Shown here: positions 1-64,000 of the stretch, in pieces
How positions within the stretch are numbered: position 1 is the first letter of the stretch
Layout: every line of letters begins with the position of its first letter
NCBI GenBank assembly: GCA_030148805.1
Contig: JASBSS010000011.1
Coordinates: 1 to 64,000, forward strand
DNA from: Thiogranum sp.
GTDB lineage: Bacteria; Pseudomonadota; Gammaproteobacteria; DSM-19610
Length of the DNA stretch: 64,000 nucleotides
Reading direction: 5' to 3'
The notes under the pieces: model-generated
The model's database searches: none
The model's input: the letters and a program-made list of their open reading frames with translations, nothing else
What the model was told of the DNA's origin: nothing
Position numbers and translations under genes: made by a program

Positions 1-43
1 GGGGAGAGGGTTTCTGTAACAGGTGAAGTTATTAAACCAACCA

Positions 44-70
44 TTCGCCCTGAGCCCGTCGAAGGGTGAA
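44..70. repeat. REP-like palindrome
   Basis: An imperfect palindrome with arms TTCGCCCT and AAGGGTGAA around a short GC-rich centre. Motifs of this kind (CCCTTCGACGGGCTC type) are scattered between genes in many Xanthomonadales-like genomes; that link is from memory and was not searched. The remainder of bases 1-286 holds no convincing gene; the short open frames there show no domain and no good start. Confidence 0.5.
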
Positions 71-286
71 CGCGTCCGCCAACCAAGCCCTGCAGAAATA
101 CGGAACTCCGTTAGGGATTCTCAACTTCAGCGCTCAAAATATCCCCATGAGCCCAGGTGCACCTCGGGCTACAGGCGCAAGGCTCCGCGCCGGCACAGAC
201 GGTTCGGCAGACAACCGAGTAGGGCTCTGCCGCTGCATCCGCGAAAGGGTCCTGGAACCGCCTGTCTCTTTAACAAGCTAGACGTA

Positions 287-327
287 CTGCCCGCCGGGCC
301 CGCAAGGGCCCGGTGCGGCAGGTTTTT
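287..327 (+). terminator. Rho-independent terminator, plus strand
   Basis: The inner stem CGGGCCC (295-301) pairs with GGGCCCG (306-312) around a GCAA tetraloop, and an outer stem CTGCC pairs with GGCAG (317-321), followed by GTTTTT (322-327). The T-tract faces right, so it ends a plus-strand transcript coming from the left edge. It touches the stop of emrB, which is on the opposite strand and gains no T-tract from it. Confidence 0.75.
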
Positions 328-1918
328 AGTGAGCGCCCGCGTCGGCCCCAGGCGGAGCGTTTGGTTTCTCGATCAGCGGCAGCAGCAGCGCCAGGCTGGC
401 CACCAGGATCGACAGCATCAGCAGCAAATCGTTGAAGGTCATCACCAGTGCCTGCTGCGCGACACGCTGGGCAAAGATGCCCACTGCGGCGGATTGCGCG
501 TCGCTGCCCAGCATCGGCGACAGCGAGCCGGAAGCGGCGATGGCGGCCTCGCGCACCGGCGTGCGCGACAGGTTCACGGTCTCGGCCAGGTGCGACCAGT
601 GCATCGACTGCAGGCGTGACAGCATCGTGTTGATCAGTGCCAAGCCGATGGCACCACCGAGGTTGCGCATCAGGTTGAACAGGCCGCTGCCGTTCTTGAT
701 GTCTTCCGGCGGCAGCGTGCCCAGCGCCAGGCCGGTCATCGACACCATGCAGAACATGAAGCCGTGGCCGCGCAGCACCTGCGGCCACAGGAACTGGTCG
801 ATGCTGGATTGCGCGGTGAGGTTGGCGTTGAGCCAGGTGCCCAGGGCCACGGAGAACAGGCCCCAGGCCAGCATGATGCGCAGGTCCAGCCGCTTCTGCG
901 CCTGGCCCGCCAGCGGCGCGGTCAGGAACATGGCGACGCCGGTCACCATCATCACGTGGCCGATCTGCAGCGAGCTGTAGCCGCGCACGGTGCCGAAGAA
1001 CAGCGGCACGAGATACACGATACCGTAGAGCATCACGCCGACCACGAACGCGACCACCGCGCCCGCGGCGAAGTTGCGGTTGCGGAACACGCGCAGGTCC
1101 ACGATCGGTTCCTTGTGCGTCAGCGAGCGCCAGAAGAACATCACGCCGGCGATGATCGCCACGAAGAACAGCGGACGCACGGTGTCGTCCTCCAGCCAGT
1201 CATGGCGCGGGCCTTCGTCCAGCACGTATTCCAGGCTGCCGAGGAACAGCGCCATCAGCGCCAGGCCGATGAAGTCGATGCGGCGCGCCAGGCTCCAGTC
1301 GGGCTTGTCGATGTCCACCAGGTTCCACACCACCAGCGCCACCACCAGGCCGGGGATCAGGTTCACCAGGAACAGCCAGTGCCAGGAGAAGGCGTCGGTG
1401 AGGTAGCCGCCGATGGTGGGGCCCAGGGCCGGCGCCAGCGTCGACACCAGGCCCAGCGACACCAGCGGTACCGTGCGCTTCTCCGGTGGGAACACCATGA
1501 ACATGGCGGCGAAGGTGGTGGGGATCATGCCGCCGCCGAGGAAGCCCTGCAGCGCGCGGAAGATCACCATGGACTCGATGTTCCAGGCGAAGGCGCAGGC
1601 CAGCGAAGCCAGCGTGAAGCCCACGGCGCTCATGACGAAGTACACGCGCGTGGACAGCAGGCGCGAGAGATAGCCCGACAGCGGGATCGCGATGACCTCC
1701 GCGATCAGGTAGCTGGTCTGGACCCAGGTCAGCTCCTCGGCGCTGGCCGACAGGCCGGCCTGGATCTGGTTCAGCGAGCTGGCGACGATCTGGATGTCCA
1801 GGATCGCCATGAAGTTGCCGAACACCATCGCCACGAAGCCGATCCAGGCGCGCAGCGCCAGCGCGCGGGCTTCCGGGCTGCCGGGCAGCGGGGCGGGGGT
1901 GTCGGCGACGGTATTCAC
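326..1918 (-). CDS. emrB: EmrB/QacA-type drug efflux MFS permease (DHA2, 14 TM)
   Basis: This is a proton-driven exporter of the inner membrane that works with an EmrA-type adaptor and an outer-membrane channel to expel hydrophobic toxins. The 530-residue length fits the 14-helix DHA2 family. An acidic residue sits in the first helix (LDIQIVASSL, Asp41), the family motif WVQTSYLIAE lies at 65-74, and alternating hydrophobic helices continue to a short charged tail. The gene follows emrA by 24 bases on the same strand, so the two are co-transcribed. The TetR gene and TolC-like gene on the other side of the divergent promoter complete the tripartite pump. The substrate cannot be told from sequence. 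Confidence 0.93.
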   Translation of the reverse strand: MNTVADTPAPLPGSPEARALALRAWIGFVAMVFGNFMAILDIQIVASSLNQIQAGLSASAEELTWVQTSYLIAEVIAIPLSGYLSRLLSTRVYFVMSAVGFTLASLACAFAWNIESMVIFRALQGFLGGGMIPTTFAAMFMVFPPEKRTVPLVSLGLVSTLAPALGPTIGGYLTDAFSWHWLFLVNLIPGLVVALVVWNLVDIDKPDWSLARRIDFIGLALMALFLGSLEYVLDEGPRHDWLEDDTVRPLFFVAIIAGVMFFWRSLTHKEPIVDLRVFRNRNFAAGAVVAFVVGVMLYGIVYLVPLFFGTVRGYSSLQIGHVMMVTGVAMFLTAPLAGQAQKRLDLRIMLAWGLFSVALGTWLNANLTAQSSIDQFLWPQVLRGHGFMFCMVSMTGLALGTLPPEDIKNGSGLFNLMRNLGGAIGLALINTMLSRLQSMHWSHLAETVNLSRTPVREAAIAASGSLSPMLGSDAQSAAVGIFAQRVAQQALVMTFNDLLLMLSILVASLALLLPLIEKPNAPPGADAGAH

Positions 1919-1942
1919 GGTGTCAGGCGGCAGATGTCGGCT

Positions 1943-2989
1943 TTACTGTGCGGCGGCGGTGCGGGTGTCCACCGACACTTCCACCGACATGCCCGGGCGC
2001 AGCAGGCCGGCCAGCTCGCCGGGGTTGTCGAACACCAGCTTCACCGGCACGCGCTGCACGATCTTGTTGAAGTTGCCGGTGGCATTGTCCGGCGGCAGCA
2101 GCGCGAACTCGGCGCCGCTGGCGGGGGAGACGCTGTCGATGCGCGCGGTCAGCGGCTTGTCGGGGAAGGCGTCGATCTTGATCTCGGCGGTCTGGCCCAC
2201 ACGCACGCCGGTGAGCTGCGTTTCCTTGAAGTTGGCTTCCACGAACACCGCCTGCAGCGGCACCAGCGACAGCAGGCGCAGGCCGGCGTTGACGCGCTCG
2301 CCCACGCGGGCGGCGAGGTCGCCCACCACGCCGTCCACCGGCGCGCGCAGCTCGGTGGCGGCAAAGTCGATCTCGGCCAGCTTGAGCATGGCGCGCGCGG
2401 CTTCCAGCTCGGCTTCCTGGCGGGCGCGGTCGGCATCCAGCGTCGCCGACTGCTGGCGCGCGGCAGCCACGCCGGCCTGGGCGCGCTCCACCTGGGCGCT
2501 GCCGGACTTGTAGGCGGCGCTGGCGGTATCCAGGCGCGCCTGGTTGGCCACGCCCTCCTTCACCAGGCGGTCGGCGCGCTGCCAGTCCTTCTCCAGGCGC
2601 TGGCGGTCCGCGCCGGCGGCCACGGCATTGGCCTCGGCCTCGCGGATCATTGCGGCCTGGTAGCTCTTCTGCTCGACATTGGCCTTGAGCGCCGCCTCGC
2701 GCACCGCCACGGCGGCGCGGGCGTTCTCGACCTTGGCCTCGTAGTCGCGCGGGTCGATGCGTGCCAGCAGGTCGCCCTTCTTGACCGTCTGGTTGTTGCG
2801 CACCGCCACTTCCACGATCTCGCCGCTGATGCGCGGCGTGATCGCGGTGATGTCCGCCCGCACATAGGCGTTGTCGGTGGATTCGAAGAAGCGGCCGTGG
2901 AACCACCAGCGCGCGCCCAGGGCGATGGCGCCGACCAGCAGCGTGCCCAGGATGACCAGGCGCAGGCCTTGGCGTTTTTCGGCAGTCAT
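1943..2989 (-). CDS. emrA: EmrA-type periplasmic adaptor (HlyD family)
   Basis: This membrane-fusion protein links the EmrB permease to an outer-membrane channel. One N-terminal membrane helix (about residues 10-28) is followed by the FFESTDNAYV entry motif, a lipoyl-like half, a long coiled-coil rich in Ala/Glu/Arg (about 80-200), a second lipoyl half (ELRAPVDGVVG) and a beta-barrel carrying PPDNATGNFNKIVQR, typical of EmrA. The ATG at 2989 was chosen because AAGGAAAG lies five bases upstream and gives the usual 348 residues. The frame stays open to 3280, but that extension would run across the candidate operator and into the TetR gene. Confidence 0.92.
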   Translation of the reverse strand: MTAEKRQGLRLVILGTLLVGAIALGARWWFHGRFFESTDNAYVRADITAITPRISGEIVEVAVRNNQTVKKGDLLARIDPRDYEAKVENARAAVAVREAALKANVEQKSYQAAMIREAEANAVAAGADRQRLEKDWQRADRLVKEGVANQARLDTASAAYKSGSAQVERAQAGVAAARQQSATLDADRARQEAELEAARAMLKLAEIDFAATELRAPVDGVVGDLAARVGERVNAGLRLLSLVPLQAVFVEANFKETQLTGVRVGQTAEIKIDAFPDKPLTARIDSVSPASGAEFALLPPDNATGNFNKIVQRVPVKLVFDNPGELAGLLRPGMSVEVSVDTRTAAAQ

Positions 2990-3052
2990 GTTGCTTTCCT
3001 TGGTGTTCGGGTCTGCCGGGTTCCGGGCTTGTCCGGGGCGGGGCAGGGTGTT

Positions 3053-3077
3053 AATGTACTGAACGTTACAGTTCATT
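3053..3077. promoter_or_regulatory. Candidate TetR operator between emrA and its regulator
   Basis: A 25-base imperfect palindrome lies in the divergent gap. Its core is TGAAC-N6-GTTCA (3060-3064 and 3071-3075), extended by matching AATG and CATT ends. It sits 12 bases before the TetR start and 63 bases before the emrA start, where binding would block both promoters. Assigning it to this TetR is inference from position and symmetry. Confidence 0.6.
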
Positions 3078-3089
3078 CTCTGCCCGACC

Positions 3090-3776
3090 GTGCCGAAAGT
3101 CAAACCCCAGCGAATCGCCGAAACGCGCCCAGCCAAGGCCCCCCAGCCGCCCGTCCCGGCCACCCGCCGCGGCGAGTTGCGCCGTGCGGCCCTGATCGAC
3201 GCCGCCCGCGACATCTTCCTGGAGCAGGGCTTTGCCCGGGCCAGCATCGACGAGGTGGTGCAGCGGGTGGGCGGCTCCAAGGCTAGCGTCTACCAGTACT
3301 TCGGCAGCAAGGAAGGCCTGTTCGGCGAGATGATCGCCCACCAGTGCCAGCAGCTGATCGACAGCGCCGAGTTCCCGGGCCGCGGTGGCGCGCCCGGATC
3401 CGACGTGGAGCAGGTGCTATTGCAGTTCGCGCGCCGCGTGGTGCAACTGTTCCTGGCGCCGGCGCGCATCGCCATGCACCGCGCGATGATCGCCGAGGCC
3501 GAGCGTTTCCCCGAGCTGGCCGAACGCTTCTACGAGGCCGGCCCCAAGCGCGGCCTGGCGCTGCTGTCGGCCTACCTGCGCAGCCAGCACGAAGCCGGCA
3601 CGCTCGACTGCCCCAAGCCCGAGTGGTCCGCCATCCAGTTCATGAACCTGGTGCGCACCTATCCCATGTTCCGCGCCCTGCACGGCATGCAGCCGATGCC
3701 GGACGGCGAGGACCTGGACGAATTCCTGCAGCACGCGGTGCGCCTGTTCCTCGATGGCTGCCGCATCAAACGCTGA
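3090..3776 (+). CDS. TetR/AcrR-family repressor of the efflux operon
   Basis: This DNA-binding repressor probably controls the divergent emrAB genes and its own unit. The first 30 residues are a Pro/Lys/Arg-rich extension. The TetR_N domain follows (about 29-75), with the recognition helix in SIDEVVQRVGGSKASVYQYFGSKEGLF, a classical TetR match. The C-terminal ligand domain (about 85-228) is helical. The start is GTG at 3090, just after the candidate operator. The gene ends 20 bases before the TolC-like gene, so the two are probably one transcript. The inducer is unknown. Confidence 0.9.
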   Translation: MPKVKPQRIAETRPAKAPQPPVPATRRGELRRAALIDAARDIFLEQGFARASIDEVVQRVGGSKASVYQYFGSKEGLFGEMIAHQCQQLIDSAEFPGRGGAPGSDVEQVLLQFARRVVQLFLAPARIAMHRAMIAEAERFPELAERFYEAGPKRGLALLSAYLRSQHEAGTLDCPKPEWSAIQFMNLVRTYPMFRALHGMQPMPDGEDLDEFLQHAVRLFLDGCRIKR

Positions 3777-3796
3777 ATGAGGCCCGGAGACCCACA

Positions 3797-5056
3797 ATGA
3801 AGCCTTCCTTCCTGATCGCGCTGCTGCTCGCCGCCCCGGCGGCACAGGCCCTGACCCTCAACGAGGCGGCGCAGGCGGCCCTGCGCAGCGACCCGCGCAT
3901 CCAGGCGGCCGATGCCGACGTCGCCGCCGCGGCAGGCGGGCTGGACCTGGCGCGTGCCGGCTACCGTCCCAGCCTGGGCATCTCGGCCGACATCGGCCGC
4001 TCGGATTTCCAGGTGGACTCGGCGTTCCCGCCCTCCGGCACGCGCACGCCCAATTCCGCCGGCGTGCAGCTGACGCAGCCGCTCTATGCCGGCGGTCGCA
4101 TCGATGCCGCCTACGACGCCGCCAGCAGTGACGCCGAAGGCGCCGGCAGCCGCCAGTCGGCCACGCGGCAGCAGGTGTTGCTGGCCGCGGTGAACGCCTA
4201 TCTCGGCGTGGCGCGCGACCGCGTGGTGATCGATCTCAACGAGGCCAACCTGCGCGCGCTGACCACCGCCGGTGGCGATACGCAGAAGCGCTTCGACGCG
4301 GGCGAGGCGACGCGCACCGACGTCTCGCAGGCGCAGGCGCGCGTGGCCGGCGCCCAGGCCGAACTGGCCGGCGCCCGCGCCGCGCTGCGGGCCTCGGCGG
4401 CGAGCTTCGAGCGTGTCGTCGGCGCGGCGCCGGAGGCGCTGGCCGAGCCGGCCTCGGAGCCGGCGCTGCCCGCGACGCTGGCGGAAGCCCTGCAGCAGTC
4501 GCGCGGCTCGCCGCTGCTGCTCGAAGCCAAGGCGCAGCAGCGCGCCGCGCAGGCCGGCGTTGCCGGCGCCCGCGCCGCGGCGATGCCGCAACTGTCGCTG
4601 GATGCGCAGGCCAGCACCGCCGACAACACCGACTTCGGCTACGAGCGCATCGACCGCTGGTCGGCGCTGGTGAAGCTGCAGGTGCCGATCTACCAGGGCG
4701 GCGGGCTGCGTGCGCGCGTGCATGAAGCGGAGGCGCGGCAGACGCAGGCCGGCGCGCTGGCGGCCGACGCGCAGCGCGCCGTGGATGAATCCGTGATCCA
4801 GGCCTGGGAAGCGCTGCAGGCCGCGCGTGATCGCGTGCCGGCCTACGAGGCGCAGGTGCAGGCCGCGGACTACGCGCTCGACGGCGTGCGCAAGGAACTG
4901 CAGGTGGGCAGCCGCACCACGCTGGACCTGCTCGACGCCGAGCGTGAACTGTTGGCCGCGCAGGTGAACCTGGCCAACAGCCGGCGCGATCGCACGGCGG
5001 CGGCGTACCGCCTGCTGGCGGTGTGTGGGCAGTTGGAGCTGGCGGCGATTCGTTAG
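3797..5056 (+). CDS. TolC-family outer-membrane efflux channel
   Basis: This is the outer-membrane exit duct for the EmrAB-like pump encoded divergently. The first 20 residues are a signal peptide ending in AAQA, with mature LTLNEAAQAAL, the usual start of the outer-membrane efflux fold. Two repeated OEP halves can be seen: about 22-210 with VQLTQPLYAGGRID, and about 225-410 with LVKLQVPIYQGGGLRARV. The usual ending with LDLLDAERELLAAQVNLANSRRD is present. The length of 419 residues is normal. The ATG at 3797 follows a GGAGA ribosome site and lies 20 bases after the TetR stop. Confidence 0.92.
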   Translation: MKPSFLIALLLAAPAAQALTLNEAAQAALRSDPRIQAADADVAAAAGGLDLARAGYRPSLGISADIGRSDFQVDSAFPPSGTRTPNSAGVQLTQPLYAGGRIDAAYDAASSDAEGAGSRQSATRQQVLLAAVNAYLGVARDRVVIDLNEANLRALTTAGGDTQKRFDAGEATRTDVSQAQARVAGAQAELAGARAALRASAASFERVVGAAPEALAEPASEPALPATLAEALQQSRGSPLLLEAKAQQRAAQAGVAGARAAAMPQLSLDAQASTADNTDFGYERIDRWSALVKLQVPIYQGGGLRARVHEAEARQTQAGALAADAQRAVDESVIQAWEALQAARDRVPAYEAQVQAADYALDGVRKELQVGSRTTLDLLDAERELLAAQVNLANSRRDRTAAAYRLLAVCGQLELAAIR

Positions 5057-5165
5057 AGAGATTTTCTCCTCGCCCTCTGCTGGGAGAGGCATGAAGACGG
5101 TGACGCCATCCATGGCGGGACTTCATCTCCAGATCTGGCCCCGGGGCGGCCCTACATGGCCGCCC

Positions 5166-5222
5166 GTGATTCATCGCGCTTTGGCGATGCCATTTAGGCA
5201 TCGCCCAAGCGCGATGAATCAC
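5166..5222. repeat. Long near-perfect hairpin (26-bp arms)
   Basis: Arms at 5166-5191 and 5197-5222 pair over 26 bases with one mismatch around the loop ATTTA. The outer arm is GTGATTCATCGCGCTT and the inner arm GGCGATGCC. No T-tract follows on either side, so it is not an ordinary terminator. The rest of the gap 5057-5490 holds a GGGAGAGG motif near 5080 and GC-rich sequence in which I see no gene. Confidence 0.7.
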
Positions 5223-5490
5223 CCGCAAGCGGGCGAGGGGAGCAGAAACGAATCGCGGCTCGCTTCCCAAAGCTAGCGCCCCGCGCCGCAATGGCGTAAG
5301 AATGCGGGCAAGGACCCGCCCACAGGGAGTGGCGGGCGATAAGAAGAAGGGAGAACAAACCGTCCGTCGCCGTCCGGCGACCGCAGGCCTGGACCTGCGC
5401 GCGGGGGCTGGGCGGCATGCCCACACTGCGGACACGCTCGCGCGGAGTCGCGGGCCCTCCCAAGAAAGTAGCCCGAAGGATTGCGACGAC

Positions 5491-6441
5491 ATGCCGCATG
5501 TAACGCTGCGCGACGGTGCGCGGATGCATTACTGGGACATCGGCCGGGGCCCGGCCTGTGTTCTTCTCCACGGTTTCGGCATGCACGGCTGGATGTGGCT
5601 GCCGCTGGTGGCGCCGCTGGCGCTGCGCAACCGCTTCATCCTTCCCGACCTGCGCGGCTTTGGCCGCTCGCACCTGCTGCCGATCCGCAAGCCCAATGCG
5701 CTGGAGCAGCACGCAGACGATCTCGAGGACCTGCTTACTGCGCTGGACCTGAAGCAGCCGGCGCTGGCCGGCATGTCGATGGGCGCCTGCACCTCGCTGG
5801 AGTACCAGCGCCGCTACGGCTTCGACCGCGTTTCCGGCTATCTCAACATCGACAACCCGCCCTGCGTCACCGGCAAGCCCGGCTGGCCCTGGGGCCTGTT
5901 CGGTGAGCGCCACCTGGCCTTCCGCGGCGAGCTGCGCGAGCTGATCGCCGATCTCGGCGAGCACGCGCCGTACACGCCGTTCGAGGAACTGCCGAAGAAG
6001 CTGCGTGGCCGCATGTGGCAGCACCTGGCGCAGTTCGGCATGGACGCGGTGGAGAACCCTGTGCTGCAGCGCCTGTTCAGCCTCGGCCGCTTCGAGCCGC
6101 TGATCAAGCGCCTGGCCGGCACCGGCCAGTGGCGCGTCTACATCGACATCATGCGCACCTACGCCGAGATGGACCACGACTGGCGCGACTCGGTGGGCCG
6201 CACCCAGGGCAAGATTTTCCGCGTCTTCGCCGGCACGCATTCCCGGCTATATCCCATCGAAGGGCAGATGGCCTTCTCGCGCTACGTGCCGGACGTGGAG
6301 ATCGTGCGCTTCGAGGGTGCCGGCCACTGCGTGCAGTTCGACTCGCCGGCGCTGTTCACCCGCGAGCTGGGCCGCTTCCTGGACGACGTGCACCGCCGTC
6401 CGCAGCGTGTGGCGGCAGAGCCACAGCGCCTCCGGGCCTGA
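5491..6441 (+). CDS. Alpha/beta-fold hydrolase
   Basis: This is a soluble alpha/beta hydrolase of unknown substrate, 316 residues. The oxyanion motif LLHGFG lies at 25-30, the nucleophile elbow GMSMG has Ser96, and the catalytic His is probably His279 in GAGHCVQFD. At the usual Asp position the sequence reads AGTHSRLYP, with Ser251 where Asp is expected, so either another acid completes the triad or activity is altered. The start at 5491 follows CCGAAGGA and begins the domain cleanly; the open frame continues upstream to 5302 without domain content. It lies 58 bases before a PhaC-like hydrolase and may share its transcript. Confidence 0.85.
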   Translation: MPHVTLRDGARMHYWDIGRGPACVLLHGFGMHGWMWLPLVAPLALRNRFILPDLRGFGRSHLLPIRKPNALEQHADDLEDLLTALDLKQPALAGMSMGACTSLEYQRRYGFDRVSGYLNIDNPPCVTGKPGWPWGLFGERHLAFRGELRELIADLGEHAPYTPFEELPKKLRGRMWQHLAQFGMDAVENPVLQRLFSLGRFEPLIKRLAGTGQWRVYIDIMRTYAEMDHDWRDSVGRTQGKIFRVFAGTHSRLYPIEGQMAFSRYVPDVEIVRFEGAGHCVQFDSPALFTRELGRFLDDVHRRPQRVAAEPQRLRA

Positions 6442-6499
6442 GCCGCTATTCTTTCCCGGTGCGCAGGAGCCATAGACTCCTGCGGCCGGGAGAGAAGAA

Positions 6500-7741
6500 A
6501 TGAACCGACTGCAGAAGGAGGCCCTGGACCAGGGCCTGAAGCTCCACGAACGTGTAGCGGCGATGGCGGACAACGCCTTCGACTGGCTGTTCCTGCGCGA
6601 GACCCTGATCAAGTCGGGACTGACCCCCTTCGAGACGGTCTACACCGGCGACCCGATGTCGCTGCGCTACTACCCGCCCCCGGCCGAGTCCGGCATCGAG
6701 CTGGCCGACGGCAGCCGCATGGCGGTGCGCCAGCAGCGCCACCCGGTGCCGCTGGTGCTGGTGCCGCCCTTGGGCGTCACCACCGAGACCTTCGACCTGC
6801 TGCCGCAGCGCAGCCTGGTGCGCTACCTCTCCGCTCGCGGCTTCCACGTCTACCTGATCGACTGGGGCAAGCCCGAGAAGCGCCATGCCGGCCTGGGGCT
6901 GAAGGACTATGCCATCGACATGTTCGGCACCGCCCTGGCCGAGGTGCGCGCGCACTCCGGCGTGAAGGAGGTGTCGCTGATGGGCTGGTGCATGGGCGGC
7001 CTGCTGTGCCTGATGCACATGGGCTTCTCGCAGGACAAGCACATCCGCAATCTCATCACGGTGGCCAGCCCCATCGACCTGCGCGGCGGCGGCATCGTCG
7101 CGCGCAGCGCCACGGTGCTGAACACGCCGGCCAAGCTGGTGCGCCGCTTCAGCTCGCTGCGCCTGCACATGCTGGACCCCATCCGCCTGCACGCGCCGGG
7201 CTGGCTGACCACGCTGGCCTTCAAGATGACCGACCCGGTCGGCGCCGTCACCAGCTACTGGGACCTGCTGGCGCGGCTGTGGGACCGCGACTTCGTCGAG
7301 AGCCATTCCACCACCGCGGACTACCTGAACAACATGCTGCTGTACCCCGGCGGCGTGATCCAGGACATGGTGGTGAAGATGGCCATCGACAACCAGCTCG
7401 CCGCCGGCCGCATCGAGGTGCGCGACCGCGTCGCGGACCTGACGAAGATCAAGGCCAACCTGCTGGTGTTCGCCGGCACCAGCGACATCCTCGTGCCGGC
7501 GCAGATCGCGCGACGCATCGTCGAGGTGGTGGCGTCCAGGGACAAGGAATTCCGCATTGCGCCCGGCGGGCACATGGGCGTGATCCTGGGCAGCGGCGCG
7601 CCCCGGCAAGTCTGGGAGGCCAGCGCGCAGTGGCTCGACGAGCGCTCCGGCCTGGATGAGGCCCCGGCCAAGGACACCGCGGCTACCGCCTCACTGCGTC
7701 GGGCGCGGCGCTCCCGCATCGCTGACGATCCCACGCTCTGA
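6500..7741 (+). CDS. PHA synthase-like alpha/beta hydrolase (PhaC/PhaE type)
   Basis: The 413-residue protein resembles class III polyhydroxyalkanoate synthases. It has the lipase-like box GWCMGG with Cys164 in place of Ser, YLIDWGKPE at 118-126, an acid in GTSDILVP (about Asp329) and a His in GGHMGV (about His358), giving a Cys-Asp-His triad. Class III PhaC is somewhat shorter and needs a PhaE partner, which is not seen here; no phasin or depolymerase lies nearby either. It may therefore be a polymer synthase or an acyltransferase/esterase derived from one. An AGGA-like site precedes the ATG at 6500. The last 51 bases overlap the convergent ybhN-like gene. Confidence 0.8.
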   Translation: MNRLQKEALDQGLKLHERVAAMADNAFDWLFLRETLIKSGLTPFETVYTGDPMSLRYYPPPAESGIELADGSRMAVRQQRHPVPLVLVPPLGVTTETFDLLPQRSLVRYLSARGFHVYLIDWGKPEKRHAGLGLKDYAIDMFGTALAEVRAHSGVKEVSLMGWCMGGLLCLMHMGFSQDKHIRNLITVASPIDLRGGGIVARSATVLNTPAKLVRRFSSLRLHMLDPIRLHAPGWLTTLAFKMTDPVGAVTSYWDLLARLWDRDFVESHSTTADYLNNMLLYPGGVIQDMVVKMAIDNQLAAGRIEVRDRVADLTKIKANLLVFAGTSDILVPAQIARRIVEVVASRDKEFRIAPGGHMGVILGSGAPRQVWEASAQWLDERSGLDEAPAKDTAATASLRRARRSRIADDPTL

Positions 7742-8677
7742 GGCGGCGCCGTCGGTGCGCCAGCGCGTCTCCAGCAGCAGGCACACCGGGATGGCGTGCA
7801 CCAGCGGCAGCAGGAACCAGATCGCGCGCCAGGCCAGCAGCGCCGCCAGTACCTGGGCCTCGGCATAGACCGGGCTGAGCAGCGCCAGGAACACCGCCTC
7901 CACCACGCCCAGTCCGCCGGGGATGCGGATCACCAGCGTCGCCAGCGTAGCCAGGTAGTAGGCTCCCATCACCGTGGCCAGCGGCATCGGGTCCGGCATC
8001 AGGCTGTAGATGGTGAGCGTGATCATGGTCCAGCTCAGGCCCGAGAGCGCCAGCTGCGTCAGTGCCATCGGCAACGAGGGCAGGCGCAGGTGCAGCTGTC
8101 GGAAGTGCCAGTCGCGGCGTTTTGCAAAGGCGCACATCGCCAGCCATGCCGTGAGCAGGGCGAGCAGCAACAACCCGGCAGCGCGCAGGGCCATCACGTC
8201 TATCGGCCAGTTCGCCGGCAGTTCCGGCGGGAACAGCACGAACACCAGCCCGGCCACCAGCAGGTACCCGGTCCAGTTGGTCGCCAGCGCCAGGGCCAGG
8301 ACCGGCAGGATCTGCCGCGAGCCCAGGCCCTGGCGTGAATACAGCCGGTAGCGGAAGCCCATGCCGCCGAGCATCGCGCCCAGGTTGAGGTTGAACGCGT
8401 AGCTGACCCCGGCGATGGCCAGGACCCGGCGCGTGGGCAGGTGATGGCCGGCATAGCGCCGGCCGATCAGGTCGTAGGCACTGAAGACCAGGTGGCCCAG
8501 CATCATCAGCAGGACGGCCTGCAGCAGCATCGGCGCCTGGTAGCTGCGCAAGGCCGTGCCGACGGCCGCCCAGTCGATGCTACGGGCGCGGTCCGCCAGC
8601 AGGATCACCACGCCTGCGAAAAACGCGATTGCGATCAGCCGCCCTGCCAGCCGGCGCCGGCGCCGCTTCCTGTCCAT
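7691..8677 (-). CDS. ybhN: YbhN/UPF0104 inner-membrane protein (LPG synthase TM-like)
   Basis: This polytopic membrane protein belongs to the family of the membrane domain of lysylphosphatidylglycerol synthase (flippase-like). About eight hydrophobic segments are visible after an Arg-rich N-terminus, with SYAFNLNLGAMLGGMGFRYRLY and the family signature RIPGGLGVVEAVFL near the C-terminus. The ATG at 8677 follows AAAGGAG and gives 328 residues. It stands divergent from the YbhP-like and ClsB-like genes; in E. coli these three families form one cluster, so a shared role in membrane lipid handling is likely. The exact activity is unknown. Confidence 0.87.
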   Translation of the reverse strand: MDRKRRRRRLAGRLIAIAFFAGVVILLADRARSIDWAAVGTALRSYQAPMLLQAVLLMMLGHLVFSAYDLIGRRYAGHHLPTRRVLAIAGVSYAFNLNLGAMLGGMGFRYRLYSRQGLGSRQILPVLALALATNWTGYLLVAGLVFVLFPPELPANWPIDVMALRAAGLLLLALLTAWLAMCAFAKRRDWHFRQLHLRLPSLPMALTQLALSGLSWTMITLTIYSLMPDPMPLATVMGAYYLATLATLVIRIPGGLGVVEAVFLALLSPVYAEAQVLAALLAWRAIWFLLPLVHAIPVCLLLETRWRTDGAASERGIVSDAGAPRPTQ

Positions 8678-8797
8678 GGAATTGAAGCTCCTTTCACCTA
8701 TTGGAGCGGCGCGGCCGCGGCCGGGTTCCCCTTCAGCCACGGTTCATCGATCCGGGCCGACCATGGGCGCCAACGGATTTTCAGATGTGAGGGGAAC

Positions 8798-9607
8798 ATG
8801 GATGCTCCCGTACACGGCCCGGACGCCCTCGAGGGGCGAGCGCAGGATGCGCCGGCCGGCCAGGAACTTTCGTTCAGGATTCTGTCCCTGAACACACACA
8901 AGGGCTTCACGGTCTTCAACCGGCGCTTCGTGCTGCACGAACTGCGCGAGGCGGTGCGCGGCGTGGGCGCCGACATCGTCTTCCTGCAGGAAGTGATCGG
9001 CTCGCACCAGGAGCATTCGACCCGCTACGAGAACTGGCCGGCGGTATCGCAGTACGAGTTCCTGGCCGACACCATCTGGAAGGACTTCGCCTACGGGCGC
9101 AACGCGGTCTACCCCGGCGGCGACCACGGCAACGCCCTGCTGTCCAAGTTTCCCATCCTGAGCTACCGCAATCTGGATGTCTCGCAGCGCGGGCCCGAGC
9201 GGCGCGGCCTGCTGCATTGCGTGCTGAAGCACCCGGGCTCGGGCAAGGAGATCCACGCCATCTGCGTGCACTTGGGACTGCGCGAGTCGCACCGCCGCGA
9301 GCAGCTGCGCCTGATGTGCCGCCTGATCGACGAACTGCCGCCCGACGCGCCCTTGGTGGTGGCGGGCGACTTCAATGACTGGCGCCAGCGCGCGCATGAG
9401 CTGCTGCACCAGTGCTCCAGCCTGCGGGAAGTCTTCATCGAGGCCATGGGGCGCGCGGCGCGCAGCTTCCCGGTGCGCTGGCCGCTGCTGTCGCTGGACC
9501 GCATCTACGTGCGCAACGTCCGCGTGCGCGGACCCGAGGTGCTGCACCAGAAGCCCTGGTCGCACCTGTCCGATCACGCCGCGCTGATCGCGGAGATCCA
9601 GGTATGA
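8798..9607 (+). CDS. ybhP: Endonuclease/exonuclease/phosphatase-family protein (YbhP-like)
   Basis: This is a member of the Mg-dependent EEP fold, 269 residues, with the expected residues in order: Asn32 (SLNTHKGF), Glu65 (FLQEV), His158 (VHLGL), Asp191 and Asn193 (GDFNDW), and Asp259-His260 (SDHAAL). The substrate of YbhP proteins is not established; the neighbours point to phospholipid metabolism rather than DNA repair. The ATG at 8798 follows GAGGGG. Its stop overlaps the next gene by four bases (ATGA), indicating translational coupling with the cardiolipin synthase. Confidence 0.88.
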   Translation: MDAPVHGPDALEGRAQDAPAGQELSFRILSLNTHKGFTVFNRRFVLHELREAVRGVGADIVFLQEVIGSHQEHSTRYENWPAVSQYEFLADTIWKDFAYGRNAVYPGGDHGNALLSKFPILSYRNLDVSQRGPERRGLLHCVLKHPGSGKEIHAICVHLGLRESHRREQLRLMCRLIDELPPDAPLVVAGDFNDWRQRAHELLHQCSSLREVFIEAMGRAARSFPVRWPLLSLDRIYVRNVRVRGPEVLHQKPWSHLSDHAALIAEIQV

Positions 9608-10842
9608 CCATCGAACGTTGGCGCGAGGGCAACAGCTTGCGATTGCTGGAGAACGGCGAGGAGTTCTTTCCCCGCGTGTTCGAGGCGATCCGAGCGGCAC
9701 GCAGCGAGGTGCTGGTCGAGACCTTCATCCTGTTCGACGATCCTGTCGGGCGCCAGCTGCGCGAGGCGCTGATCGCCGCCGCCACCGGCGGCGCACGGGT
9801 CGAGATTCTGATGGACCACTATGGCTCGCCGGACCTGTCCGACGAATTCATCGGCGGCATGACGGCCGTCGGTGTGAAGGTCCACTTCTTCGACGTGCAA
9901 CCCAAGCTGCTGGGCTACTTCCGGGTCAATCCGTTGCGCCGCCTGCATCGCAAGCTGGTGGTGGTCGATCGCACGATCGGCTTCATCGGCGGCATCAACT
10001 ACTCCTACGACCACCTGCGCGAGTACGGCCCCGAGGGCAAGCAGGACTACTCGGTGGAAGTGATGGGGCCGGTGGTGGAGGACATGCGCGAACTGATGGA
10101 GGAGGCGCTGCAGTCGCCGGATCGCCAGTCGCGCCGCCGCCGTTTCTGGTGGCGCAGCCCCGCGCTGAAGACCTTTCCGCCGGGCACGGGCAAGGCCCGG
10201 GCGCTGCTGGTGGTGCGCGACAACCAGGAGCACCGCGACGATATCGAGCGCTACTACCGCTCTGCGATCCGCAGCGCGCAGCGCGAGGTGATCATCGCCA
10301 ATGCCTACTTCTTCCCCGGCGTGCGCCTGCTGCGCGAGATGCGCGCCGCCGCCCGGCGCGGGGTGCGCTTCGTGCTGATCCTGCAGGGCGCGCCCGACAA
10401 GGCGATCATGCGTTGGGCCGCGGTGACGCTCTACGACTACCTGCTGCGCTCCGGCGCGGTGATCTACGAATACTGCGAGCGCCCGCTGCACGGCAAGGTC
10501 GCGGTGATCGACGACGACTGGGCCACGGTGGGCTCCAGCAACCTCGACCCGCTGAGCCTGGCGCTGAACTTGGAAGCCAACCTGCTGATCCGCGACCGCG
10601 ACTTCGCCGGCTATCTGCGGGAGCGCTTGCAGCACCTGATGGATAACTGCTGCCGCGAGGTGCCGCCGCCGCCCACGCCCAAGCCGCGCTGGTGGAGCCA
10701 GGCCTCGGCCTACCTGGTGTTCCGCCTGCTGCGCCGCTTCCCGCGCTGGGTGGAGGCCCTGCCGCAGCATCGGCCCAAGATCTCCGCAGCGGAGATCGGG
10801 GCGGAGCGCCACGGGGTACAGCCCCAGCGCGACGCCGCTTAA
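9604..10842 (+). CDS. clsB: Cardiolipin synthase B (phospholipase D family)
   Basis: This enzyme makes cardiolipin at the inner membrane by phosphatidyl transfer. It has two HKD motifs: HRKLVVVD (His115, Lys117, Asp122) and HGKVAVID (His296, Lys298, Asp303), each followed by the expected GG/SS-N segment (FIGGIN and GSSNLD). There are no N-terminal membrane helices, which matches ClsB rather than ClsA, and 412 residues is the ClsB length. It overlaps the YbhP-like gene by ATGA. The C-terminal tail is Pro/Trp/Arg-rich and probably membrane-associating. Confidence 0.92.
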   Translation: MTIERWREGNSLRLLENGEEFFPRVFEAIRAARSEVLVETFILFDDPVGRQLREALIAAATGGARVEILMDHYGSPDLSDEFIGGMTAVGVKVHFFDVQPKLLGYFRVNPLRRLHRKLVVVDRTIGFIGGINYSYDHLREYGPEGKQDYSVEVMGPVVEDMRELMEEALQSPDRQSRRRRFWWRSPALKTFPPGTGKARALLVVRDNQEHRDDIERYYRSAIRSAQREVIIANAYFFPGVRLLREMRAAARRGVRFVLILQGAPDKAIMRWAAVTLYDYLLRSGAVIYEYCERPLHGKVAVIDDDWATVGSSNLDPLSLALNLEANLLIRDRDFAGYLRERLQHLMDNCCREVPPPPTPKPRWWSQASAYLVFRLLRRFPRWVEALPQHRPKISAAEIGAERHGVQPQRDAA

Positions 10843-10916
10843 GGACCCTGTCGCTGGCCTTGAGTGGCGTAGGCGGTTAGGCTTACCGCTCCGCACCCCT
10901 GAAAAGCGCCTGACGC

Positions 10917-12167
10917 ATGAACCCCAGCGCCATCGAGGTCGCCGCGGCGATCATCTTCGCCGTCGCCCTGCTGCACACCTTCACCGCCAAGCTGTTCGAG
11001 CGCCTGGCCCACCATCATCCGCGCCACTCCGGCCTGCTGCACCTGCTGGGCGAGGTGGAGATCGTGTTCGGCTTCTGGGCCGCAGTGCTGATCGTGGTCA
11101 TGGCTATGATGGTCGGGGGCGGCGAGGCGGTGAGCTATGCCGAATCGCGGCATTACACCGAGCCCCTGTTCGTGTTTGCCGTGATGGTGGTGGCGGCCTC
11201 GCGCCCGGTGCTGGAATCCGTGCGGCGGCTGGTGGCCGCCGTGGCGCGAGTACTGCCGCTGCCCACGCGCCTGGCCCAGGTCTGGCTCAGTCTTTCACTG
11301 GTGCCGCTGCTGGGCTCGCTGATCACCGAGCCGGCGGCCATGACGCTGGCGGCGCTGATGCTGATGCGCACGCTGTTCGAGACGCCGCTGCCGGAACGGC
11401 TCAAGTACGCGGCACTCGGCGTGTTGTTCGTCAACATCTCCATCGGCGGCACGCTCAGCTCCTTCGCCGCGCCGCCGGTGCTGATGGTGGCGGCCACCTG
11501 GGGCTGGGACTCGATGTTCATGCTGACCCATTTCGGCTGGCGCGCCGCCTGCGCGGTGCTGATCAATGCCACGGTGCTGTGCTGGTTCATGCGTGGGCAC
11601 CTGGGTGGCGAGATCCAGGAGCCGGAGGAGCGCGAGCCGGTGCCGCTGCTGGTGACGCTGATCCATTTCGCCTTCCTGGCCGGCGTGGTGGTCTTCGCGC
11701 ATCACCCGGTGATCTTCCTGGGGCTGTTCCTGTTCTTCCTCGGTTACACCCAGGCCTACAACAAGCACCAGAATCCGCTGATCCTGAAGGAGGCCCTGCT
11801 GGTGGGCTTCTTCCTGGCCGGCCTGGTGGTGCTGGGCGGCATGCAGCAATGGTGGCTGCAGCCGATCATCTCGGGGCTTTCGCCACTGGCGCTGTTCTTC
11901 GGCGCCACCGCGCTGACGGCGATCACGGACAACGCCGCGCTGACCTACCTGGGCTCGCTGATCACGGGCATTTCGGACGAGGCCAAGTACATGCTGGTGG
12001 CGGGCGCGGTGACCGGCGGCGGCCTCACGGTGATCGCCAATGCGCCGAACCCGGCCGGCGTGGCGCTGCTCAAGGGCGGCTTCCGTGACGCGTCCATCGG
12101 TGCCGGCGGCCTGCTGCTGGGCGCGCTGCCGCCGACGCTGGTGTCGCTGGTGTTCTTCCTGCTTTGA
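10917..12167 (+). CDS. Putative Na+/H+ antiporter (Na_H_antiport_3 type)
   Basis: This is a polytopic membrane protein of 416 residues with about eleven hydrophobic segments. It resembles the putative Na+/H+ antiporter family PF07399; markers are SLITEPAAMTLAALML, GGTLSSFAAPPVLMVA and ITDNAALTYLGSL, the last like the TDNAAL segment of ion-transporter-superfamily antiporters. A His-rich stretch (HHHPRH) lies in the first cytoplasmic loop. The ion specificity is a family-level guess. It is preceded by 74 bases after clsB with no terminator seen, so read-through is possible. Confidence 0.82.
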   Translation: MNPSAIEVAAAIIFAVALLHTFTAKLFERLAHHHPRHSGLLHLLGEVEIVFGFWAAVLIVVMAMMVGGGEAVSYAESRHYTEPLFVFAVMVVAASRPVLESVRRLVAAVARVLPLPTRLAQVWLSLSLVPLLGSLITEPAAMTLAALMLMRTLFETPLPERLKYAALGVLFVNISIGGTLSSFAAPPVLMVAATWGWDSMFMLTHFGWRAACAVLINATVLCWFMRGHLGGEIQEPEEREPVPLLVTLIHFAFLAGVVVFAHHPVIFLGLFLFFLGYTQAYNKHQNPLILKEALLVGFFLAGLVVLGGMQQWWLQPIISGLSPLALFFGATALTAITDNAALTYLGSLITGISDEAKYMLVAGAVTGGGLTVIANAPNPAGVALLKGGFRDASIGAGGLLLGALPPTLVSLVFFLL

Positions 12168-12250
12168 GCGGCAGTGGCGCCTGCCGGTAGCGGAAAAAGC
12201 AAAAATACAAGCCTTGCCATACGACGCCTGCCGGCCTATGGTTCGCCTAG

Positions 12251-12336
12251 TTGGCGAGTAGCTTGATTTCCGGGCCGCAGCGATCTCCCAAGGGCGCTCC
12301 GGGCCGGCCACCTTGAGACAGGAAGCTACTCGCCAA
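12251..12336. repeat. Inverted repeat upstream of tex
   Basis: TTGGCGAGTAGCTT (12251-12264) and its exact complement AAGCTACTCGCCAA (12323-12336) frame 58 bases. They occupy the leader between the antiporter stop and the tex start at 12404. They could form a long 5'UTR stem or be the ends of a tiny mobile element. The other bases of this 236-base gap show nothing recognisable. Confidence 0.65.
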
Positions 12337-12403
12337 CCCTTCCCATTCCCAAGACGGCGCCGCGCGGCCCAGCCGCCCGGTGCGACGACTGCTTTTCATT
12401 CGC

Positions 12404-14737
12404 ATGAGCGCTACCGCAGAACGCATCCTCCGCACGATCTCCACCGACATCGCCGCCCGTCCGCAGCAGGTTTCCGCGGCCGTGGCCCTGCTCGACGAGG
12501 GCGCCACCGTGCCCTTCATCGCGCGCTACCGCAAGGAAATCACCGGCGGTCTCGACGACACCCAGCTGCGCCTGCTCGAAGAGCGCCTGGGTTACCTGCG
12601 CGAGCTGGAAGCCCGCCGCGCGGCGGTGCTGGAGTCGATCCGCTCACAGGGCAAGCTGAGCGAGGACCTGGAGTCGCGCATCGTCGCGGTGGAAACCAAG
12701 GCCGAGCTGGAAGACCTCTACCTGCCGTACAAGCCCACGCGCCGCACCAAGGCCGAGATCGCGCGCGAGAAGGGACTGGGCCCGCTGGCCGAGACGATCC
12801 TGGAAGATCGCAGCGTGGTGCCGGCGGAGCTGGCGGCGCAGTACCTCAATGCCGAAGTGGCGGACGTGAAGGCCGCGCTGGAAGGCGCGCGCGATATCGT
12901 CATGGAGCGCTTCGCCGAGAACGCCGAGCTGCTGGGCCGCCTGCGCAGCTACATGAAGGAACGCGCCGTGCTGCGTGCCAAGGTCTTCGAGGGCAAGGAA
13001 GAGGCCGGCGCCAAGTTTTCCGATTACTTCGCCCACCACGAGCGCTGGTCCACGGTGCCGGGCCATCGCGCGCTGGCGATGCTGCGCGGCCGCAACGAGG
13101 AAGTGCTGGCGCTGGAGATCGAGGTGGATGCCGAGGACAGCTCCACCTGGAAGCCGGTGGAGCGCATGGTGGCCGATGCCTTCGCGGTGAACCCGGCCAA
13201 GGGCGCGGCCGACAGCTGGCTGATGGACGTGGTGCGCTGGACCTGGCGCGTGAAGCTGTCGTTCTCGCTGTCGATGGACCTGATGACCGAGATGCGCGAG
13301 CGCGCCGAGGAAGAGGCGATCCGCGTGTTCGCGCGCAACCTCAAGGATCTGCTGCTGGCCGCCCCGGCCGGCTCGCGTGCCACCATGGGCCTGGACCCTG
13401 GCATCCGTACCGGCGTGAAGGTGGCAGTGACCGACGGCACCGGCAAGCTGCTGGAAACCGCCACGGTCTATCCCTTCCAGCCGCGCAACGACGTGCGCGG
13501 CGCGCAGGCCGAGCTGGCGCGCCTGATCGCCAAGCACCAGGTGCAGCTGATCGCCATCGGCAACGGCACCGCCAGCCGCGAGACCGACAAGCTGGTCGGC
13601 GAGCTGCTGCCGCTGCTGCCGGGCAGCGCCAAGCCGACCAAGGTCACCGTCAGCGAGGCGGGCGCCTCGGTGTATTCCGCGTCTGCCACCGCGGCGGCGG
13701 AATTCCCGGACCTGGATGTGTCGCTGCGCGGCGCGGTGTCGATCGCGCGGCGCCTGCAGGACCCGCTGGCGGAGCTGGTGAAGATCGAGCCCAAGTCGAT
13801 CGGCGTGGGCCAGTACCAGCATGACGTGGACCAGTACCGCCTCGCCCGCGCGCTGGACGCCGTGGTGGAGGACGCGGTGAACGCCGTGGGCGTGGACCTC
13901 AACACCGCCTCGGCCTCGCTGCTGGCGCGCGTCTCCGGCCTGGGCGGCTCGCTGGCCGAGGCCATCGTCCTGCATCGCGACAACGTGGGCGCCTTCAAGT
14001 CGCGCCGCGACCTGCTGGAAGTCTCGCGCCTGGGCCCCAAGACCTTCGAGCAGTGCGCCGGCTTCCTGCGCATCACCGAGGGCACGGAGCCGCTGGACGC
14101 GTCCTCGGTGCATCCGGAAGCCTATGGCTTGGCCGAGCGCATCGTGTCGGCCTGTGGCCGTGACCTGCGCAGCCTGATGGGTGACAGCGCCACGCTGCGC
14201 AAGCTCGACCCCAAGCGTTTCGTCGATGACCACTTCGGCCTGCCGACGGTGCGCGACATCATCGCCGAGCTGGAGAAGCCCGGCCGCGATCCGCGCCCGG
14301 AATTCCGCACCGCGGCTTTCGCCGACGGCATCGACGACCTCAAGGACCTCAAGCCCGGCATGATGCTGGAGGGCACGGTGACCAACGTCGCCGCCTTCGG
14401 CGCCTTCGTCGACATCGGCGTGCACCAGGATGGCCTGGTGCATGTCTCGCAGCTGGCCGACAAGTTCGTGAAGGACCCGCACGAGGTGGTGAAGGCCGGT
14501 GACGTGGTCAAGGTGCGCGTGGTCGAGGTAGACGTGAAGCGCAAGCGCATCGCCTTGTCGATGAAGAAGGACGATGCCGGTGCGTCGCGCGGCGGTGCCC
14601 CGGCCGAGCGCTCCTCCGGCCCGCGTGACCGCGATCGGCGCGATGCGCGTCCGGCGGCGCGTCCGCCGCAGGCGCCGCCTAAGCCGCAGCAGGGTTCGCT
14701 GGGCGCGGCACTAATGGATGCGCTGAAGAAGAAGTAA
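12404..14737 (+). CDS. tex: Tex, S1-domain RNA-binding transcription accessory protein
   Basis: A cytoplasmic nucleic-acid-binding protein that influences transcription and RNA turnover. Domains in order are the helical Tex N-terminal region (1-190, with [16 protein letters not shown]), the YqgF/RuvX-like fold (about 325-450, [14 protein letters not shown]), a helix-hairpin-helix stretch (about 490-560, [20 protein letters not shown]) and one S1 domain (about 648-720, [29 protein letters not shown], quoted here as the visible S1 signature in two parts [16 protein letters not shown] and [13 protein letters not shown]). A basic Pro/Arg tail ends it. The length of 777 residues is normal. The ATG at 12404 starts MSATAER; an earlier in-frame ATG at 12380 is less likely. 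Confidence 0.95.
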
Positions 14738-14780
14738 GCATCCGTCGCGCCGGCGAAAGCCGGAGCCCAGTTGCAGAAAT

Positions 14781-14814
14781 GCCGCGGTGCGTGATTACGC
14801 ACCGCGGCTTTTTT
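14781..14814 (+). terminator. Rho-independent terminator of tex
   Basis: A perfect 12-bp stem, GCCGCGGTGCGT (14781-14792) with ACGCACCGCGGC (14797-14808), has loop GATT and is followed by six T. It lies 43 bases after the tex stop. Confidence 0.93.
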
Positions 14815-14816
14815 GT

Positions 14817-14850
14817 GCCTGACTGGATACCGGCTTTCGCCGGTATGACG
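14817..14850. repeat. REP-like element between tex and the desaturase gene
   Basis: The sequence contains ACCGGCTTTCGCCGGTATGACG, of which ACCGGC-TTTC-GCCGGT is a perfect small hairpin. A related GCCGGCGAAAGCCGG lies at about 14748-14762. Elements of the form CTGGAT..CGGCTTTCGCCGG..ATGACG are dispersed in many gammaproteobacterial genomes, which is recollection rather than a search result. Confidence 0.6.
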
Positions 14851-14859
14851 AAGCGGGGA

Positions 14860-15972
14860 CTACGCCGCCTCGGCCGCCGGCGCGACCAGCGCCGCCGTCT
14901 TGCCAGGCCGGCTCGGCAGCGCATGCCGCAGGATGCGCCACACCACCTGGCCGAACTGGCTCCACATCGAGCCGGTGTTGTAGTTCTGGCCGTAGCGCTC
15001 GCAGATGGCACGAACCTCCGGCGCCACCTGGGCGTAGCGACGCGCCGGCATGTCCGGGTACAGGTGGTGCTCGATCTGGTGGCTGAGGTTGCCGGTCATG
15101 ATGTGCAGCAGCTTGCCGCCGCTGAGGTTGGACGAGCCGCGCAGCTGGCGCAGGTACCAGTGGCCGCGGCTTTCGTTCAGCACCACGCTCTTGGGGAAGG
15201 TCTCGGCGTCGGCGGTGAAGTGGCCGCAGAAAATCACGGCGTAGGTCCACAGGTTGCGCATGCCGTTGGCCACCAGGTTGCCCAGCAGCACCGGCAGGAA
15301 GAAGGGGCCGGCCAGCAGCGGGAACAGCACGTAGTCCTTCAGCAGCTGCCAGCCCATCTTGCGGCCCACCGGGCGGAACTCCTCGCGCAGCTGGGCCTTG
15401 GTCTTGCGGCCGCTGAAGACCTTGCCCAGCTCCAGGCGCTGGATCGCCACGCCCCACTGGAACAGCAGCGCGAAGATCACCGCGATCAGCGGCTGGAACA
15501 GGTAGAACGGGCGCCAGCGCTGTTCGGGGAACAGGCGCAGCAGGCCGTAGCCGATGTCGTCGTCCATGCCGCGCACGTTGGTATAGGTATGGTGCTTGTA
15601 GTTGTGCGTGTGGCGCCAGTTGTCGCTGGTGCCGACGATGTCCCACTCGTAGGTCTTTCCGTTGAGGTGGGGATCGCGCATCCAGTCGTACTGGCCGTGC
15701 ATCACGTTGTGGCCCAGTTCCATGTTCTCCAGGATCTTGGACAGGCCCAGCAGCAGCGTGCCCAGCACCCAGGCCGGCGGGAAGGCGCCGAAGAACAGCA
15801 GCGCGCGGCCGGCGGCCTCGGTATAGCGTACGGCGGCGACGATGCGGCGGATGTAGCGCGCGTCCTCGGCGCCGACCTGGGCCATGGTGCGGGCGCGCAG
15901 CGCGTCGAGCTCGGTGCCGAAGGCATCCATCTCGGCGTGGGACAGCGGGCGGTTCAAGGTGGCTTGGCTCAT
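14860..15972 (-). CDS. Membrane fatty acid desaturase (DesB-like acyl-CoA delta-9 type)
   Basis: This inner-membrane di-iron desaturase introduces a double bond into acyl chains aerobically. All three His boxes are present: HNVMH (88-92), HNYKHH (123-128) and HQIEHH (298-303). Hydrophobic segments at about 57-80 and 155-175, and another near 215-235, anchor it. The length of 370 residues is normal. It follows its ferredoxin reductase by two bases, and a FabR/DesT-type repressor is divergent, exactly the Pseudomonas desCB-desT layout. That makes acyl-CoA delta-9 desaturation of exogenous or newly made chains the best prediction. Confidence 0.9.
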   Translation of the reverse strand: MSQATLNRPLSHAEMDAFGTELDALRARTMAQVGAEDARYIRRIVAAVRYTEAAGRALLFFGAFPPAWVLGTLLLGLSKILENMELGHNVMHGQYDWMRDPHLNGKTYEWDIVGTSDNWRHTHNYKHHTYTNVRGMDDDIGYGLLRLFPEQRWRPFYLFQPLIAVIFALLFQWGVAIQRLELGKVFSGRKTKAQLREEFRPVGRKMGWQLLKDYVLFPLLAGPFFLPVLLGNLVANGMRNLWTYAVIFCGHFTADAETFPKSVVLNESRGHWYLRQLRGSSNLSGGKLLHIMTGNLSHQIEHHLYPDMPARRYAQVAPEVRAICERYGQNYNTGSMWSQFGQVVWRILRHALPSRPGKTAALVAPAAEAA

Positions 15973-15974
15973 GC

Positions 15975-17036
15975 TCAGAGATCCAGGGTGAGGTCGCTGC
16001 GGGCGGCGCTGATGCAGATGCGCAGTTCGCTGCCCGGCTCGGCGACGGTTTCGCCGTTGTTGAGGTTCTGGCCCACGCCCTCGACGAGGCGGCAGGCGCA
16101 GGTGTTGCACAGGCCCATGCGGCAGCCGGAGGCCGGGCGCAAGCCCTGGGCTTCCAGCGCCGCCAGCAGCGGCGCGCCAGCTGGCACTTCCAGCGTCTGG
16201 CCGCTGCGCAGCAGCTGCACGCGCACCGGCGCGCCGCCGGCCACGGCCTCGGGCGGGGTGAAGGCCTCGCCGTGGAAGCGCAGCGCGCGCTCCTGCGTGA
16301 GGCGGCGGGCGTCTTCCACGAAGCCGCGCGGGCCACAGGCGAAGACCTGCAGGGCGGGCAGGTCCGGCGCCACCTCGTCCAGCAGCGCGGTGTCGATGCG
16401 GCGGCCGAATTCGCCGGCCAGGCGCAGCGGTTCGCGCGTCAGCGCGAAGTGCAGGCGCAGCCGCGGCTGGCGTGCCGCCAGCTCGCGCAGCTCCTCGGCA
16501 AAGCACAGCTCGTCGCGGCGCTGGGCCCAGTACACCAGCGTGGCCTCGGCCTGAGGGTTCTGCTCCAGTGCCAGGCTCAGCGCCATCAGCGGCGTGATGC
16601 CGCTGCCGGCGGCCAGGAACAGGTAGCGGCCCGGGCCCTGCGGCAGGCTCATCTCGCCGTAGGCCTCGCCCAGCTCCACCACCGCGCCGGGGCGCAGTTC
16701 GCAGAGGGCGTTGCTGAGGCGGCCGTTCTCCACCCGCTTGATGGTCAGGCGCAGGCGCCCGTCCGTGCGCGGCGGCTGGGTGAAGCTGTAGCTGCGCGTC
16801 AGGCGCACGCCCTCGACCTCGGCGGTGAGGTTGAGGTGCTGGCCGGGGGTGAAGCCGGCGAAGCGGCGGTTGGGCTGCAGCGTCAGCGTCACCGCGCCGC
16901 GCGCTTCCTCGCGGCGGGCGACCACGCGCGCCAGGCAGCGATCCCAGGCCTGGATGCTGCCGAACTGGCGGCTCCAGAAGTCGAAGACCGGCGCCGCGAC
17001 GGCGGCACGCAGCAGACGGTTGGGGGCAGGGCTCAA
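15975..17036 (-). CDS. Ferredoxin reductase partner of the desaturase (DesC-like)
   Basis: This flavin and 2Fe-2S oxidoreductase passes electrons from NAD(P)H to the desaturase. The FAD-binding motif RSYSFT and the pyridine-nucleotide motifs AAGSGITPL and ACGPRGF are followed by a C-terminal plant-type ferredoxin domain with CRMGLCNTC and a last Cys in ICISAA. The start is uncertain. TTG at 17036 has GGAAGGAA eight bases upstream and gives 353 residues; a TTG at 17078 would place the leader inside the regulatory gap. It lies two bases upstream of the desaturase gene, so both are one transcript. Confidence 0.87.
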   Translation of the reverse strand: MSPAPNRLLRAAVAAPVFDFWSRQFGSIQAWDRCLARVVARREEARGAVTLTLQPNRRFAGFTPGQHLNLTAEVEGVRLTRSYSFTQPPRTDGRLRLTIKRVENGRLSNALCELRPGAVVELGEAYGEMSLPQGPGRYLFLAAGSGITPLMALSLALEQNPQAEATLVYWAQRRDELCFAEELRELAARQPRLRLHFALTREPLRLAGEFGRRIDTALLDEVAPDLPALQVFACGPRGFVEDARRLTQERALRFHGEAFTPPEAVAGGAPVRVQLLRSGQTLEVPAGAPLLAALEAQGLRPASGCRMGLCNTCACRLVEGVGQNLNNGETVAEPGSELRICISAARSDLTLDL

Positions 17037-17081
17037 GGGCGTTCCTTCCGGTGGCGGACGGGACCAGTATACCGACAAAAG

Positions 17082-17103
17082 TACATTTGTCTATACAACT
17101 GTA
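17082..17103. promoter_or_regulatory. Candidate DesT/FabR-type operator
   Basis: TACATTTGT (17082-17090), spacer CTAT and ACAACTGTA (17095-17103) form an imperfect palindrome with 8 of 9 matching pairs. It is AT-rich in an otherwise GC-rich region and lies between the two divergent starts. The core GTACA resembles known FabR sites, but the spacing differs, so assignment to the adjacent repressor is inference. Confidence 0.6.
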
Positions 17104-17129
17104 TATTAATGATGCGCTATGATAGCGGC

Positions 17130-17801
17130 ATGACCACCGGCATCAAGATCCGCCCCCCCAGCCCCCGACGCGGGCAGGCACCCCAGGGGCGCAAGCCGGT
17201 CATCACGCGGGAAGACCTGATCACGGCGGCCCTCAAGCTGGTGGGGCCGAATCGCAGCGTCTCCACGCTGAGCCTGCGCGAGGTGGCCCGCGAGGCGGGC
17301 ATCGCGCCCAACAGCTTCTACCGTCATTTCCGCGACGTGGACGAGCTGGCCATCGCGCTGATCGACCAGGCCGGGCGCTCGCTGCGCAAGATCATCGGCG
17401 AGGCGCGCTACCGTGCCGCCAGCGGCCGCAGCATCGTGCGCAGCTCGGTGGAAACCTTCATGGAGCAGCTCAGCGCCGACGAGAAGCTGCTGCACATCGT
17501 GCTGCGCGAGGGCACGGTCGGCTCCGAGGCCTTCAAGCAGGCGGTGGAGCGCGAGCTGCATTCCTTCGAGGAAGAGCTCTGCGTGGACCTGATCCGCCTG
17601 GCGGAGCTCAACAAGCTGCCGATCTACGAGCCGCAGCTGGTGGCCAAGGCCATCACGCGCCTGGTCTTCGCCATGGGCACCGCCGCCATGGACCTGCCGC
17701 CGGACCGCCACCCCGAGCTGATCGAGGACATGGTGAAGATCCTGCGCATGATCATGGTCGGCACGCAGACCATGGCGCGGGAAGGCATCGTCGCGGATTG
17801 A
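17130..17801 (+). CDS. TetR-family repressor of unsaturated fatty acid genes (DesT/FabR type)
   Basis: This regulator senses the acyl-CoA pool and controls desaturation. The N-terminal HTH reads LSLREVAREAGIAPNSFYRHFRD, nearly the FabR signature, and the C-terminal half keeps the FabR pattern IVRSSVETFMEQL. The first 25 residues are Pro/Arg-rich. In-frame ATGs occur at 17109, 17112 and 17130; the last was taken because the first two are only six to nine bases from the operator palindrome. The protein has 223 residues. It is divergent from the desaturase operon, as DesT is. Confidence 0.9.
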   Translation: MTTGIKIRPPSPRRGQAPQGRKPVITREDLITAALKLVGPNRSVSTLSLREVAREAGIAPNSFYRHFRDVDELAIALIDQAGRSLRKIIGEARYRAASGRSIVRSSVETFMEQLSADEKLLHIVLREGTVGSEAFKQAVERELHSFEEELCVDLIRLAELNKLPIYEPQLVAKAITRLVFAMGTAAMDLPPDRHPELIEDMVKILRMIMVGTQTMAREGIVAD

Positions 17802-17806
17802 TCGAT

Positions 17807-17881
17807 TGTGGGAGCGGCTATTTGCCGCGAATCCCGGTCGACGTGAGTGGCTGCGCTCGCGGCTGACAGCCGCTCCTACGA
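17807..17881. repeat. REP-like inverted repeat (GTGGGAGCGGC type)
   Basis: GTGGGAGCGGCT (17808-17819) is answered by AGCCGCTCCTAC (17868-17879), a match over 11 of 12 bases once inverted. The first part also folds alone as GCGGC-TATTT-GCCGC. It lies between the desT-like and mocA-like stops and overlaps the mocA end, so it may serve as a bidirectional 3' structure. Confidence 0.65.
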
Positions 17882-18466
17882 GGACTGCAGCTTCTCGTAG
17901 TCCTCGGGCGTATCGACGTCCACTGCGGCCTCCGGCATGTCCACGCGCAGCAGGTCCTGCCCCTGCCGCTCCAGCAGCTTGCGCGCGCCCTGCGGCCCCG
18001 ACCAGCCCGACAGTTCCTCGTACCAGGGCCGCGGGAACAGGCAGGGCGGCCCCAGCGCGTCGCCGTGGGCGGCGGCGGCCATGCGCTGCGGCGTGTGCTG
18101 CCAGGCTTCAATCAATTGCCGCAGCTGCGGCGCCTGGATACGCGGCTGGTCCGCCAGGCAGACCAAGGCCGCCTGCGAGTCGCCGCCGAGCAGATGGCGG
18201 AAGCCGCAGCCCAGCGAGCTGCCCATGCCCTGCGACCAGGCGGGGTTGTGCAGCAGCGTCAGCGGCAATCCTTGCAGCGCGGCGGCCACCTCGTCGGCAT
18301 AGGCGCCGGTGACCACCGTCAGCGGCAGGCCGGCGTCGAGCGCGGCCTGTGCCGCGCGCCGCACCATCGCCTGGCCGAAGAACGGCGCGAGCTGCTTGGC
18401 GCTGCCGAAGCGGCTGGCATTGCCGGCCGCCAGCAACAGCCCGTGGATGCGTGGGGCTGCGGCCAT
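17876..18466 (-). CDS. mocA: Molybdenum cofactor cytidylyltransferase-like protein (MocA)
   Basis: This NTP transferase probably attaches CMP to molybdopterin to make the cytosine dinucleotide cofactor used by the Mo-hydroxylase encoded upstream. The N-terminal nucleotide-binding motif is LLLAAGNASRFGSAKQL, followed by LADQPRI, the conserved metal-binding region, and VDVDTPEDYEKL near the end, all typical of MobA/MocA. The length of 196 residues is normal. Its start shares one base with the XdhC stop, so it is the last gene of the iorAB-xdhC-mocA operon. CMP rather than GMP transfer is inferred from the partner enzyme family. Confidence 0.88.
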   Translation of the reverse strand: MAAAPRIHGLLLAAGNASRFGSAKQLAPFFGQAMVRRAAQAALDAGLPLTVVTGAYADEVAAALQGLPLTLLHNPAWSQGMGSSLGCGFRHLLGGDSQAALVCLADQPRIQAPQLRQLIEAWQHTPQRMAAAAHGDALGPPCLFPRPWYEELSGWSGPQGARKLLERQGQDLLRVDMPEAAVDVDTPEDYEKLQSS

Positions 18467-19560
18467 CAGTGGATCGGCCCATCGAGTGCACTCAGTACGC
18501 CACCGGCGCGTCCGCTGTGGGCGGCGAGGATTTCCGCGGCGATGGCCAGCGCGATTTCCTCCGGTGTCTCCGAGCCCAGGTCCAGCCCGGCCGGCGCACG
18601 CAGGCGCGGCGGCTGCAGGCCGGTGGCGGCCTGCAGCTTGGCGGCACGGCTGCGCGAGCCGATGGCGCCGAGATAGGCCAGCGGCAGCGTGGACAACTCG
18701 CGCAGGTAGTCGATGTCGCGCTCAAGGTTGTGCGTCATCACCACGGCGGAATCGTATTGGGCCGGCGCCAGGCGTTGCCGCAGCATGGCCGGCATGGCGC
18801 GCACGAAGCCGGTGCCCGCCGGCAGTTCATCGGGGGCGACGCCGTCTTCCTGATGATCCACCAGCGTCACCTGCCAGCCCAGGGTTTGCGCGAAGCGCGC
18901 CAGGGCCAGGGCGCCGGCGGTGACGCCCACCAGCAGCAGGGCATGCGGCGGGCGCAGGCGTTCGATCAGGACCTCGTAGCGGCCGTGGGCGGTGTCGATG
19001 GCCTGCACCAGCGGGGCGCTGCCGGCCTTGCCGCCCTGCGCCAGTACGGCTTCGCTCAGGGCCGGGTCGTCGAGGTTGCTGCTGGCGACGCCGCCGCACC
19101 AGACCAGGCGCTGCGGGCGCGGCGACAGGCACAGGCCATTGCGGGTATAGGCGGTGGCGAGGAAGCCGTCGCGGCGCGAGGCCAGGCAGTCGGCCACCGC
19201 ATCAACGAAGTGCAGGTCCGCGTCGCGGGCCAGCGGCTCGATCAGCACCTCCAGCTCGCCGCCGCAGCCCATCTCGACCATCACGTCGAGCCCGTGCTCG
19301 CGGTTGTAGCGCACGATCTGCGCTTGGCCACTGGCGATCACGCCTTGTGCGCGCGCGACGATGTCGCGCTCCGGGCAGCCGCCGGACAGGCCGCGCACGA
19401 TCTGGCCGTCGCCGCAGACCAGCATGCGCGCGCCGGCACGGCGGAAGGTGGAGCCCTGGGTGCGCGTCAGCGTGGCCAGCGCGCCGCCGCCGGCAAAGCC
19501 CTGGGCCTGCAGCCGGCGCAGCCCGGCCAGCAGCGGGGCGAATTCCTGCGGTGTGTTCAT
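18466..19560 (-). CDS. XdhC/CoxF-family molybdenum hydroxylase maturation factor
   Basis: This is a chaperone that loads sulfurated Mo cofactor into xanthine-oxidase-family enzymes. The N-terminal XdhC domain (about 15-80) shows GGGALATLTRTQGSTFRRAG and LSGGCPERDIV, with a conserved Cys. The C-terminal Rossmann part (about 195-350) shows VGVTAGALALARFAQTLGW, VMTHNLERD and LAYLGAIGSRSR. The length of 364 residues is normal for the two-domain form. It follows the Mo subunit by 70 bases and overlaps mocA by one base. Confidence 0.9.
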   Translation of the reverse strand: MNTPQEFAPLLAGLRRLQAQGFAGGGALATLTRTQGSTFRRAGARMLVCGDGQIVRGLSGGCPERDIVARAQGVIASGQAQIVRYNREHGLDVMVEMGCGGELEVLIEPLARDADLHFVDAVADCLASRRDGFLATAYTRNGLCLSPRPQRLVWCGGVASSNLDDPALSEAVLAQGGKAGSAPLVQAIDTAHGRYEVLIERLRPPHALLLVGVTAGALALARFAQTLGWQVTLVDHQEDGVAPDELPAGTGFVRAMPAMLRQRLAPAQYDSAVVMTHNLERDIDYLRELSTLPLAYLGAIGSRSRAAKLQAATGLQPPRLRAPAGLDLGSETPEEIALAIAAEILAAHSGRAGGVLSALDGPIH

Positions 19561-19630
19561 CGCCCTATGGTGCCGCAGCCGCTATCCCCGGCGCATCGCC
19601 TGCCGGCCCTGTGATGCAGTGGCCCATGCC

Positions 19631-21793
19631 TCAGGCCAGCCGCAACGGCAGCTCGCGCAGGCGCTTGCCGGTGAGCGCCGCCAGCGCATTGGCCACCGCG
19701 GGGGCGACCGGCGGGGTGCCGGGCTCGCCGACGCCGCCGGGCTTTTCGGTACTGGGCACGATGTGCACGTCCACCTGCGGCATCTCGCCGAGGCGTAGCA
19801 CCACGTAGTCGTGGAAGTTGGACTGCTGCACGCGGCCTTCCTGGAAGTCCAGGCGGCTGTGCAGCGCGGCGCTGAGGCCGAAGGCGACACCCGACTCCAG
19901 CTGCGCCACGATGCCCGCGGGGTTCACCGCGATGCCGCAGTCCACCGCGCAGGTGACGCGGTGCACGCGGATCTGTCCGTCCTGCACGGACACCTCGGCG
20001 ACCTGGGCGACGATGCTGCCGAAGGATTCGTGCAGCGCGATGCCGCGCGCCCGGCCGGCGGGCAGCGGCGTGCCCCAGCCGGCCTTTTCCGCCGCCAGGT
20101 TCAGCGCGCCGAGGTGGCGCGGGTGGTCCTTCAGCAGTGCGCGGCGGTAGGCCACCGGGTCCTGCTTAGCTGCCAGCGCCAGTTCGTCGATCAGGCCTTC
20201 CATCACGAAGGCGGTGTGGCTGTGGCCCACCGAGCGCCACCACAGAACCGGGATGCCGGTGTTGGGCGAGTGCATGTCCACGCGATGCGCGGCAATGCCC
20301 TTGAGATAGGGCGAGTCGGCGACACCTTCGACCGAGGTGGCATCAATGCCGTCCTTGACCATCATCGGTTCCATCGGCGTGCCGACGAGGATCGACTGGC
20401 CCACCACGGCGTGCTGCCAGGCGCTGGGCATGCCCTTGTCGTCCACGCCGATCTGCACGCGGTGCAGATAGGCCGGGCGGTAATAGCCGCCGCGCACATC
20501 GTCCTCGCGCGTCCACACGGTTTTCACCGGCTGGCCCGCGGCCTTGGCGACGTGCACGGCCTCGCTGACGAAGTCCGAGGTGGGCGTGGCGCGCCGGCCG
20601 AAGCCGCCGCCGAGGAAGGTGGTGTGGATCTGCACCTGCTCGGGCTTGAGGCCGGTGATCTGCGCGGCCACCATCTGGTCCAGGGTCTGGAACTGCGTGC
20701 CGGCCCAGATCTCGCAACTGTCCGGTCCGATCTTCACGGTGGCGTTGAGCGGCTCCATCGGCGCATGGGCGAGATAAGGCACGTGGTAGTCGGCCTTCAG
20801 CGTGCGGGCGGCCTGCTTCAAAGCAGCTGCCGGATCACCGGCCTTGGCCGCGGCCAGGCCCGGCGTATCGGCCAGGCGCTGGAACTCCGCCTTCAACGCG
20901 GCCGTGTCCAGCGCCGCGTTCGGGCCCAGGTCCCACTCCACCGCCAGGGCATCACGGCCTTGCTTGGCCGCCCAGAAATGATCCGCCACCACGGCGACGC
21001 CGCTGGGCACCTGCACCACGGTGCGCACGCCGGGCAGGGCCTTGGCCTTGGCGGCGTCGTAGGACTTCACCGTGGCGCCGAACACCGGCGGTCGCGCCAC
21101 CACGGCGGTCAGCAGGCCGTCGAACTTCACGTCCATGCCGAAGACGGCGCGGCCGGTGATCTTTTCCGGCGTATCCAGGCGCTTGGTCGCCTTGCCGATC
21201 AGTTTCCAGTCCTTTGAATCCTTCAGCGCCACCTTCTCGGGTGCCGGCAGTGCGTTGGCGGCCTCCGCCAGCTCGCCGAAGCGCGCGCTGTGCGAGCCGC
21301 TGCTGATCACGCCGTTCTCCACACGGCAGTCGGCGGGGGCGACGCCCCATTGCTGGGCCGCGGCCTGCACCAGCAGTGCCCGCGCCGTGGCGCCGGCCTG
21401 GCGATAGCGCTCGAACTCCGACCAGGTGCTGCTGGAGCCGCCGGTCATCTGCATGCCGAATACGGTGTGCGCATAGACCGGCGCCGCCGGCGCGTGCTCC
21501 ACGCGCACGCGCGACCAGTCGGCGTCCAGTTCCTCGGCGATCAGCATCGGCAGGGCCGTCCAGATGCCCTGGCCCATCTCGGAGTGGGCGATCAGCACGG
21601 TGACGCTGTCGTCGCTGCCGACGCGCAGGAAGGCATTGGCCACCGGCGCCGCGGCGGGGGCAGTGGGTGCTGCTTCACCGCCACCAGAGAAACGTTTCAC
21701 CAGCGGCACGGTGAAGGCGATCACCAGGCCACCGCCGATGACGGCGCCGGCCTTCAGGAACTTGCGGCGCGAGGCATTGCTGAGGTCGTTCAT
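19631..21793 (-). CDS. Mo-binding subunit of a xanthine dehydrogenase-family enzyme (IorB-like)
   Basis: This large subunit of a periplasmic molybdenum hydroxylase resembles isoquinoline 1-oxidoreductase beta or aldehyde dehydrogenases of the family. A Tat signal, [20 protein letters not shown] (8-27), exports the folded enzyme. Family segments include [56 protein letters not shown] and [14 protein letters not shown] near the end. The length of 720 residues is normal. It lies 11 bases after the 2Fe-2S subunit. No c-type cytochrome gene is adjacent, so the electron acceptor is unknown. The substrate is probably an N-heterocycle or aldehyde. Confidence 0.9.
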
Positions 21794-21804
21794 GGCGATG
21801 CTCC

Positions 21805-22260
21805 TCAGGCCTTGGAAAGCTCAGCGGCGCGATGCACCGCGGCGCGGATGCGCAGGTAGGTGCCGCAGCGGCAGAGGTTGCCGGACAGGGCGCTGTCGAT
21901 GTCGGCGTCCGTGGGCTTGGCGTTGGTGGCGAGCAAGGCCGCGGCCGACATGATCTGGCCCGATTGGCAGTAGCCGCATTGCACCACGTCCAGTTCCGCC
22001 CAGGCGCGCTGCACCGGGTGGCTGCCGTCGGCCGACAGGCCCTCGATGGTGGTCACGGACTTGTCCGCCGCCGCCGCGGCCGGGGTGACGCACGAGCGCA
22101 TGGCGGTGCCGTCGAGATGGACAGTGCAGGCGCCGCACTGGGCCATGCCGCAGCCGAACTTGGTGCCGGTGAGGCCGACCAGGTCGCGCAGCACCCACAG
22201 CAAGGGCATGTCGGGCGGCGCATCCACTTCATGCGCGGTTCCGTTGACGGTCAGCTTCAT
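21805..22260 (-). CDS. 2Fe-2S subunit of the Mo hydroxylase (IorA-like)
   Basis: This small subunit carries two 2Fe-2S clusters that take electrons from the Mo site. The plant-type cluster ligands are Cys37, Cys42, Cys45 and Cys57 (CGMAQCGAC then C). The second cluster has Cys95, Cys98, Cys130 and Cys132 (CGYC and CRC). The length of 151 residues is standard. It has no signal and is presumably carried out with the Tat-tagged large subunit. It is the first gene of the operon. Confidence 0.93.
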
Positions 22261-22296
22261 GTTTCCCTCGCGGCGGCTGGGGCAGAAAAGCCGAGC

Positions 22297-22950
22297 CTAC
22301 TCCTGCCGCGGTGCCGAATCCATCGCGGATCGGAGCTCGCCATTTTCGGGCAAGGAAACGCCATTTTCAGGCAAGGCGCGCTCCACCCAGCGGGTCGGCG
22401 GCGGTGCCACGTAGGCGTCAAACTGCTGCAACAAACGGCGCGGATCGTCGTTCACCATCATCATCGCCCGGTGCTGCGGCCGCACGAAGCCTTCGGCATG
22501 CGTGTGATCCAGGAACTCGCCCAGGCGGTCGTAGTAGCCGGCGACATTGAGCAGGCCGCAGGGCTTCTCGTGCAGGCTCAGCTGCGCCCAGGTCCAGATC
22601 TCGAAGATCTCTTCCAGCGTGCCGAGCCCGCCGGGCAGGGCGATGAAGCCATCCGAAAGCTCCGCCATCAGCGCCTTGCGCTCGTGCATGGAGCGCGTGA
22701 TGCGCAGCTCGCTGAGGCCGTTGTGCCCGGCCTCCTTCTCCACCAGGGCCTCGGGGATCACGCCGGTGACGCGGCCGCCCAGGCGCAGCACCTCGTCGGC
22801 CAGCACGCCCATGACGCCGAGGTTGGAGCCGCCGTAGACCAGCCCGATGCCGCGCTCCACCAGGGCCTGCGCCAGGCTACGCGCGCCGCTGGCGTAGTCA
22901 GGGAGGCGGCCGGGGCTGGAGCCGCAGTAGACGCAGATGTTCTTGAGCAT
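22297..22950 (-). CDS. LOG-family protein (nucleoside 5'-monophosphate phosphoribohydrolase type)
   Basis: This Rossmann-fold protein of the TIGR00730 family probably releases a base from a nucleoside monophosphate. Markers are ICVYCGSSPG at the start, GLVYGGSNLGVMG, ITRSMHERKALM and the diagnostic PGGLGTLEEIFE. The length of 217 residues is slightly long because of a C-terminal tail that repeats LPENG twice in succession. It lies 36 bases upstream of the IorA-like gene on the same strand, but the functional link is unclear. Confidence 0.9.
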   Translation of the reverse strand: MLKNICVYCGSSPGRLPDYASGARSLAQALVERGIGLVYGGSNLGVMGVLADEVLRLGGRVTGVIPEALVEKEAGHNGLSELRITRSMHERKALMAELSDGFIALPGGLGTLEEIFEIWTWAQLSLHEKPCGLLNVAGYYDRLGEFLDHTHAEGFVRPQHRAMMMVNDDPRRLLQQFDAYVAPPPTRWVERALPENGVSLPENGELRSAMDSAPRQE

Positions 22951-23078
22951 GGAGGGTCCGGCCTGTTCCAGCGGATAGTCTAGTCGGCGTTGCCGAAATC
23001 CGGATCTGGCCTCGAGGCGTAGAACAGGACCGGCATGGCCAGCAGGTAGGATAGTGGCTCTCCAACCGGCCTCACGCC

Positions 23079-23996
23079 ATGCCTGAACTGATCCTGCATC
23101 ACTACCCCTTGTCTCCCTTCTCGGAAAAGCTGCGAGTCATGCTCGGTTACGCGGACCTGTCCTGGCAGTCGGTCATCACGCGAGAGATGCCGCCGCGGCC
23201 CCTGCTGGAGGCCCTGGCCGGCGGCTACCGCAAGGTGCCGGTCGCGCAGATCGGTGCCGATGTCTTCTGCGACACGCGCACCATCGCCTCCGAAATCGCC
23301 TCGCTTTCCGGCAAGCCCGAACTGGGCCTGGAGCATTGCTCCGCCGAGGTGCGTGAGTTCGCGGCAGCGGCGGACCTGGAGGTGTTCCTGGCCTGTGTCA
23401 TGGTCGGCGGCACGAGCAAGATCACCCAACGTGTCCGCGAGGCGATGTCGTTGCCCGACGTGCTGCGCTTCGCCTGGGACCGCATCGGCATCGGCCTGCG
23501 GGCCAAGGTGAAGGGTGTGGGCATTCGCGGCGCGCGTCCGCGCGTGCTGCGGCACCTGGCCGAGGTGGAGTCGCGGCTGCAGCAGGACTTCCTGTTCGGA
23601 GCGCAACCGAACCATGCGGACTTCTCCACCTACCACAGCCTCTGGTTCATCCGCGACATGGGTGGTTCGTCGCTGATCGACGCCTTCCCGCGGACCCTCG
23701 CCTGGATGGAGCGCATGAAGGCTTTTGGCCATGGCAAGCCCCGGTCGGTCAGTGCGGAGCAGGCCTTGGAGATTGCACGCGCGGCGGAGCCGCGCGCCAT
23801 CGATCCGGAGCATCGCCAGGACACGTTGATCGGGAGCAAGGTCAGCGTCACCCCCACGGATTACGGGCAGGTGCCTACCGTGGGTATCCTGGTGGGGGCT
23901 ACACCGGAGCGCTGGATCCTGATGCGGGAGCCGCGGGACGGAGGTCGCTTGCACGTTCATCTGCCGAAGGCGGACTTCGTGCTGAAGCGGGTTTAG
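23079..23996 (+). CDS. Glutathione S-transferase-family protein
   Basis: This is a cytosolic GST-like protein of 305 residues. The thioredoxin-like N-terminal domain (1-80) starts ELILHHYPLSPFSEKLRVML, with Ser12/Ser15 near the usual catalytic position, and carries YRKVPVAQIGADVFCDTRTI, where the Val-Pro and the glutathione-contact region fit. The helical C-terminal domain contains LFGAQPNHADFSTYHSLWF. About 70 extra residues at the end form a domain I do not recognise. The substrate is unknown. It stands alone, 82 bases before the tRNA-encoding strand begins. Confidence 0.85.
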   Translation: MPELILHHYPLSPFSEKLRVMLGYADLSWQSVITREMPPRPLLEALAGGYRKVPVAQIGADVFCDTRTIASEIASLSGKPELGLEHCSAEVREFAAAADLEVFLACVMVGGTSKITQRVREAMSLPDVLRFAWDRIGIGLRAKVKGVGIRGARPRVLRHLAEVESRLQQDFLFGAQPNHADFSTYHSLWFIRDMGGSSLIDAFPRTLAWMERMKAFGHGKPRSVSAEQALEIARAAEPRAIDPEHRQDTLIGSKVSVTPTDYGQVPTVGILVGATPERWILMREPRDGGRLHVHLPKADFVLKRV

Positions 23997-24008
23997 CGCG
24001 CCACTAAA

Positions 24009-24084
<76 letters not shown>

Positions 24085-24127
24085 GTTCAAGCGGGCGCGC
24101 AAAATACCAAAAAAACCGGCGACTGGC

Positions 24128-25381
24128 TCAGGCGGGCGCACCGCTGGCGGCCGCGGACTCGGCGATCACGGTGCGGTTGCGGCCCTGGCGCTTGGCGGCG
24201 TAGAGCACGGTGTCGGCCATGCGGTAGGCCTCGGCCATGGGCACATCGGCATGCACACCGACGCCGCCGGCGCTGATGGTGACGTGACCCAGGGCGGTGT
24301 CGGCGTTGGCCAGGTCCAGGGCTTCGACCTGCTGGCGCAGTGCTTCCAGGCGAAGCTCGCCGTCGGCGCGGGAGCAGTCGTACAGCACGATGGCGAACTC
24401 CTCGCCGCCGAGGCGCGCCACCATGTCCAGCGGGCGCCGCGCGAATTCGGTCAGCACCAGGCCGATCTCGACCAGGACCCCGTCGCCGTAGTCATGGCCA
24501 TGGCGGTCGTTGAGGTTCTTGAAGTGGTCCATGTCGACCAGGGCCACGAACAGGCGCTTGTACTCGCGCCGTGCATGGCGTGCCACGGATTCGTAGTGCT
24601 GCTCGAAGGCGCGGCGGTTGGGCAGCTTGGTCAGCGGGTCGACGTAGGCCAGCGACTTGAGCAACTGCTGCGCGGCCCAGTTGCGGCGGCTGTAGAGCTC
24701 GTTCCACATGGCGCCGCTGATGACCACGCCGACGAAGATGCCTTCCACCAGCCAGTCCACCGGGTTGCGCACCGGCGGTGCCCCCAGCGGGCGCGCCCAG
24801 TCGGAGAACAGCATGAAGCCCAGGTACAGGGCGACGAAGGCAGCGGCTTCGCGCAGCGGTACGCGGCCGATCACGATGAAGCCCACCAGCACGCAACTCG
24901 ACAGGCTGGGGCTGAGGTGGAAGCCCATGGTGATGCCGCGGTGGCGCAGCCATTCCAGCGTGACCGCCAGCACGAGGAAGCTGACCATGAACAGCGTCTC
25001 GCCGATGACGCTGCTGGGGCGGCGCCACAGCATCCAGGCGGACAGCAGGCACAGCGGCACGATCAGCGCGAACTCGAAGGCGCGGATCAGCTCGATGAAG
25101 CCCGCCGGCGGATGCATCAGCGGCTGGCCCCACAGGGGCGAGGTGACCAGCATCAGCGCCGGCAGCAGGCTGGTCAGCGCGCGGGCCTGGCCGAACTTGG
25201 CGCGGGAATCCTCGCGGAAGCGCCTTTCGTGCTCGGGGGGGAAGCGGCTTAGCGGATTGGACGTGCGCGAGGCAGCGTCGAGCTGGCGGAGGAAATCCGC
25301 GCTCCGGCTGAGGTCTTCGTAGTCCGTCAGCGGCGCCTTGCGGGAGGCACCGTCCGAGCGGTTCTCCTGGCTGGACGACAT
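24128..25381 (-). CDS. Membrane diguanylate cyclase (GGDEF)
   Basis: This enzyme makes cyclic di-GMP from two GTP. The 417 residues comprise a cytoplasmic N-terminus (1-70), about six hydrophobic helices (about 75-235) of an unnamed membrane sensor, and a GGDEF domain (about 245-405) with DPLTKLPNRRAFE, DMDHFKNLNDRHGHDYGD and the active site GGEEF. The inhibitory-site motif RPLD lies exactly five residues before GGEEF, so product feedback is expected. It lies 43 bases after the tRNA gene and ends a minus-strand unit. Bases 25382-25556 upstream show nothing clear. Confidence 0.92.
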   Translation of the reverse strand: MSSSQENRSDGASRKAPLTDYEDLSRSADFLRQLDAASRTSNPLSRFPPEHERRFREDSRAKFGQARALTSLLPALMLVTSPLWGQPLMHPPAGFIELIRAFEFALIVPLCLLSAWMLWRRPSSVIGETLFMVSFLVLAVTLEWLRHRGITMGFHLSPSLSSCVLVGFIVIGRVPLREAAAFVALYLGFMLFSDWARPLGAPPVRNPVDWLVEGIFVGVVISGAMWNELYSRRNWAAQQLLKSLAYVDPLTKLPNRRAFEQHYESVARHARREYKRLFVALVDMDHFKNLNDRHGHDYGDGVLVEIGLVLTEFARRPLDMVARLGGEEFAIVLYDCSRADGELRLEALRQQVEALDLANADTALGHVTISAGGVGVHADVPMAEAYRMADTVLYAAKRQGRNRTVIAESAAASGAPA

Positions 25382-25556
25382 GGCAAAGGACTGATTGCTC
25401 TAGGAATACATGATGCCGCCCCGCGCTCCGGGGTGCATCGTGCGTTTGCGCCATACGTCCCTGTATTCGGCGGCGTTCAGCGGCCGGTGGCGAACGCGCA
25501 AGTTAACCGATTTCCTGCGGGAACAGGTACTTGGCCCTTTCGGAGTGTGATTTGCG

Positions 25557-26414
25557 TCACATTTCAGTGGCTTGGCGGGCGCGCCGGAAGTGGCCCGGGC
25601 CATGGCCGTGGACGCGCTTGAAGCTGCGCCGGAAGGCGGCCTCGGTCTGGTAGCCCAGGCGGCTGGCGACGGCCAGGACCGACAGGCGCGGCTCCTGCAG
25701 CAGGCGCAGGGCCGACATCATCCGCCACTGGGTCAGGTATTGGATCGGGGACTGGCCCATCAGCCGGTTGAACTCCTCGGCGAAGCGGCTGCGGGACATG
25801 GCCGACACCTCGGCCAGGCTGGCCACCGACCAGTCGCGGCCGGGTTCGCCGTGCATGGCCTGCAGGGCGCGGCCCAGCTGGGGGTCTGCCAGGGCGGCGA
25901 GCAGGCCGCGGCGCTGGGGGGTGCGCGCCAGGTAGTGGCGCACGCTCATCACGAACAGGGAGTCGGCCAGCTTGTCGACCACGGCGCCGCTGCCGAAGCT
26001 CTCCAGGTTGGCTTCCTCGCACATCAGCTGCGCCACCCGGCGCAGGGCCGAGCCGGCCTCGGTCTCGCGCACGATCAGGCAGTCCGGCAGGGCGTCCAGC
26101 AGGGGGTTGCGGTGGCCGCAGACGAAGTCGAACTGGCCGCAGAGCATGGTGGTGAAGCCGTCGCCGTCCAGGCGGTGGGCATGGCCGCGCGGGAAGATCA
26201 CCAGGTCTCCCGGCGCCAGGGTCTCGGCCTGGGGCAGCCCGGCGCCACTGACCGCGCAGTGGCCGGAGCCGATCAGGTGGAAGATGCAGGCCTCGACGGA
26301 CGGCTCGGCCTCGTGCCAGCGGCCGCAGTAGCTGGCGTTGTCGGTCACCCGGGCGTGCAGCTGGTAGGCCGCCAGGGCGGAGTCGAGCACACGGTCTTCC
26401 GGATTCTTGAGCAT
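25557..26414 (-). CDS. AraC-family regulator with N-terminal cupin
   Basis: This transcription factor has 285 residues. The N-terminal part (about 20-190) resembles the cupin_6 ligand-binding domain of AraC proteins, with HAEPS-like HEAEPSVEACIFHLIGSG and PRGHAHRL. The two AraC helix-turn-helix units follow (about 195-280): SVASLAEVSAMSRSRFAEEF and LSVLAVASRLGYQTEAAFRR. It stands divergent from the hvf/buf-type RiPP operon with an 81-base gap and is the best candidate to regulate it. The inducing ligand is unknown; it contains several Cys and His in the cupin part. Confidence 0.88.
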   Translation of the reverse strand: MLKNPEDRVLDSALAAYQLHARVTDNASYCGRWHEAEPSVEACIFHLIGSGHCAVSGAGLPQAETLAPGDLVIFPRGHAHRLDGDGFTTMLCGQFDFVCGHRNPLLDALPDCLIVRETEAGSALRRVAQLMCEEANLESFGSGAVVDKLADSLFVMSVRHYLARTPQRRGLLAALADPQLGRALQAMHGEPGRDWSVASLAEVSAMSRSRFAEEFNRLMGQSPIQYLTQWRMMSALRLLQEPRLSVLAVASRLGYQTEAAFRRSFKRVHGHGPGHFRRARQATEM

Positions 26415-26495
26415 GAATGCTGGACGTGTGGGCGCAGTCGGGGCAGATGCGGGAGCCTAGCATTGCCACCATCGAAACCGACATGGGGCCGGAGC

Positions 26496-27101
26496 ATGAA
26501 ACCGCTGATCGCCGCGCAGGACCTGCTGGACCGCAGCCGCGTGGCCCAGGACCTGGCGCCGCTGCTGATGCGCCTCTACCTGGCCCCGGTGTTCTGGATG
26601 GCCGGCATGCAGAAGGCCATGAACTTCCCGGATACGGTGCAGTGGTTCGGCGACATGATGTACGGGCTGGGCCTGCCGTTTCCGGGCCTGATGGCCTTCC
26701 TGGCTACGGCTACGGAGCTGGTGGGGGCGGTGGCCCTGGTGCTGGGCCTGGGCTTGCGCTGGATGTGTATCCCCTTGATGGTGACGATGCTGGTGGCGAT
26801 CTTCACGGTGCACCTGCCGCATGGCTGGCTGGCCATCGCCGAAGGGGCGGGCCCCTTCGCCACCGAGCGCACCATGCTGGCGGTGGAGCGCCTGGCCGAA
26901 GCCAAGGACATATTGCGGGAACATGGCGACTACGAGCACCTGACCGAGTATGGCCCGCTGGTCATCCTCAACAACGGTGTCGAGTTCGCCGTAACTTACT
27001 TTGTCATGCTGCTGTCGCTATTCTTCACCGGCGCCGGACGCTACGTCAGCGTGGACGGGTGGATGCGCCGCTGCATCCATGTCGATTCCCTGCGCGTATA
27101 A
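26496..27101 (+). CDS. DoxX-family membrane protein of the RiPP operon (HvfX/BufD-like)
   Basis: This is an integral membrane protein of the DoxX family, 201 residues with four hydrophobic segments (LLMRLYLAPVFWMAGMQKAM, LMAFLATATELVGAVALVLG, MCIPLMVTMLVAIFTVHL and VEFAVTYFVMLLSLFFTGAG). DoxX genes accompany the MNIO precursor-modifying operons known as hvf in Haemophilus and buf in Caulobacter, although their role there is unsettled. Here it is the first gene, 48 bases before the precursor. The start at 26496 follows GGGGCCGGAG. Confidence 0.87.
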   Translation: MKPLIAAQDLLDRSRVAQDLAPLLMRLYLAPVFWMAGMQKAMNFPDTVQWFGDMMYGLGLPFPGLMAFLATATELVGAVALVLGLGLRWMCIPLMVTMLVAIFTVHLPHGWLAIAEGAGPFATERTMLAVERLAEAKDILREHGDYEHLTEYGPLVILNNGVEFAVTYFVMLLSLFFTGAGRYVSVDGWMRRCIHVDSLRV

Positions 27102-27149
27102 GCGCACATCATCACTGGCCATTCCGGCCCGTTACCAGGAGAGAGCATC

Positions 27150-27467
27150 ATGCGTCAGTCCAAGAAACCCCTCGCCATCGCCCTCGGCGCCGCCTTTGCC
27201 ATGACCGGCATGGCTGCCCAGGCTTCCGTGTTCAAGACCACCGACCTGTCCGGCGGCTACATGCAGCTGGCCGACGCCAAGGCCGGCGAAGGCAAGTGTG
27301 GCGAGGGCAAGTGCGGTGAAGGCAAGTGCGGTGGCGCCAAGGCCGACGGCAAGAAGGCCGAGGGCAAGTGTGGCGAAGGCAAGTGCGGCGAGAAGAAGGG
27401 CGCCGAGAAGAAGGCGCACGAGGGCAAGTGCGGTGAGGGCAAGTGTGGCGAGAAGAAGGCCAAGTAA
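27150..27467 (+). CDS. Secreted Cys-rich RiPP precursor (HvfA/bufferin-like, EGKC repeats)
   Basis: The 105-residue precursor has a signal peptide (1-25, AAQA then SVFK) and a short spacer, and then a low-complexity region rich in Gly, Glu and Lys holding seven Cys, every one in the motif EGKC: Cys50, 55, 60, 74, 79, 94 and 99. In HvfA and bufferins, Cys of this motif are converted by the DUF692 enzyme to thiol-heterocycle or thioamide-type groups that bind copper. An AGGAGAG ribosome site precedes the ATG. This is the substrate for the two genes that follow. Modification is predicted from family knowledge, not visible in the DNA. Confidence 0.93.
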   Translation: MRQSKKPLAIALGAAFAMTGMAAQASVFKTTDLSGGYMQLADAKAGEGKCGEGKCGEGKCGGAKADGKKAEGKCGEGKCGEKKGAEKKAHEGKCGEGKCGEKKAK

Positions 27468-27499
27468 GCCTTCGGCCTGCACCGTAGAGGGATGAGCCC

Positions 27500-28363
27500 A
27501 TGAAGGCCGTCACCACTGCCGTGCAGGGCGCCGGACTCGGTCTGCGGCGGGCCCTCCTGGGCCCGCTCGCAGACCAGTCTCCCGGCGAGATCGGCTTCCT
27601 GGAAGCCACGCCGGAAAACTGGATGAACATCGGCGGCCGCTACGGCCGCGCGTTCCGCGAATACACGGAGCGCTTTCCCTTCGTCACCCACGGCCTGTCG
27701 CTGTCGATCGGCAGCCCCGCGCCGCTGGATGAGGATTTTCTGCATCGCCTGAAGGCCTTTCTCGACCTTCACGGCATTGCCGACTATACCGAGCACCTGA
27801 CCTACTGCTCGGACGACGGACACCTCTACGACCTGATGCCGATTCCGTTCACGGAAGAGGCGGTTGAATACGTCGCCGCGCGCGTGCGGCGCGTGCAGGA
27901 CATCCTGCAGCGGCGCATCGCGCTGGAGAATGCGAGTTTTTACATTGCGTTGGGCGACAGCATCGGCTCGCGCATGAGCGAGCTCGATTTCATCCGTGCT
28001 GTGCTCGAACGCGCCGACTGCGACCTGCTGCTGGACGTCAACAACATCTACGTCAACAGCATCAACCATCGCTACGACCCGGCGAAATTCCTCGACGGCC
28101 TGCCGGCGGAGCGCGTGCGCTACATCCATGTTGCCGGTCATTACGACGAGGCCGAGGACCTGCGCGTGGATACCCATGGCGCCGATGTGATCGACCCGGT
28201 CTGGGCGCTGCTGGCGCGTGCCTACGAACGCATCGGTCCGGTGCCGACGTTGCTCGAGCGCGACTTCAACATTCCGCCGCTGCCGGAGCTGATGAAGGAG
28301 ATCCGCCACATCAACACCCTGCAGGCGCGCCATGCCGCGCCCCGGCGGGTGGCCCATGGCTGA
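27500..28363 (+). CDS. MNIO (DUF692) RiPP-modifying oxidase (HvfB/BufB-like)
   Basis: This multinuclear non-haem iron enzyme of the MbnB/HvfB family oxidises Cys residues of the precursor. The TIM-barrel metal ligands are all present: His64 (THGLS), Glu98 (TEHL), Glu143 (LEN), Asp179 (LDVNN), His210 and His214 (IHVAGH), Asp224 and His226 (DTHG) and Glu253 (LLERDFNIP). The length of 287 residues is normal. It lies 32 bases after the precursor and overlaps the DUF2063 partner by eight bases. Confidence 0.94.
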
Positions 28364-29102
28364 GGCGGCGTTCCAGGAGCTGCAGAGGCAGTTCGCCGCC
28401 CACCTGCGCGATCCGCAGGCCCATGCGCCGCCGCCCGGCATCGAGGATCGGCGCCTGCAGATCTATCGCGAGCTGTTCTACAACAACGTCGAGGACTGCC
28501 TGGCCGGTGCCTTCCCGGTGCTGCGTGCCATCACGCCGGATGACGCCTGGCATGCGCGCGTGCGCGATTTCTACGCGCGGCACCGCAGCGAGTCGCCGCA
28601 GTTCCACCAGATCGCCGCCGAGTTCCTGCGCTACCTGGAGGAGGAGCGCGGCGAGCATCCGGACGATCCCCCCTTCCTGCGCGAGCTGGCGCACTACGAG
28701 TGGGTGGAGCTGGCGCTGGATGTGGCGGAGGAATCGCTGGCCGATCCTCAGGGCGGCGCCGACGATGTGCTGGACGCCGTGCCCTGGCTGTCGCCGCTGG
28801 CCTGGTCCCTGGCCTACGAGTGGCCGGTGCATCTGATCTCGGCGGACTTCCAGCCGGAGCAGCCGCCGGAGCAGCCGACCTATGTGCTGGTGTGGCGCAA
28901 CCGCGCCGACCAGGTGCGCTTCATGGAGACCAATGCCGTCACCGCGCGCCTGCTGCAGTTGATCGAGGAGCAGCCCGGCGTTGCCGGGCGTGAACTGCTG
29001 CTGCAACTGGCCGCGGAAATGGGGCACCCGCAACCGCAGGCGGTGGTGGAGCAGGGCGCGGAGATTTTGCGCGACCTGTGCGAGCGCGAGATACTGCTTT
29101 AA
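28356..29102 (+). CDS. DUF2063 partner protein (HvfC/BufC-like)
   Basis: This 248-residue partner acts with the MNIO enzyme and probably presents the precursor. The N-terminal DUF2063 domain (about 5-95) is recognisable by [20 protein letters not shown] and [22 protein letters not shown]. The C-terminal domain (about 105-248) resembles a RiPP-recognition-like fold in HvfC-type proteins, which is inference. The ATG at 28356 overlaps the HvfB-like stop; an in-frame ATG at 28332 would overlap further. The operon ends here, with no clear terminator. Confidence 0.92.
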
Positions 29103-29145
29103 ATCTCCGTCCCCTCGGCTGCTTGCGGGAGAGAGGCGAGCAGAA

Positions 29146-30915
29146 TCAACTCTTCAGCAACTGATCCCGCACGGCGCTCAGCTTCTCCAGCGCGTGCTGG
29201 TAGCCGCGTTCCACCACCTGGTCCAGCTTCTTCCAGTCGAACAACGCGACGCCGCTGACCGGCATGCGCACGTAAGCATCGGCGCGTGCGGCGCGCTGGG
29301 CGGTGCCGCTTTCGCTGGTCAGCGTGGCGGTGCGGAAGACGATGGCGAACAGCCCCGGACGCTCGTCCTCCTTCTTGAACTTGAACAGCGCCTCCGGGTC
29401 CGGTCCGACCACGCCGGGTGCGGAGATGCCGCCCTCGGTGCTGACGTCGGAGGCAACGATGGGACCGCGGCCCCAGCCCTGCATGACGTCGGTGGGCAGG
29501 CTGTTGATCACCGAGCCGTCGGCCAGCAGGTCGCCGTTCCAGGCCACCGGCGGCGCCACGCCGGGCACGCACATGCTGGTGGCCACCCACAGGTGCAGGG
29601 GGCCCTGGTCGTGCACCATGGCGCGGCCGCGCGTCAGGTTGGTGCTGACGCAGAAATAAGGCGTGCGCAGGGCCTCGATGCGGCGCTCTTCGAACAGCTC
29701 GTGCAGGCGCTTGGAGAACTTGCGCCCGCGGATCAGCGCGACGCTGGGGAACAGGTAATCGTTGAGGTAGTTGTTGTGCACGAAGGTCTCGCGGGCGACG
29801 TGCAGCATCTCCTCGTGCGTGTAGCCGCAGGCGGTCAGCGCGGCGAAGAAGGCGCCCATGCTGGAGCCGCCGGTGGCGTCCACCGGGATATCCAGCTCGC
29901 GCAGCGCGCGGATCAGGCCGATATGCGCGAAGCCGCGGGCGCCGCCGCCGCCCAGTACCACGCCCACGCCGCGACCGCTGAGCTGGCGCGCCAGCGACTC
30001 ATAGTCGGCGCGGCTGCCGGGGCGCAGGTAGTAGTGGGCGCGGGCATTGCAGAGCTCGCGCCACTTGAGGATGTGCTCCGGGTCGATGCCTTCGGGGCGG
30101 ATCATCACGATCTCCACCGGGGCGCGCGTGCCGCTCTGGCGCAGTTCGTCGAGCATCGCGCTCAGCTGCGGGTAGGAGCGGCTGGTGACCACCATCAGCA
30201 CACGGTCGGCCTGGCGCATGCAGCGCTGTGCCCAGGCATCGGCGTCGCGGTTGGCCAGGTAGACCAGGTAGCGCTGTTCGCATTCGATGCGGTCCAGGAA
30301 TTCGAGCAGGCGCCCGTTGATGCTCGGGTCCTGCGACAGTGTCGCGCCCGGGCCCAGCTCGCTGTCGCAGAGCACCGAGTCCACCAGGCGCACCGGGTAG
30401 TGCGCTGCCAGTGCGTCGCGCAGGCCGGCGGCTACCGCCGCGGCGTCCGCGTCGCCCACCGCCGGCACCACGGCGAAGCTGCGCACGCTGCGCGCCGCGG
30501 CCAACTGCTGCGAGTGCTGGTTCTGGCGCAGGCGATGGATGATGACGCGCGTGATCTCGATCATCGCGCCCGGGTAATTCTCGATCACCGCATAGAGGTC
30601 TTCGCGCGGGATGCGCAGCAGGATGCTGTCGCGCACCGCGTAGACAGACACGCTGCGGGTTTCGCCGGAGATCACGCCGATCTCGCCGATCGGCTCGTGG
30701 TGGCCGATGTCACCCAGGACCGAGCCGTCCTTGTTCACCGCGCGCAGGCGCCCGGTGCTGACGATGTAGACCGAGTCCGCCGCTTCGCCCGCTTCGAACA
30801 GCACGCTGCCGCTGCGGATGCCCAGCAGCTCGGTGTGGGCGGACAGGGCATCCAGTGCCTCGGGCTGTAGCCGCGAGAACAAGGGTGTCTGCGCCAGGAC
30901 GGTCCGGGTATCCAT
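29146..30915 (-). CDS. cNMP-binding patatin-like phospholipase (NTE/RssA type)
   Basis: A lysophospholipase of the neuropathy-target-esterase group. Residues 10-125 are a cyclic-nucleotide-binding domain (VLFEAGEAADSVYIVSTGRL, GEIGVISGETRS), 145-300 a linker domain with VSSRSYPQ-like features, and 315-500 the patatin domain with oxyanion loop GGGGARG (322-328), nucleophile GSSMG (Ser352) and Asp466 in ADGS. The Ser-Asp dyad is intact. The length of 589 residues matches bacterial NTE-like proteins. It is convergent with the RiPP operon and divergent from the YdbH-like gene. No lipid substrate can be named. Confidence 0.9.
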   Translation of the reverse strand: MDTRTVLAQTPLFSRLQPEALDALSAHTELLGIRSGSVLFEAGEAADSVYIVSTGRLRAVNKDGSVLGDIGHHEPIGEIGVISGETRSVSVYAVRDSILLRIPREDLYAVIENYPGAMIEITRVIIHRLRQNQHSQQLAAARSVRSFAVVPAVGDADAAAVAAGLRDALAAHYPVRLVDSVLCDSELGPGATLSQDPSINGRLLEFLDRIECEQRYLVYLANRDADAWAQRCMRQADRVLMVVTSRSYPQLSAMLDELRQSGTRAPVEIVMIRPEGIDPEHILKWRELCNARAHYYLRPGSRADYESLARQLSGRGVGVVLGGGGARGFAHIGLIRALRELDIPVDATGGSSMGAFFAALTACGYTHEEMLHVARETFVHNNYLNDYLFPSVALIRGRKFSKRLHELFEERRIEALRTPYFCVSTNLTRGRAMVHDQGPLHLWVATSMCVPGVAPPVAWNGDLLADGSVINSLPTDVMQGWGRGPIVASDVSTEGGISAPGVVGPDPEALFKFKKEDERPGLFAIVFRTATLTSESGTAQRAARADAYVRMPVSGVALFDWKKLDQVVERGYQHALEKLSAVRDQLLKS

Positions 30916-31006
30916 CGCTCCCCATGCGATTTTTGGGCAGTCTATCGCTAACGACCGTCGCCCGGTGTGGTCGAAATCACTTCCGCCCGCGTGACATCAT
31001 CCCGCC

Positions 31007-32836
31007 ATGCGCCTGTGCCGGCCTACGCTCCTGCTGCTGTTACCGCTGCTCTGGTCCGCCGGCGCGGCCGCCGCCGAGTTGAGCCTGGGTATCGGCCGCA
31101 TCGAGGGGCCGGGCTGGAAGGCCGAGGGCATCCAGGCCCGGATGGATGGCGCCGGCCGGGTGTCGGCCCGTGTCGCCCGCGCCGAAGCCACTGCCTTGCC
31201 GGCACCCCTGCAGAAGCTGGAAGCCGCCTGCCGCATCGGCCGGGGCGAGGGCGGGGGGCTGGCCTGCCGAGAGGGGCGCCTGGCGTTGTCATCGGCCAAG
31301 CTCGGGCGCCTGCAGGGCCGGTTCGACGTCAGCGTGCGGGGTGCCGACGACTGGCAACTGAAGCTGCCGCAGTTGCAGGGCGAGATCAGCGGCCAGGACA
31401 GCGCCGAGCGCTTCATCGCGGAAAAGCTGGCCTTTGCGCTCGACGCCGACCTGCGCCGCCAGGGCGGGCGTCTGCAGGGCCGCACCGGACTGCGCCTGCT
31501 GTCCGGCCAGGGCTATGCCGATCCGGTCTATTCCGACTTCTCCACTCACCCGCTGCAGTTGCAGGGCCAATGGCGCCTGGACACGGCCGCCGGCCGCCTG
31601 GACCTGGAAACCCTGCAGGTGGAGCAGCCCGGCATCGGCCGCCTGGACCTGAGCGGCCAATGGCGCCTGAAGCAGGGCCGGGCCGGGCTCGACGCGGTGG
31701 CCGACATCGGCGCCTTGGAGCTGGCACCGGCGGCGGAGCTCTACGCCAAGCCCTTCCTCGCTGGATCGCGCATGGCCGACGTCAGCGCCCGCGGCCAGCT
31801 GCGCGGGCGCATCGAGCTTCAGGGCGGCGCGCCCCAGAAGGTGGCGCTGGAACTGCAGGAGGCCGGCGTGACCCTGGCCCGGCTGGGCCTGTCGGCCGAC
31901 GGGCTCGGCGGCCGCCTGGGCTGGGCGGCGGAGTCCGAGCGCGCGCAGCCGGCCACGCTGCGCTGGCAGGCGCTGCGCGTCGGCAAGCTGGAGAGCGCGC
32001 CGGGCCAGATGCAGTACCAGGCCGGCGCCCGCGACTTCCGCCTGACCGCGCCGCTGCGCCTGGGCCTGCTCGACGGTGCGATCAACGTCCGCCATCTGGA
32101 CCTGCGCCGCGCCGGCCAGCCCGGCATGTCCGCGGCCCTGGATGCCGATATCGAGCCGATCGAGCTGGCACGCCTGTGCCGCGCCTTCGGCTGGCCGGAG
32201 TTCAGCGGCACCCTGTCCGGCCGCATCCCCGGCGTGAAGCTGGAGAACGACCTGCTGTCGCTGGACGGCGCATTGACCGCCCGGGCCTTCGACGGCGACA
32301 TCCGCATTGGCGACCTGCGCGTGATCCAGCCCTTCGGCGTGTTGCCCCGTGTGGCAGCGGACATCCGCCTGCGCAATCTCGACCTGCAGCAGGTCACCAG
32401 CGCCTTCTCCTTCGGCCGTATCGAGGGCCGCCTCAATGGCGACGTCAGCGGCCTGCGCCTGCTGGGCTGGCGCCCGGTGGCGATGGATGCGCGCCTCTAC
32501 ACGCCGCCGGACGATCGCTCGCGCCACCGCATCTCGCAGCGCGCCATCGACAGCATCTCCCGCGCCGGCGGCGGACCCGCCGGCCTGCTGCAGCGCAGCG
32601 CCCTGCGCGTGTTCGACGACTTCGCCTACGACCGCGTCGCCTGGAGCTGCCGCCTGGACAACGGCATCTGCATCATGGATGGCCTGGAGCCGGCCAAGAA
32701 CGGCGGCTACGTGCTGGTGAAGGGCCGCCTGCTGCCGCGCATCGACGTGGTGGGTTTCTCGCGCCGGGTGGGCTGGGACACCTTCCTGGCGCAGCTCAAG
32801 GCCGCTATGGCCGCCGAGAAGGCCGAAGTGAGATAA
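31007..32836 (+). CDS. YdbH-like exported AsmA-type protein
   Basis: A 609-residue protein with an N-terminal signal or anchor (1-22, LLLLLPLLWSAGAAAAE) and then repetitive beta-rich sequence like the YdbH/AsmA bridge proteins, which form a hydrophobic groove carrying phospholipid from inner to outer membrane. Typical segments are FSFGRIEGRLNGDVSGLRLL and VLVKGRLLPRIDVVGFSRRVGW near the end. The next gene is YdbL-like, as in the E. coli ydbH-ynbE-ydbL operon, which supports the assignment. No TM helix is seen beyond the N-terminus. The start at 31007 gives a good signal sequence. Confidence 0.8.
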   Translation: MRLCRPTLLLLLPLLWSAGAAAAELSLGIGRIEGPGWKAEGIQARMDGAGRVSARVARAEATALPAPLQKLEAACRIGRGEGGGLACREGRLALSSAKLGRLQGRFDVSVRGADDWQLKLPQLQGEISGQDSAERFIAEKLAFALDADLRRQGGRLQGRTGLRLLSGQGYADPVYSDFSTHPLQLQGQWRLDTAAGRLDLETLQVEQPGIGRLDLSGQWRLKQGRAGLDAVADIGALELAPAAELYAKPFLAGSRMADVSARGQLRGRIELQGGAPQKVALELQEAGVTLARLGLSADGLGGRLGWAAESERAQPATLRWQALRVGKLESAPGQMQYQAGARDFRLTAPLRLGLLDGAINVRHLDLRRAGQPGMSAALDADIEPIELARLCRAFGWPEFSGTLSGRIPGVKLENDLLSLDGALTARAFDGDIRIGDLRVIQPFGVLPRVAADIRLRNLDLQQVTSAFSFGRIEGRLNGDVSGLRLLGWRPVAMDARLYTPPDDRSRHRISQRAIDSISRAGGGPAGLLQRSALRVFDDFAYDRVAWSCRLDNGICIMDGLEPAKNGGYVLVKGRLLPRIDVVGFSRRVGWDTFLAQLKAAMAAEKAEVR

Positions 32837-32920
32837 GCGGGCCCCGCGTCACAAAGCTTCATCACCGGTTCAGTGCCCCGATCTATACTTCGCGCAAACG
32901 ACACCCCTAGGAGACGTCAC

Positions 32921-33511
32921 ATGACCCGCTGGCTTTCCGCGACCCTGGCCACTGCTGCCCTCAGCCTCGCCGCCTGCGTCACCATCAACGTCTACTTCCC
33001 CGCCGCCGCGGCCGAGAAGGCTGCCGACCGCATCATCGACGACGTCTGGGGCCAGCAGCCCGGCGCCCCGGCACCGGCCTCGGTGCCCGCGCCGACCTCC
33101 AGCCTGGACCTGCCGCGCCTGCTGGTCGGCCTGCTGGACCTGGTGATCCCGCCGGCCGCCGCGCAGGAGCCGAACATCGACGCCTCCTCGCCCGAGGTCA
33201 CGCACCTCAAGGCGCAGATGGAGAACCGCTTCGCCGAGCTCAAGCCGCTGCTGGATTCCGGCGGCATCGGCCTGACCAACGACGGCCTGCTGGCCGTGCG
33301 CGATGTGCCGCTGGCGCAGCGCACCGCAGCGCGCAACCTGGTGGGCAACGAGAACGCCGACCGCACCGCGCTGTACCGCGAGATCGCCACCGCCAACAAG
33401 CAGCCGCAGTGGGAGAAGGACATCCGCGCCGTGTTCGCCCAGCGCTGGATCGCCAAGGCCGCGCCGGGCTGGTGGTACCAGGATGCGAATGGGGCGTGGA
33501 AGCAGCGATAG
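32921..33511 (+). CDS. Lipoprotein with DUF1318 (YdbL-like, with YnbE-like start)
   Basis: A predicted lipoprotein of 196 residues. The signal ends with the lipobox SLAAC (Cys19 region), followed by VTINVYFPAAAAEKAADRII, which resembles the beta-strand of YnbE that docks on YdbH. After a Pro/Ala-rich linker the DUF1318 domain of YdbL occupies about 95-196 (AVRDVPLAQRTAARNLVGNE, IAKAAPGWWYQDANGAWKQR). In E. coli these are two proteins. An AGGAGA ribosome site precedes the ATG. The 84-base gap to the YdbH-like gene and the terminator afterwards make a two-gene operon. Confidence 0.85.
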   Translation: MTRWLSATLATAALSLAACVTINVYFPAAAAEKAADRIIDDVWGQQPGAPAPASVPAPTSSLDLPRLLVGLLDLVIPPAAAQEPNIDASSPEVTHLKAQMENRFAELKPLLDSGGIGLTNDGLLAVRDVPLAQRTAARNLVGNENADRTALYREIATANKQPQWEKDIRAVFAQRWIAKAAPGWWYQDANGAWKQR

Positions 33512-33562
33512 TTGAATTCGAGTTGGGTTTCCAATTCGGAGACCCATGTAAATCCTCACCTC

Positions 33563-33600
33563 AGCCCCTCTCCCGTGTACGGGAGAGGGGCTTTGCTTTT
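33563..33600 (+). terminator. Terminator of the ydbH-ydbL-like operon
   Basis: AGCCCCTCTCCCGT (33563-33576) and ACGGGAGAGGGGCT (33579-33592) form a perfect 14-bp stem, then TTGCTTTT. The loop is very tight (GT), so the top pairs probably open. It lies 51 bases after the stop. Confidence 0.8.
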
Positions 33601-33950
33601 ATGAGTGAGAAAAGGTGTGGGCGAGGCCCCCCGACCTGTTCGAATCTTGATGAGCGTAGCGAATGCTTTTGCTGTTGGGCCCCTTCCAGAAGCGCCCGCA
33701 CGGTGGTCGGGCGCAGGGGCGAGCCGGACAGGAGTCCGGCCGAGGGGCCTCAGGCCATGGATGGCCTGTGGGCCCGACCCGTCGCGACCGACCGCCGTGC
33801 GGGTTGCCCCGCCTAAGCGGGGCCGCGGATGGAGGGTGTGCTTTCTTTGGCTTACCTTTCTTTGCACAAGCAAAGAAAGGTAAGTCGCCCTTAGGCGAAA
33901 TAAACCAACAGAGATCAGCAGCGCCTGACCGGCGTAGTCGCCGGCATCAC
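33601..33950. repeat. Non-coding array of perfect hairpins
   Basis: No gene is credible here, but at least five perfect inverted repeats follow one another: GCGCCCG/CGGGCGC (33692-33714), GCCGGAC/GTCCGGC (33723-33740), CAGGCCAT/ATGGCCTG (33751-33768), GCCCCGC/GCGGGGC (33806-33823) and CTTACCTTTCTTTG/CAAAGAAAGGTAAG (33851-33884). I recall similar blocks scattered between genes in Lysobacter and Xanthomonas relatives, so it is probably a dispersed palindromic element. No T-tract follows the last stem. Confidence 0.7.
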
Positions 33951-33993
33951 AGCTTTGGCTTTTCACCGAAAGTCCGCTGCCCCTCACCCCCCG

Positions 33994-34019
33994 CCCTCTC
34001 CCCGTAAACGGGGAGAGGG
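33994..34019 (-). terminator. Hairpin at the 3' end of the POT transporter gene
   Basis: CCCTCTCCCCGT (33994-34005) and ACGGGGAGAGGG (34008-34019) form a perfect 12-bp stem just past the transporter stop on the minus strand. No T-tract follows in that direction, so it may stabilise the 3' end rather than terminate. Confidence 0.5.
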
Positions 34020-34025
34020 AGCCAC

Positions 34026-35501
<1,476 letters not shown>

Positions 35502-35522
35502 CGTTGCGTGTTCCGGTGAGGT

Positions 35523-37241
35523 TTATTCGTGAGGCAGGCGCAGGCCCACGTCGGTGATGATGTCGCGGTCCATCTTGCGGACCACCAGGTCGATCTCGCC
35601 CAGGCGCAGGCGATCGCCGACCACGGCGTTGGGTAAGTACTTGTTGAAGACGCCGCGCACGTCCAGGTCTGCGCCGCCGGCCGGCGGCGGCACGCCGTAA
35701 GCGTCCGCGATGTCGGCCATCTTCGCGTTGGGATCCAGGTGGAACTCGCCGAAGTAGCGTTGCTCGGCTTCGCGCACCGGCCGGCGCGTGCTCTGGAAGA
35801 CCTCGTCGAGCTGCGGCAGGTCGCGTTCCGCCGCCACCAAGGAGACGTAGTCGCCGGCCCGTAGCGTGCCCCACTCGCGATAGTTCTGCAGGCGGCCGGC
35901 TCGGGACAGCGCGATCACGCGCGAGACGTCCTGCAGCGGCAGTTCCTTGTGGCGCAGGCCGATCAGGCTGCTGTCATGACCGATGCGGTAGCTGACGATC
36001 TCGTAGCCGCGCTGGCCGGGCAGGTCGAACTCGATGCGGTGCACCAGGGTGGAACTGGCCGGCATCTGCAGGCCCAGCAGGCGCGCCGCCGGTGCTACCG
36101 TCCAGCCCTGCACCAGCAGCGACACCAGCACGATGAAGAAGGCGATGTTGAAGAACAGCGCGGCGTTCTCCAGGTTGGCCAGCCAGGGATAGGTGGCCAG
36201 CACGATCGGGACCGAGCCGCGCAGGCCTACCCAGCTGATGAAGACCTGCTCGCGTGCGGGGAAGCGGAAGGGCAGCAGCGCCAGCCACACCGACAGCGGC
36301 CTGGCCACCAGGATCAGCACCAAGGCGATCAGCAGGGCGGGCCCCGCCACCGGCCACAGCTTGGACGGCGAGGCCAGCAGGCCCAGGATCACGAACATGC
36401 CGATCTGTGCCATCCAGGCGATGCCGTCGTGGAAGCGACGGATGCCGGCGGCGGCGCGCACGCGCCGGTTGGCCAGGGTGATGCCGGCCAGGTACACGGC
36501 CAGGAAGCCGCTGCCGCCCAGCACGGCGGTCACGCCGAAGATCAGCAGGCCGCCGAACAGGGCCAGCAGCGGGTACAGCGAGTCCGACAGCTCCAGGCGG
36601 TTGAGGGCCTTGACCAGCAGGCGGCCGCCGCCGATGCCCAAGGCCGCGCCCAGGCCGCCCTGCAGCACCAGCATCCAAAGCGTGTCGAGGGCGCCGAAGG
36701 CCTCGGGGTTCTGCAGGTAGGCGATCAGCACCAGTGTCATCAGGATCGCCATCGGGTCATTGCTGCCCGACTCGATCTCCAGCACCGAGGTGACGCGCTT
36801 GTTCAGGTGCACGGCGTTGTTGTGCAGCAGCGAGAACACCGCGGCGGCGTCGGTGGAGCCGACGATGGCGCCGATCAGCAGGCCCTCGGCCCAGCCCAGG
36901 TCCAGCAGCCAGGCGGAGAATGCGCCCACCACTCCGGCGGTGATCAGCACGCCGAAGCTGGCCAGGCTGACGGCGGGCTTCAGGCCGACGCGGAAGTCCT
37001 CCATGCGCGTGCGCATGCCGCCGTCGAACAGGATCACGGCCAGGGCCGCGGTGCCGGCCAGGTTGGCCAGCGGGTAGTCGCTGAAATGGATGTTGCCGGG
37101 CCCGTCCTCGCCGGCCAGCAGGCCGATGATCAGGAACACGAGCAGCAGCGGCACGCCCAGGCGGGGCGTGATGACGGTGGCGAGGATGCTGGCGAGGAAC
37201 AGCACCGCCGCCAACAGGATCATGTGGTTGGCGAATTCCAT
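35523..37241 (-). CDS. K+/H+ antiporter, CPA1/NhaP2 type with TrkA-C domain
   Basis: This inner-membrane antiporter exchanges potassium (or sodium) for protons. The membrane part (1-390) carries the CPA1 landmarks LAVILFDGGMRT, IGAIVGSTDAAAVFSLL and EIESGSNDPMAI, with the Asn-Asp pair. The cytoplasmic part (about 400-570) has a TrkA_C-like ligand-binding region and a C-terminal CorC-like domain as in NhaP2/CvrA. The ATG at 37241 gives 572 residues; a TTG three codons earlier is possible. K+ rather than Na+ is inferred from the domain layout. Confidence 0.9.
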   Translation of the reverse strand: MEFANHMILLAAVLFLASILATVITPRLGVPLLLVFLIIGLLAGEDGPGNIHFSDYPLANLAGTAALAVILFDGGMRTRMEDFRVGLKPAVSLASFGVLITAGVVGAFSAWLLDLGWAEGLLIGAIVGSTDAAAVFSLLHNNAVHLNKRVTSVLEIESGSNDPMAILMTLVLIAYLQNPEAFGALDTLWMLVLQGGLGAALGIGGGRLLVKALNRLELSDSLYPLLALFGGLLIFGVTAVLGGSGFLAVYLAGITLANRRVRAAAGIRRFHDGIAWMAQIGMFVILGLLASPSKLWPVAGPALLIALVLILVARPLSVWLALLPFRFPAREQVFISWVGLRGSVPIVLATYPWLANLENAALFFNIAFFIVLVSLLVQGWTVAPAARLLGLQMPASSTLVHRIEFDLPGQRGYEIVSYRIGHDSSLIGLRHKELPLQDVSRVIALSRAGRLQNYREWGTLRAGDYVSLVAAERDLPQLDEVFQSTRRPVREAEQRYFGEFHLDPNAKMADIADAYGVPPPAGGADLDVRGVFNKYLPNAVVGDRLRLGEIDLVVRKMDRDIITDVGLRLPHE

Positions 37242-37332
37242 TGTCTGCAAGAGTAACCGCAGATGGGCTTCGCAAGAACCCTGCCGGGGTGATTATTTTT
37301 TGCTCGCCCTGCCGTGGGAGAGGGGATATCGC

Positions 37333-38586
37333 TCAGCGCAGCTGAACCTTGAACAGTTCCTTCGAGCGCCGCCAGACGTAGGCCACGGTCAGCAGCGTGA
37401 CGCCGCTGCCGAAGATCACCGAGGGCACCACGCCCATCAGGCGAGCCGCCACGCCGGACTCGAAGGCGCCGAGCTCGTTGGACGAGGACACGAAGATGCT
37501 GTTGACCGACAGCACCCGGCCGCGCAGGTGCTCGGGCGGGATGGTCTGCAGGATGGTGCCGCGGATCACCACGCTGACGCTGTCGGCGGCGCCGACGAAG
37601 AACAGCGCGGCCAGCGACAGCCAGAGGCTGTCCGACAGCGCGAACACCAGGGTACCCAGGCCGAAGCACAGCACCGACAGCAGCATGTTGCGCCAGGCGT
37701 GGTGGATCGGCGGGTACCAGGCCAGCAGCAGCACCGTCAGCATGGCGCCCACCGCCGGCGCGGAGCGCAGCAGGCCCAGGCCCTCCGGGCCGACCTTGAG
37801 GATGTCCTCGGCGAAGATCGGCAGGATCGCCACCACGCCGCCGAACAGCACCGAGAACATGTCCAGCGAGATGGCGTAGAGGATGATCTTGCTGCGCCAG
37901 ACGTACTGCAGGCCTTCGTGCAGCGACTGCCAGATGGTCTCGCCTTCCTGGGGTATGGCCGCCACCGGCCGGGGCCGGATCAGGAACAGCAGCAGGAATG
38001 CGGCGACGAACAGGGCGATGGACACCAGCAGTGCGCCGGTCAGGCCCAGGCCGGCGTAGAGAAAGCCCGCGGCCACCGGGCCGACGATGGCGCCGGCCTG
38101 CCAGAACGTGCTGGACCAGGTGGCGCCGTTGGCGTAGTGCTCGCGCGGCAGCAGGAAGCCCCGGAGCGCGGAACTGGCGGGCGAATAGAAGCCGCGGGCG
38201 AAGCCCACCACCATGAACATGGCGTAGATCACCAGCAGCATGCCCCATTGCGGCAGGTGCGCCCTGGCACCTTCATGGCTGACCACAGTCAGCACGACCG
38301 AGCCGGCGATGATCACCAGCAGGGCGTACTGCATGATGCGCCGCTTCTCGTAGCGGTCGGCGAAGTAGCCGCCGAACAGCGCCAGGGCAATGAAGGGGAT
38401 GGCCTCGGCCAGGCCGATGAAGCCCAGCGTCAGCGGATCGCGCGTCAGCTTGTAGAGCTCGTAGCCCAGCGCGACCTGCTGCACCAGGATCGCCATGGTA
38501 GCGAGCAGGCTGCCGACGATCAGGTAGCGGTACTCCGGGAAGCGGAGCGCCGCGTAGGGATCGTGCTTGCCGACGGCGGTGGACAC
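37333..38586 (-). CDS. MFS exporter (DHA3/EntS-like)
   Basis: This 12-helix major facilitator protein of 417 residues resembles the MFS_3 group that includes enterobactin exporter EntS. Motif A-like GGYFADRYEKRRIM lies after the second helix, followed by FARGFYSPASSALRGFLLP and the DHA3-typical GRVLSVNSIFVSSSNELGAFESG. The substrate is unknown. It lies 13 bases downstream of prfC on the same strand, so the two are probably transcribed together. The gap 37242-37332 holds a GGGAGAGG motif and nothing else. Confidence 0.87.
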   Translation of the reverse strand: MSTAVGKHDPYAALRFPEYRYLIVGSLLATMAILVQQVALGYELYKLTRDPLTLGFIGLAEAIPFIALALFGGYFADRYEKRRIMQYALLVIIAGSVVLTVVSHEGARAHLPQWGMLLVIYAMFMVVGFARGFYSPASSALRGFLLPREHYANGATWSSTFWQAGAIVGPVAAGFLYAGLGLTGALLVSIALFVAAFLLLFLIRPRPVAAIPQEGETIWQSLHEGLQYVWRSKIILYAISLDMFSVLFGGVVAILPIFAEDILKVGPEGLGLLRSAPAVGAMLTVLLLAWYPPIHHAWRNMLLSVLCFGLGTLVFALSDSLWLSLAALFFVGAADSVSVVIRGTILQTIPPEHLRGRVLSVNSIFVSSSNELGAFESGVAARLMGVVPSVIFGSGVTLLTVAYVWRRSKELFKVQLR

Positions 38587-38599
38587 CGAGCGGCCGTCC

Positions 38600-40189
<1,590 letters not shown>

Positions 40190-40250
40190 GCTGACTGGCC
40201 GAGATGGGTCAAACCGCTAGTTTAACCCAGCGACAGCGCTTTTGCCTCGG

Positions 40251-42191
40251 CTAGAGTGGCGTCGCGTTGAGGATCGCCTGTTGCAACAGCAACAGATCGG
40301 CCGCGTTGAGCACCCCGTCGCCGTTGACGTCGGCCAAGGCGGTCTCCAGGCTGCTGGGCGCGATGACGCCGGCCACCAGCCGGGACATGACCACCAGATC
40401 ACCGGCGTTGAGCAGACCGTCGGGCGCGCCGCGCGGGCCGACGTCGCCCTTGTCCGAGCGGGTCGGGTCCAACCCATAGAGGTTGACTTCGTCGCCATCG
40501 CTGAGCCCGTCGGCGTCGCTGTCGGGGTTGTTGGGATCGGCGCCGGCGTTGTACTCGCCCAGATTGTCCAGGCCATCGCCATCGACGTCGCCGCTGGCCG
40601 TCTGCGCCAGGCTGCCGAAGTGGGTGAACTCCCAGTTGTCGGGCATGCCGTCGGCGTCCGAATCGCCGCTGCCATAGCTGTGCACCGTCACGCTGGCCGC
40701 GCTGCTTTTTCCGCCGCTGTCGCTGGCCGTGGCGGTCAGGATGTGCGTGCCCTCGCTGAGCTGCACACTGAGCGCCGCGCCGCTGCCCAAAAAGCCGTCC
40801 AGGTTCGAGCTCCAACCGATCAGCGCACTGAGGTCGCCGTCCTCGACATCGCTGGCGCTCGCCTCCAGCGCGACGAAATCGCTGTCGAGAAAGCCCTCGT
40901 TGTCGGCCGGGCGGGAAAGGCTCACCTGAGGCGGATTGTTCAGGGTGACATGAACCGTGAAGCTTTCGCTGGCGCTGTTACCGCCATCGGACACCGTCAC
41001 CGAAATGCCGGCGTCTCCGGAACTGCCGGTTTTCGGCGCCAGCCACAAGGTGCGTCGCCGGCCGCTGCCGCTGAAGGACAGGCCGCCGGGCTCGACGATC
41101 GCGCTGTTGGCCGACTGCGCGCTCAGCGTCAGACTCGCCAGCGGGGTATCGTTGTCGAGCACCAGCACCGGGATGCCGATCGTCTCGCCGTCGCGCGCCG
41201 CCTGGTCGCCCAGCACCGCCAGGACCGGCGCGGCGCTCGGCGGCACCTGCCAGCCAATATCCTCCAGCAAGGGCAGCGCCAATCCCGGTCCGGTCTTGGG
41301 GCCGGTATCGAAGGGTTCCATCAGTTCGTTCGGGCTCACACTGTTGCTGAAGTGGGAGACCGAAGAGCCGGCACTGAGGGTGGCCGGGGCATACATGCGC
41401 ACGTGTCCCTGATTGATCCCGCCGCTGTAGTTCGCCACCAGGTCGGTCACCTTCTGTCCCACCCAGTGCAGATAAGAGGTCTTGGTGGCCGAGGCCAGGC
41501 GCCCGTTATTGCTCAGCTGGTCCCAGGTTTTCGCCGGCGACAGACTGTGATCCTCCAGCTTGAGCATGTAGGTGTCGTTGATGTTGTTGAAACGCGCGCC
41601 GGTGTTGAGATCGACGAAGGTCTGAAAACCCAAGCCGTGGCCGATCTCGTGCAGTACGACGCTGAACAGTTCTATGGTACCGGCGGGTTTGTTGCCGTCG
41701 AGTCCGTAGTACCAGTTGGTGTTGTTGAGACAATTGTTGTTGTTGTCGATATCGGCGTTGAAAGTGGCGGAGATGTCCGCCGAGGCGCCGAGATCGCTGT
41801 TGGCAAGGCTGTTGGCCAGCGCCTGCGGATACCAGGTGTTGGTCAGCGGGGCACCGGGGAAATTCCGATGGATGGAGGTGGTGCCGGCCGAACCCAGAAC
41901 CGCCTGACTGGCGGTACAGGTCAGCGGATCGAACTGCGCCGCCACCGTGATGGTGACGTTGCTGGCGATCACCGACTGCCAGACTTTCGCCGCGTGCCGG
42001 AAGACAATCAAGCGCTGTTCACCCAGGGTCATGCCCGGGTTGCCACCCACCGGCGCGACCGGGGTGGCGTCGTTGAAGCCTTCGCCGGCCCCGTCCTGGT
42101 TGGCGATGACGATCTGCGTGGCCTGGGCGCTGAAGCCGCAGGCGCCCAGACACAGCAGCACCGCGAGTCGAAGCGCCGCCGGATAGGTCAT
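40251..42191 (-). CDS. Secreted HExxH metallopeptidase with Ig-like, calcium-repeat and dockerin-like segments
   Basis: A 646-residue secreted protein. After the signal (1-24) comes a domain (25-345) with the zinc motif HEIGHGLGFQ (His181, Glu182, His185). The third ligand expected in metzincins (HExxHxxGxxH) is absent, because position 191 is Thr, so another residue must serve or the family is different. Residues about 350-520 look like two Ig/cadherin-like repeats (NNPPQVSLSRPADNEGF). About 525-590 have thrombospondin-3 calcium repeats (DSDADGMPDNWE, DVDGDGLDNLGE, DSDADGLSDGDE). The last 60 residues form two dockerin-like calcium loops (DVNGDGVLNAADLLLLQ). It shares four bases with the upstream small gene. 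Confidence 0.85.
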   Translation of the reverse strand: MTYPAALRLAVLLCLGACGFSAQATQIVIANQDGAGEGFNDATPVAPVGGNPGMTLGEQRLIVFRHAAKVWQSVIASNVTITVAAQFDPLTCTASQAVLGSAGTTSIHRNFPGAPLTNTWYPQALANSLANSDLGASADISATFNADIDNNNNCLNNTNWYYGLDGNKPAGTIELFSVVLHEIGHGLGFQTFVDLNTGARFNNINDTYMLKLEDHSLSPAKTWDQLSNNGRLASATKTSYLHWVGQKVTDLVANYSGGINQGHVRMYAPATLSAGSSVSHFSNSVSPNELMEPFDTGPKTGPGLALPLLEDIGWQVPPSAAPVLAVLGDQAARDGETIGIPVLVLDNDTPLASLTLSAQSANSAIVEPGGLSFSGSGRRRTLWLAPKTGSSGDAGISVTVSDGGNSASESFTVHVTLNNPPQVSLSRPADNEGFLDSDFVALEASASDVEDGDLSALIGWSSNLDGFLGSGAALSVQLSEGTHILTATASDSGGKSSAASVTVHSYGSGDSDADGMPDNWEFTHFGSLAQTASGDVDGDGLDNLGEYNAGADPNNPDSDADGLSDGDEVNLYGLDPTRSDKGDVGPRGAPDGLLNAGDLVVMSRLVAGVIAPSSLETALADVNGDGVLNAADLLLLQQAILNATPL

Positions 42192-42568
42192 GGCGGCGTG
42201 GCCGGCGCCGGTTCGGGCGGCACGTCGGAGTACTCCATGATATGCACGTTGCCTTGCGCATCGACGGTGGCGACCGGCGCCATATGGAACCGGCGCTGCA
42301 ACTCGACACTGATCGCGCCGCGGTGTTCCCGCTCGACCAACCCCTGCGAGGAGGTGTTCAACATCCGGCCAAGCGCACGGCGGATTTCCGGCTCCAACCT
42401 GGGTGGCACCGGATCCGCGCCAGCGGCTGGCGGCGAAACGGCCGCGGGCGGCGTTGGTGGCGCCGGGCTCGGGTCCGCGGCCCGAGCCACCGGCAGCACG
42501 CCGATACCGACGACCAAAACGCTTAGCCAGGAAATGTTCGCGAGTGTCGCCCTTGTTTTTCTAATCAT
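42188..42568 (-). CDS. Small exported Pro-rich protein
   Basis: I do not recognise this 126-residue protein. The N-terminus is a good signal peptide (1-30, SVLVVGIGVLPVARA), then a Pro/Ala-rich linker (ADPSPAPPTPPAAVSPPAAG) and a short folded-looking stretch (LEPEIRRALGRMLNTSSQGL, VELQRRFHMAPVATVDAQGN), ending in another Pro-rich tail. The ATG at 42568 was chosen because the signal starts there; the frame opens at 42655. Its stop overlaps the start of the peptidase gene by four bases, so it is translationally coupled and may act as a partner, inhibitor or chaperone of the peptidase. Confidence 0.7.
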   Translation of the reverse strand: MIRKTRATLANISWLSVLVVGIGVLPVARAADPSPAPPTPPAAVSPPAAGADPVPPRLEPEIRRALGRMLNTSSQGLVEREHRGAISVELQRRFHMAPVATVDAQGNVHIMEYSDVPPEPAPATPP

Positions 42569-42688
42569 ATGTCGACCCGGTGGTGACCACCGCTGGCTCT
42601 CCCCCACCAGCAACCCCACTATACCATTTTGCGGTGCCGGGACGAAGCCGCCCAAAACTCGTCATCCCACTAAAATCAAAGAAATTTT

Positions 42689-43159
42689 TCAATCGACCAG
42701 GCTGCGCGCCAGAAGCAAGGCGTCTTCCCGCCCCTGTGCCGCCGGATAGTAATCGCGCCTGACACCGATTTCGTTGAACCCCAGTTTTTCATACAGCGCC
42801 AGCGCGGGCTTGTTCGAGGGGCGCACCTCGAGCAGAACGATATCGGCATTGTGCCGACAGGCGAGCTGCATGAAGTGTTTCAGCAACCGCGTTCCCACGC
42901 CCTGGCGCTGCGCGGCCGGACTGACCGTCAGATTCAGCAGGTGGGATTCGCCGGCGGCCACGCTCATGACGCCATAGCCGCGAATCTCCGCGCCGGCGGC
43001 ATAACACCAGCAGCAATAGCCCACCCGCAGACAGTCGCTGAAAATACGCCGCGTCCACGGATAGGCATAGGCCCGTTGCTCGATGGCCATCACCGCGTCC
43101 AGATCGGCCGCCAGGAGGGGGCGTATCTGGGCGGCGTTGCCGGCCACCACGGCGTTCAT
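42689..43159 (-). CDS. rimI: Ribosomal protein S18 alanine N-acetyltransferase
   Basis: This GNAT acetyltransferase acts on the N-terminus of ribosomal protein S18. The acetyl-CoA loop is visible as VSPAAQRQGVGTRLL, and the RimI signature LLEVRPSNKPALALYEKLGF followed by GVRRDYYP is complete. The length of 156 residues is normal. It overlaps the glycosylase gene by four bases. The 120 bases to the next gene downstream hold nothing I can name. Confidence 0.93.
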   Translation of the reverse strand: MNAVVAGNAAQIRPLLAADLDAVMAIEQRAYAYPWTRRIFSDCLRVGYCCWCYAAGAEIRGYGVMSVAAGESHLLNLTVSPAAQRQGVGTRLLKHFMQLACRHNADIVLLEVRPSNKPALALYEKLGFNEIGVRRDYYPAAQGREDALLLARSLVD

Positions 43160-43959
43160 GGCTTGCGTTCCCCCAGAGAGGCCAGCGCCAACTGCAGATC
43201 CGACCAGGCCTTGCGCTTGTCCAGCGGCGAGCGCAACAAATAGGCCGGATGATAGGTCGCCACCACCGGAATATCGGTGTCGCCATAGCGATGCGCGGTG
43301 CCGCGCAGCTTACCGATCGGGGTATCGGTGTTCAGCAGATTCTGCGCGGCGATGCGACCGAGCGCGAGAATGACACGCGGCCGCACGAGTGCGATCTGGC
43401 GCGCCAGATAGGGCTCGCAACACACCACCTCCTCGGGACGCGGATCGCGATTGTTCGGCGGCCGGCATTTGAGGATATTGGCGATATATACCTGCTCGCG
43501 GCGCAAGCCGACCGCCCGCAACATGGCGTTGAGCAATTGGCCCGCCCGCCCCACGAAGGGCTCGCCCCGGAGGTCCTCGTCTTTCCCCGGCGCCTCTCCG
43601 ATGATCAGCCAGTCGGCTGCGTGATTGCCGACGCCGAACACCGTCTGGGTGCGGGTGCTGTGCAACGGGCACAGGCGGCACTCAGCGACGCTTTGGCGCA
43701 GCGCCTCCCAATCCATGTGGGTCACGTCCGGGCGGCGAACCTGTGCCCCCGCCGCCGCGTTCGCTTCGACCGCTTCGACCGCTTCGACCGCTTCGGCTGC
43801 TTCGGCTGCTTCGGCTGCTTCGGTGACAGGTGTGACCACGGCGCCTGCAACGACGTCGGCCGCCGTCACCCGCGGCGCGCGCGGAGCCCAGACCTGAATG
43901 TCCATCGCCTGGAGATAACGGACACGCTGCGCGCGCACGGCTGTGTCGCTAACCGCCAC
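43156..43959 (-). CDS. Family 4 uracil-DNA glycosylase (Fe-S)
   Basis: This DNA repair enzyme removes uracil from DNA and carries a 4Fe-4S cluster. Catalytic and binding motifs are GEAPGKDEDLRGEPFVG and HPAYLLR. The cluster Cys are Cys94, Cys97 (CRLC), Cys165 and Cys180 or Cys181. The N-terminal 80 residues form an extension with a run of EAA and EAV triplets (about 48-66) coded by a nine-base tandem repeat. The start is GTG at 43959, three bases after the leuA stop; the ATG at Met19 is an alternative. It overlaps rimI by four bases. Confidence 0.92.
   Translation of the reverse strand: MAVSDTAVRAQRVRYLQAMDIQVWAPRAPRVTAADVVAGAVVTPVTEAAEAAEAAEAVEAVEAVEANAAAGAQVRRPDVTHMDWEALRQSVAECRLCPLHSTRTQTVFGVGNHAADWLIIGEAPGKDEDLRGEPFVGRAGQLLNAMLRAVGLRREQVYIANILKCRPPNNRDPRPEEVVCCEPYLARQIALVRPRVILALGRIAAQNLLNTDTPIGKLRGTAHRYGDTDIPVVATYHPAYLLRSPLDKRKAWSDLQLALASLGERKP
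43763..43825. repeat. Nine-base tandem repeat inside the glycosylase gene
   Basis: Seven copies of a nine-base unit occur: GCTTCGACC three times, GCTTCGGCT three times and GCTTCGGTG. It adds three residues per copy to a flexible linker, so length change would not break the frame. Confidence 0.9.
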
Positions 43960-43962
43960 GGC

Positions 43963-45510
43963 TCAGACGTCTCCCCGCTGCGGGTGCTCCCGATCGGCCG
44001 GCCGGATGATCTTGTTCAGGGCATTGACGTAGGCGCGCGCCGAAGCGATCACGATGTCGGTATCGGCCCCCTGTCCGTTGACGATATGGCCGCCGCGCTC
44101 CAGCCTGACGGTCACCTCGCCCTGGGCGTCTGTGCCGCTGGTGATATTGTTCACCGAATACAATTGCAGTTCGGTGCCGCTGTCGACAATCGCCTCGATC
44201 GCCTTGAAGGCGGCGTCCACCGGCCCGCTGCCGGGCGCGCTGGCGCTGCGCTCCTCACCGTTGATATTCAGGGTGATGGCCGCCTCGGGTGTTTCGCCGG
44301 TCTCGGAACAGACGCGTAAGGAAACCAGTTTGAATTGTTCGTTACCGGCGTCGAGGTTCGCCTCGGTGACCAGCGCTTGCAGGTCTTCGTCGTAAATGTC
44401 GTGTTTCTTGTCCGCCAGATCCTTGAAGCGCGAGAACGCCTCGTTCAGTGCCTCTTCCGATTCAAAGCTGATTCCCAGCTCCTCGAGCCGGGTACGCAGC
44501 GCATTGCGCCCCGAATGCTTGCCCAACACGATCCGGTTGGCCGTCCAGCCTACGTCCTGTGCGCGCATGATTTCGTAGGTTTCGCGGCTCTTGAGCACGC
44601 CGTCCTGATGGATGCCCGATTCATGGGCGAACGCATTGGCGCCCACGATCGCCTTGTTCGGCTGCACGGCGAACCCGGTGATACCGGCCACCAGCCGCGA
44701 GCAGGTCATGATCTGGGTGGTATCCAGTCCGGTGTCGCAGGAGAAGACATCCTTGCGGGTACGCACGCTCATCACCACCTCTTCGAGCGAGGCGTTGCCA
44801 GCACGCTCTCCCAGGCCGTTGATGGTGCATTCGACCTGACGCGCGCCGTTGAGCACCGCCGAGAGCGAGTTGGCCACCGCCAGACCAAGGTCGTTATGGC
44901 AATGCACGGAAAAAACCGCCTTGTCGGCGTTGGGCACGCGTTCGATCAAATTCTGGATCAACTGGCCGAACTGGTGCGGAAGGTTGTAACCCACAGTGTC
45001 GGGAATGTTCACCGTGGTGGCCCCGGCGGCGATCACCGCCTCCAGCACCCGGCAGAGAAAATCCAGTTCCGAGCGACCGGCGTCCTCGGGCGAGAACTCG
45101 ACATTGTCGGTGTATTTGCGCGCCCGAGTCACCGCCTTGACCGCCTGCTCCAGCACCTGATCGGGAGTCATGCGCAACTTCATTTTCATGTGGATCGGCG
45201 AGGTCGCGAGAAAAGTGTGGATGCGCGCGCTGGCCGCTGGCTGCAACGCCTCGCCCGCCCGATCGATGTCCCGGTCCACCGCCCGCGCCAGACCGCACAC
45301 CGTGGCGTCCTTCACCGCGCGGGCCACGGCCTGCACCGCCTCGAAATCCCCGGTACTGGCGATGGGGAAACCGGCCTCGATCACATCCACCCGCATCCGC
45401 TCCAGCGCCTTGGCGATGCGAACCTTCTCGTCACGGGTCATGGAGGCGCCGGGACTTTGCTCACCGTCGCGCAAGGTGGTGTCGAAAATAATCAGACGGT
45501 CACTGCACAT
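43963..45510 (-). CDS. leuA: 2-isopropylmalate synthase
   Basis: This is the first enzyme of leucine synthesis; it condenses acetyl-CoA with 2-ketoisovalerate and is inhibited by leucine. The HMGL-like barrel begins [19 protein letters not shown], carries the metal motif [14 protein letters not shown] and [16 protein letters not shown], and is followed by the regulatory LeuA dimer domain (about 390-515). The length of 515 residues is normal. The ATG at 45510 starts MCSDRLIIF. In many gammaproteobacteria it follows ilvBNC-psd-pssA closely; here about 5.8 kb of other genes lie between. Confidence 0.96.
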
Positions 45511-45676
45511 GCTTCTGCTCCAACGCGGCCCTTGCCGCTGTGCGCGGCCACAGCATAGCAAAGGCCTTACCCCAAGCGCATCAAATTCAAGGCAAATACA
45601 GGGCGATTACAGGGCTGCGCCCGGTCAGCCGCGCCGCAGACCCACCAGCGTCGCGGCGCGCGGCGCAGGGGCGAAA

Positions 45677-45701
45677 AAAAAGCGCCTTCGCGGCGCTTTT
45701 T
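45677..45701. terminator. Bidirectional Rho-independent terminator upstream of leuA
   Basis: AAAAAGCGCC (45677-45686), loop TTCGC and GGCGCTTTTT (45692-45701) form a symmetric hairpin with A and T runs on both sides. It ends the VPLPA-CTERM transcript on the minus strand and separates it from leuA. Confidence 0.9.
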
Positions 45702-45719
45702 CTCATCGCGGCAACCGCC

Positions 45720-46421
45720 TTAGCGACGTCTGCGAATGACACCCGCCAAACCGACCAGCCCGGAACCGAACAACCAGACGGCCGCCGGCACCGGTACCAC
45801 CGCGGTGTTATAGGTGCCCACGAAGGACGGCACGGCGCTGCAGGGACCGGCGCTGTCATCGCAATACCCGTTGCCCACCATCAGGCGGATGCTGTTGAAG
45901 GCGCTCCCGCTGAGACCGGAGAAGGTGGACAGATCGATACCCAGGGCGATGATCGGATCGCCGGGATAGGTGGGGTTGCCGGGATCCTCGGGATAGGCGG
46001 GATCGAAGAAGCCGGTGGCGTTGGCGCCGGGACCCAGGGTATAGGTCTGGGTCACGCCGCCGATGGTGACGTCCACCTTGTGACCGTTGTTGCCGACGAA
46101 AAACAGCTTCAGATCGTTGCCGACACCATCGACGACCGACATGTCGAAGCCCAGATCGATCCAGGCGCCGTCGCTGGCACCGACGATATTGCTGCCGGCG
46201 CTGGTGTCGGTGATACGCGCATTGATGTCCGAGCTATTGGTCGACCAGTTGGGCCCCGAGGTCGAATTGCCCAGATCGGTCAGGAAACTGCCGTTCTTGC
46301 CCACCACGCTGTTGGCATAACCGGCAAAGGTCTCGCCGGTGACCGATTCGGTCACCGACGCGGCCAACCCCTGTTGGGAAAACAGGCCCAGGGCCAGGAA
46401 AACCGTAACGAGTTTTTTCAT
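45720..46421 (-). CDS. VPLPA-CTERM (PEP-CTERM-type) sorted exported protein
   Basis: A 233-residue exported protein. The signal peptide is 1-20 (FLALGLFSQQGLAA), and the C-terminus is a sorting tag with VPVPAAVWLFGSGLVGLAG followed by an Arg cluster (IRRRR), the signature of exosortase substrates of the VPLPA-CTERM class. The middle part is Gly/Asn/Thr-rich and beta-like with no catalytic motif seen. Exosortase and its partners are not in this window. An AGAGA site precedes the ATG. It lies 54 bases after the upstream Pro-rich gene and probably shares its promoter. Confidence 0.86.
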   Translation of the reverse strand: MKKLVTVFLALGLFSQQGLAASVTESVTGETFAGYANSVVGKNGSFLTDLGNSTSGPNWSTNSSDINARITDTSAGSNIVGASDGAWIDLGFDMSVVDGVGNDLKLFFVGNNGHKVDVTIGGVTQTYTLGPGANATGFFDPAYPEDPGNPTYPGDPIIALGIDLSTFSGLSGSAFNSIRLMVGNGYCDDSAGPCSAVPSFVGTYNTAVVPVPAAVWLFGSGLVGLAGVIRRRR

Positions 46422-46475
46422 TTTGATCTCTCTCCAAATCCTACTACGCAAAATTGTTCAGGCCTGTGCCGACCC

Positions 46476-46823
46476 TTACAGCGGTGGTAACCGATCCCGC
46501 GGATCGTCCGTGACCTGCTGCGGCGGCGGTGGCGGCAACCGGTCTCTCGGATCGTCCGTGGGCGGCGGCGGCGGCGGCGACGGTGGCTGCAGCGTGACAT
46601 CGGGGCAGAATCCGGCGTCACAGGGCAGCGGATTGTACTGCGTGCCGGGCATATTCGCCACGACAAAAGGCTCGTTGCCACCGGCAGCCGGGCTGAGTAC
46701 CGCCCAGCGCCCCCAACGATAGACCGAGTCTCCTTCCTGCGGCTGCGCCGCCTGCGCCCCTTGGACCAGCGTGAGCCCGAGGCCCGCGGCCATCAGCGTC
46801 GTCCGAATGATTGCCTGTTTCAT
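46476..46823 (-). CDS. Exported Pro-rich protein with DPRDRLPP repeats
   Basis: I do not recognise this 115-residue protein. It has a signal peptide (1-25, AAGLGLTLVQGAQAA) and a short region with two Cys (DAGFCP and NPLPCD). The Pro-rich C-terminus repeats TDDPRDRLPP twice and ends in LPPL. The repeat is encoded by near-identical DNA. It is preceded by a sigma-54-type promoter and followed by the VPLPA-CTERM gene, so an extracellular matrix or surface role is plausible. Confidence 0.65.
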   Translation of the reverse strand: MKQAIIRTTLMAAGLGLTLVQGAQAAQPQEGDSVYRWGRWAVLSPAAGGNEPFVVANMPGTQYNPLPCDAGFCPDVTLQPPSPPPPPPTDDPRDRLPPPPPQQVTDDPRDRLPPL

Positions 46824-46886
46824 AAGCTGTCTTCCTGTACCTTGTGCATCTCGAAGTCATTTTTCTTGTTGTCGACGAGATACCTA

Positions 46887-46902
46887 AGCAACGTCCGTGC
46901 CT
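46887..46902 (-). promoter_or_regulatory. Sigma-54-type promoter of the Pro-rich/VPLPA-CTERM unit
   Basis: On the minus strand the site reads AGGCACGGACGTTGCT, with GG and GC twelve bases apart as the -24/-12 consensus TGGCAC-N5-TTGC requires; only the first base differs. The start would be about 10 bases downstream, giving a 5'UTR of about 55 bases before 46823. PEP-CTERM systems are often linked to sigma-54 and the PrsK/PrsR pair. Confidence 0.6.
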
Positions 46903-47137
46903 GAGCCTATATTTAGCAGACTAAATAACTACTTACAAGGGATTCACGACGAAGGCCAAAATGGGACAGGAATAAAGTGTTAAATATATCGGCATTCACC
47001 CCTCAGGCGCCCCCGGGCAATTTGGGAATAATCCCCTAGCTTTTTAAGTAGTTGCCTGAAATGAGATCGGGTTCTCATTTTTTTGGGATGACGTAAATAA
47101 TTCCGACTCTCTCTCGATTCCCTGCCCCCGCGCGAAT
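46903..47137. other. AT-richer intergenic stretch without a gene
   Basis: This is the most AT-rich stretch of the window. No gene is visible. It has AACTACTTA (46927-46935) and its complement TAAGTAGTT (47045-47053), which might be paired activator sites upstream of the sigma-54-type promoter. Confidence 0.4.
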
Positions 47138-47161
47138 AAAAAACGGGCTCTTGAAGGCCCG
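47138..47161 (-). terminator. Terminator of the DUF560 gene
   Basis: Read on the minus strand, CGGGC (47157-47161 complement) and GCCCG (47144-47148 complement) form a stem around CTTCAAGA, followed by six T. It lies 32 bases past the stop at 47193. Confidence 0.85.
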
Positions 47162-47192
47162 CTTTTTGCCGCTGCGGCGTCTGGAACCGGGC

Positions 47193-48488
47193 TCAGAAAT
47201 CCCGCGACAGCATCAGCATGATCTGATTCCGACCGTAACTGTAAAGCTGGCCGATGTTGGAATCGTTGTGCGTGCCTTCCCAGAACAGGTTCGCCACCCA
47301 GCCCTTGAGCAGGTCATCGGGCTGGCGGAAGTCATGGGTCAGCCCCACCGTTCCCACATACTCCTTCTCCCGCCGCGGCTTGAGGAAGACCGGGTCGTCG
47401 CCGTCGTAGTCATAATAGGTGAAGCGGCCGCGCACGTAGGCCGAACCGTTCTTGTAGGTGCGGGTGCTCACCCCGGCGCTCAGCTGACCGCCGGTGTAAG
47501 CGAATTGATCGGCATCGGCGAAAAACCGGATCCCGCGCACGCCCAGCGTGGTGGTGATGCGGCGATTGTTGAAATACTGGCCCAGATTAAGACCCGTGGC
47601 GACATAATCGCCTTCGCGCCCGGAATCTCGGTCGCGGTAATAGGTACGCCGCGTGTAGATCGTATCCCAGTTCAACTCGCCGTTGTTGAATTGCCAGGTG
47701 ACGGAGGGATTGACCGAATGGAACCAGCCCAGCGCGCGAGCGCCCAGGTCGAGGAATTCCGAGCGCAACTGCAACGAGGCGCGCCAGTGGCGCAACAACA
47801 ACACCGCCGGTCCGGTGTTGACGCTGGCGACCAACAAATCGTAATCGTTGAAATCGTGATAGCGGCGCCAGTAGAGATTGGCCCCGCTCTGCCACACCAG
47901 CATGCCGGTACGCTGCCCCAGCTCCACCCGACGGCCGGATTGGTACAGGTGGTCCACCCCGACCGTACCCACGGCCGCGTTGCCGGAGCGTTTCAGCGCC
48001 GAAGCCGGTAGCGGGGTGATATCGAAGCGGATCTGCGCATCGGTGGGACCGATGTTGACGTTGGAATCGTGCATGACGCCGATGGACAGATGCGGCGTCA
48101 CTTCGTGCTTCTGACCATAACGCTCGGAATCCCGTTTCACCTGGGCCAGGAACGCCAGCACCGTTACCCGTACCTCTGGGGGCGTCTGCGGATCGTCCAG
48201 TACCTCCTGCGCGAGACGCTCGGCCTCCTGGTAGCGCAGCGTACGGTAGTAAGACAACGCCAGTTCCAACTTGGCGCGATCGAGACTGGTATCGCGGGTG
48301 AGAATGGCGCGGAATGCTTCAATTGCGGTTTTGTAGCGCTCCTGCTCCAACGCCTCCATGCCCTGCTTGAACTGCGCCTCGAGATCCGGATTCTCTCCGG
48401 CGGCGGCAAACACGGGCCGCGCGAAACCCGCCGCCGTGCACAGGAGTAGACTCATCCACAGGCTGCGATTTCTTAATACTTGATCCAT
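47193..48488 (-). CDS. DUF560 outer-membrane protein with TPR (Slam-like)
   Basis: A 431-residue outer-membrane protein. After the signal (1-29) two or three TPR-like helices (about 35-110, FKQGMEALEQERYKTAIEAF) are followed by a beta-barrel (about 140-431) ending in Phe (MLMLSRDF), as in outer-membrane barrels. The family PF04575 includes Slam proteins, which move surface lipoproteins or haem-binding proteins across the outer membrane. Its cargo is not evident; small exported proteins lie next to it. The ATG at 48488 follows GGGGAA. It is divergent from the LapG-like gene. Confidence 0.8.
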   Translation of the reverse strand: MDQVLRNRSLWMSLLLCTAAGFARPVFAAAGENPDLEAQFKQGMEALEQERYKTAIEAFRAILTRDTSLDRAKLELALSYYRTLRYQEAERLAQEVLDDPQTPPEVRVTVLAFLAQVKRDSERYGQKHEVTPHLSIGVMHDSNVNIGPTDAQIRFDITPLPASALKRSGNAAVGTVGVDHLYQSGRRVELGQRTGMLVWQSGANLYWRRYHDFNDYDLLVASVNTGPAVLLLRHWRASLQLRSEFLDLGARALGWFHSVNPSVTWQFNNGELNWDTIYTRRTYYRDRDSGREGDYVATGLNLGQYFNNRRITTTLGVRGIRFFADADQFAYTGGQLSAGVSTRTYKNGSAYVRGRFTYYDYDGDDPVFLKPRREKEYVGTVGLTHDFRQPDDLLKGWVANLFWEGTHNDSNIGQLYSYGRNQIMLMLSRDF

Positions 48489-48588
48489 GGCCGTTCCCCG
48501 TTTATTGTAAAACCGCTTATACATACAATAGTTTATATCATCAGGTTCAGAATTCGGCGATAGTAAATAACTTAACCGATAAACACAA

Positions 48589-49242
48589 TTGGCCAAATTC
48601 CCTATATCAACCCCGCTGTGGGCGCTTATCGGCAGCCTCTGCTTGTTATTCAGCACCAGTGCGAGCGCACGGCTGTTCCCGCCCACGCTGTTTGGCTACA
48701 ACGCCGTCGAGCAACCCGACACTCAAACTTTCGGCCAATGGATTCAAGTACTTGAGCGGCACCTGCGATTGGACGTCCCGGAAGGCGACTGCCAGGAGAA
48801 GACGCTAAATCAGTGTCATTTGCGCGCCTGGCTGGCGTTTCTGGCCGGCTTGCGCGGGCTGCCGCCGGCCGAACAGCTCGAAGCCGTCAACCGCTACGCC
48901 AACCGCAAACCCTATGTCCTGGATATCGAGAATTACGGCGTCGAGGACTATTGGGCGGTGCCGCGCGAATTTCTCTACAACAACGGCGACTGCGAAGACT
49001 ATGCGATCACCAAGTTCTTCTCGCTGCGCTGGCTGGGCTTTCCCATGGACGATTTGCGTATCGTGGTCCTGCAGGATACCAATTTGCGCATCCCGCACGC
49101 GGTACTGGCGGTGGCGGCCAACAATGACGTGAAAATACTCGACAACCAGATACAGGAAGTCGTCTCGCAGGCCAATATCGTGCATTATGCGCCCGTGTAC
49201 GCCATAAACGAGCACCACTGGTGGCTTTACCTGCCCGACTGA
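48589..49242 (+). CDS. LapG-type periplasmic cysteine protease (BTLCP)
   Basis: This transglutaminase-like cysteine peptidase has 217 residues and a signal peptide (about 1-27). The catalytic triad is Cys135 (NNGDCEDYAI), His170 (IPHAVLAV) and Asp185 (ILDNQ), the same spacing as LapG, and the acidic residues next to Cys135 (Asp134, Glu136, Asp137) match LapG's calcium-binding set. LapG cleaves large adhesins at the cell surface when cyclic di-GMP falls. The start is a TTG at 48589; no ATG fits the signal peptide. A membrane sensor gene follows after two bases, so the two are one operon. Confidence 0.88.
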   Translation: MAKFPISTPLWALIGSLCLLFSTSASARLFPPTLFGYNAVEQPDTQTFGQWIQVLERHLRLDVPEGDCQEKTLNQCHLRAWLAFLAGLRGLPPAEQLEAVNRYANRKPYVLDIENYGVEDYWAVPREFLYNNGDCEDYAITKFFSLRWLGFPMDDLRIVVLQDTNLRIPHAVLAVAANNDVKILDNQIQEVVSQANIVHYAPVYAINEHHWWLYLPD

Positions 49243-49244
49243 CC

Positions 49245-51323
49245 ATGCCGGCATCCGACTCCGCTTCCGCCCGCAAACCGATTCTCGGTGGACTGCTTGC
49301 GCTGGCGCTGCTGGTCCTGGTCGGCGCCTATCTGATCTACGTCTACGTCAACAACGAGCGACAACGCGATCTCGACAACTGGGCGATTCGTCTCGGTCTG
49401 GTGGCCGAAACCCGGGTCAATGCCATCGAACACTGGTTCGACGGCCGCGTCTCGGCGCTGAACGAACTGGCCAACAATGCCTCGTTGCAACTCTATCTCT
49501 GGCAACTGAGCCAGCGCAGCGAGCCCGATCGTAGCACCGAACCGGCGCAGCTGAGTTATCTGCGCAATCTGGTGCTGGCCAGCGCCAGTCGCAATGGGTT
49601 TCTGCCGGAAACGCAACAACCTGAGATTCCAGCCAATCTGCCGCAACGCTACGACGCCGGACTCGCGCTGCTGGACGCCAAGGGGCGTCATGTGGTTTCC
49701 ACCAACGGCATGCCGGAGATCGGCGCGGCCTTTCACGCGGCGATCAACAGCGCCCTCGAGACCGGCCAGGCCGCCATCAGTCCCCTGGTGACCGACGCGC
49801 ACGAGCGCGTCCTGCTGGGTATCGCGGTGCCGGTACCGAGGGTCATAGGTTCGCAGGCCGCGGATGCCTACAACGGCGTGGTATTCGCGGTGATGAATGC
49901 CCAACGCTCGCTCTATCCGCTGCTCCAGGCCGGCGTTCCGACGCTGGCCAGTGAAGTCACGCTGTTGGTGATGCAGGCTGACCGGCAAGTCGTCTACCTG
50001 TCGCCGACCGCCGACGGCGGCGTCCCGACCCGCAAGACGCTGCCCATGGATCGCGATCGACTGGCGGCGGCCGCGGCGCTGCGCCAGCCCGGAGGGTTCG
50101 GAGAATATCTCAGTTATCAAGGTCACGCAGTGCTCGCGACCAGCCGCCGACTGCGCACCACCCCCTGGCTGGTATTACAGGAGGTGGACGCCCGCCAGGC
50201 GTTGCTGGAGTCCGACCGCCACCGGCGGTTTCTCGTCACCACCTTCTCACTGGTCCTGTTCTTCTTCGCCGCGATATTGATCGCCGCCTGGCGCCACGGC
50301 AGCAGCGTGCGTGCGCGCCACGACGCCGAGCGCCTGCGCCAGCAGACCCTGGAGCTGGAAAAACAGACCGAACTGCTACACGCGGTTACCGACAACGCCG
50401 ACGCCTACGTGCTGTTGCTGGACGCGCAGCAACGGGTGCTGTTCGCCAATGCCCCGCTGGCGGAAAAGCTGCATGCCAGCACCCAGGACCTGGTCGGCAA
50501 TTCGCTGGCGGGCGTACTGGGTCCGGCGAACGTAGAACCGCTGAGCGCCGCGCTCGCCGACATGGACACCGATCCCGGGATCCGGCGTTGCGGCGTGACC
50601 ATGGCGATAGGAGCACAAACCCGCAGTCTGCAGTGCTCCCTGGTACCGGTCGATCGGATCGGCGAGCGCTACCACGCCGTTCTCCTGGTGCTGCACGACA
50701 CTACCGAACTGGAGCAGGCCCAGCACCGGCACGCGACGCTGATGCGCAAACTGGTCGACACCCTGATGCACGTGGTCGACCTGCACGATCCCAACTCGGC
50801 CCATCATTCCGCGCGCGTGGTGGAAGTGGCCAACGCCGTGGGTCGCGAGTTGCGTCTCGGTGAGAGCGACCGGCGCACCCTCGATCTGGCGGCCAGTCTG
50901 GCCAATCTGGGCAAGATATTCGTGCCCCGCGAGGTGCTGACCAAGAGCGCGCCGCTGACCGAGGCCGAACAGGCGCTGGTGCAGCGCCACGTCCTGTTCG
51001 GCACCGAGTTGCTGGCCGACCTGGAGTTCGAGGGGCCGGTGGTGGACACCATCGCCCAAAAGCACGAGCACCCCGACGGCAGCGGCTATCCCCAGGGTCT
51101 GCGCGACGGCGAGATTCTGCTGACCGCGCGGATTCTCGCGGTCAGCAACGCCTTTGTCGCGCTGCTCAGTCCGCGCGCCTACCGCGGCCCCGTCGGCATG
51201 CACGAAGCACTGGAACAGCTGTTGCGAGAAACCCCCGACAAATACGACCGCCAGGTGGTGGCCGCCCTGTTCCACGTCGCGGAGAACCGCGCGGACTGGT
51301 CGGAGTGGTTAGGGCAGGACTAA
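49245..51323 (+). CDS. Membrane sensor with PAS and degenerate HD-GYP domain
   Basis: A 692-residue sensor. Helices at 13-35 and 329-349 bracket a large periplasmic domain (36-328) of dCache-like type. A short coiled coil (355-378), a PAS domain (about 378-490) and an HD-GYP-like domain (about 500-680) follow. The HD pair is replaced by Ala553-Asn554 (LANLGK), the HHE is KHEH (606-609), and the usual D-x-x-D-A metal site reads SNAFVAL. The GYP motif itself remains (DGSGYP). Phosphodiesterase activity is therefore unlikely, but nucleotide binding is possible. The ATG at 49245 is preferred over a GTG at 49221 that overlaps the protease. Confidence 0.85.
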   Translation: MPASDSASARKPILGGLLALALLVLVGAYLIYVYVNNERQRDLDNWAIRLGLVAETRVNAIEHWFDGRVSALNELANNASLQLYLWQLSQRSEPDRSTEPAQLSYLRNLVLASASRNGFLPETQQPEIPANLPQRYDAGLALLDAKGRHVVSTNGMPEIGAAFHAAINSALETGQAAISPLVTDAHERVLLGIAVPVPRVIGSQAADAYNGVVFAVMNAQRSLYPLLQAGVPTLASEVTLLVMQADRQVVYLSPTADGGVPTRKTLPMDRDRLAAAAALRQPGGFGEYLSYQGHAVLATSRRLRTTPWLVLQEVDARQALLESDRHRRFLVTTFSLVLFFFAAILIAAWRHGSSVRARHDAERLRQQTLELEKQTELLHAVTDNADAYVLLLDAQQRVLFANAPLAEKLHASTQDLVGNSLAGVLGPANVEPLSAALADMDTDPGIRRCGVTMAIGAQTRSLQCSLVPVDRIGERYHAVLLVLHDTTELEQAQHRHATLMRKLVDTLMHVVDLHDPNSAHHSARVVEVANAVGRELRLGESDRRTLDLAASLANLGKIFVPREVLTKSAPLTEAEQALVQRHVLFGTELLADLEFEGPVVDTIAQKHEHPDGSGYPQGLRDGEILLTARILAVSNAFVALLSPRAYRGPVGMHEALEQLLRETPDKYDRQVVAALFHVAENRADWSEWLGQD

Positions 51324-51338
51324 GCGCCGGGACGGCTC

Positions 51339-52124
51339 TCAGGGTTGTTGCGACTGTGACTGTTCCTTGCGTTGCCGGCGACGCTGGCGCACCTGATGCA
51401 AGGTCAGCACCGGGCCGGATATCACATACAGCAAAAAGCCGAAGAACAACACACTCGGCGGGTGACTGGATATCACCACCAATACCAGCACCGCGATCAC
51501 CAGTGCCACGAAGGGCACCCGATTTGCGAAGTCGATCTCCTTGAAGCTGTAGTAGCGCACGTTGCTGACCATCAGCAGGCCCATGGCGGCGGTGAGCAGG
51601 GCCCCGACCACCCACATGCTGCTACCATCCAGCCCATTGTCCTCGCTGAACCAGACCAGTCCGGCCAATACCGCCGCTGCCGACGGACTCGGCAACCCCT
51701 GGAAATAGCGCTTGTCGGCGTTGCCCACCTGGGTGTTGAAACGTGCCAGCCGCAGGGCCGCGCCGGCGGTGAAAATGAACGCCGCCAACCAACCGAGCTT
51801 CGACCAGATCCAGCCGTGTTCAATCATGCTGCGCAAGGCCCATTCGAACACCACCAGCGACGGCGCCAGACCGAAACACACCATGTCGGACAAGCTGTCA
51901 TACTGCACGCCGAATTCGCTGGTGGTGTTGGTCAGGCGCGCCACCCGCCCGTCGATCCCGTCCATCAGCATGGCGACGAAAATGGCGATCGCCGCGGCGG
52001 TGAAGTTGTCGCTCATGGCGGCGACGATGGCGTAGAAACCCGCGAACAGGCCGGCGGTGGTGAACAGGTTGGGCAGCAGATAAATGCCGCGCCTGCGGGG
52101 TTGCTGCTGTTCGGGTTCGTCCAT
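51339..52124 (-). CDS. pssA: CDP-diacylglycerol-serine O-phosphatidyltransferase
   Basis: This integral-membrane enzyme makes phosphatidylserine from CDP-diacylglycerol and serine. The CDP-alcohol phosphotransferase signature is complete: DGIDGRVAR, eight residues, then G and two Asp (FGVQYDSLSD). About seven hydrophobic segments and a basic C-terminal tail complete 261 residues. It lies 38 bases downstream of psd, so the lipid pair follows ilvBNC in one strand-wise cluster. It is convergent with the sensor gene. Confidence 0.94.
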   Translation of the reverse strand: MDEPEQQQPRRRGIYLLPNLFTTAGLFAGFYAIVAAMSDNFTAAAIAIFVAMLMDGIDGRVARLTNTTSEFGVQYDSLSDMVCFGLAPSLVVFEWALRSMIEHGWIWSKLGWLAAFIFTAGAALRLARFNTQVGNADKRYFQGLPSPSAAAVLAGLVWFSEDNGLDGSSMWVVGALLTAAMGLLMVSNVRYYSFKEIDFANRVPFVALVIAVLVLVVISSHPPSVLFFGFLLYVISGPVLTLHQVRQRRRQRKEQSQSQQP

Positions 52125-52162
52125 GGTGTGAAGCTCGCCTCGACCTGGAAGTGGAAAACCGG

Positions 52163-52786
52163 CTATTTGTGCACCAGGGTGGCTATTACATCAGATCCGG
52201 CTTTCACACGCGAGCCGCTGCTGACCTGGACCCGCGTGTGGCGTGGCAGATAGACCTCGACCCGTCCGCCGGTCTGAATGTAGCCGCAGCGCTGCCCCTG
52301 CCCGACCCGCTCGCCGACGCGCACGTAGCAGCGCGGCAGATTACGCAACAGTCCCCGGTGCATGACCACCACCAGATCGTCGTCCTCGTCGGTCTTGAGC
52401 CAGACGCCGTGGGGCTGATCATCGCCGTTGACCGAGTTTTTCGGCTCCAGGATCTTTCCCTCGACCGGACTGCGGGTGCTGTAGACACCGGCGTGACTCA
52501 TCTGGATGTCCAGGCGCACCGCGTCACGCTCCAGATACGGATCGTTGACTTCGTCGACCGACCTGACCACGCCGTCGGCCGGACTGACCACCGCCAGCGG
52601 GCTCGAGGGGATATCCCGGTAGGGGTCGCGGTAAAGGTAAACCACCAGTAGACAACCCAGCCAAAACGGCAGCGACCAGCCCCAGCCCGCCAGCCTCGCG
52701 ACCAGCAGCGCCATGGCGGCGAGGACCAGCAACGGCGGCCAGCCGACACGGGAAAAATAAGGATAGCGGCCTGCAGCCATAGTCAT
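52163..52786 (-). CDS. psd: Phosphatidylserine decarboxylase-family protein, pyruvoyl Ser missing
   Basis: The 207-residue protein belongs to the short (archaeal-like) phosphatidylserine decarboxylases. Family marks are two N-terminal hydrophobic segments, LYRDPYRDIP, VSPADGVV, HRGLLRNLPRCYVRVGERVG and the region before the cleavage site. The conserved FGS (R-x-FGSRVDVYLP), where Ser becomes the pyruvoyl group, reads TGGRVEVYLP with Gly174, so the normal cofactor cannot form. Either this clade uses another residue, such as one of the Ser in QVSSGSRV, or the product is not a decarboxylase. Its place between ilvC and pssA is the usual one. Confidence 0.8.
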   Translation of the reverse strand: MTMAAGRYPYFSRVGWPPLLVLAAMALLVARLAGWGWSLPFWLGCLLVVYLYRDPYRDIPSSPLAVVSPADGVVRSVDEVNDPYLERDAVRLDIQMSHAGVYSTRSPVEGKILEPKNSVNGDDQPHGVWLKTDEDDDLVVVMHRGLLRNLPRCYVRVGERVGQGQRCGYIQTGGRVEVYLPRHTRVQVSSGSRVKAGSDVIATLVHK

Positions 52787-52811
52787 CGGCCGCCGGGGGC
52801 GGCCCGTTGTC

Positions 52812-53864
<1,053 letters not shown>

Positions 53865-54356
53865 TCAGACACGCAGCGCCTTTTCTCCGCGCGCGATGCC
53901 CATCACGCCCGAGCGCACCACTTCGATGATATCCGATGGCTCCAGCACCTCGACGAAGGAATCCAGCTTGTCGCTGGTACCCGTGAGCTCGATAGTGAAC
54001 AGATTGCTGGTGACGTCGATGATCCGTCCCCGGTAGATCTCCGCCAGGCGTTTCACTTCGTCGCGGCCGGCGTCGGACGCGCGCACTTTGATCAGCATCA
54101 TCTCGCGCTCGATGTGCGCGCATTCGTACATGTCCATCAACTTGACCACGTCGATGAGCTTGTTGAGCTGCTTGGTGATCTGCTCGATGATGTCCTCGGT
54201 GCCGCTGGTCACCAGCGTCATGCGCGAGAGCGAGGGATCCTCGGTGGTGGCCACCGTCAGCGACTCGATATTGTAGCCGCGCGCCGAGAACAGGCCCGCC
54301 ACCCGGGACAGGGCGCCGGACTCGTTTTCCATCAGAATGGAGATGATATGTCGCAT
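53865..54356 (-). CDS. ilvN: Acetolactate synthase small (regulatory) subunit
   Basis: The regulatory subunit carries an N-terminal ACT domain (HIISILMENESGALSRVAGL, SLTVATTEDPSLSRMTLVT) that binds valine, and a C-terminal extension (VEVLEPSDIIEVVRSGVMGI). It activates IlvB. The length of 163 residues is normal. It lies four bases after the ilvB stop. Confidence 0.95.
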   Translation of the reverse strand: MRHIISILMENESGALSRVAGLFSARGYNIESLTVATTEDPSLSRMTLVTSGTEDIIEQITKQLNKLIDVVKLMDMYECAHIEREMMLIKVRASDAGRDEVKRLAEIYRGRIIDVTSNLFTIELTGTSDKLDSFVEVLEPSDIIEVVRSGVMGIARGEKALRV

Positions 54357-54360
54357 CGGG

Positions 54361-56055
54361 CTACACCAGGATCATTTCGTTCTGACCGGCCCCGGCCGGC
54401 ACCATGGGGTAGACGTTCTCGGTCTTGTCGGTGAGAAAATCCATGAACACCAGGCGGTCCTTCATCGCCATGGCCTCCTTGAGCGCGCCTTCCACGTCCG
54501 CGGGCCTGGTGATCTGCATGCCGACGTGGCCGTAGCTCTCGGCCAGCTTGACGAAGTCCGGCAGCGATTCCATGTACGACATGGCATAGCGGCCCTGATA
54601 GAAGAACTCCTGCCACTGGCGCACCATGCCGAGGTAACCGTTGTTGAGGTTGATGATCTTGATCGGCAGCGAATACTGGCGACAGGTCGAGAGCTCCTGG
54701 ATGCACATCTGGATGCTCCCCTCGCCGGTGATACAGGCGACGGTTTCATCCGGAAAGGCGAACTGCACCCCCATGGCCGCGGGGAAACCGAAACCCATGG
54801 TCCCGAGTCCGCCGGAGTTGATCCAGCGGTTGGGCTGATCGAATTTGTAGAACTGCGCCGCGAACATCTGGTGCTGGCCCACGTCGGAGGTCACATAGGC
54901 GCCGCCGCCGGTCACCTTGTACAGACTCTCGACCACGTACTGCGGCTTGATCACCTCATCGTCCTGGGTGTACTTCAGGCAGTCCATGGCGCGCCACTCC
55001 TCGATCTGCTTCCACCAGGCCTGCATCGCCGTGGCGTCGGGCGTGTCGCTGGTTTCCTTGAGCAGCTTGAGCATCTCCTTGAGCACCTGGTCGACCGGGC
55101 CGACGATCGGCACGTCGACCTTGACCGTCTTGGAGATACTCGCCGGATCGATATCGATGTGGATGATGCGCGCCGTGGGACAGAATTTTTCCACGTTGCC
55201 CACCACCCGATCGTCGAAACGCGCGCCGATGGCGATCAGCACGTCACAATTGTGCATCGCCATATTGGCTTCGTAGGTGCCATGCATGCCGAGCATGCCC
55301 AGGAACTGCCGGTCGGTCGCCGGATAGGCGCCCAAGCCCATCAGGGTGTTGGTGATCGGGTAACCCAGCTTGCGCGCGAATTCGGTCAGCGGCTTGCTCG
55401 CGTTCGACAGTACCACGCCGCCGCCGGTATACAGCATCGGCCGCTTCGCGCTGAGCATCAGCTCGATCGCCTTCTTGATCTGGCGCGGGTGGCCGCGGGT
55501 CACCGGGTTGTACGAGCGCATGCTGATGCGCCGCGGATACTTGTACGGCGCCTTGTGGGTGCTGATGTCCTTGGGAATATCCACCACCACCGGACCGGGC
55601 CGGCCGGTGGTGGCGATGTAGAACGCCTTCTTGATCGTCTCGGCCAGATCGTTGACATCCTTGACGAGAAAATTGTGCTTCACGCACGGGCGCGTGATGC
55701 CGACATTGTCGACTTCCTGAAAGGCGTCGTTGCCGATCATGGCGGTGGGCACCTGACCGGTGAAGGCCACCATCGGGATGGAGTCCATATAGGCGGTGGC
55801 GATGCCGGTCACGGCATTGGTGGCCCCCGGACCCGAGGTCACCAACACCACCCCCGGCTTGCCGGTGGCGCGCGCGTAACCGTCCGCGGCATGGGTGGCG
55901 GCCTGTTCGTGCCGCACCAGGATGTGCTGCACCTTGTCCTGCTGGTAAAGCGCGTCATAGATCGGCAACACGGCTCCGCCGGGATAACCGAATACAAATT
56001 CAACGCCCTCTTCCGCAAGGCAGCGCACAAAGATGTCAGCGCCTGTCAGCTCCAC
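54361..56055 (-). CDS. ilvB: Acetolactate synthase large (catalytic) subunit
   Basis: This thiamine-diphosphate enzyme makes acetolactate and acetohydroxybutyrate. The N-terminal domain has [16 protein letters not shown] with the catalytic Glu in [14 protein letters not shown], the middle domain binds FAD, and the C-terminal thiamine motif is [20 protein letters not shown] with [14 protein letters not shown]. The GTG at 56055 is chosen because a GGGAG lies upstream and it begins VELTGADIF, giving 564 residues; a TTG eight codons earlier (56079) is an alternative. It heads the ilvBNC-psd-pssA cluster behind a terminator-like leader. Confidence 0.95.
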
Positions 56056-56150
56056 CGCTCGTTGTCTCCCGGGTGCCAAAAACCAGAAAAAAAAGCCCGT
56101 ATATCGGGCACATGCACAATGTCAGGGTTAGAACTGACTAATATTGCCAT
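56046..56150 (-). CDS. Candidate leader peptide of ilvB
   Basis: A 34-codon frame begins [20 protein letters not shown]; seven of the first 17 codons are Ile, Leu or Val, including ATA and TTA, which are rare in this GC-rich sequence. It runs into the terminator hairpin (codons 15-22) and overlaps the ilvB start. No ribosome site is seen in front of the ATG, and in classical attenuation the peptide stops before the terminator, so the arrangement is atypical. A small hairpin, GTCAG/CTGAC (56121-56138), lies between the control codons and the terminator. Confidence 0.35.
56087..56109 (-). terminator. Terminator hairpin in the ilvB leader
   Basis: On the minus strand GCCCG-ATATA-CGGGC is followed by eight T, 32 bases before the ilvB start. 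A terminator placed upstream of an amino-acid operon suggests attenuation. No gene that it could end lies upstream on the same strand. Confidence 0.75.
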
Positions 56151-56296
56151 CGATAGGAGATGGAATCCAGTCTCTTTCGGGACCCCCGCCATGGCCGCTC
56201 GGCGCGCAAAGCGCGGAAAACTGTGGCCCCGGCCCTTGCCGGCCTGCCCGGGACCATGGTAAGTATCGGAAATCATACCAGCAATCGGGGCCAACC

Positions 56297-56737
56297 ATGC
56301 GCGCTGCCAGCCTTCTCCCCTGCCTGCTCCTGTGCGCCGCCAACGCGGCGGGCGCCGAGATGTACAAATGGACCGATGCCCAGGGCCGGACCGAATACGG
56401 CCAGCACCCCCCGTCGGGGGTCCAGGCCGAACGCCTGCGACGCGCCCCCGGCCCCGCCACCCCGGCCGCGAGAGCCACCCCCGGTGAGCAGCTCGAAGCG
56501 CTCAAACAGCGTCAGGACGAAGAACACAAGCAGGCCGCCGAGGCACGCCAGGACCAGCAGCAGGCCGCGCAACGCAAGCGCCAGTGCGAGAACGCGCGCA
56601 AGAACATCGCGCTGCTCGGCAAGGGCGGCCATCATCGGGTGAAAATGCCCGATGGTAGTTACCAGGTGATGGACGACGCGTTCCTGCAACGCGAGCTGGA
56701 AAAGAACCGCAAGGCCGAGAAAACCTTCTGCGACTAG
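56297..56737 (+). CDS. DUF4124-domain exported protein
   Basis: This exported protein of 146 residues has a signal peptide (1-19, LLPCLLLCAANAAGAE) and a DUF4124 domain at once after it (MYKWTDAQGRTEYGQHPPSG). A coiled-coil stretch rich in Gln, Glu and Lys (about 70-110) precedes a small C-terminal fold with CENARKNIALLGKGGHHRVK. DUF4124 proteins have no settled function. It is divergent from ilvB and lies 10 bases before a tautomerase gene, so they may be one operon. Confidence 0.85.
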   Translation: MRAASLLPCLLLCAANAAGAEMYKWTDAQGRTEYGQHPPSGVQAERLRRAPGPATPAARATPGEQLEALKQRQDEEHKQAAEARQDQQQAAQRKRQCENARKNIALLGKGGHHRVKMPDGSYQVMDDAFLQRELEKNRKAEKTFCD

Positions 56738-56747
56738 GAGCCGATCG

Positions 56748-57083
56748 ATGCCACTGTTGAGAATCCAGAGCAATGCCGCTGCCAGCGGCCAAGGACTGGC
56801 GAGCGCCGCCTCGGCCGCGATCGCCGCCATGCTGGGCAAGCCCGAACGCTACGTCATGGTCAGCGTGGAGCACAACCCGAACATGTGTTTCGCCGCCAGC
56901 GACGCGCCGCTGGCCTACCTCGAGCTCAAGAGCATCGGCCTGCCCGGGAACCGCACGCGGGAGTTCTCCGCCGCCTTGGCCGGGCTGGTGGAGGAACATC
57001 TGGGAATCCCGGCCGAGCGCGTCTATATCGAGTTCGCCAACGCCGAACGCCACCTGTGGGGCTGGAACGCCGACACCTTCTAG
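56748..57083 (+). CDS. MIF/tautomerase-superfamily protein
   Basis: A 111-residue member of the macrophage-migration-inhibitory-factor-like tautomerases. Pro2, the catalytic base after Met removal, is present (MPLLRIQSNA). Family segments are ERYVMVSVEHNPNMCFAASD and LGIPAERVYIEFANAERHLW near the end. It may isomerise phenylpyruvate or another enol. An AGGAG site precedes the ATG. Confidence 0.85.
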   Translation: MPLLRIQSNAAASGQGLASAASAAIAAMLGKPERYVMVSVEHNPNMCFAASDAPLAYLELKSIGLPGNRTREFSAALAGLVEEHLGIPAERVYIEFANAERHLWGWNADTF

Positions 57084-57152
57084 GGCGCTGTACTCGGACC
57101 CCGGGGTGGGCTTAGAATTCCGGGCTCGACAAAAAACCGGCCCAGAATCAAG

Positions 57153-58868
57153 ATGAAAGTCTCACAGTTCCCCCTAAGCACGGCGAAAGAGACCCCCGCC
57201 GACGCCGAAATCGTCAGTCACCAGCTGATGCTGCGCAGCGGCATGATCCGCAAAACCGCCGCCGGCATCTACAGCTGGCTGCCGCTGGGCCTGCGCGCAC
57301 TGCGCAAAGCCGAGGCCGTGGTGCGCGAGGAGATGGACCGCGCCGGCGCGCTGGAACTGCTGATGCCGGCGGTACAGCCGGCGGAACTGTGGCAGGAATC
57401 CGGTCGCTGGGAACGCTACGGCCCGGAACTGCTGCGCCTGCGCGACCGCCATCAGCGCGAGTTCTGCTTCGGCCCCACCCACGAGGAGATCATCACCGAT
57501 CTGCTGCGGCGCGAAGTGCGCAGCTACAAGCAACTGCCGCTCAACTATTACCAGATCCAGACCAAGTTCCGCGACGAAGTGCGGCCCCGCTTCGGCGTCA
57601 TGCGCGCGCGCGAGTTCCTGATGAAAGACGCCTATTCGTTCCACCTCGACCAGGGTTCGCTGGATGAGACCTATCAGCTCATGTACGCGACCTACACGCG
57701 TATTTTCACCCGCCTGGGGCTGGGTTTCCGCGCCGTGCGCGCCGACAGCGGCGCCATCGGCGGAGCGCATTCGCACGAATTCCACGTGCTGGCCGATTCC
57801 GGCGAGGACGCCATCGTCTTTTCCAGCGCCAGCGACTACGCCGCCAATCTGGAGCTGGCCGAGGCCCTGCCGCCCACGAGCGAACGCCCGCCGGCGAACG
57901 CGGCGCTCGAAACCGTGGCCACCCCCGGCGTGCACAGCATCGATGAATTGGCCCAGACACTGGCTGTGGCCGCGGCGCAATGTGTGAAAACGCTACTGGT
58001 AAAGGACCGCGACGGTGGCGTGCTCGCCCTCTGTCTGCGCGGCGATCACACGCTGAACACGGTGAAAGCGGAAAAGCTGGAACAGGTGGCAAAACCGCTG
58101 AGCTTCGCCAGCGACGCGGAAATCCAGGCCGCCGTGGGTTGCCCACCGGGTTCGATCGGCCCGGTGGCCCTGAAAGTGCCGCTGATCGCGGATCACGCCG
58201 CGGCCCACCTGGCCGATTTCGTCTGCGGCGCCAACGAGGAGGGCCAGCACCTGCGCGGCGCCAACTGGGGCCGCGATTGTCCCGAGCCGGTCACCGCCGA
58301 TTTGCGCAATCTCCGGGCCGGCGATCCAAGCCCCGACGGCCAGGGCGAGGTGCGCCTCGCCCGGGGCATCGAAGTGGGTCACATCTTCCAGCTCGGCGAC
58401 AAGTACAGCCGCGCCATGAACGCCAGCGTCCTCGACGAGACCGGCAAGGAAGTCATCGTGACCATGGGCTGTTACGGCATCGGCGTTTCCCGGGTGGTGG
58501 CTGCCGCGATCGAACAAAACCATGACGACAAAGGGATTATCTGGCCCGAGGCGCTGGCTCCGTTCCAGGTGGCCGTGCTCGGCATGAACCAGAAGAAATC
58601 GCAGCGGGTGCGCGCGGCCTGCGCGGAGCTGTACGCGCAACTGCGTGCCGCCGGGCTGGACGTGCTCTGGGACGACCGCGATGTAAGGCCCGGCGTCATG
58701 TTTGCCGATATGGAATTAATCGGTATTCCCCACAGGGTGGTGATTGGTGAGAAAAACCTCGATAAGGGTCTGGTCGAGTACAAAGCCCGGCGCGGCGGTG
58801 ACACTCAGGAGATCGCACAAGATCGCGTGGTGGCGTTTCTACAAGAGCAAACGGGCCGCGAAGATTGA
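57153..58868 (+). CDS. proS: Prolyl-tRNA synthetase (bacterial type)
   Basis: This class II synthetase charges tRNA-Pro. The catalytic core shows [21 protein letters not shown] (motif 1 region in part, [20 protein letters not shown]), [20 protein letters not shown] (motif 2) and the final motif 3 region [20 protein letters not shown]. An editing domain of the YbaK type is inserted at about 225-395 ([20 protein letters not shown]). The anticodon-binding domain follows. The length of 571 residues is normal. Confidence 0.97.
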
Positions 58869-58968
58869 CGCCGGGCGCCGCGCCGGCGGTCGCACCGATC
58901 CCGCCTGCCGGGACGAAACTGCGGCGCGAGCGACGCGATCGGCGCGACCCGTCACGCCAGCGCTTGCC

Positions 58969-59541
58969 GTGCCGGCGCTACTCCACCTGCTCGCCCTGTC
59001 GCTATGGCTGGCGCCCGGCGTGACGCTGGCGGCCACCACCGAGCGGCCCGACGCGCAGATGCGCCAGCTGCTGATCGAGGCGGTCAACGCCGCCGACAGT
59101 TTCCAGGACCGCTACGACGCCGAAGTCTGGCTCAGCGACATGTCCAACCGGCTGCGGCGCAAGGTGACCGACCCGCAGGAACGCCTGCAGATCCTCAAGA
59201 CCGCACACTACGAAGCCGCCCGCGCCGACCTGCCGCCGGAGCTGGTGCTGGCGGTGATCGATGTCGAGAGCAACTTCGACCGCTTCGCCATCTCCAGCGC
59301 CGGCGCGCGCGGCCTGATGCAGGTCATGCCCTTCTGGTTGGACGAAATCGGCCGTCCCGGCGACGACCTGTTCGACATCCACACCAACCTGCGTTTCGGC
59401 TGCACCATTCTCAAACTCTATCTGGAGCGCGAACGCGGCGACCGCAGCAAGGCGCTGGCGCGCTACAACGGCAGCGTCGGCAAGGTGTGGTACCCGCAGC
59501 GGGTGTTCAAGGCGCTGTGGAAGCGCTGGTATCGGCAATAA
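58969..59541 (+). CDS. Lytic transglycosylase (SLT domain)
   Basis: This exported muramidase cleaves peptidoglycan glycan strands. The SLT domain has the catalytic Glu in VIDVESNFDRFAISSAGARG, then LMQVMPFWLDEIG and ALARYNGS, the usual family order. The signal peptide is visible (ALLHLLALSLWLAPGVTLA). The start is unclear: GTG at 58969 is the only good candidate after proS, but it lacks a basic n-region; the frame is open back to a TTG at 58744 inside proS, which would add an Arg-rich stretch. The end overlaps the convergent LamG gene by 35 bases. Confidence 0.8.
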   Translation: MPALLHLLALSLWLAPGVTLAATTERPDAQMRQLLIEAVNAADSFQDRYDAEVWLSDMSNRLRRKVTDPQERLQILKTAHYEAARADLPPELVLAVIDVESNFDRFAISSAGARGLMQVMPFWLDEIGRPGDDLFDIHTNLRFGCTILKLYLERERGDRSKALARYNGSVGKVWYPQRVFKALWKRWYRQ

Positions 59542-60259
59542 CCGCGGCCCTGTCCCCTCCCACACAACCGACCCGAACGTGATCCACCTCTCCGTGAAAG
59601 CGGTAATAGTTGTTCTTCCCGCCATGCATGGCGTGATTCAACCAGCCCACATTGAACGGGCTGACCGCCGAGGCGAAGCCGGCCGGAAGGCGCGCGGGCT
59701 CCGAACCCTCCAGGTTGCCATCCAGATACAGCGTAAGCCTGCCCGCCACGGCATCATAATCCGCCAGAACATGGTGCCAGCGGCGGTCATCGAGCCGCCG
59801 TCGGCCGCTGACCGCAACCGAGTTGCCGTCGCGATCACGCAAAACGCAGGCCGCCCTGCCAACTTTACCCGGATTGTCTTCATTCCTTCCCCAGAGACCC
59901 AGCCACCAGTGCACGCCGGAACCCGTCCCGCGCGCCCATTCGTCGCGCCCCACCAGCACCTGGGCGGGTTTGCGGCGGATACGGCCCGCGGTCCTGAAAC
60001 GACATTCGATGCGGAAACCTTGCCCGGGCCCCCAGTTCTGTTCGGCGGACACCACCACGTCCAGGCCGTCGGCGATACCGTCAAACTGTGCGCGGGCGCA
60101 AAGCTGTTGCCAGTCACCGCTCGGCGGAGGGGACGCGGGGAGAGACGAACCATCCGGTGAAGACCCGAAGCGCGACGATCCCTCGCGCCGTTTGAGAAAG
60201 AACCAACCAGCGGCCACGACGATCAGGGCGACAACGACCAGAGTCAACGCGGCGTCCAA
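59507..60259 (-). CDS. Membrane-anchored LamG-like protein
   Basis: A 250-residue protein with one N-terminal helix (5-20, LTLVVVALIVVAAGWFFL), a Ser/Pro linker (25-48) and a concanavalin-like LamG domain (about 55-240) with WHHVLADYDAVAGRLTLYLDG and VDHVRVG. It may bind carbohydrate or a protein at the periplasmic face. It follows the ABC exporter gene by six bases, so the two are one transcript and may act together. Confidence 0.78.
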   Translation of the reverse strand: MDAALTLVVVALIVVAAGWFFLKRREGSSRFGSSPDGSSLPASPPPSGDWQQLCARAQFDGIADGLDVVVSAEQNWGPGQGFRIECRFRTAGRIRRKPAQVLVGRDEWARGTGSGVHWWLGLWGRNEDNPGKVGRAACVLRDRDGNSVAVSGRRRLDDRRWHHVLADYDAVAGRLTLYLDGNLEGSEPARLPAGFASAVSPFNVGWLNHAMHGGKNNYYRFHGEVDHVRVGCVGGDRAAVIADTSASTAP

Positions 60260-60265
60260 ATCACC

Positions 60266-62032
60266 CTATCCGTACAACCGGCTGTACAACCCGTCGGCCT
60301 TGAGCAGTTCCCGATGGGTACCCTGTTCGGCGATGCGGCCGTCCTCGAACACGTAGACCCTTTCGGCCTGCTTCACCGCGCTCAGGCGGTGGGCGACGAT
60401 GATCACGGTACGGCCGCTGAGAAAGCCGCGCAACGCCTGGTGCAGGCGCGCTTCCGTGTCGGTGTCCAGCGCCGAGGTGGCCTCGTCGAAGATCACCACC
60501 TGGGGATCGCCCAGCAACAGCCGGGCAATGGCCAGGCGCTGGCGTTGTCCGCCCGACAGGCGCACGCCCTGGCGGCCGAGCACGGCGTCGAGCTGTAGCG
60601 GTGTCTCGGCGATGGTGTCGGCCAGTTGCGCCTGTTCCAGCGCCTGCCACAAGGCCGCGTCACTGTACTCCCGGCCCAGGGTCAGGTTGTTGCGCACGCT
60701 ATCGTTGAACAGCACCGGGTGTTGCAGCACGGTGGCGACGTGATCGCGCACCACATCCAGACCGATGCGCTCGACGGCCACCCCGTTGAAGCGGATCTCG
60801 CCCGCCTCCGGTCGGTACAGCCCCAACAGCACCTGCACCAGGGTGGACTTGCCGCCACCGCTGGCGCCCACCAGGGCCACGCGCTCGCCCGCGGCGATCT
60901 CCAGACTGACGTCGTTGAGCACCGGATCCCCGCGCCCATAACGGAAGCGCACGGCGCGCAACTGCACCGATACGCCGCGGTGCCCGGCAAAAGGATTGCA
61001 CTCGTGCGGATACTGCGGTTCCTGGTGCAGCGCCAACAGGCGGTTGATGCGCTCCAGGGCCGCGCGCGCGCCGTAGAACGCGTACTGGATGTTGAGCGCC
61101 TCCTGCACCGGCGCCATCATGAACCATAGATAGGCGAACACCGCCATCATTTCGCCGATGGTGAGACTGGAGTACACCACCAGCAGCATACTCACGGCGC
61201 GGAACAGGTCGAAGCCGACCAGGAAGACCAGGAACGACAGCCGACCCGCCGCGTCGCTCTTCCAGGAAAACGCCGCCGAGTCGTGCTTGATGCGCCGCGC
61301 GCTGTCGACCACCCGTTGCAGATAGTGGCGCTCGCGATTGGCCGCGCGGATCTGCTGAATGGCGTCGAGGGTCTCGGTGAGTGCGCCCTGGAACAGTTCG
61401 AAGGCCTGGTTTTCGCGCCGCTTGAGGGACTTGACGCGCTTGCCCAGCACCACGGTGAAATACACCACCAGCGGATTGAGGAACAGAATCAGCAGCGCCA
61501 GTTGCCAGTGCATCCATAACAACACGGCGGCGGCGCCCACCAGCGAGAGCACCGCGATGATGAACTTGGCCACGGTCATGCCGATGAACTCGTCCACGGC
61601 GTTCAGATCGGTGACGAAGTGGGAGGTCACCTCGCCGCTGCCCATGGTTTCGTATTCGCTCATGGAAATGCGCTGCAGGCGCAACAGCAGATCGCGCCGG
61701 ATACGGTAGACCACGTCCTTGGAGATCAGGCTGAACTGGCGCGTCTGCCAGACGCTGAGCATGACCGAGACCAAACGCAGTACCACGGTGAGCGCCAGAA
61801 TGCTGCCGATATAGAGCACCGGCCCATGCCAGGCGGTGGGAAACAGCGCATCCATCCACTGCAGCATCCGGCCCGGCTTGTCGAGCAGCACCTCGTCGAC
61901 CAACAGCGGCATCATCAGTGGCAGCGGGACGCTGGCCAGCACCGCGAACACGGCGATGACGTTGGCCGCGATCAGCTCCCGGCGGTGCTCCCGCACGATC
62001 GCCAAAACCGATTTCAGAGTGTAAGTCGACAC
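60266..62032 (-). CDS. ABC exporter, fused permease and ATPase (MsbA-like)
   Basis: A half-transporter of 588 residues that works as a homodimer. The membrane domain (1-320) has six helices. The ATPase (about 340-588) has Walker A GASGGGKST, signature LSGGQRQR, Walker B VVIFDEATSALD and the switch IVAHRLS, all intact. The substrate is unknown; MsbA-type lipid or drug export is likely. The start is a GTG at 62032, with no strong ribosome site. Confidence 0.92.
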   Translation of the reverse strand: MSTYTLKSVLAIVREHRRELIAANVIAVFAVLASVPLPLMMPLLVDEVLLDKPGRMLQWMDALFPTAWHGPVLYIGSILALTVVLRLVSVMLSVWQTRQFSLISKDVVYRIRRDLLLRLQRISMSEYETMGSGEVTSHFVTDLNAVDEFIGMTVAKFIIAVLSLVGAAAVLLWMHWQLALLILFLNPLVVYFTVVLGKRVKSLKRRENQAFELFQGALTETLDAIQQIRAANRERHYLQRVVDSARRIKHDSAAFSWKSDAAGRLSFLVFLVGFDLFRAVSMLLVVYSSLTIGEMMAVFAYLWFMMAPVQEALNIQYAFYGARAALERINRLLALHQEPQYPHECNPFAGHRGVSVQLRAVRFRYGRGDPVLNDVSLEIAAGERVALVGASGGGKSTLVQVLLGLYRPEAGEIRFNGVAVERIGLDVVRDHVATVLQHPVLFNDSVRNNLTLGREYSDAALWQALEQAQLADTIAETPLQLDAVLGRQGVRLSGGQRQRLAIARLLLGDPQVVIFDEATSALDTDTEARLHQALRGFLSGRTVIIVAHRLSAVKQAERVYVFEDGRIAEQGTHRELLKADGLYSRLYG

Positions 62033-62165
62033 AATTCCTTAACGGCCCTTGGGGGACTGGGCTCTATTCTACAGCTTGGGTGAGGCGGGCGATATGCGCT
62101 ATGCTCAGGCCCAGCAGTGCTCGCGCCCGCCGGTGAACCGGCGCCGACCATGGAGGTCATGCCTG

Positions 62166-62801
62166 ATGACTGACAAACCGCACCTACAGGTGGCCGTGCT
62201 CAGCGACTACATCTGTCCCTTCTGTTACATCGGCTACCTGAGACTGGAAAAGTTGCGCCAGCATTTCCAGTTGGCCGTCAACTGGGCCTTGGTGGAGATC
62301 CACCCGGAAAGCCCCGTCGCGGGCAAACCGGTCACCGAGCTGGGGTATTCGTCCGCGCGCCTGGACGGGCTGCTGGACGATCTGGATGCGCTGGCGCGGG
62401 CCGAGGGCGTCGAGCTGGCGCCACACACCTTCACCACCAATTCCCGCCGGGCGTTGCTGTTGGCCGAAGCCAGCAAGCCCCTCGGGGCGGAAATCTTCTA
62501 CCGCCTGCACCGCCGGCTGTTCGAAAGTTTTCTCCTCGACGGGCAGAACATCGGCGACACGCAGGTGCTCCGCGCGCTGGCCGCGCAATGCGGTGTACCC
62601 GCGCAAACCGTCGAACAGGCCTGGGAAGACCCGGCCTACGAACAGCGCCTGCAGCAGAACCTGGCGGCGGCGGTCAAAACCGGCACCACCGGCACGCCGA
62701 CCTTTTTCATCGGCGAGGAACGTCTCACCGGCGCCGTGCCGGTCGACTCGCTGCTGACCGCGGCGCGCAGCGCGGCGGGAACACCGACACCCCCGCCCTG
62801 A
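62166..62801 (+). CDS. DsbA-family/FrnE-like oxidoreductase
   Basis: A cytoplasmic thioredoxin-fold protein of 211 residues with no signal peptide. The active site is CPFC (SDYICPFCYIGYLRLEKL in part), as in FrnE and 2-hydroxychromene-2-carboxylate isomerase-like DsbA proteins; the cis-Pro segment is GTTGTPTFFIGEERLTGA. The ATG at 62166 is preceded by GGAGGT. It may be a disulfide isomerase or glutathione-linked isomerase. It is convergent with rlmD. Confidence 0.87.
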   Translation: MTDKPHLQVAVLSDYICPFCYIGYLRLEKLRQHFQLAVNWALVEIHPESPVAGKPVTELGYSSARLDGLLDDLDALARAEGVELAPHTFTTNSRRALLLAEASKPLGAEIFYRLHRRLFESFLLDGQNIGDTQVLRALAAQCGVPAQTVEQAWEDPAYEQRLQQNLAAAVKTGTTGTPTFFIGEERLTGAVPVDSLLTAARSAAGTPTPPP

Positions 62802-62831
62802 ACCCCTGGGTGAAGGTCCGCGCAGCGGCGC

Positions 62832-64000
62832 TCAGCGCACGAACAAGGCCATGGATTCGACGTGCGCCGTGTGCGGAAACATGTCCATCACCCCGGCGGC
62901 GACCAACCGGTAGCCGTGCTCCCTGACCAACACCCCCGCATCGCGCGCCAGCGAGGCGGGGTGACAGGAGACATAGACGATGCGTCCAGCCCCGGTCTTG
63001 GCCAGGTGCGGCATCATGTTGGCCGCGCCGCTGCGCGGCGGGTCGAGCAGGATGCGGTCGTAGGCGGCCTGCAGCCAGCGCTGATCCGCGAGCGCTGCGT
63101 TCAGATCGACGGCGTGGAATTCGACATTGGCCAGCCCGTTGTGCGCGGCGTTGTCCCGGGCCCGCTGCACCAGCGCCGCGTCGCCTTCCACGCCCACCAC
63201 CCGCGCGGCGCGGCGCGCCAGCGGCAGGGTGAAGTTCCCCAGGCCGCAGAACAGGTCCAGCACCCGGTGATCGGCACCGGGCTCCAGCAACGTCAGCGCC
63301 TGCTCGATCATCGACTGATTGATGTACGGATTCACCTGGGTGAAGTCCGTCGGCAGGAACGCCAGCTCCAGGTCGTGGCGCGGCAAGCGGTAGGTCAATT
63401 GCGAACTTTCCGGCCACAGCAAGTGGATGCTGTCCGGTCCGGCCGGTTGCAGATACAAGTGCAGGTTGCTCGCGCGTGCGAACTCCACCAACGCCGTGCG
63501 GTCGGCCTCGACCAACGGGTCCAGGTTGCGCAGCACCAGGGCGGTGGCGCTCTCGCCCACGGCGACTTCTATTTGCGCGATCCGGTCGCGCGCCTGCAGG
63601 CCCTGGATTCGTTGCGCCAATGCCTCGATGCGCTCGCCGACGCTCGGGTGCAACACCTCGCAACGGCGGATATCCGCCAGATAGCCGGTGCGCTTTTCGC
63701 GAAAACCCACCAACACCCGGCCTTTCTTGCGCACGAACTTGACCCCGAGACGCGCCTTGTTGCGGTAACCCCAAAGGGGGCCGGTCAGCGGCGCCAGCAG
63801 CTCCTCGGGCGCCACGGCGCCGATGCGCTGGAGATTGTCCACTAGACTCTGCTGTTTGGCCGCGATCTGGGGCTCGCCGGCGAGGTGTTGCAGACAACAG
63901 CCGCCACAAACGGAAAAATGTTCACAGCGCGCGGGCACGCGCTCGGGAGAAGGTGAAAGGATTTCCGTCACGCGGCCCTCGTCGTATTTCCTGGAACGGC
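62832..64000 (-). CDS. rlmD: 23S rRNA (uracil-1939-C5)-methyltransferase, cut at the right edge
   Basis: This SAM-dependent RNA methyltransferase of the TrmA/RumA family modifies U1939. The 4Fe-4S Cys lie in ARCEHFSVCGGCC, the SAM motif is DLFCGLGNFTLPLA, and LDPPRSGA and catalytic YVSCHPASLARD are intact. A GTG at 63971 could look like a start, but the frame stays open to the window edge and reads SRKYDEGRVTEIL, the end of an N-terminal TRAM domain, so the gene continues beyond base 64000. Confidence 0.9.
   Translation of the reverse strand, partial: RSRKYDEGRVTEILSPSPERVPARCEHFSVCGGCCLQHLAGEPQIAAKQQSLVDNLQRIGAVAPEELLAPLTGPLWGYRNKARLGVKFVRKKGRVLVGFREKRTGYLADIRRCEVLHPSVGERIEALAQRIQGLQARDRIAQIEVAVGESATALVLRNLDPLVEADRTALVEFARASNLHLYLQPAGPDSIHLLWPESSQLTYRLPRHDLELAFLPTDFTQVNPYINQSMIEQALTLLEPGADHRVLDLFCGLGNFTLPLARRAARVVGVEGDAALVQRARDNAAHNGLANVEFHAVDLNAALADQRWLQAAYDRILLDPPRSGAANMMPHLAKTGAGRIVYVSCHPASLARDAGVLVREHGYRLVAAGVMDMFPHTAHVESMALFVR

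Follow-up and report, generated by a model that had tools for sequence, protein, structure and literature searches.

In Thiogranum, genes for a LapG protease and a degenerate HD-GYP receptor of the DvhDG type lie beside those for a Slam-like outer-membrane protein and a secreted protein with a PAAG motif

A DvhDG-type LapG-receptor pair

The DNA analyzed here, a stretch of 64,000 nucleotides from Thiogranum sp. that we refer to as the window, contains a lapG gene followed by a gene encoding a membrane protein with a degenerate HD-GYP domain. This raises two questions: which protein informs this LapG about c-di-GMP, and which surface protein does LapG release? The two genes and the domains and motifs of the second protein are located as follows.

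48589..49242, + strand: LapG/DvhG-type periplasmic cysteine protease, 217 aa (Peptidase_C93; triad C135-H170-D185; acidic pair D134/E136 at the calcium-site position)
49245..51323, + strand: DvhD-like receptor, 692 aa, organized as TM, dCache, TM, PAS and degenerate HD-GYP (Pfam, alignment, Foldseek; TM helices by eye)
49401..50174, + strand: periplasmic dCache domain, residues about 53-310 (dCache_1 20.3 bits, below the cut-off of 45; Foldseek to 9rc2, TMt 0.71)
50391..50714, + strand: PAS domain, residues about 383-490 (PAS_4 44 bits, E 2.7e-11)
50760..51257, + strand: HD-GYP domain, residues about 506-671 (HD_5 126 bits, E 1.6e-36; DvhD 9rbz E 4e-41)
50901..50906, + strand: AN (A553-N554) replacing the HD metal motif (sequence and alignment)
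51060..51071, + strand: KHEH replacing HHE (K606-H607-E608) (sequence and alignment)
51144..51164, + strand: SNAFVAL (634-640) replacing the second metal motif D.FDAL (sequence and alignment)

An earlier reading of these letters, made from the sequence alone (the sequence-only reading), had identified the first protein as a LapG with a Cys135-His170-Asp185 triad. This was borne out: the protein scores 65.2 bits with Peptidase_C93 (Pfam cut-off 27), it has the C-H-D triad and calcium-site acids of the Peptidase C93/BTLCP family, and C135, H170, D185, D134 and E136 are invariant in all 15 aligned rows, the window counted. Its score with the LapG equivalog NF045674 (86.7 bits) is below the curated cut-off of 320. 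The gene starts with a TTG codon at 48589, the N-terminus is signal peptide-like as judged by eye, and the protein is the sole Peptidase_C93 match in the source genome. The lapG stop codon ends at 49242 and the receptor ATG is at 49245, leaving the two bases in between that the sequence-only reading had noted.

That reading had also described the second protein as a membrane protein with a large periplasmic domain, PAS and an HD-GYP with the replacements listed above, and the HD_5 and PAS_4 matches, the dCache fold and the alignment agree with this description. Pfam detected no LapD_MoxY_N, GGDEF or EAL domain in it. Because residues A553, N554, K606, E608 and N635-L640 are invariant in 14/14 rows (window counted), the degeneracy of the metal motifs is fixed and is not a sequencing error. 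Of the lost HH pair, only the change of the first His to K is fixed; the second residue is H in the window receptor and Q in most relatives. HDxG is missing from all 27 distinct gamma/beta DvhD-like rows (28 are listed; L060 repeats L037), and the GYP motif is retained in the window receptor.

The best PDB sequence matches of the receptor are the DvhD entries 9rc0 (E 2.7e-44) and 9rbz (E 4e-41), the next match being at 1e-22. Six of the top seven Foldseek matches are DvhD chains, and the periplasmic domain has a fold like that of the DvhD periplasmic domain in 9rc2; the full-length model has a pTM of 0.44 and its domain arrangement was not used. A tree of LapG sequences separates the DvhD-linked rows, 18 of them gamma/beta and 14 of Desulfovibrio type, from nine LapGs without DvhD linkage (support 100/97), and the window LapG groups with Desulfovibrio DvhG. 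Six of these nine have an adjacent LapD; L022, L024 and L042 have none, and the LapD_MoxY_N search found no LapD anywhere in the genome of L042 (G029). The HD-GYP tree, a quick tree with long branches that we use as supporting evidence only, places the DvhD group, window receptor included, apart from canonical HD-GYPs (SH-aLRT 99). On the PDB sequence search, Foldseek and the two trees, the window pair is of the DvhDG type and belongs with Desulfovibrio DvhG/DvhD.

Of the eight c-di-GMP contacts of DvhD, five are identical in the window receptor (L571, Y615, R644, Y646 and E662), and these we take to be mostly general HD-GYP residues. Y615 (of GYP) and R644 are present in 14/14 rows and Y646 in 13/14 (W in one). 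The receptor differs at the places of DvhD Y523, K582 and M646, and it keeps one of the three bridging-site residues, K520 and R569 being replaced by H and E.

DvhD/DvhG of Desulfovibrio (Nitratidesulfovibrio) vulgaris Hildenborough (DVU1020/DVU1019) are likewise an adjacent dCache-PAS-HD-GYP receptor and BTLCP protease. In both receptors the HD motif is lost (SQ in DvhD, AN in the window), as is the first HH residue (M and K, respectively), and NAF stands for the second metal motif; identity is about 39% in the HD-GYP and 18% in the periplasmic domain. For DvhG/DvhD, the published study (Nat Commun 2026, PMC13090378) describes c-di-GMP-bound structures, c-di-GMP binding and lack of hydrolysis, and gives DvhG a TM anchor, in contrast to the signal peptide-like start of the window LapG. 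The sequence-only reading had considered such a switch new, but the exchange of GGDEF-EAL for HD-GYP is already known from this arrangement. Only the Desulfovibrio relative is known to bind c-di-GMP without hydrolyzing it, to control its protease in this way and to have it cleave at [T/A/P]AAG; the window pair would do the same by analogy.

Conserved co-occurrence, which the sequence-only reading proposed to look for, was found: LapG and receptor are adjacent in 16/16 LapG genomes of the receptor family, and LapG is directly upstream of the receptor in 32 of 40 DvhD-like loci, three of the other eight being cut by the contig start. LapD_MoxY_N was found in 0/20 genomes of the receptor family vs 5/6 other LapG genomes in the same search. 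A canonical lapD-lapG pair did not turn up elsewhere in the source genome, where the LapD_MoxY_N profile found no LapD and Peptidase_C93 its single match. That a non-catalytic HD-GYP protein takes LapD's place as the LapG reader is, at the level of sequence, well supported; of the earlier proposal the role thus stands by homology (no LapD_MoxY_N, adjacency, the DvhD structures). DvhDG-type pairs occur in gammaproteobacteria and in one Rhodocyclaceae record, and their LapGs form their own group. This suggests that protease and receptor were kept together, a point relevant to the published idea that an HD-GYP protein gave rise to DvhD, which took the place of LapD after transfer.

A divergent Slam-like gene and no detectable T1SS adhesin

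Upstream of lapG, in the opposite orientation and beyond the coordinates of the sequence-only reading, lies a gene for a Slam-like outer-membrane protein, followed by one for a small secreted protein, hereafter the cargo.

48489..48588, no strand: intergenic region separating the divergent slam-like and lapG genes (sequence; promoter scan)
47193..48488, - strand: Slam-like outer-membrane protein, 431 aa, with TPR helices (34-124) followed by 14 beta strands (128-430) (AF2, Pfam, Foldseek)
46476..46823, - strand: cargo and proposed LapG substrate, a secreted 115-aa protein with a WGRW motif, PAAG, a proline-rich tail and no barrel (neighbourhood, alignment)
46704..46715, - strand: WGRW, cargo residues 37-40 (inspection)
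46680..46691, - strand: PAAG, cargo residues 45-48, LapG scissile consensus [T/A/P]AAG (cargo alignment)

The promoter scan found no match to the sigma-70 consensus in the divergent region. The AF2 model of the Slam-like protein (pLDDT 83.3, pTM 0.73) has the TPR plus 14-strand architecture; its Pfam matches, TPR_Slam at 27.9 bits (cut-off 35.2) and SlipAM at 20.2 bits (cut-off 22), are both below cut-off. None of the nine LapG-linked Slam-like proteins scanned passes either cut-off, TPR_Slam being the top Pfam match in six, the second in the window protein and the third in the L026 fragment; the L199 protein has no TPR_Slam match and a SlipAM score of 20.2 bits. The homologue in genome G053 is over the SlipAM cut-off. 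Foldseek with the window model returned generic porins and TPR-porins (OmpG and other porins, BcsC, PelBC).

The arrangement of four genes (cargo, Slam-like, lapG, receptor) is conserved. The Slam-like gene and lapG diverge in 15 of the 16 LapG-DvhD loci outside Desulfovibrio, among them L058, L059 and L061 at 40-46% receptor identity, and the divergent cassette is retained from Thiogranum to Rhodocyclaceae. L058 may belong with family f122, which would make the lineage count 7/9 instead of 8/10. Genome G004 has a LapG-receptor pair without a Slam-like gene.

The sequence-only reading had named a large adhesin with a LapG cleavage site as the target. D. vulgaris has a T1SS operon and the giant adhesin DvhA, and release of a T1SS adhesin is the role of DvhG and LapG given in PMC13090378. 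The window pair might therefore be an ordinary DvhDG system acting on a large adhesin encoded elsewhere, with the Slam-like cassette as a mere neighbour, and an adhesin gene could have been missed because the source genome assembly comprises 38 contigs at 95.87% completeness. However, no T1SS or giant adhesin lies beside the pair, and no family model is over its cut-off in that genome: the LapA retention module NF033682 reaches at best 13.6 bits (E 0.138; cut-off 50), in a passenger-like protein away from the pair, and the LssB/LapB exporter model TIGR03375 reaches 323 (cut-off 693), which leaves room for an adhesin unlike the model. Among 26 genomes the retention model is over cut-off in three, all of them with LapD. 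Together with the maintenance of the cassette across such distant relatives, these results make release of an adhesin encoded elsewhere distinctly unlikely.

Two kinds of candidates were rejected. An ORF of 2,140 aa (C38, L110) that scored weakly with the retention model is repetitive and passenger-like with a PEP-CTERM-like end, and was not accepted as a LapA-type adhesin; two ABC-transporter neighbourhoods of the source genome (L108, L109) contain no large adhesin-like ORF.

PAAG in the secreted cargo

The LapG scissile consensus is [T/A/P]AAG, according to PMC13090378, and the window cargo contains this motif as PAAG. PAAG is invariant in 16/16 rows of the cargo alignment and present in 26/27 cargos of genomes with a DvhD-type pair; these 27 include three (G011, G117, G267) with the cargo on a different contig from lapG, and one (G140) with the Slam gene, at L203, far from the lapG/receptor pair. 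The background rate in ORFs of the same regions is 41 [TAP]AAG in 100,386 residues. The exceptions are PLAG in the DvhD-linked L199 and PEAG in L200, one of two LapD-linked cargos; the other (L198) has a helix-like stretch, DP and TAAG. By inspection, neither a targeting helix nor DP precedes the motif in the window cargo.

As controls we used 11 related cargos not beside lapG (L151, L152, L153, L205, L208, L209, L210, L211, L212, L214 and L215), two of which sit in genomes with LapG elsewhere (L153 in G007, L208 in G075). Among 20 further regions, 14 Slam-profile hits (L204-L217) were intended as controls; in L204, L206, L207, L213, L216 and L217 the Slam gene has no clear WG.W cargo next to it, and these six were left out of the count. 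WG.W is kept in the controls, and one of the 11 has [TAP]AAG at that place. The controls match the cargo barrel in profile-profile comparison, from which L151 was omitted as too short after WG.W, and not in hmmsearch (best E 0.021). The cargo profile included the motif, so searches with it favour motif-bearing hits, and only the Slam-profile loci were found without the motif. With that profile, 11 of 369 genomes bear the cargo, all 11 among the 70 LapG genomes.

A TPR plus 14-strand barrel protein beside a secreted cargo is shared with type 11 secretion (Slam/DUF560), of which a TbpB-barrel cargo is a hallmark. In the 12 long cargos scanned, the TbpB barrel PF01298 is over cut-off in three, below it in three and absent from six. 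Unlike type 11 systems, the window proteins score below the Pfam cut-offs; the 115-aa cargo has no room for the C-terminal 8-strand barrel and matches no Pfam family.

The short cargos without a barrel, the failure of all LapG-linked Slam-like proteins to reach a Slam cut-off, and BcsC and PelBC among the Foldseek matches could also suggest a BcsC/PelB-like channel for polysaccharide or solute, with the PAAG protein as a periplasmic accessory and its motif structural. TPR_Slam as best match in six of nine proteins, the G053 homologue, the PF01298 barrels on some long cargos, and the retention of WG.W with loss of [TAP]AAG, save in one, away from lapG all argue against such a channel, which we regard as improbable.

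A candidate c-di-GMP-gated release system

We think it fairly probable that the locus couples an inside-out switch of the DvhDG type to an exporter of surface proteins that resembles type 11 (Slam). The TPR-barrel protein (47193-48488) would export the cargo (46476-46823, or its longer relatives), whose N-terminal portion would hold it at the surface. While c-di-GMP is high, the degenerate HD-GYP of the 49245-51323 protein would bind the nucleotide, and the periplasmic dCache domain of the bound receptor would restrain LapG. When c-di-GMP falls, the freed LapG would cut between the two alanines of PAAG and release the exported part. Acting via the HD-GYP receptor and LapG, c-di-GMP would thus control release of a type-11-like surface protein and not of a giant T1SS adhesin. 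Membership in the family, the missing catalytic motifs, the lack of a detected LapD, the four-gene arrangement and the PAAG of the cargo are directly supported; against the proposal, a barrel to target it to a Slam exporter is missing from the window cargo.

LapG might instead mature the cargo constitutively, as an export processing step, with the HD-GYP-like protein reporting a periplasmic signal to LapG and not c-di-GMP. PAAG lies some 20-40 residues past the likely signal-peptide end (by eye), which leaves little room for a retention domain, and several DvhD nucleotide contacts are lost. The strong conservation of the HD-GYP at Y615, R644 and Y646 nevertheless suggests ligand binding, and its Desulfovibrio relative has been proven to be a receptor for c-di-GMP; we consider constitutive maturation unlikely.

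LapD/LapG of Pseudomonas fluorescens share with the window pair a periplasmic C93 protease beside an inner-membrane reader and the same scissile consensus; by contrast, the window receptor has none of the LapD domains, its genome no LapA retention module over cut-off, and its cargo no DP. More generally, LapGs governed by c-di-GMP receptors of the DvhD type, and in some cases of the LapD type, seem fairly likely to control a third class of surface proteins, Slam-like (type 11) cargos with PAAG or TAAG. If so, c-di-GMP-gated shedding of this kind would be widespread and would have no connection with T1SS adhesins or CdrA.

What looks new here is the target, a PAAG cargo and Slam-like exporter beside the pair. 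In the two type-11 papers searched by term, LapG, HD-GYP and c-di-GMP are not mentioned; one passage deals with spontaneous cleavage of the type-11 cargo Pls. The papers searched yielded no report of c-di-GMP-regulated release of Slam/type-11-like cargo. The LapG consensus site, fixed as it is in a secreted protein linked to Slam, offers a direct and cheap test of whether c-di-GMP controls type-11-like shedding.

One further gene lies beside the cargo gene, possibly outside the module.

45720..46451, - strand: PEP-CTERM-like secreted protein (PEP-CTERM 16.4 bits, below the cut-off of 20.7; neighbourhoods)

ORFs similar to it occur in several relatives.

DvhDG-like organization of the protease and receptor genes

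The protease gene of the window is preceded by two genes on the opposite strand and followed by the receptor gene, as follows:

46476-46823 (-): candidate cargo, secreted protein of 115 aa with WGRW and PAAG motifs
47193-48488 (-): Slam-like protein with TPR and barrel regions
48589-49242 (+): lapG
49245-51323 (+): DvhD-like receptor (dCache-PAS-HD-GYP)

The positions of lapG and the receptor gene in the sequence-only reading were confirmed, as was the assignment of the first product as a C93 (LapG-type) protease with the triad C135-H170-D185; it was the sole C93 member found in a search of the genome. The receptor start codon indeed lies two bases beyond the lapG stop, and its product has the layout described, a periplasmic domain flanked by two hydrophobic helices and followed by PAS and HD-GYP domains, the latter lacking the metal motifs reported as lost. 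In a 14-row receptor alignment that includes the window, A553, N554, K606 and N635-L640 are invariant and GYP is retained.

The top solved-structure matches in a sequence search with the receptor were the DvhD fragments 9rc0 and 9rbz. When the predicted receptor (pLDDT 70.9, pTM 0.44) was submitted to Foldseek, DvhD chains made up six of the top seven matches (PAS/HD-GYP, HD-GYP and periplasmic domain). A LapG tree split the DvhD-linked LapGs (18 gamma/beta and 14 Desulfovibrio-type rows) from nine LapGs without such a link, at support 100/97; LapD adjoins six of these nine. LapD was detected in none of the 20 family genomes, and the same search found it in five of six class-level LapG genomes. 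We conclude that these two window genes encode a DvhDG switch.

The pair had been proposed as a new inside-out switch. According to PMC13090378, DvhD of Desulfovibrio has a dCache periplasmic domain and binds, without hydrolysing, c-di-GMP via an HD-GYP domain carrying SQ for HD; therefore, this mechanism is already in print for Desulfovibrio, and the pair in the window represents a new DvhDG member. The same text mentions other Desulfovibrionales, and the extension to Gammaproteobacteria may be partly known already.

The window receptor keeps five of the eight canonical c-di-GMP contacts (L571, Y615, R644, Y646 and E662, the last being D in 5 of the 14 rows) and one of three bridging contacts (P561). 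Judged from these residues, the site appears compatible with c-di-GMP binding and no more than that, because most of those kept are presumably common to HD-GYP domains generally.

Distribution of the pair

A scan of genome contigs placed the closest relatives in MAGs of Thiogranum, a genus within Gammaproteobacteria, and Thiohalobacter; further ones were found in other gammaproteobacterial MAGs, one Rhodocyclaceae record and Desulfovibrio. LapG is present in 16 of the 20 family genomes searched (15/17 within the genus), and a DvhD-like gene adjoins lapG in all 16. Across 40 DvhD-like loci, lapG is immediately upstream in 32; of the other eight, L057, L063 and L066 start at the contig start, and L070, L075, L079, L083 and L084 show no LapG. 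The degenerate DvhD-like HD-GYP protein of L070 (9038-11251, Geminicoccaceae) has flagellar export-like ORFs as neighbours (fliR and flhB, by eye), and is possibly a related receptor with a different output.

Search for a large adhesin

In the Lap and Dvh systems, the LapG target is a large adhesin (PMC13090378). The adhesin anticipated here was not recovered: in the Thiogranum genome, the LapA retention model reached 13.6 bits against a cut-off of 50, with no match at E 0.001, and the LssB/LapB exporter model scored at best 323 against 693. Another contig of this genome encodes a 2,140-aa repetitive passenger-like protein with a PEP-CTERM-like end of the VPVPAAVWLF type (L110:7570-13992, contig C38).

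A Slam-like gene and a cargo gene accompany the pair

A conserved cassette runs divergently from lapG; one of its products combines TPRs with a 14-strand barrel, and the other is a secreted protein. Of the 16 LapG-bearing loci outside Desulfovibrio, 15 have the barrel gene next to lapG-dvhD, L058, L059 and L061 among them; the same search gave no matches in Desulfovibrio-type loci, many of which end at contig ends. Among the 56 nearest genomes, strong matches occur in 15 of 16 LapG-DvhD genomes (the exception is G004) and in one genome without LapG (G053), and weak ones in G027 and G055. The cargo is present in 13 of the 56, every one having LapG-DvhD.

Some loci are altered. In G004, unrelated genes replace the cassette on the far side of lapG, and the lapG ORF is 5'-truncated (137 aa; L039:9770-10183) beside a full-length receptor. 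The Slam-like gene of G008, a single-contig genome, is broken into two ORFs (L026:10660-11966) by a frameshift in the organism or the assembly. In G015, the expected cargo position is taken up by ORFs that by eye resemble transposase and ATPase genes (L030:12212-14186), and a genome search did not find the cargo.

The cargos carry a LapG-type cleavage motif

The LapG/DvhG scissile consensus given in PMC13090378 is [T/A/P]AAG, with the cut between the alanines. Sixteen cargos were aligned, of which three end at contig ends and the complete ones measure 111 to 458 aa. There are nine invariant columns, PAAG being the sole run of four, and the P lies 8 or 9 residues downstream of the W of the WG.W motif. 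Each aligned cargo has exactly one [TAP]AAG; the background is 41 in 100,386 residues of same-region ORFs, some of them spurious. PAAG also occurs in two further genus cargos (G011 and G002) and in eight cargos of other genomes, the latter retrieved with a profile that included PAAG itself and is thus biased toward the motif. Altogether, PAAG is present in 26 of 27 cargos of genomes having the DvhD-type pair, L199 having PLAG instead; lapG is on a separate contig in G011, G117 and G267, and L059 and L061 each contribute two paralogues.

A Slam profile built without the motif was also used. In the class sample, 13 of 14 genomes with a strong match have LapG, and PAAG or TAAG occurs in a cargo of 11 of these 13, the exceptions being G384 (PLAG) and G177 (PEAG). 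The Slam gene of G140 is distant from the LapG-receptor pair. G053, with a Slam gene and no LapG, has WGPW and lacks the motif. Cargos were found in 11 of 369 genomes, belonging to five families and all within the 70 LapG genomes (hypergeometric 6e-9, uncorrected for kinship). The target of the window switch is likely the neighbouring candidate cargo.

Support for export of cargos through the Slam-like protein comes from predicted TbpB-type barrels in a subset of the long ones: of 12, three score over the PF01298 cut-off, three score below it and six have no match; the window cargo, short and barrel-less, itself lends no support. Its proline-rich tail has DDPRDRLPP twice, as found also in several other short cargos.

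Among the matches listed in a literature search, no paper treats LapG together with type XI secretion (T11SS), and the three having both LapG and "slam" appear unrelated by title. Another search listed one general review with LapG once and T11SS three times (PMC10778856, term counts), and a further one found no such paper. Term searches of PMC12282271 and PMC8406197 returned no LapG, HD-GYP or c-di-GMP.

Slam-linked cargos beside LapD and away from lapG

At two loci, L198 and L200, LapG and canonical LapD (LapD_MoxY_N, GGDEF, EAL) have as neighbours a Slam-like gene and the gene of a short WG.W protein. The short protein of L198 contains WGHW and a helix-like, charged stretch as well as DP and TAAG, a complete Pseudomonas-type LapG site; that of L200 retains DP and has PEAG.

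As controls, 11 related Slam-linked cargos not adjoining lapG were used, all retaining WG.W. No [TAP]AAG lies near WG.W in ten; the exception is L209, which has four WG.W motifs and an AAAG no more than 25 residues from one of them. Counted by lineage, the motif is present in 8/10 LapG-linked versus 1/11 controls (Fisher p = 0.0017, uncorrected for shared ancestry), or in 7/9 instead of 8/10 if L058 belongs with family f122. FecR exceeded the Pfam cut-off in all four control cargos scanned (L151, L205, L208 and L212). By hhalign, the barrel segment of the controls is similar to that of the cargos (probability 79%), a resemblance not seen with hmmsearch (best E 0.021).

A Slam-like TPR-barrel protein paired with a C-terminal WG.W-domain protein recurs in gammaproteobacterial loci L151, L152, L153, L205, L208 and L212, and may represent a second cargo type of Slam-like exporters; CHASE2-like ORFs (by eye) lie near the pair in L151, L152 and L153.
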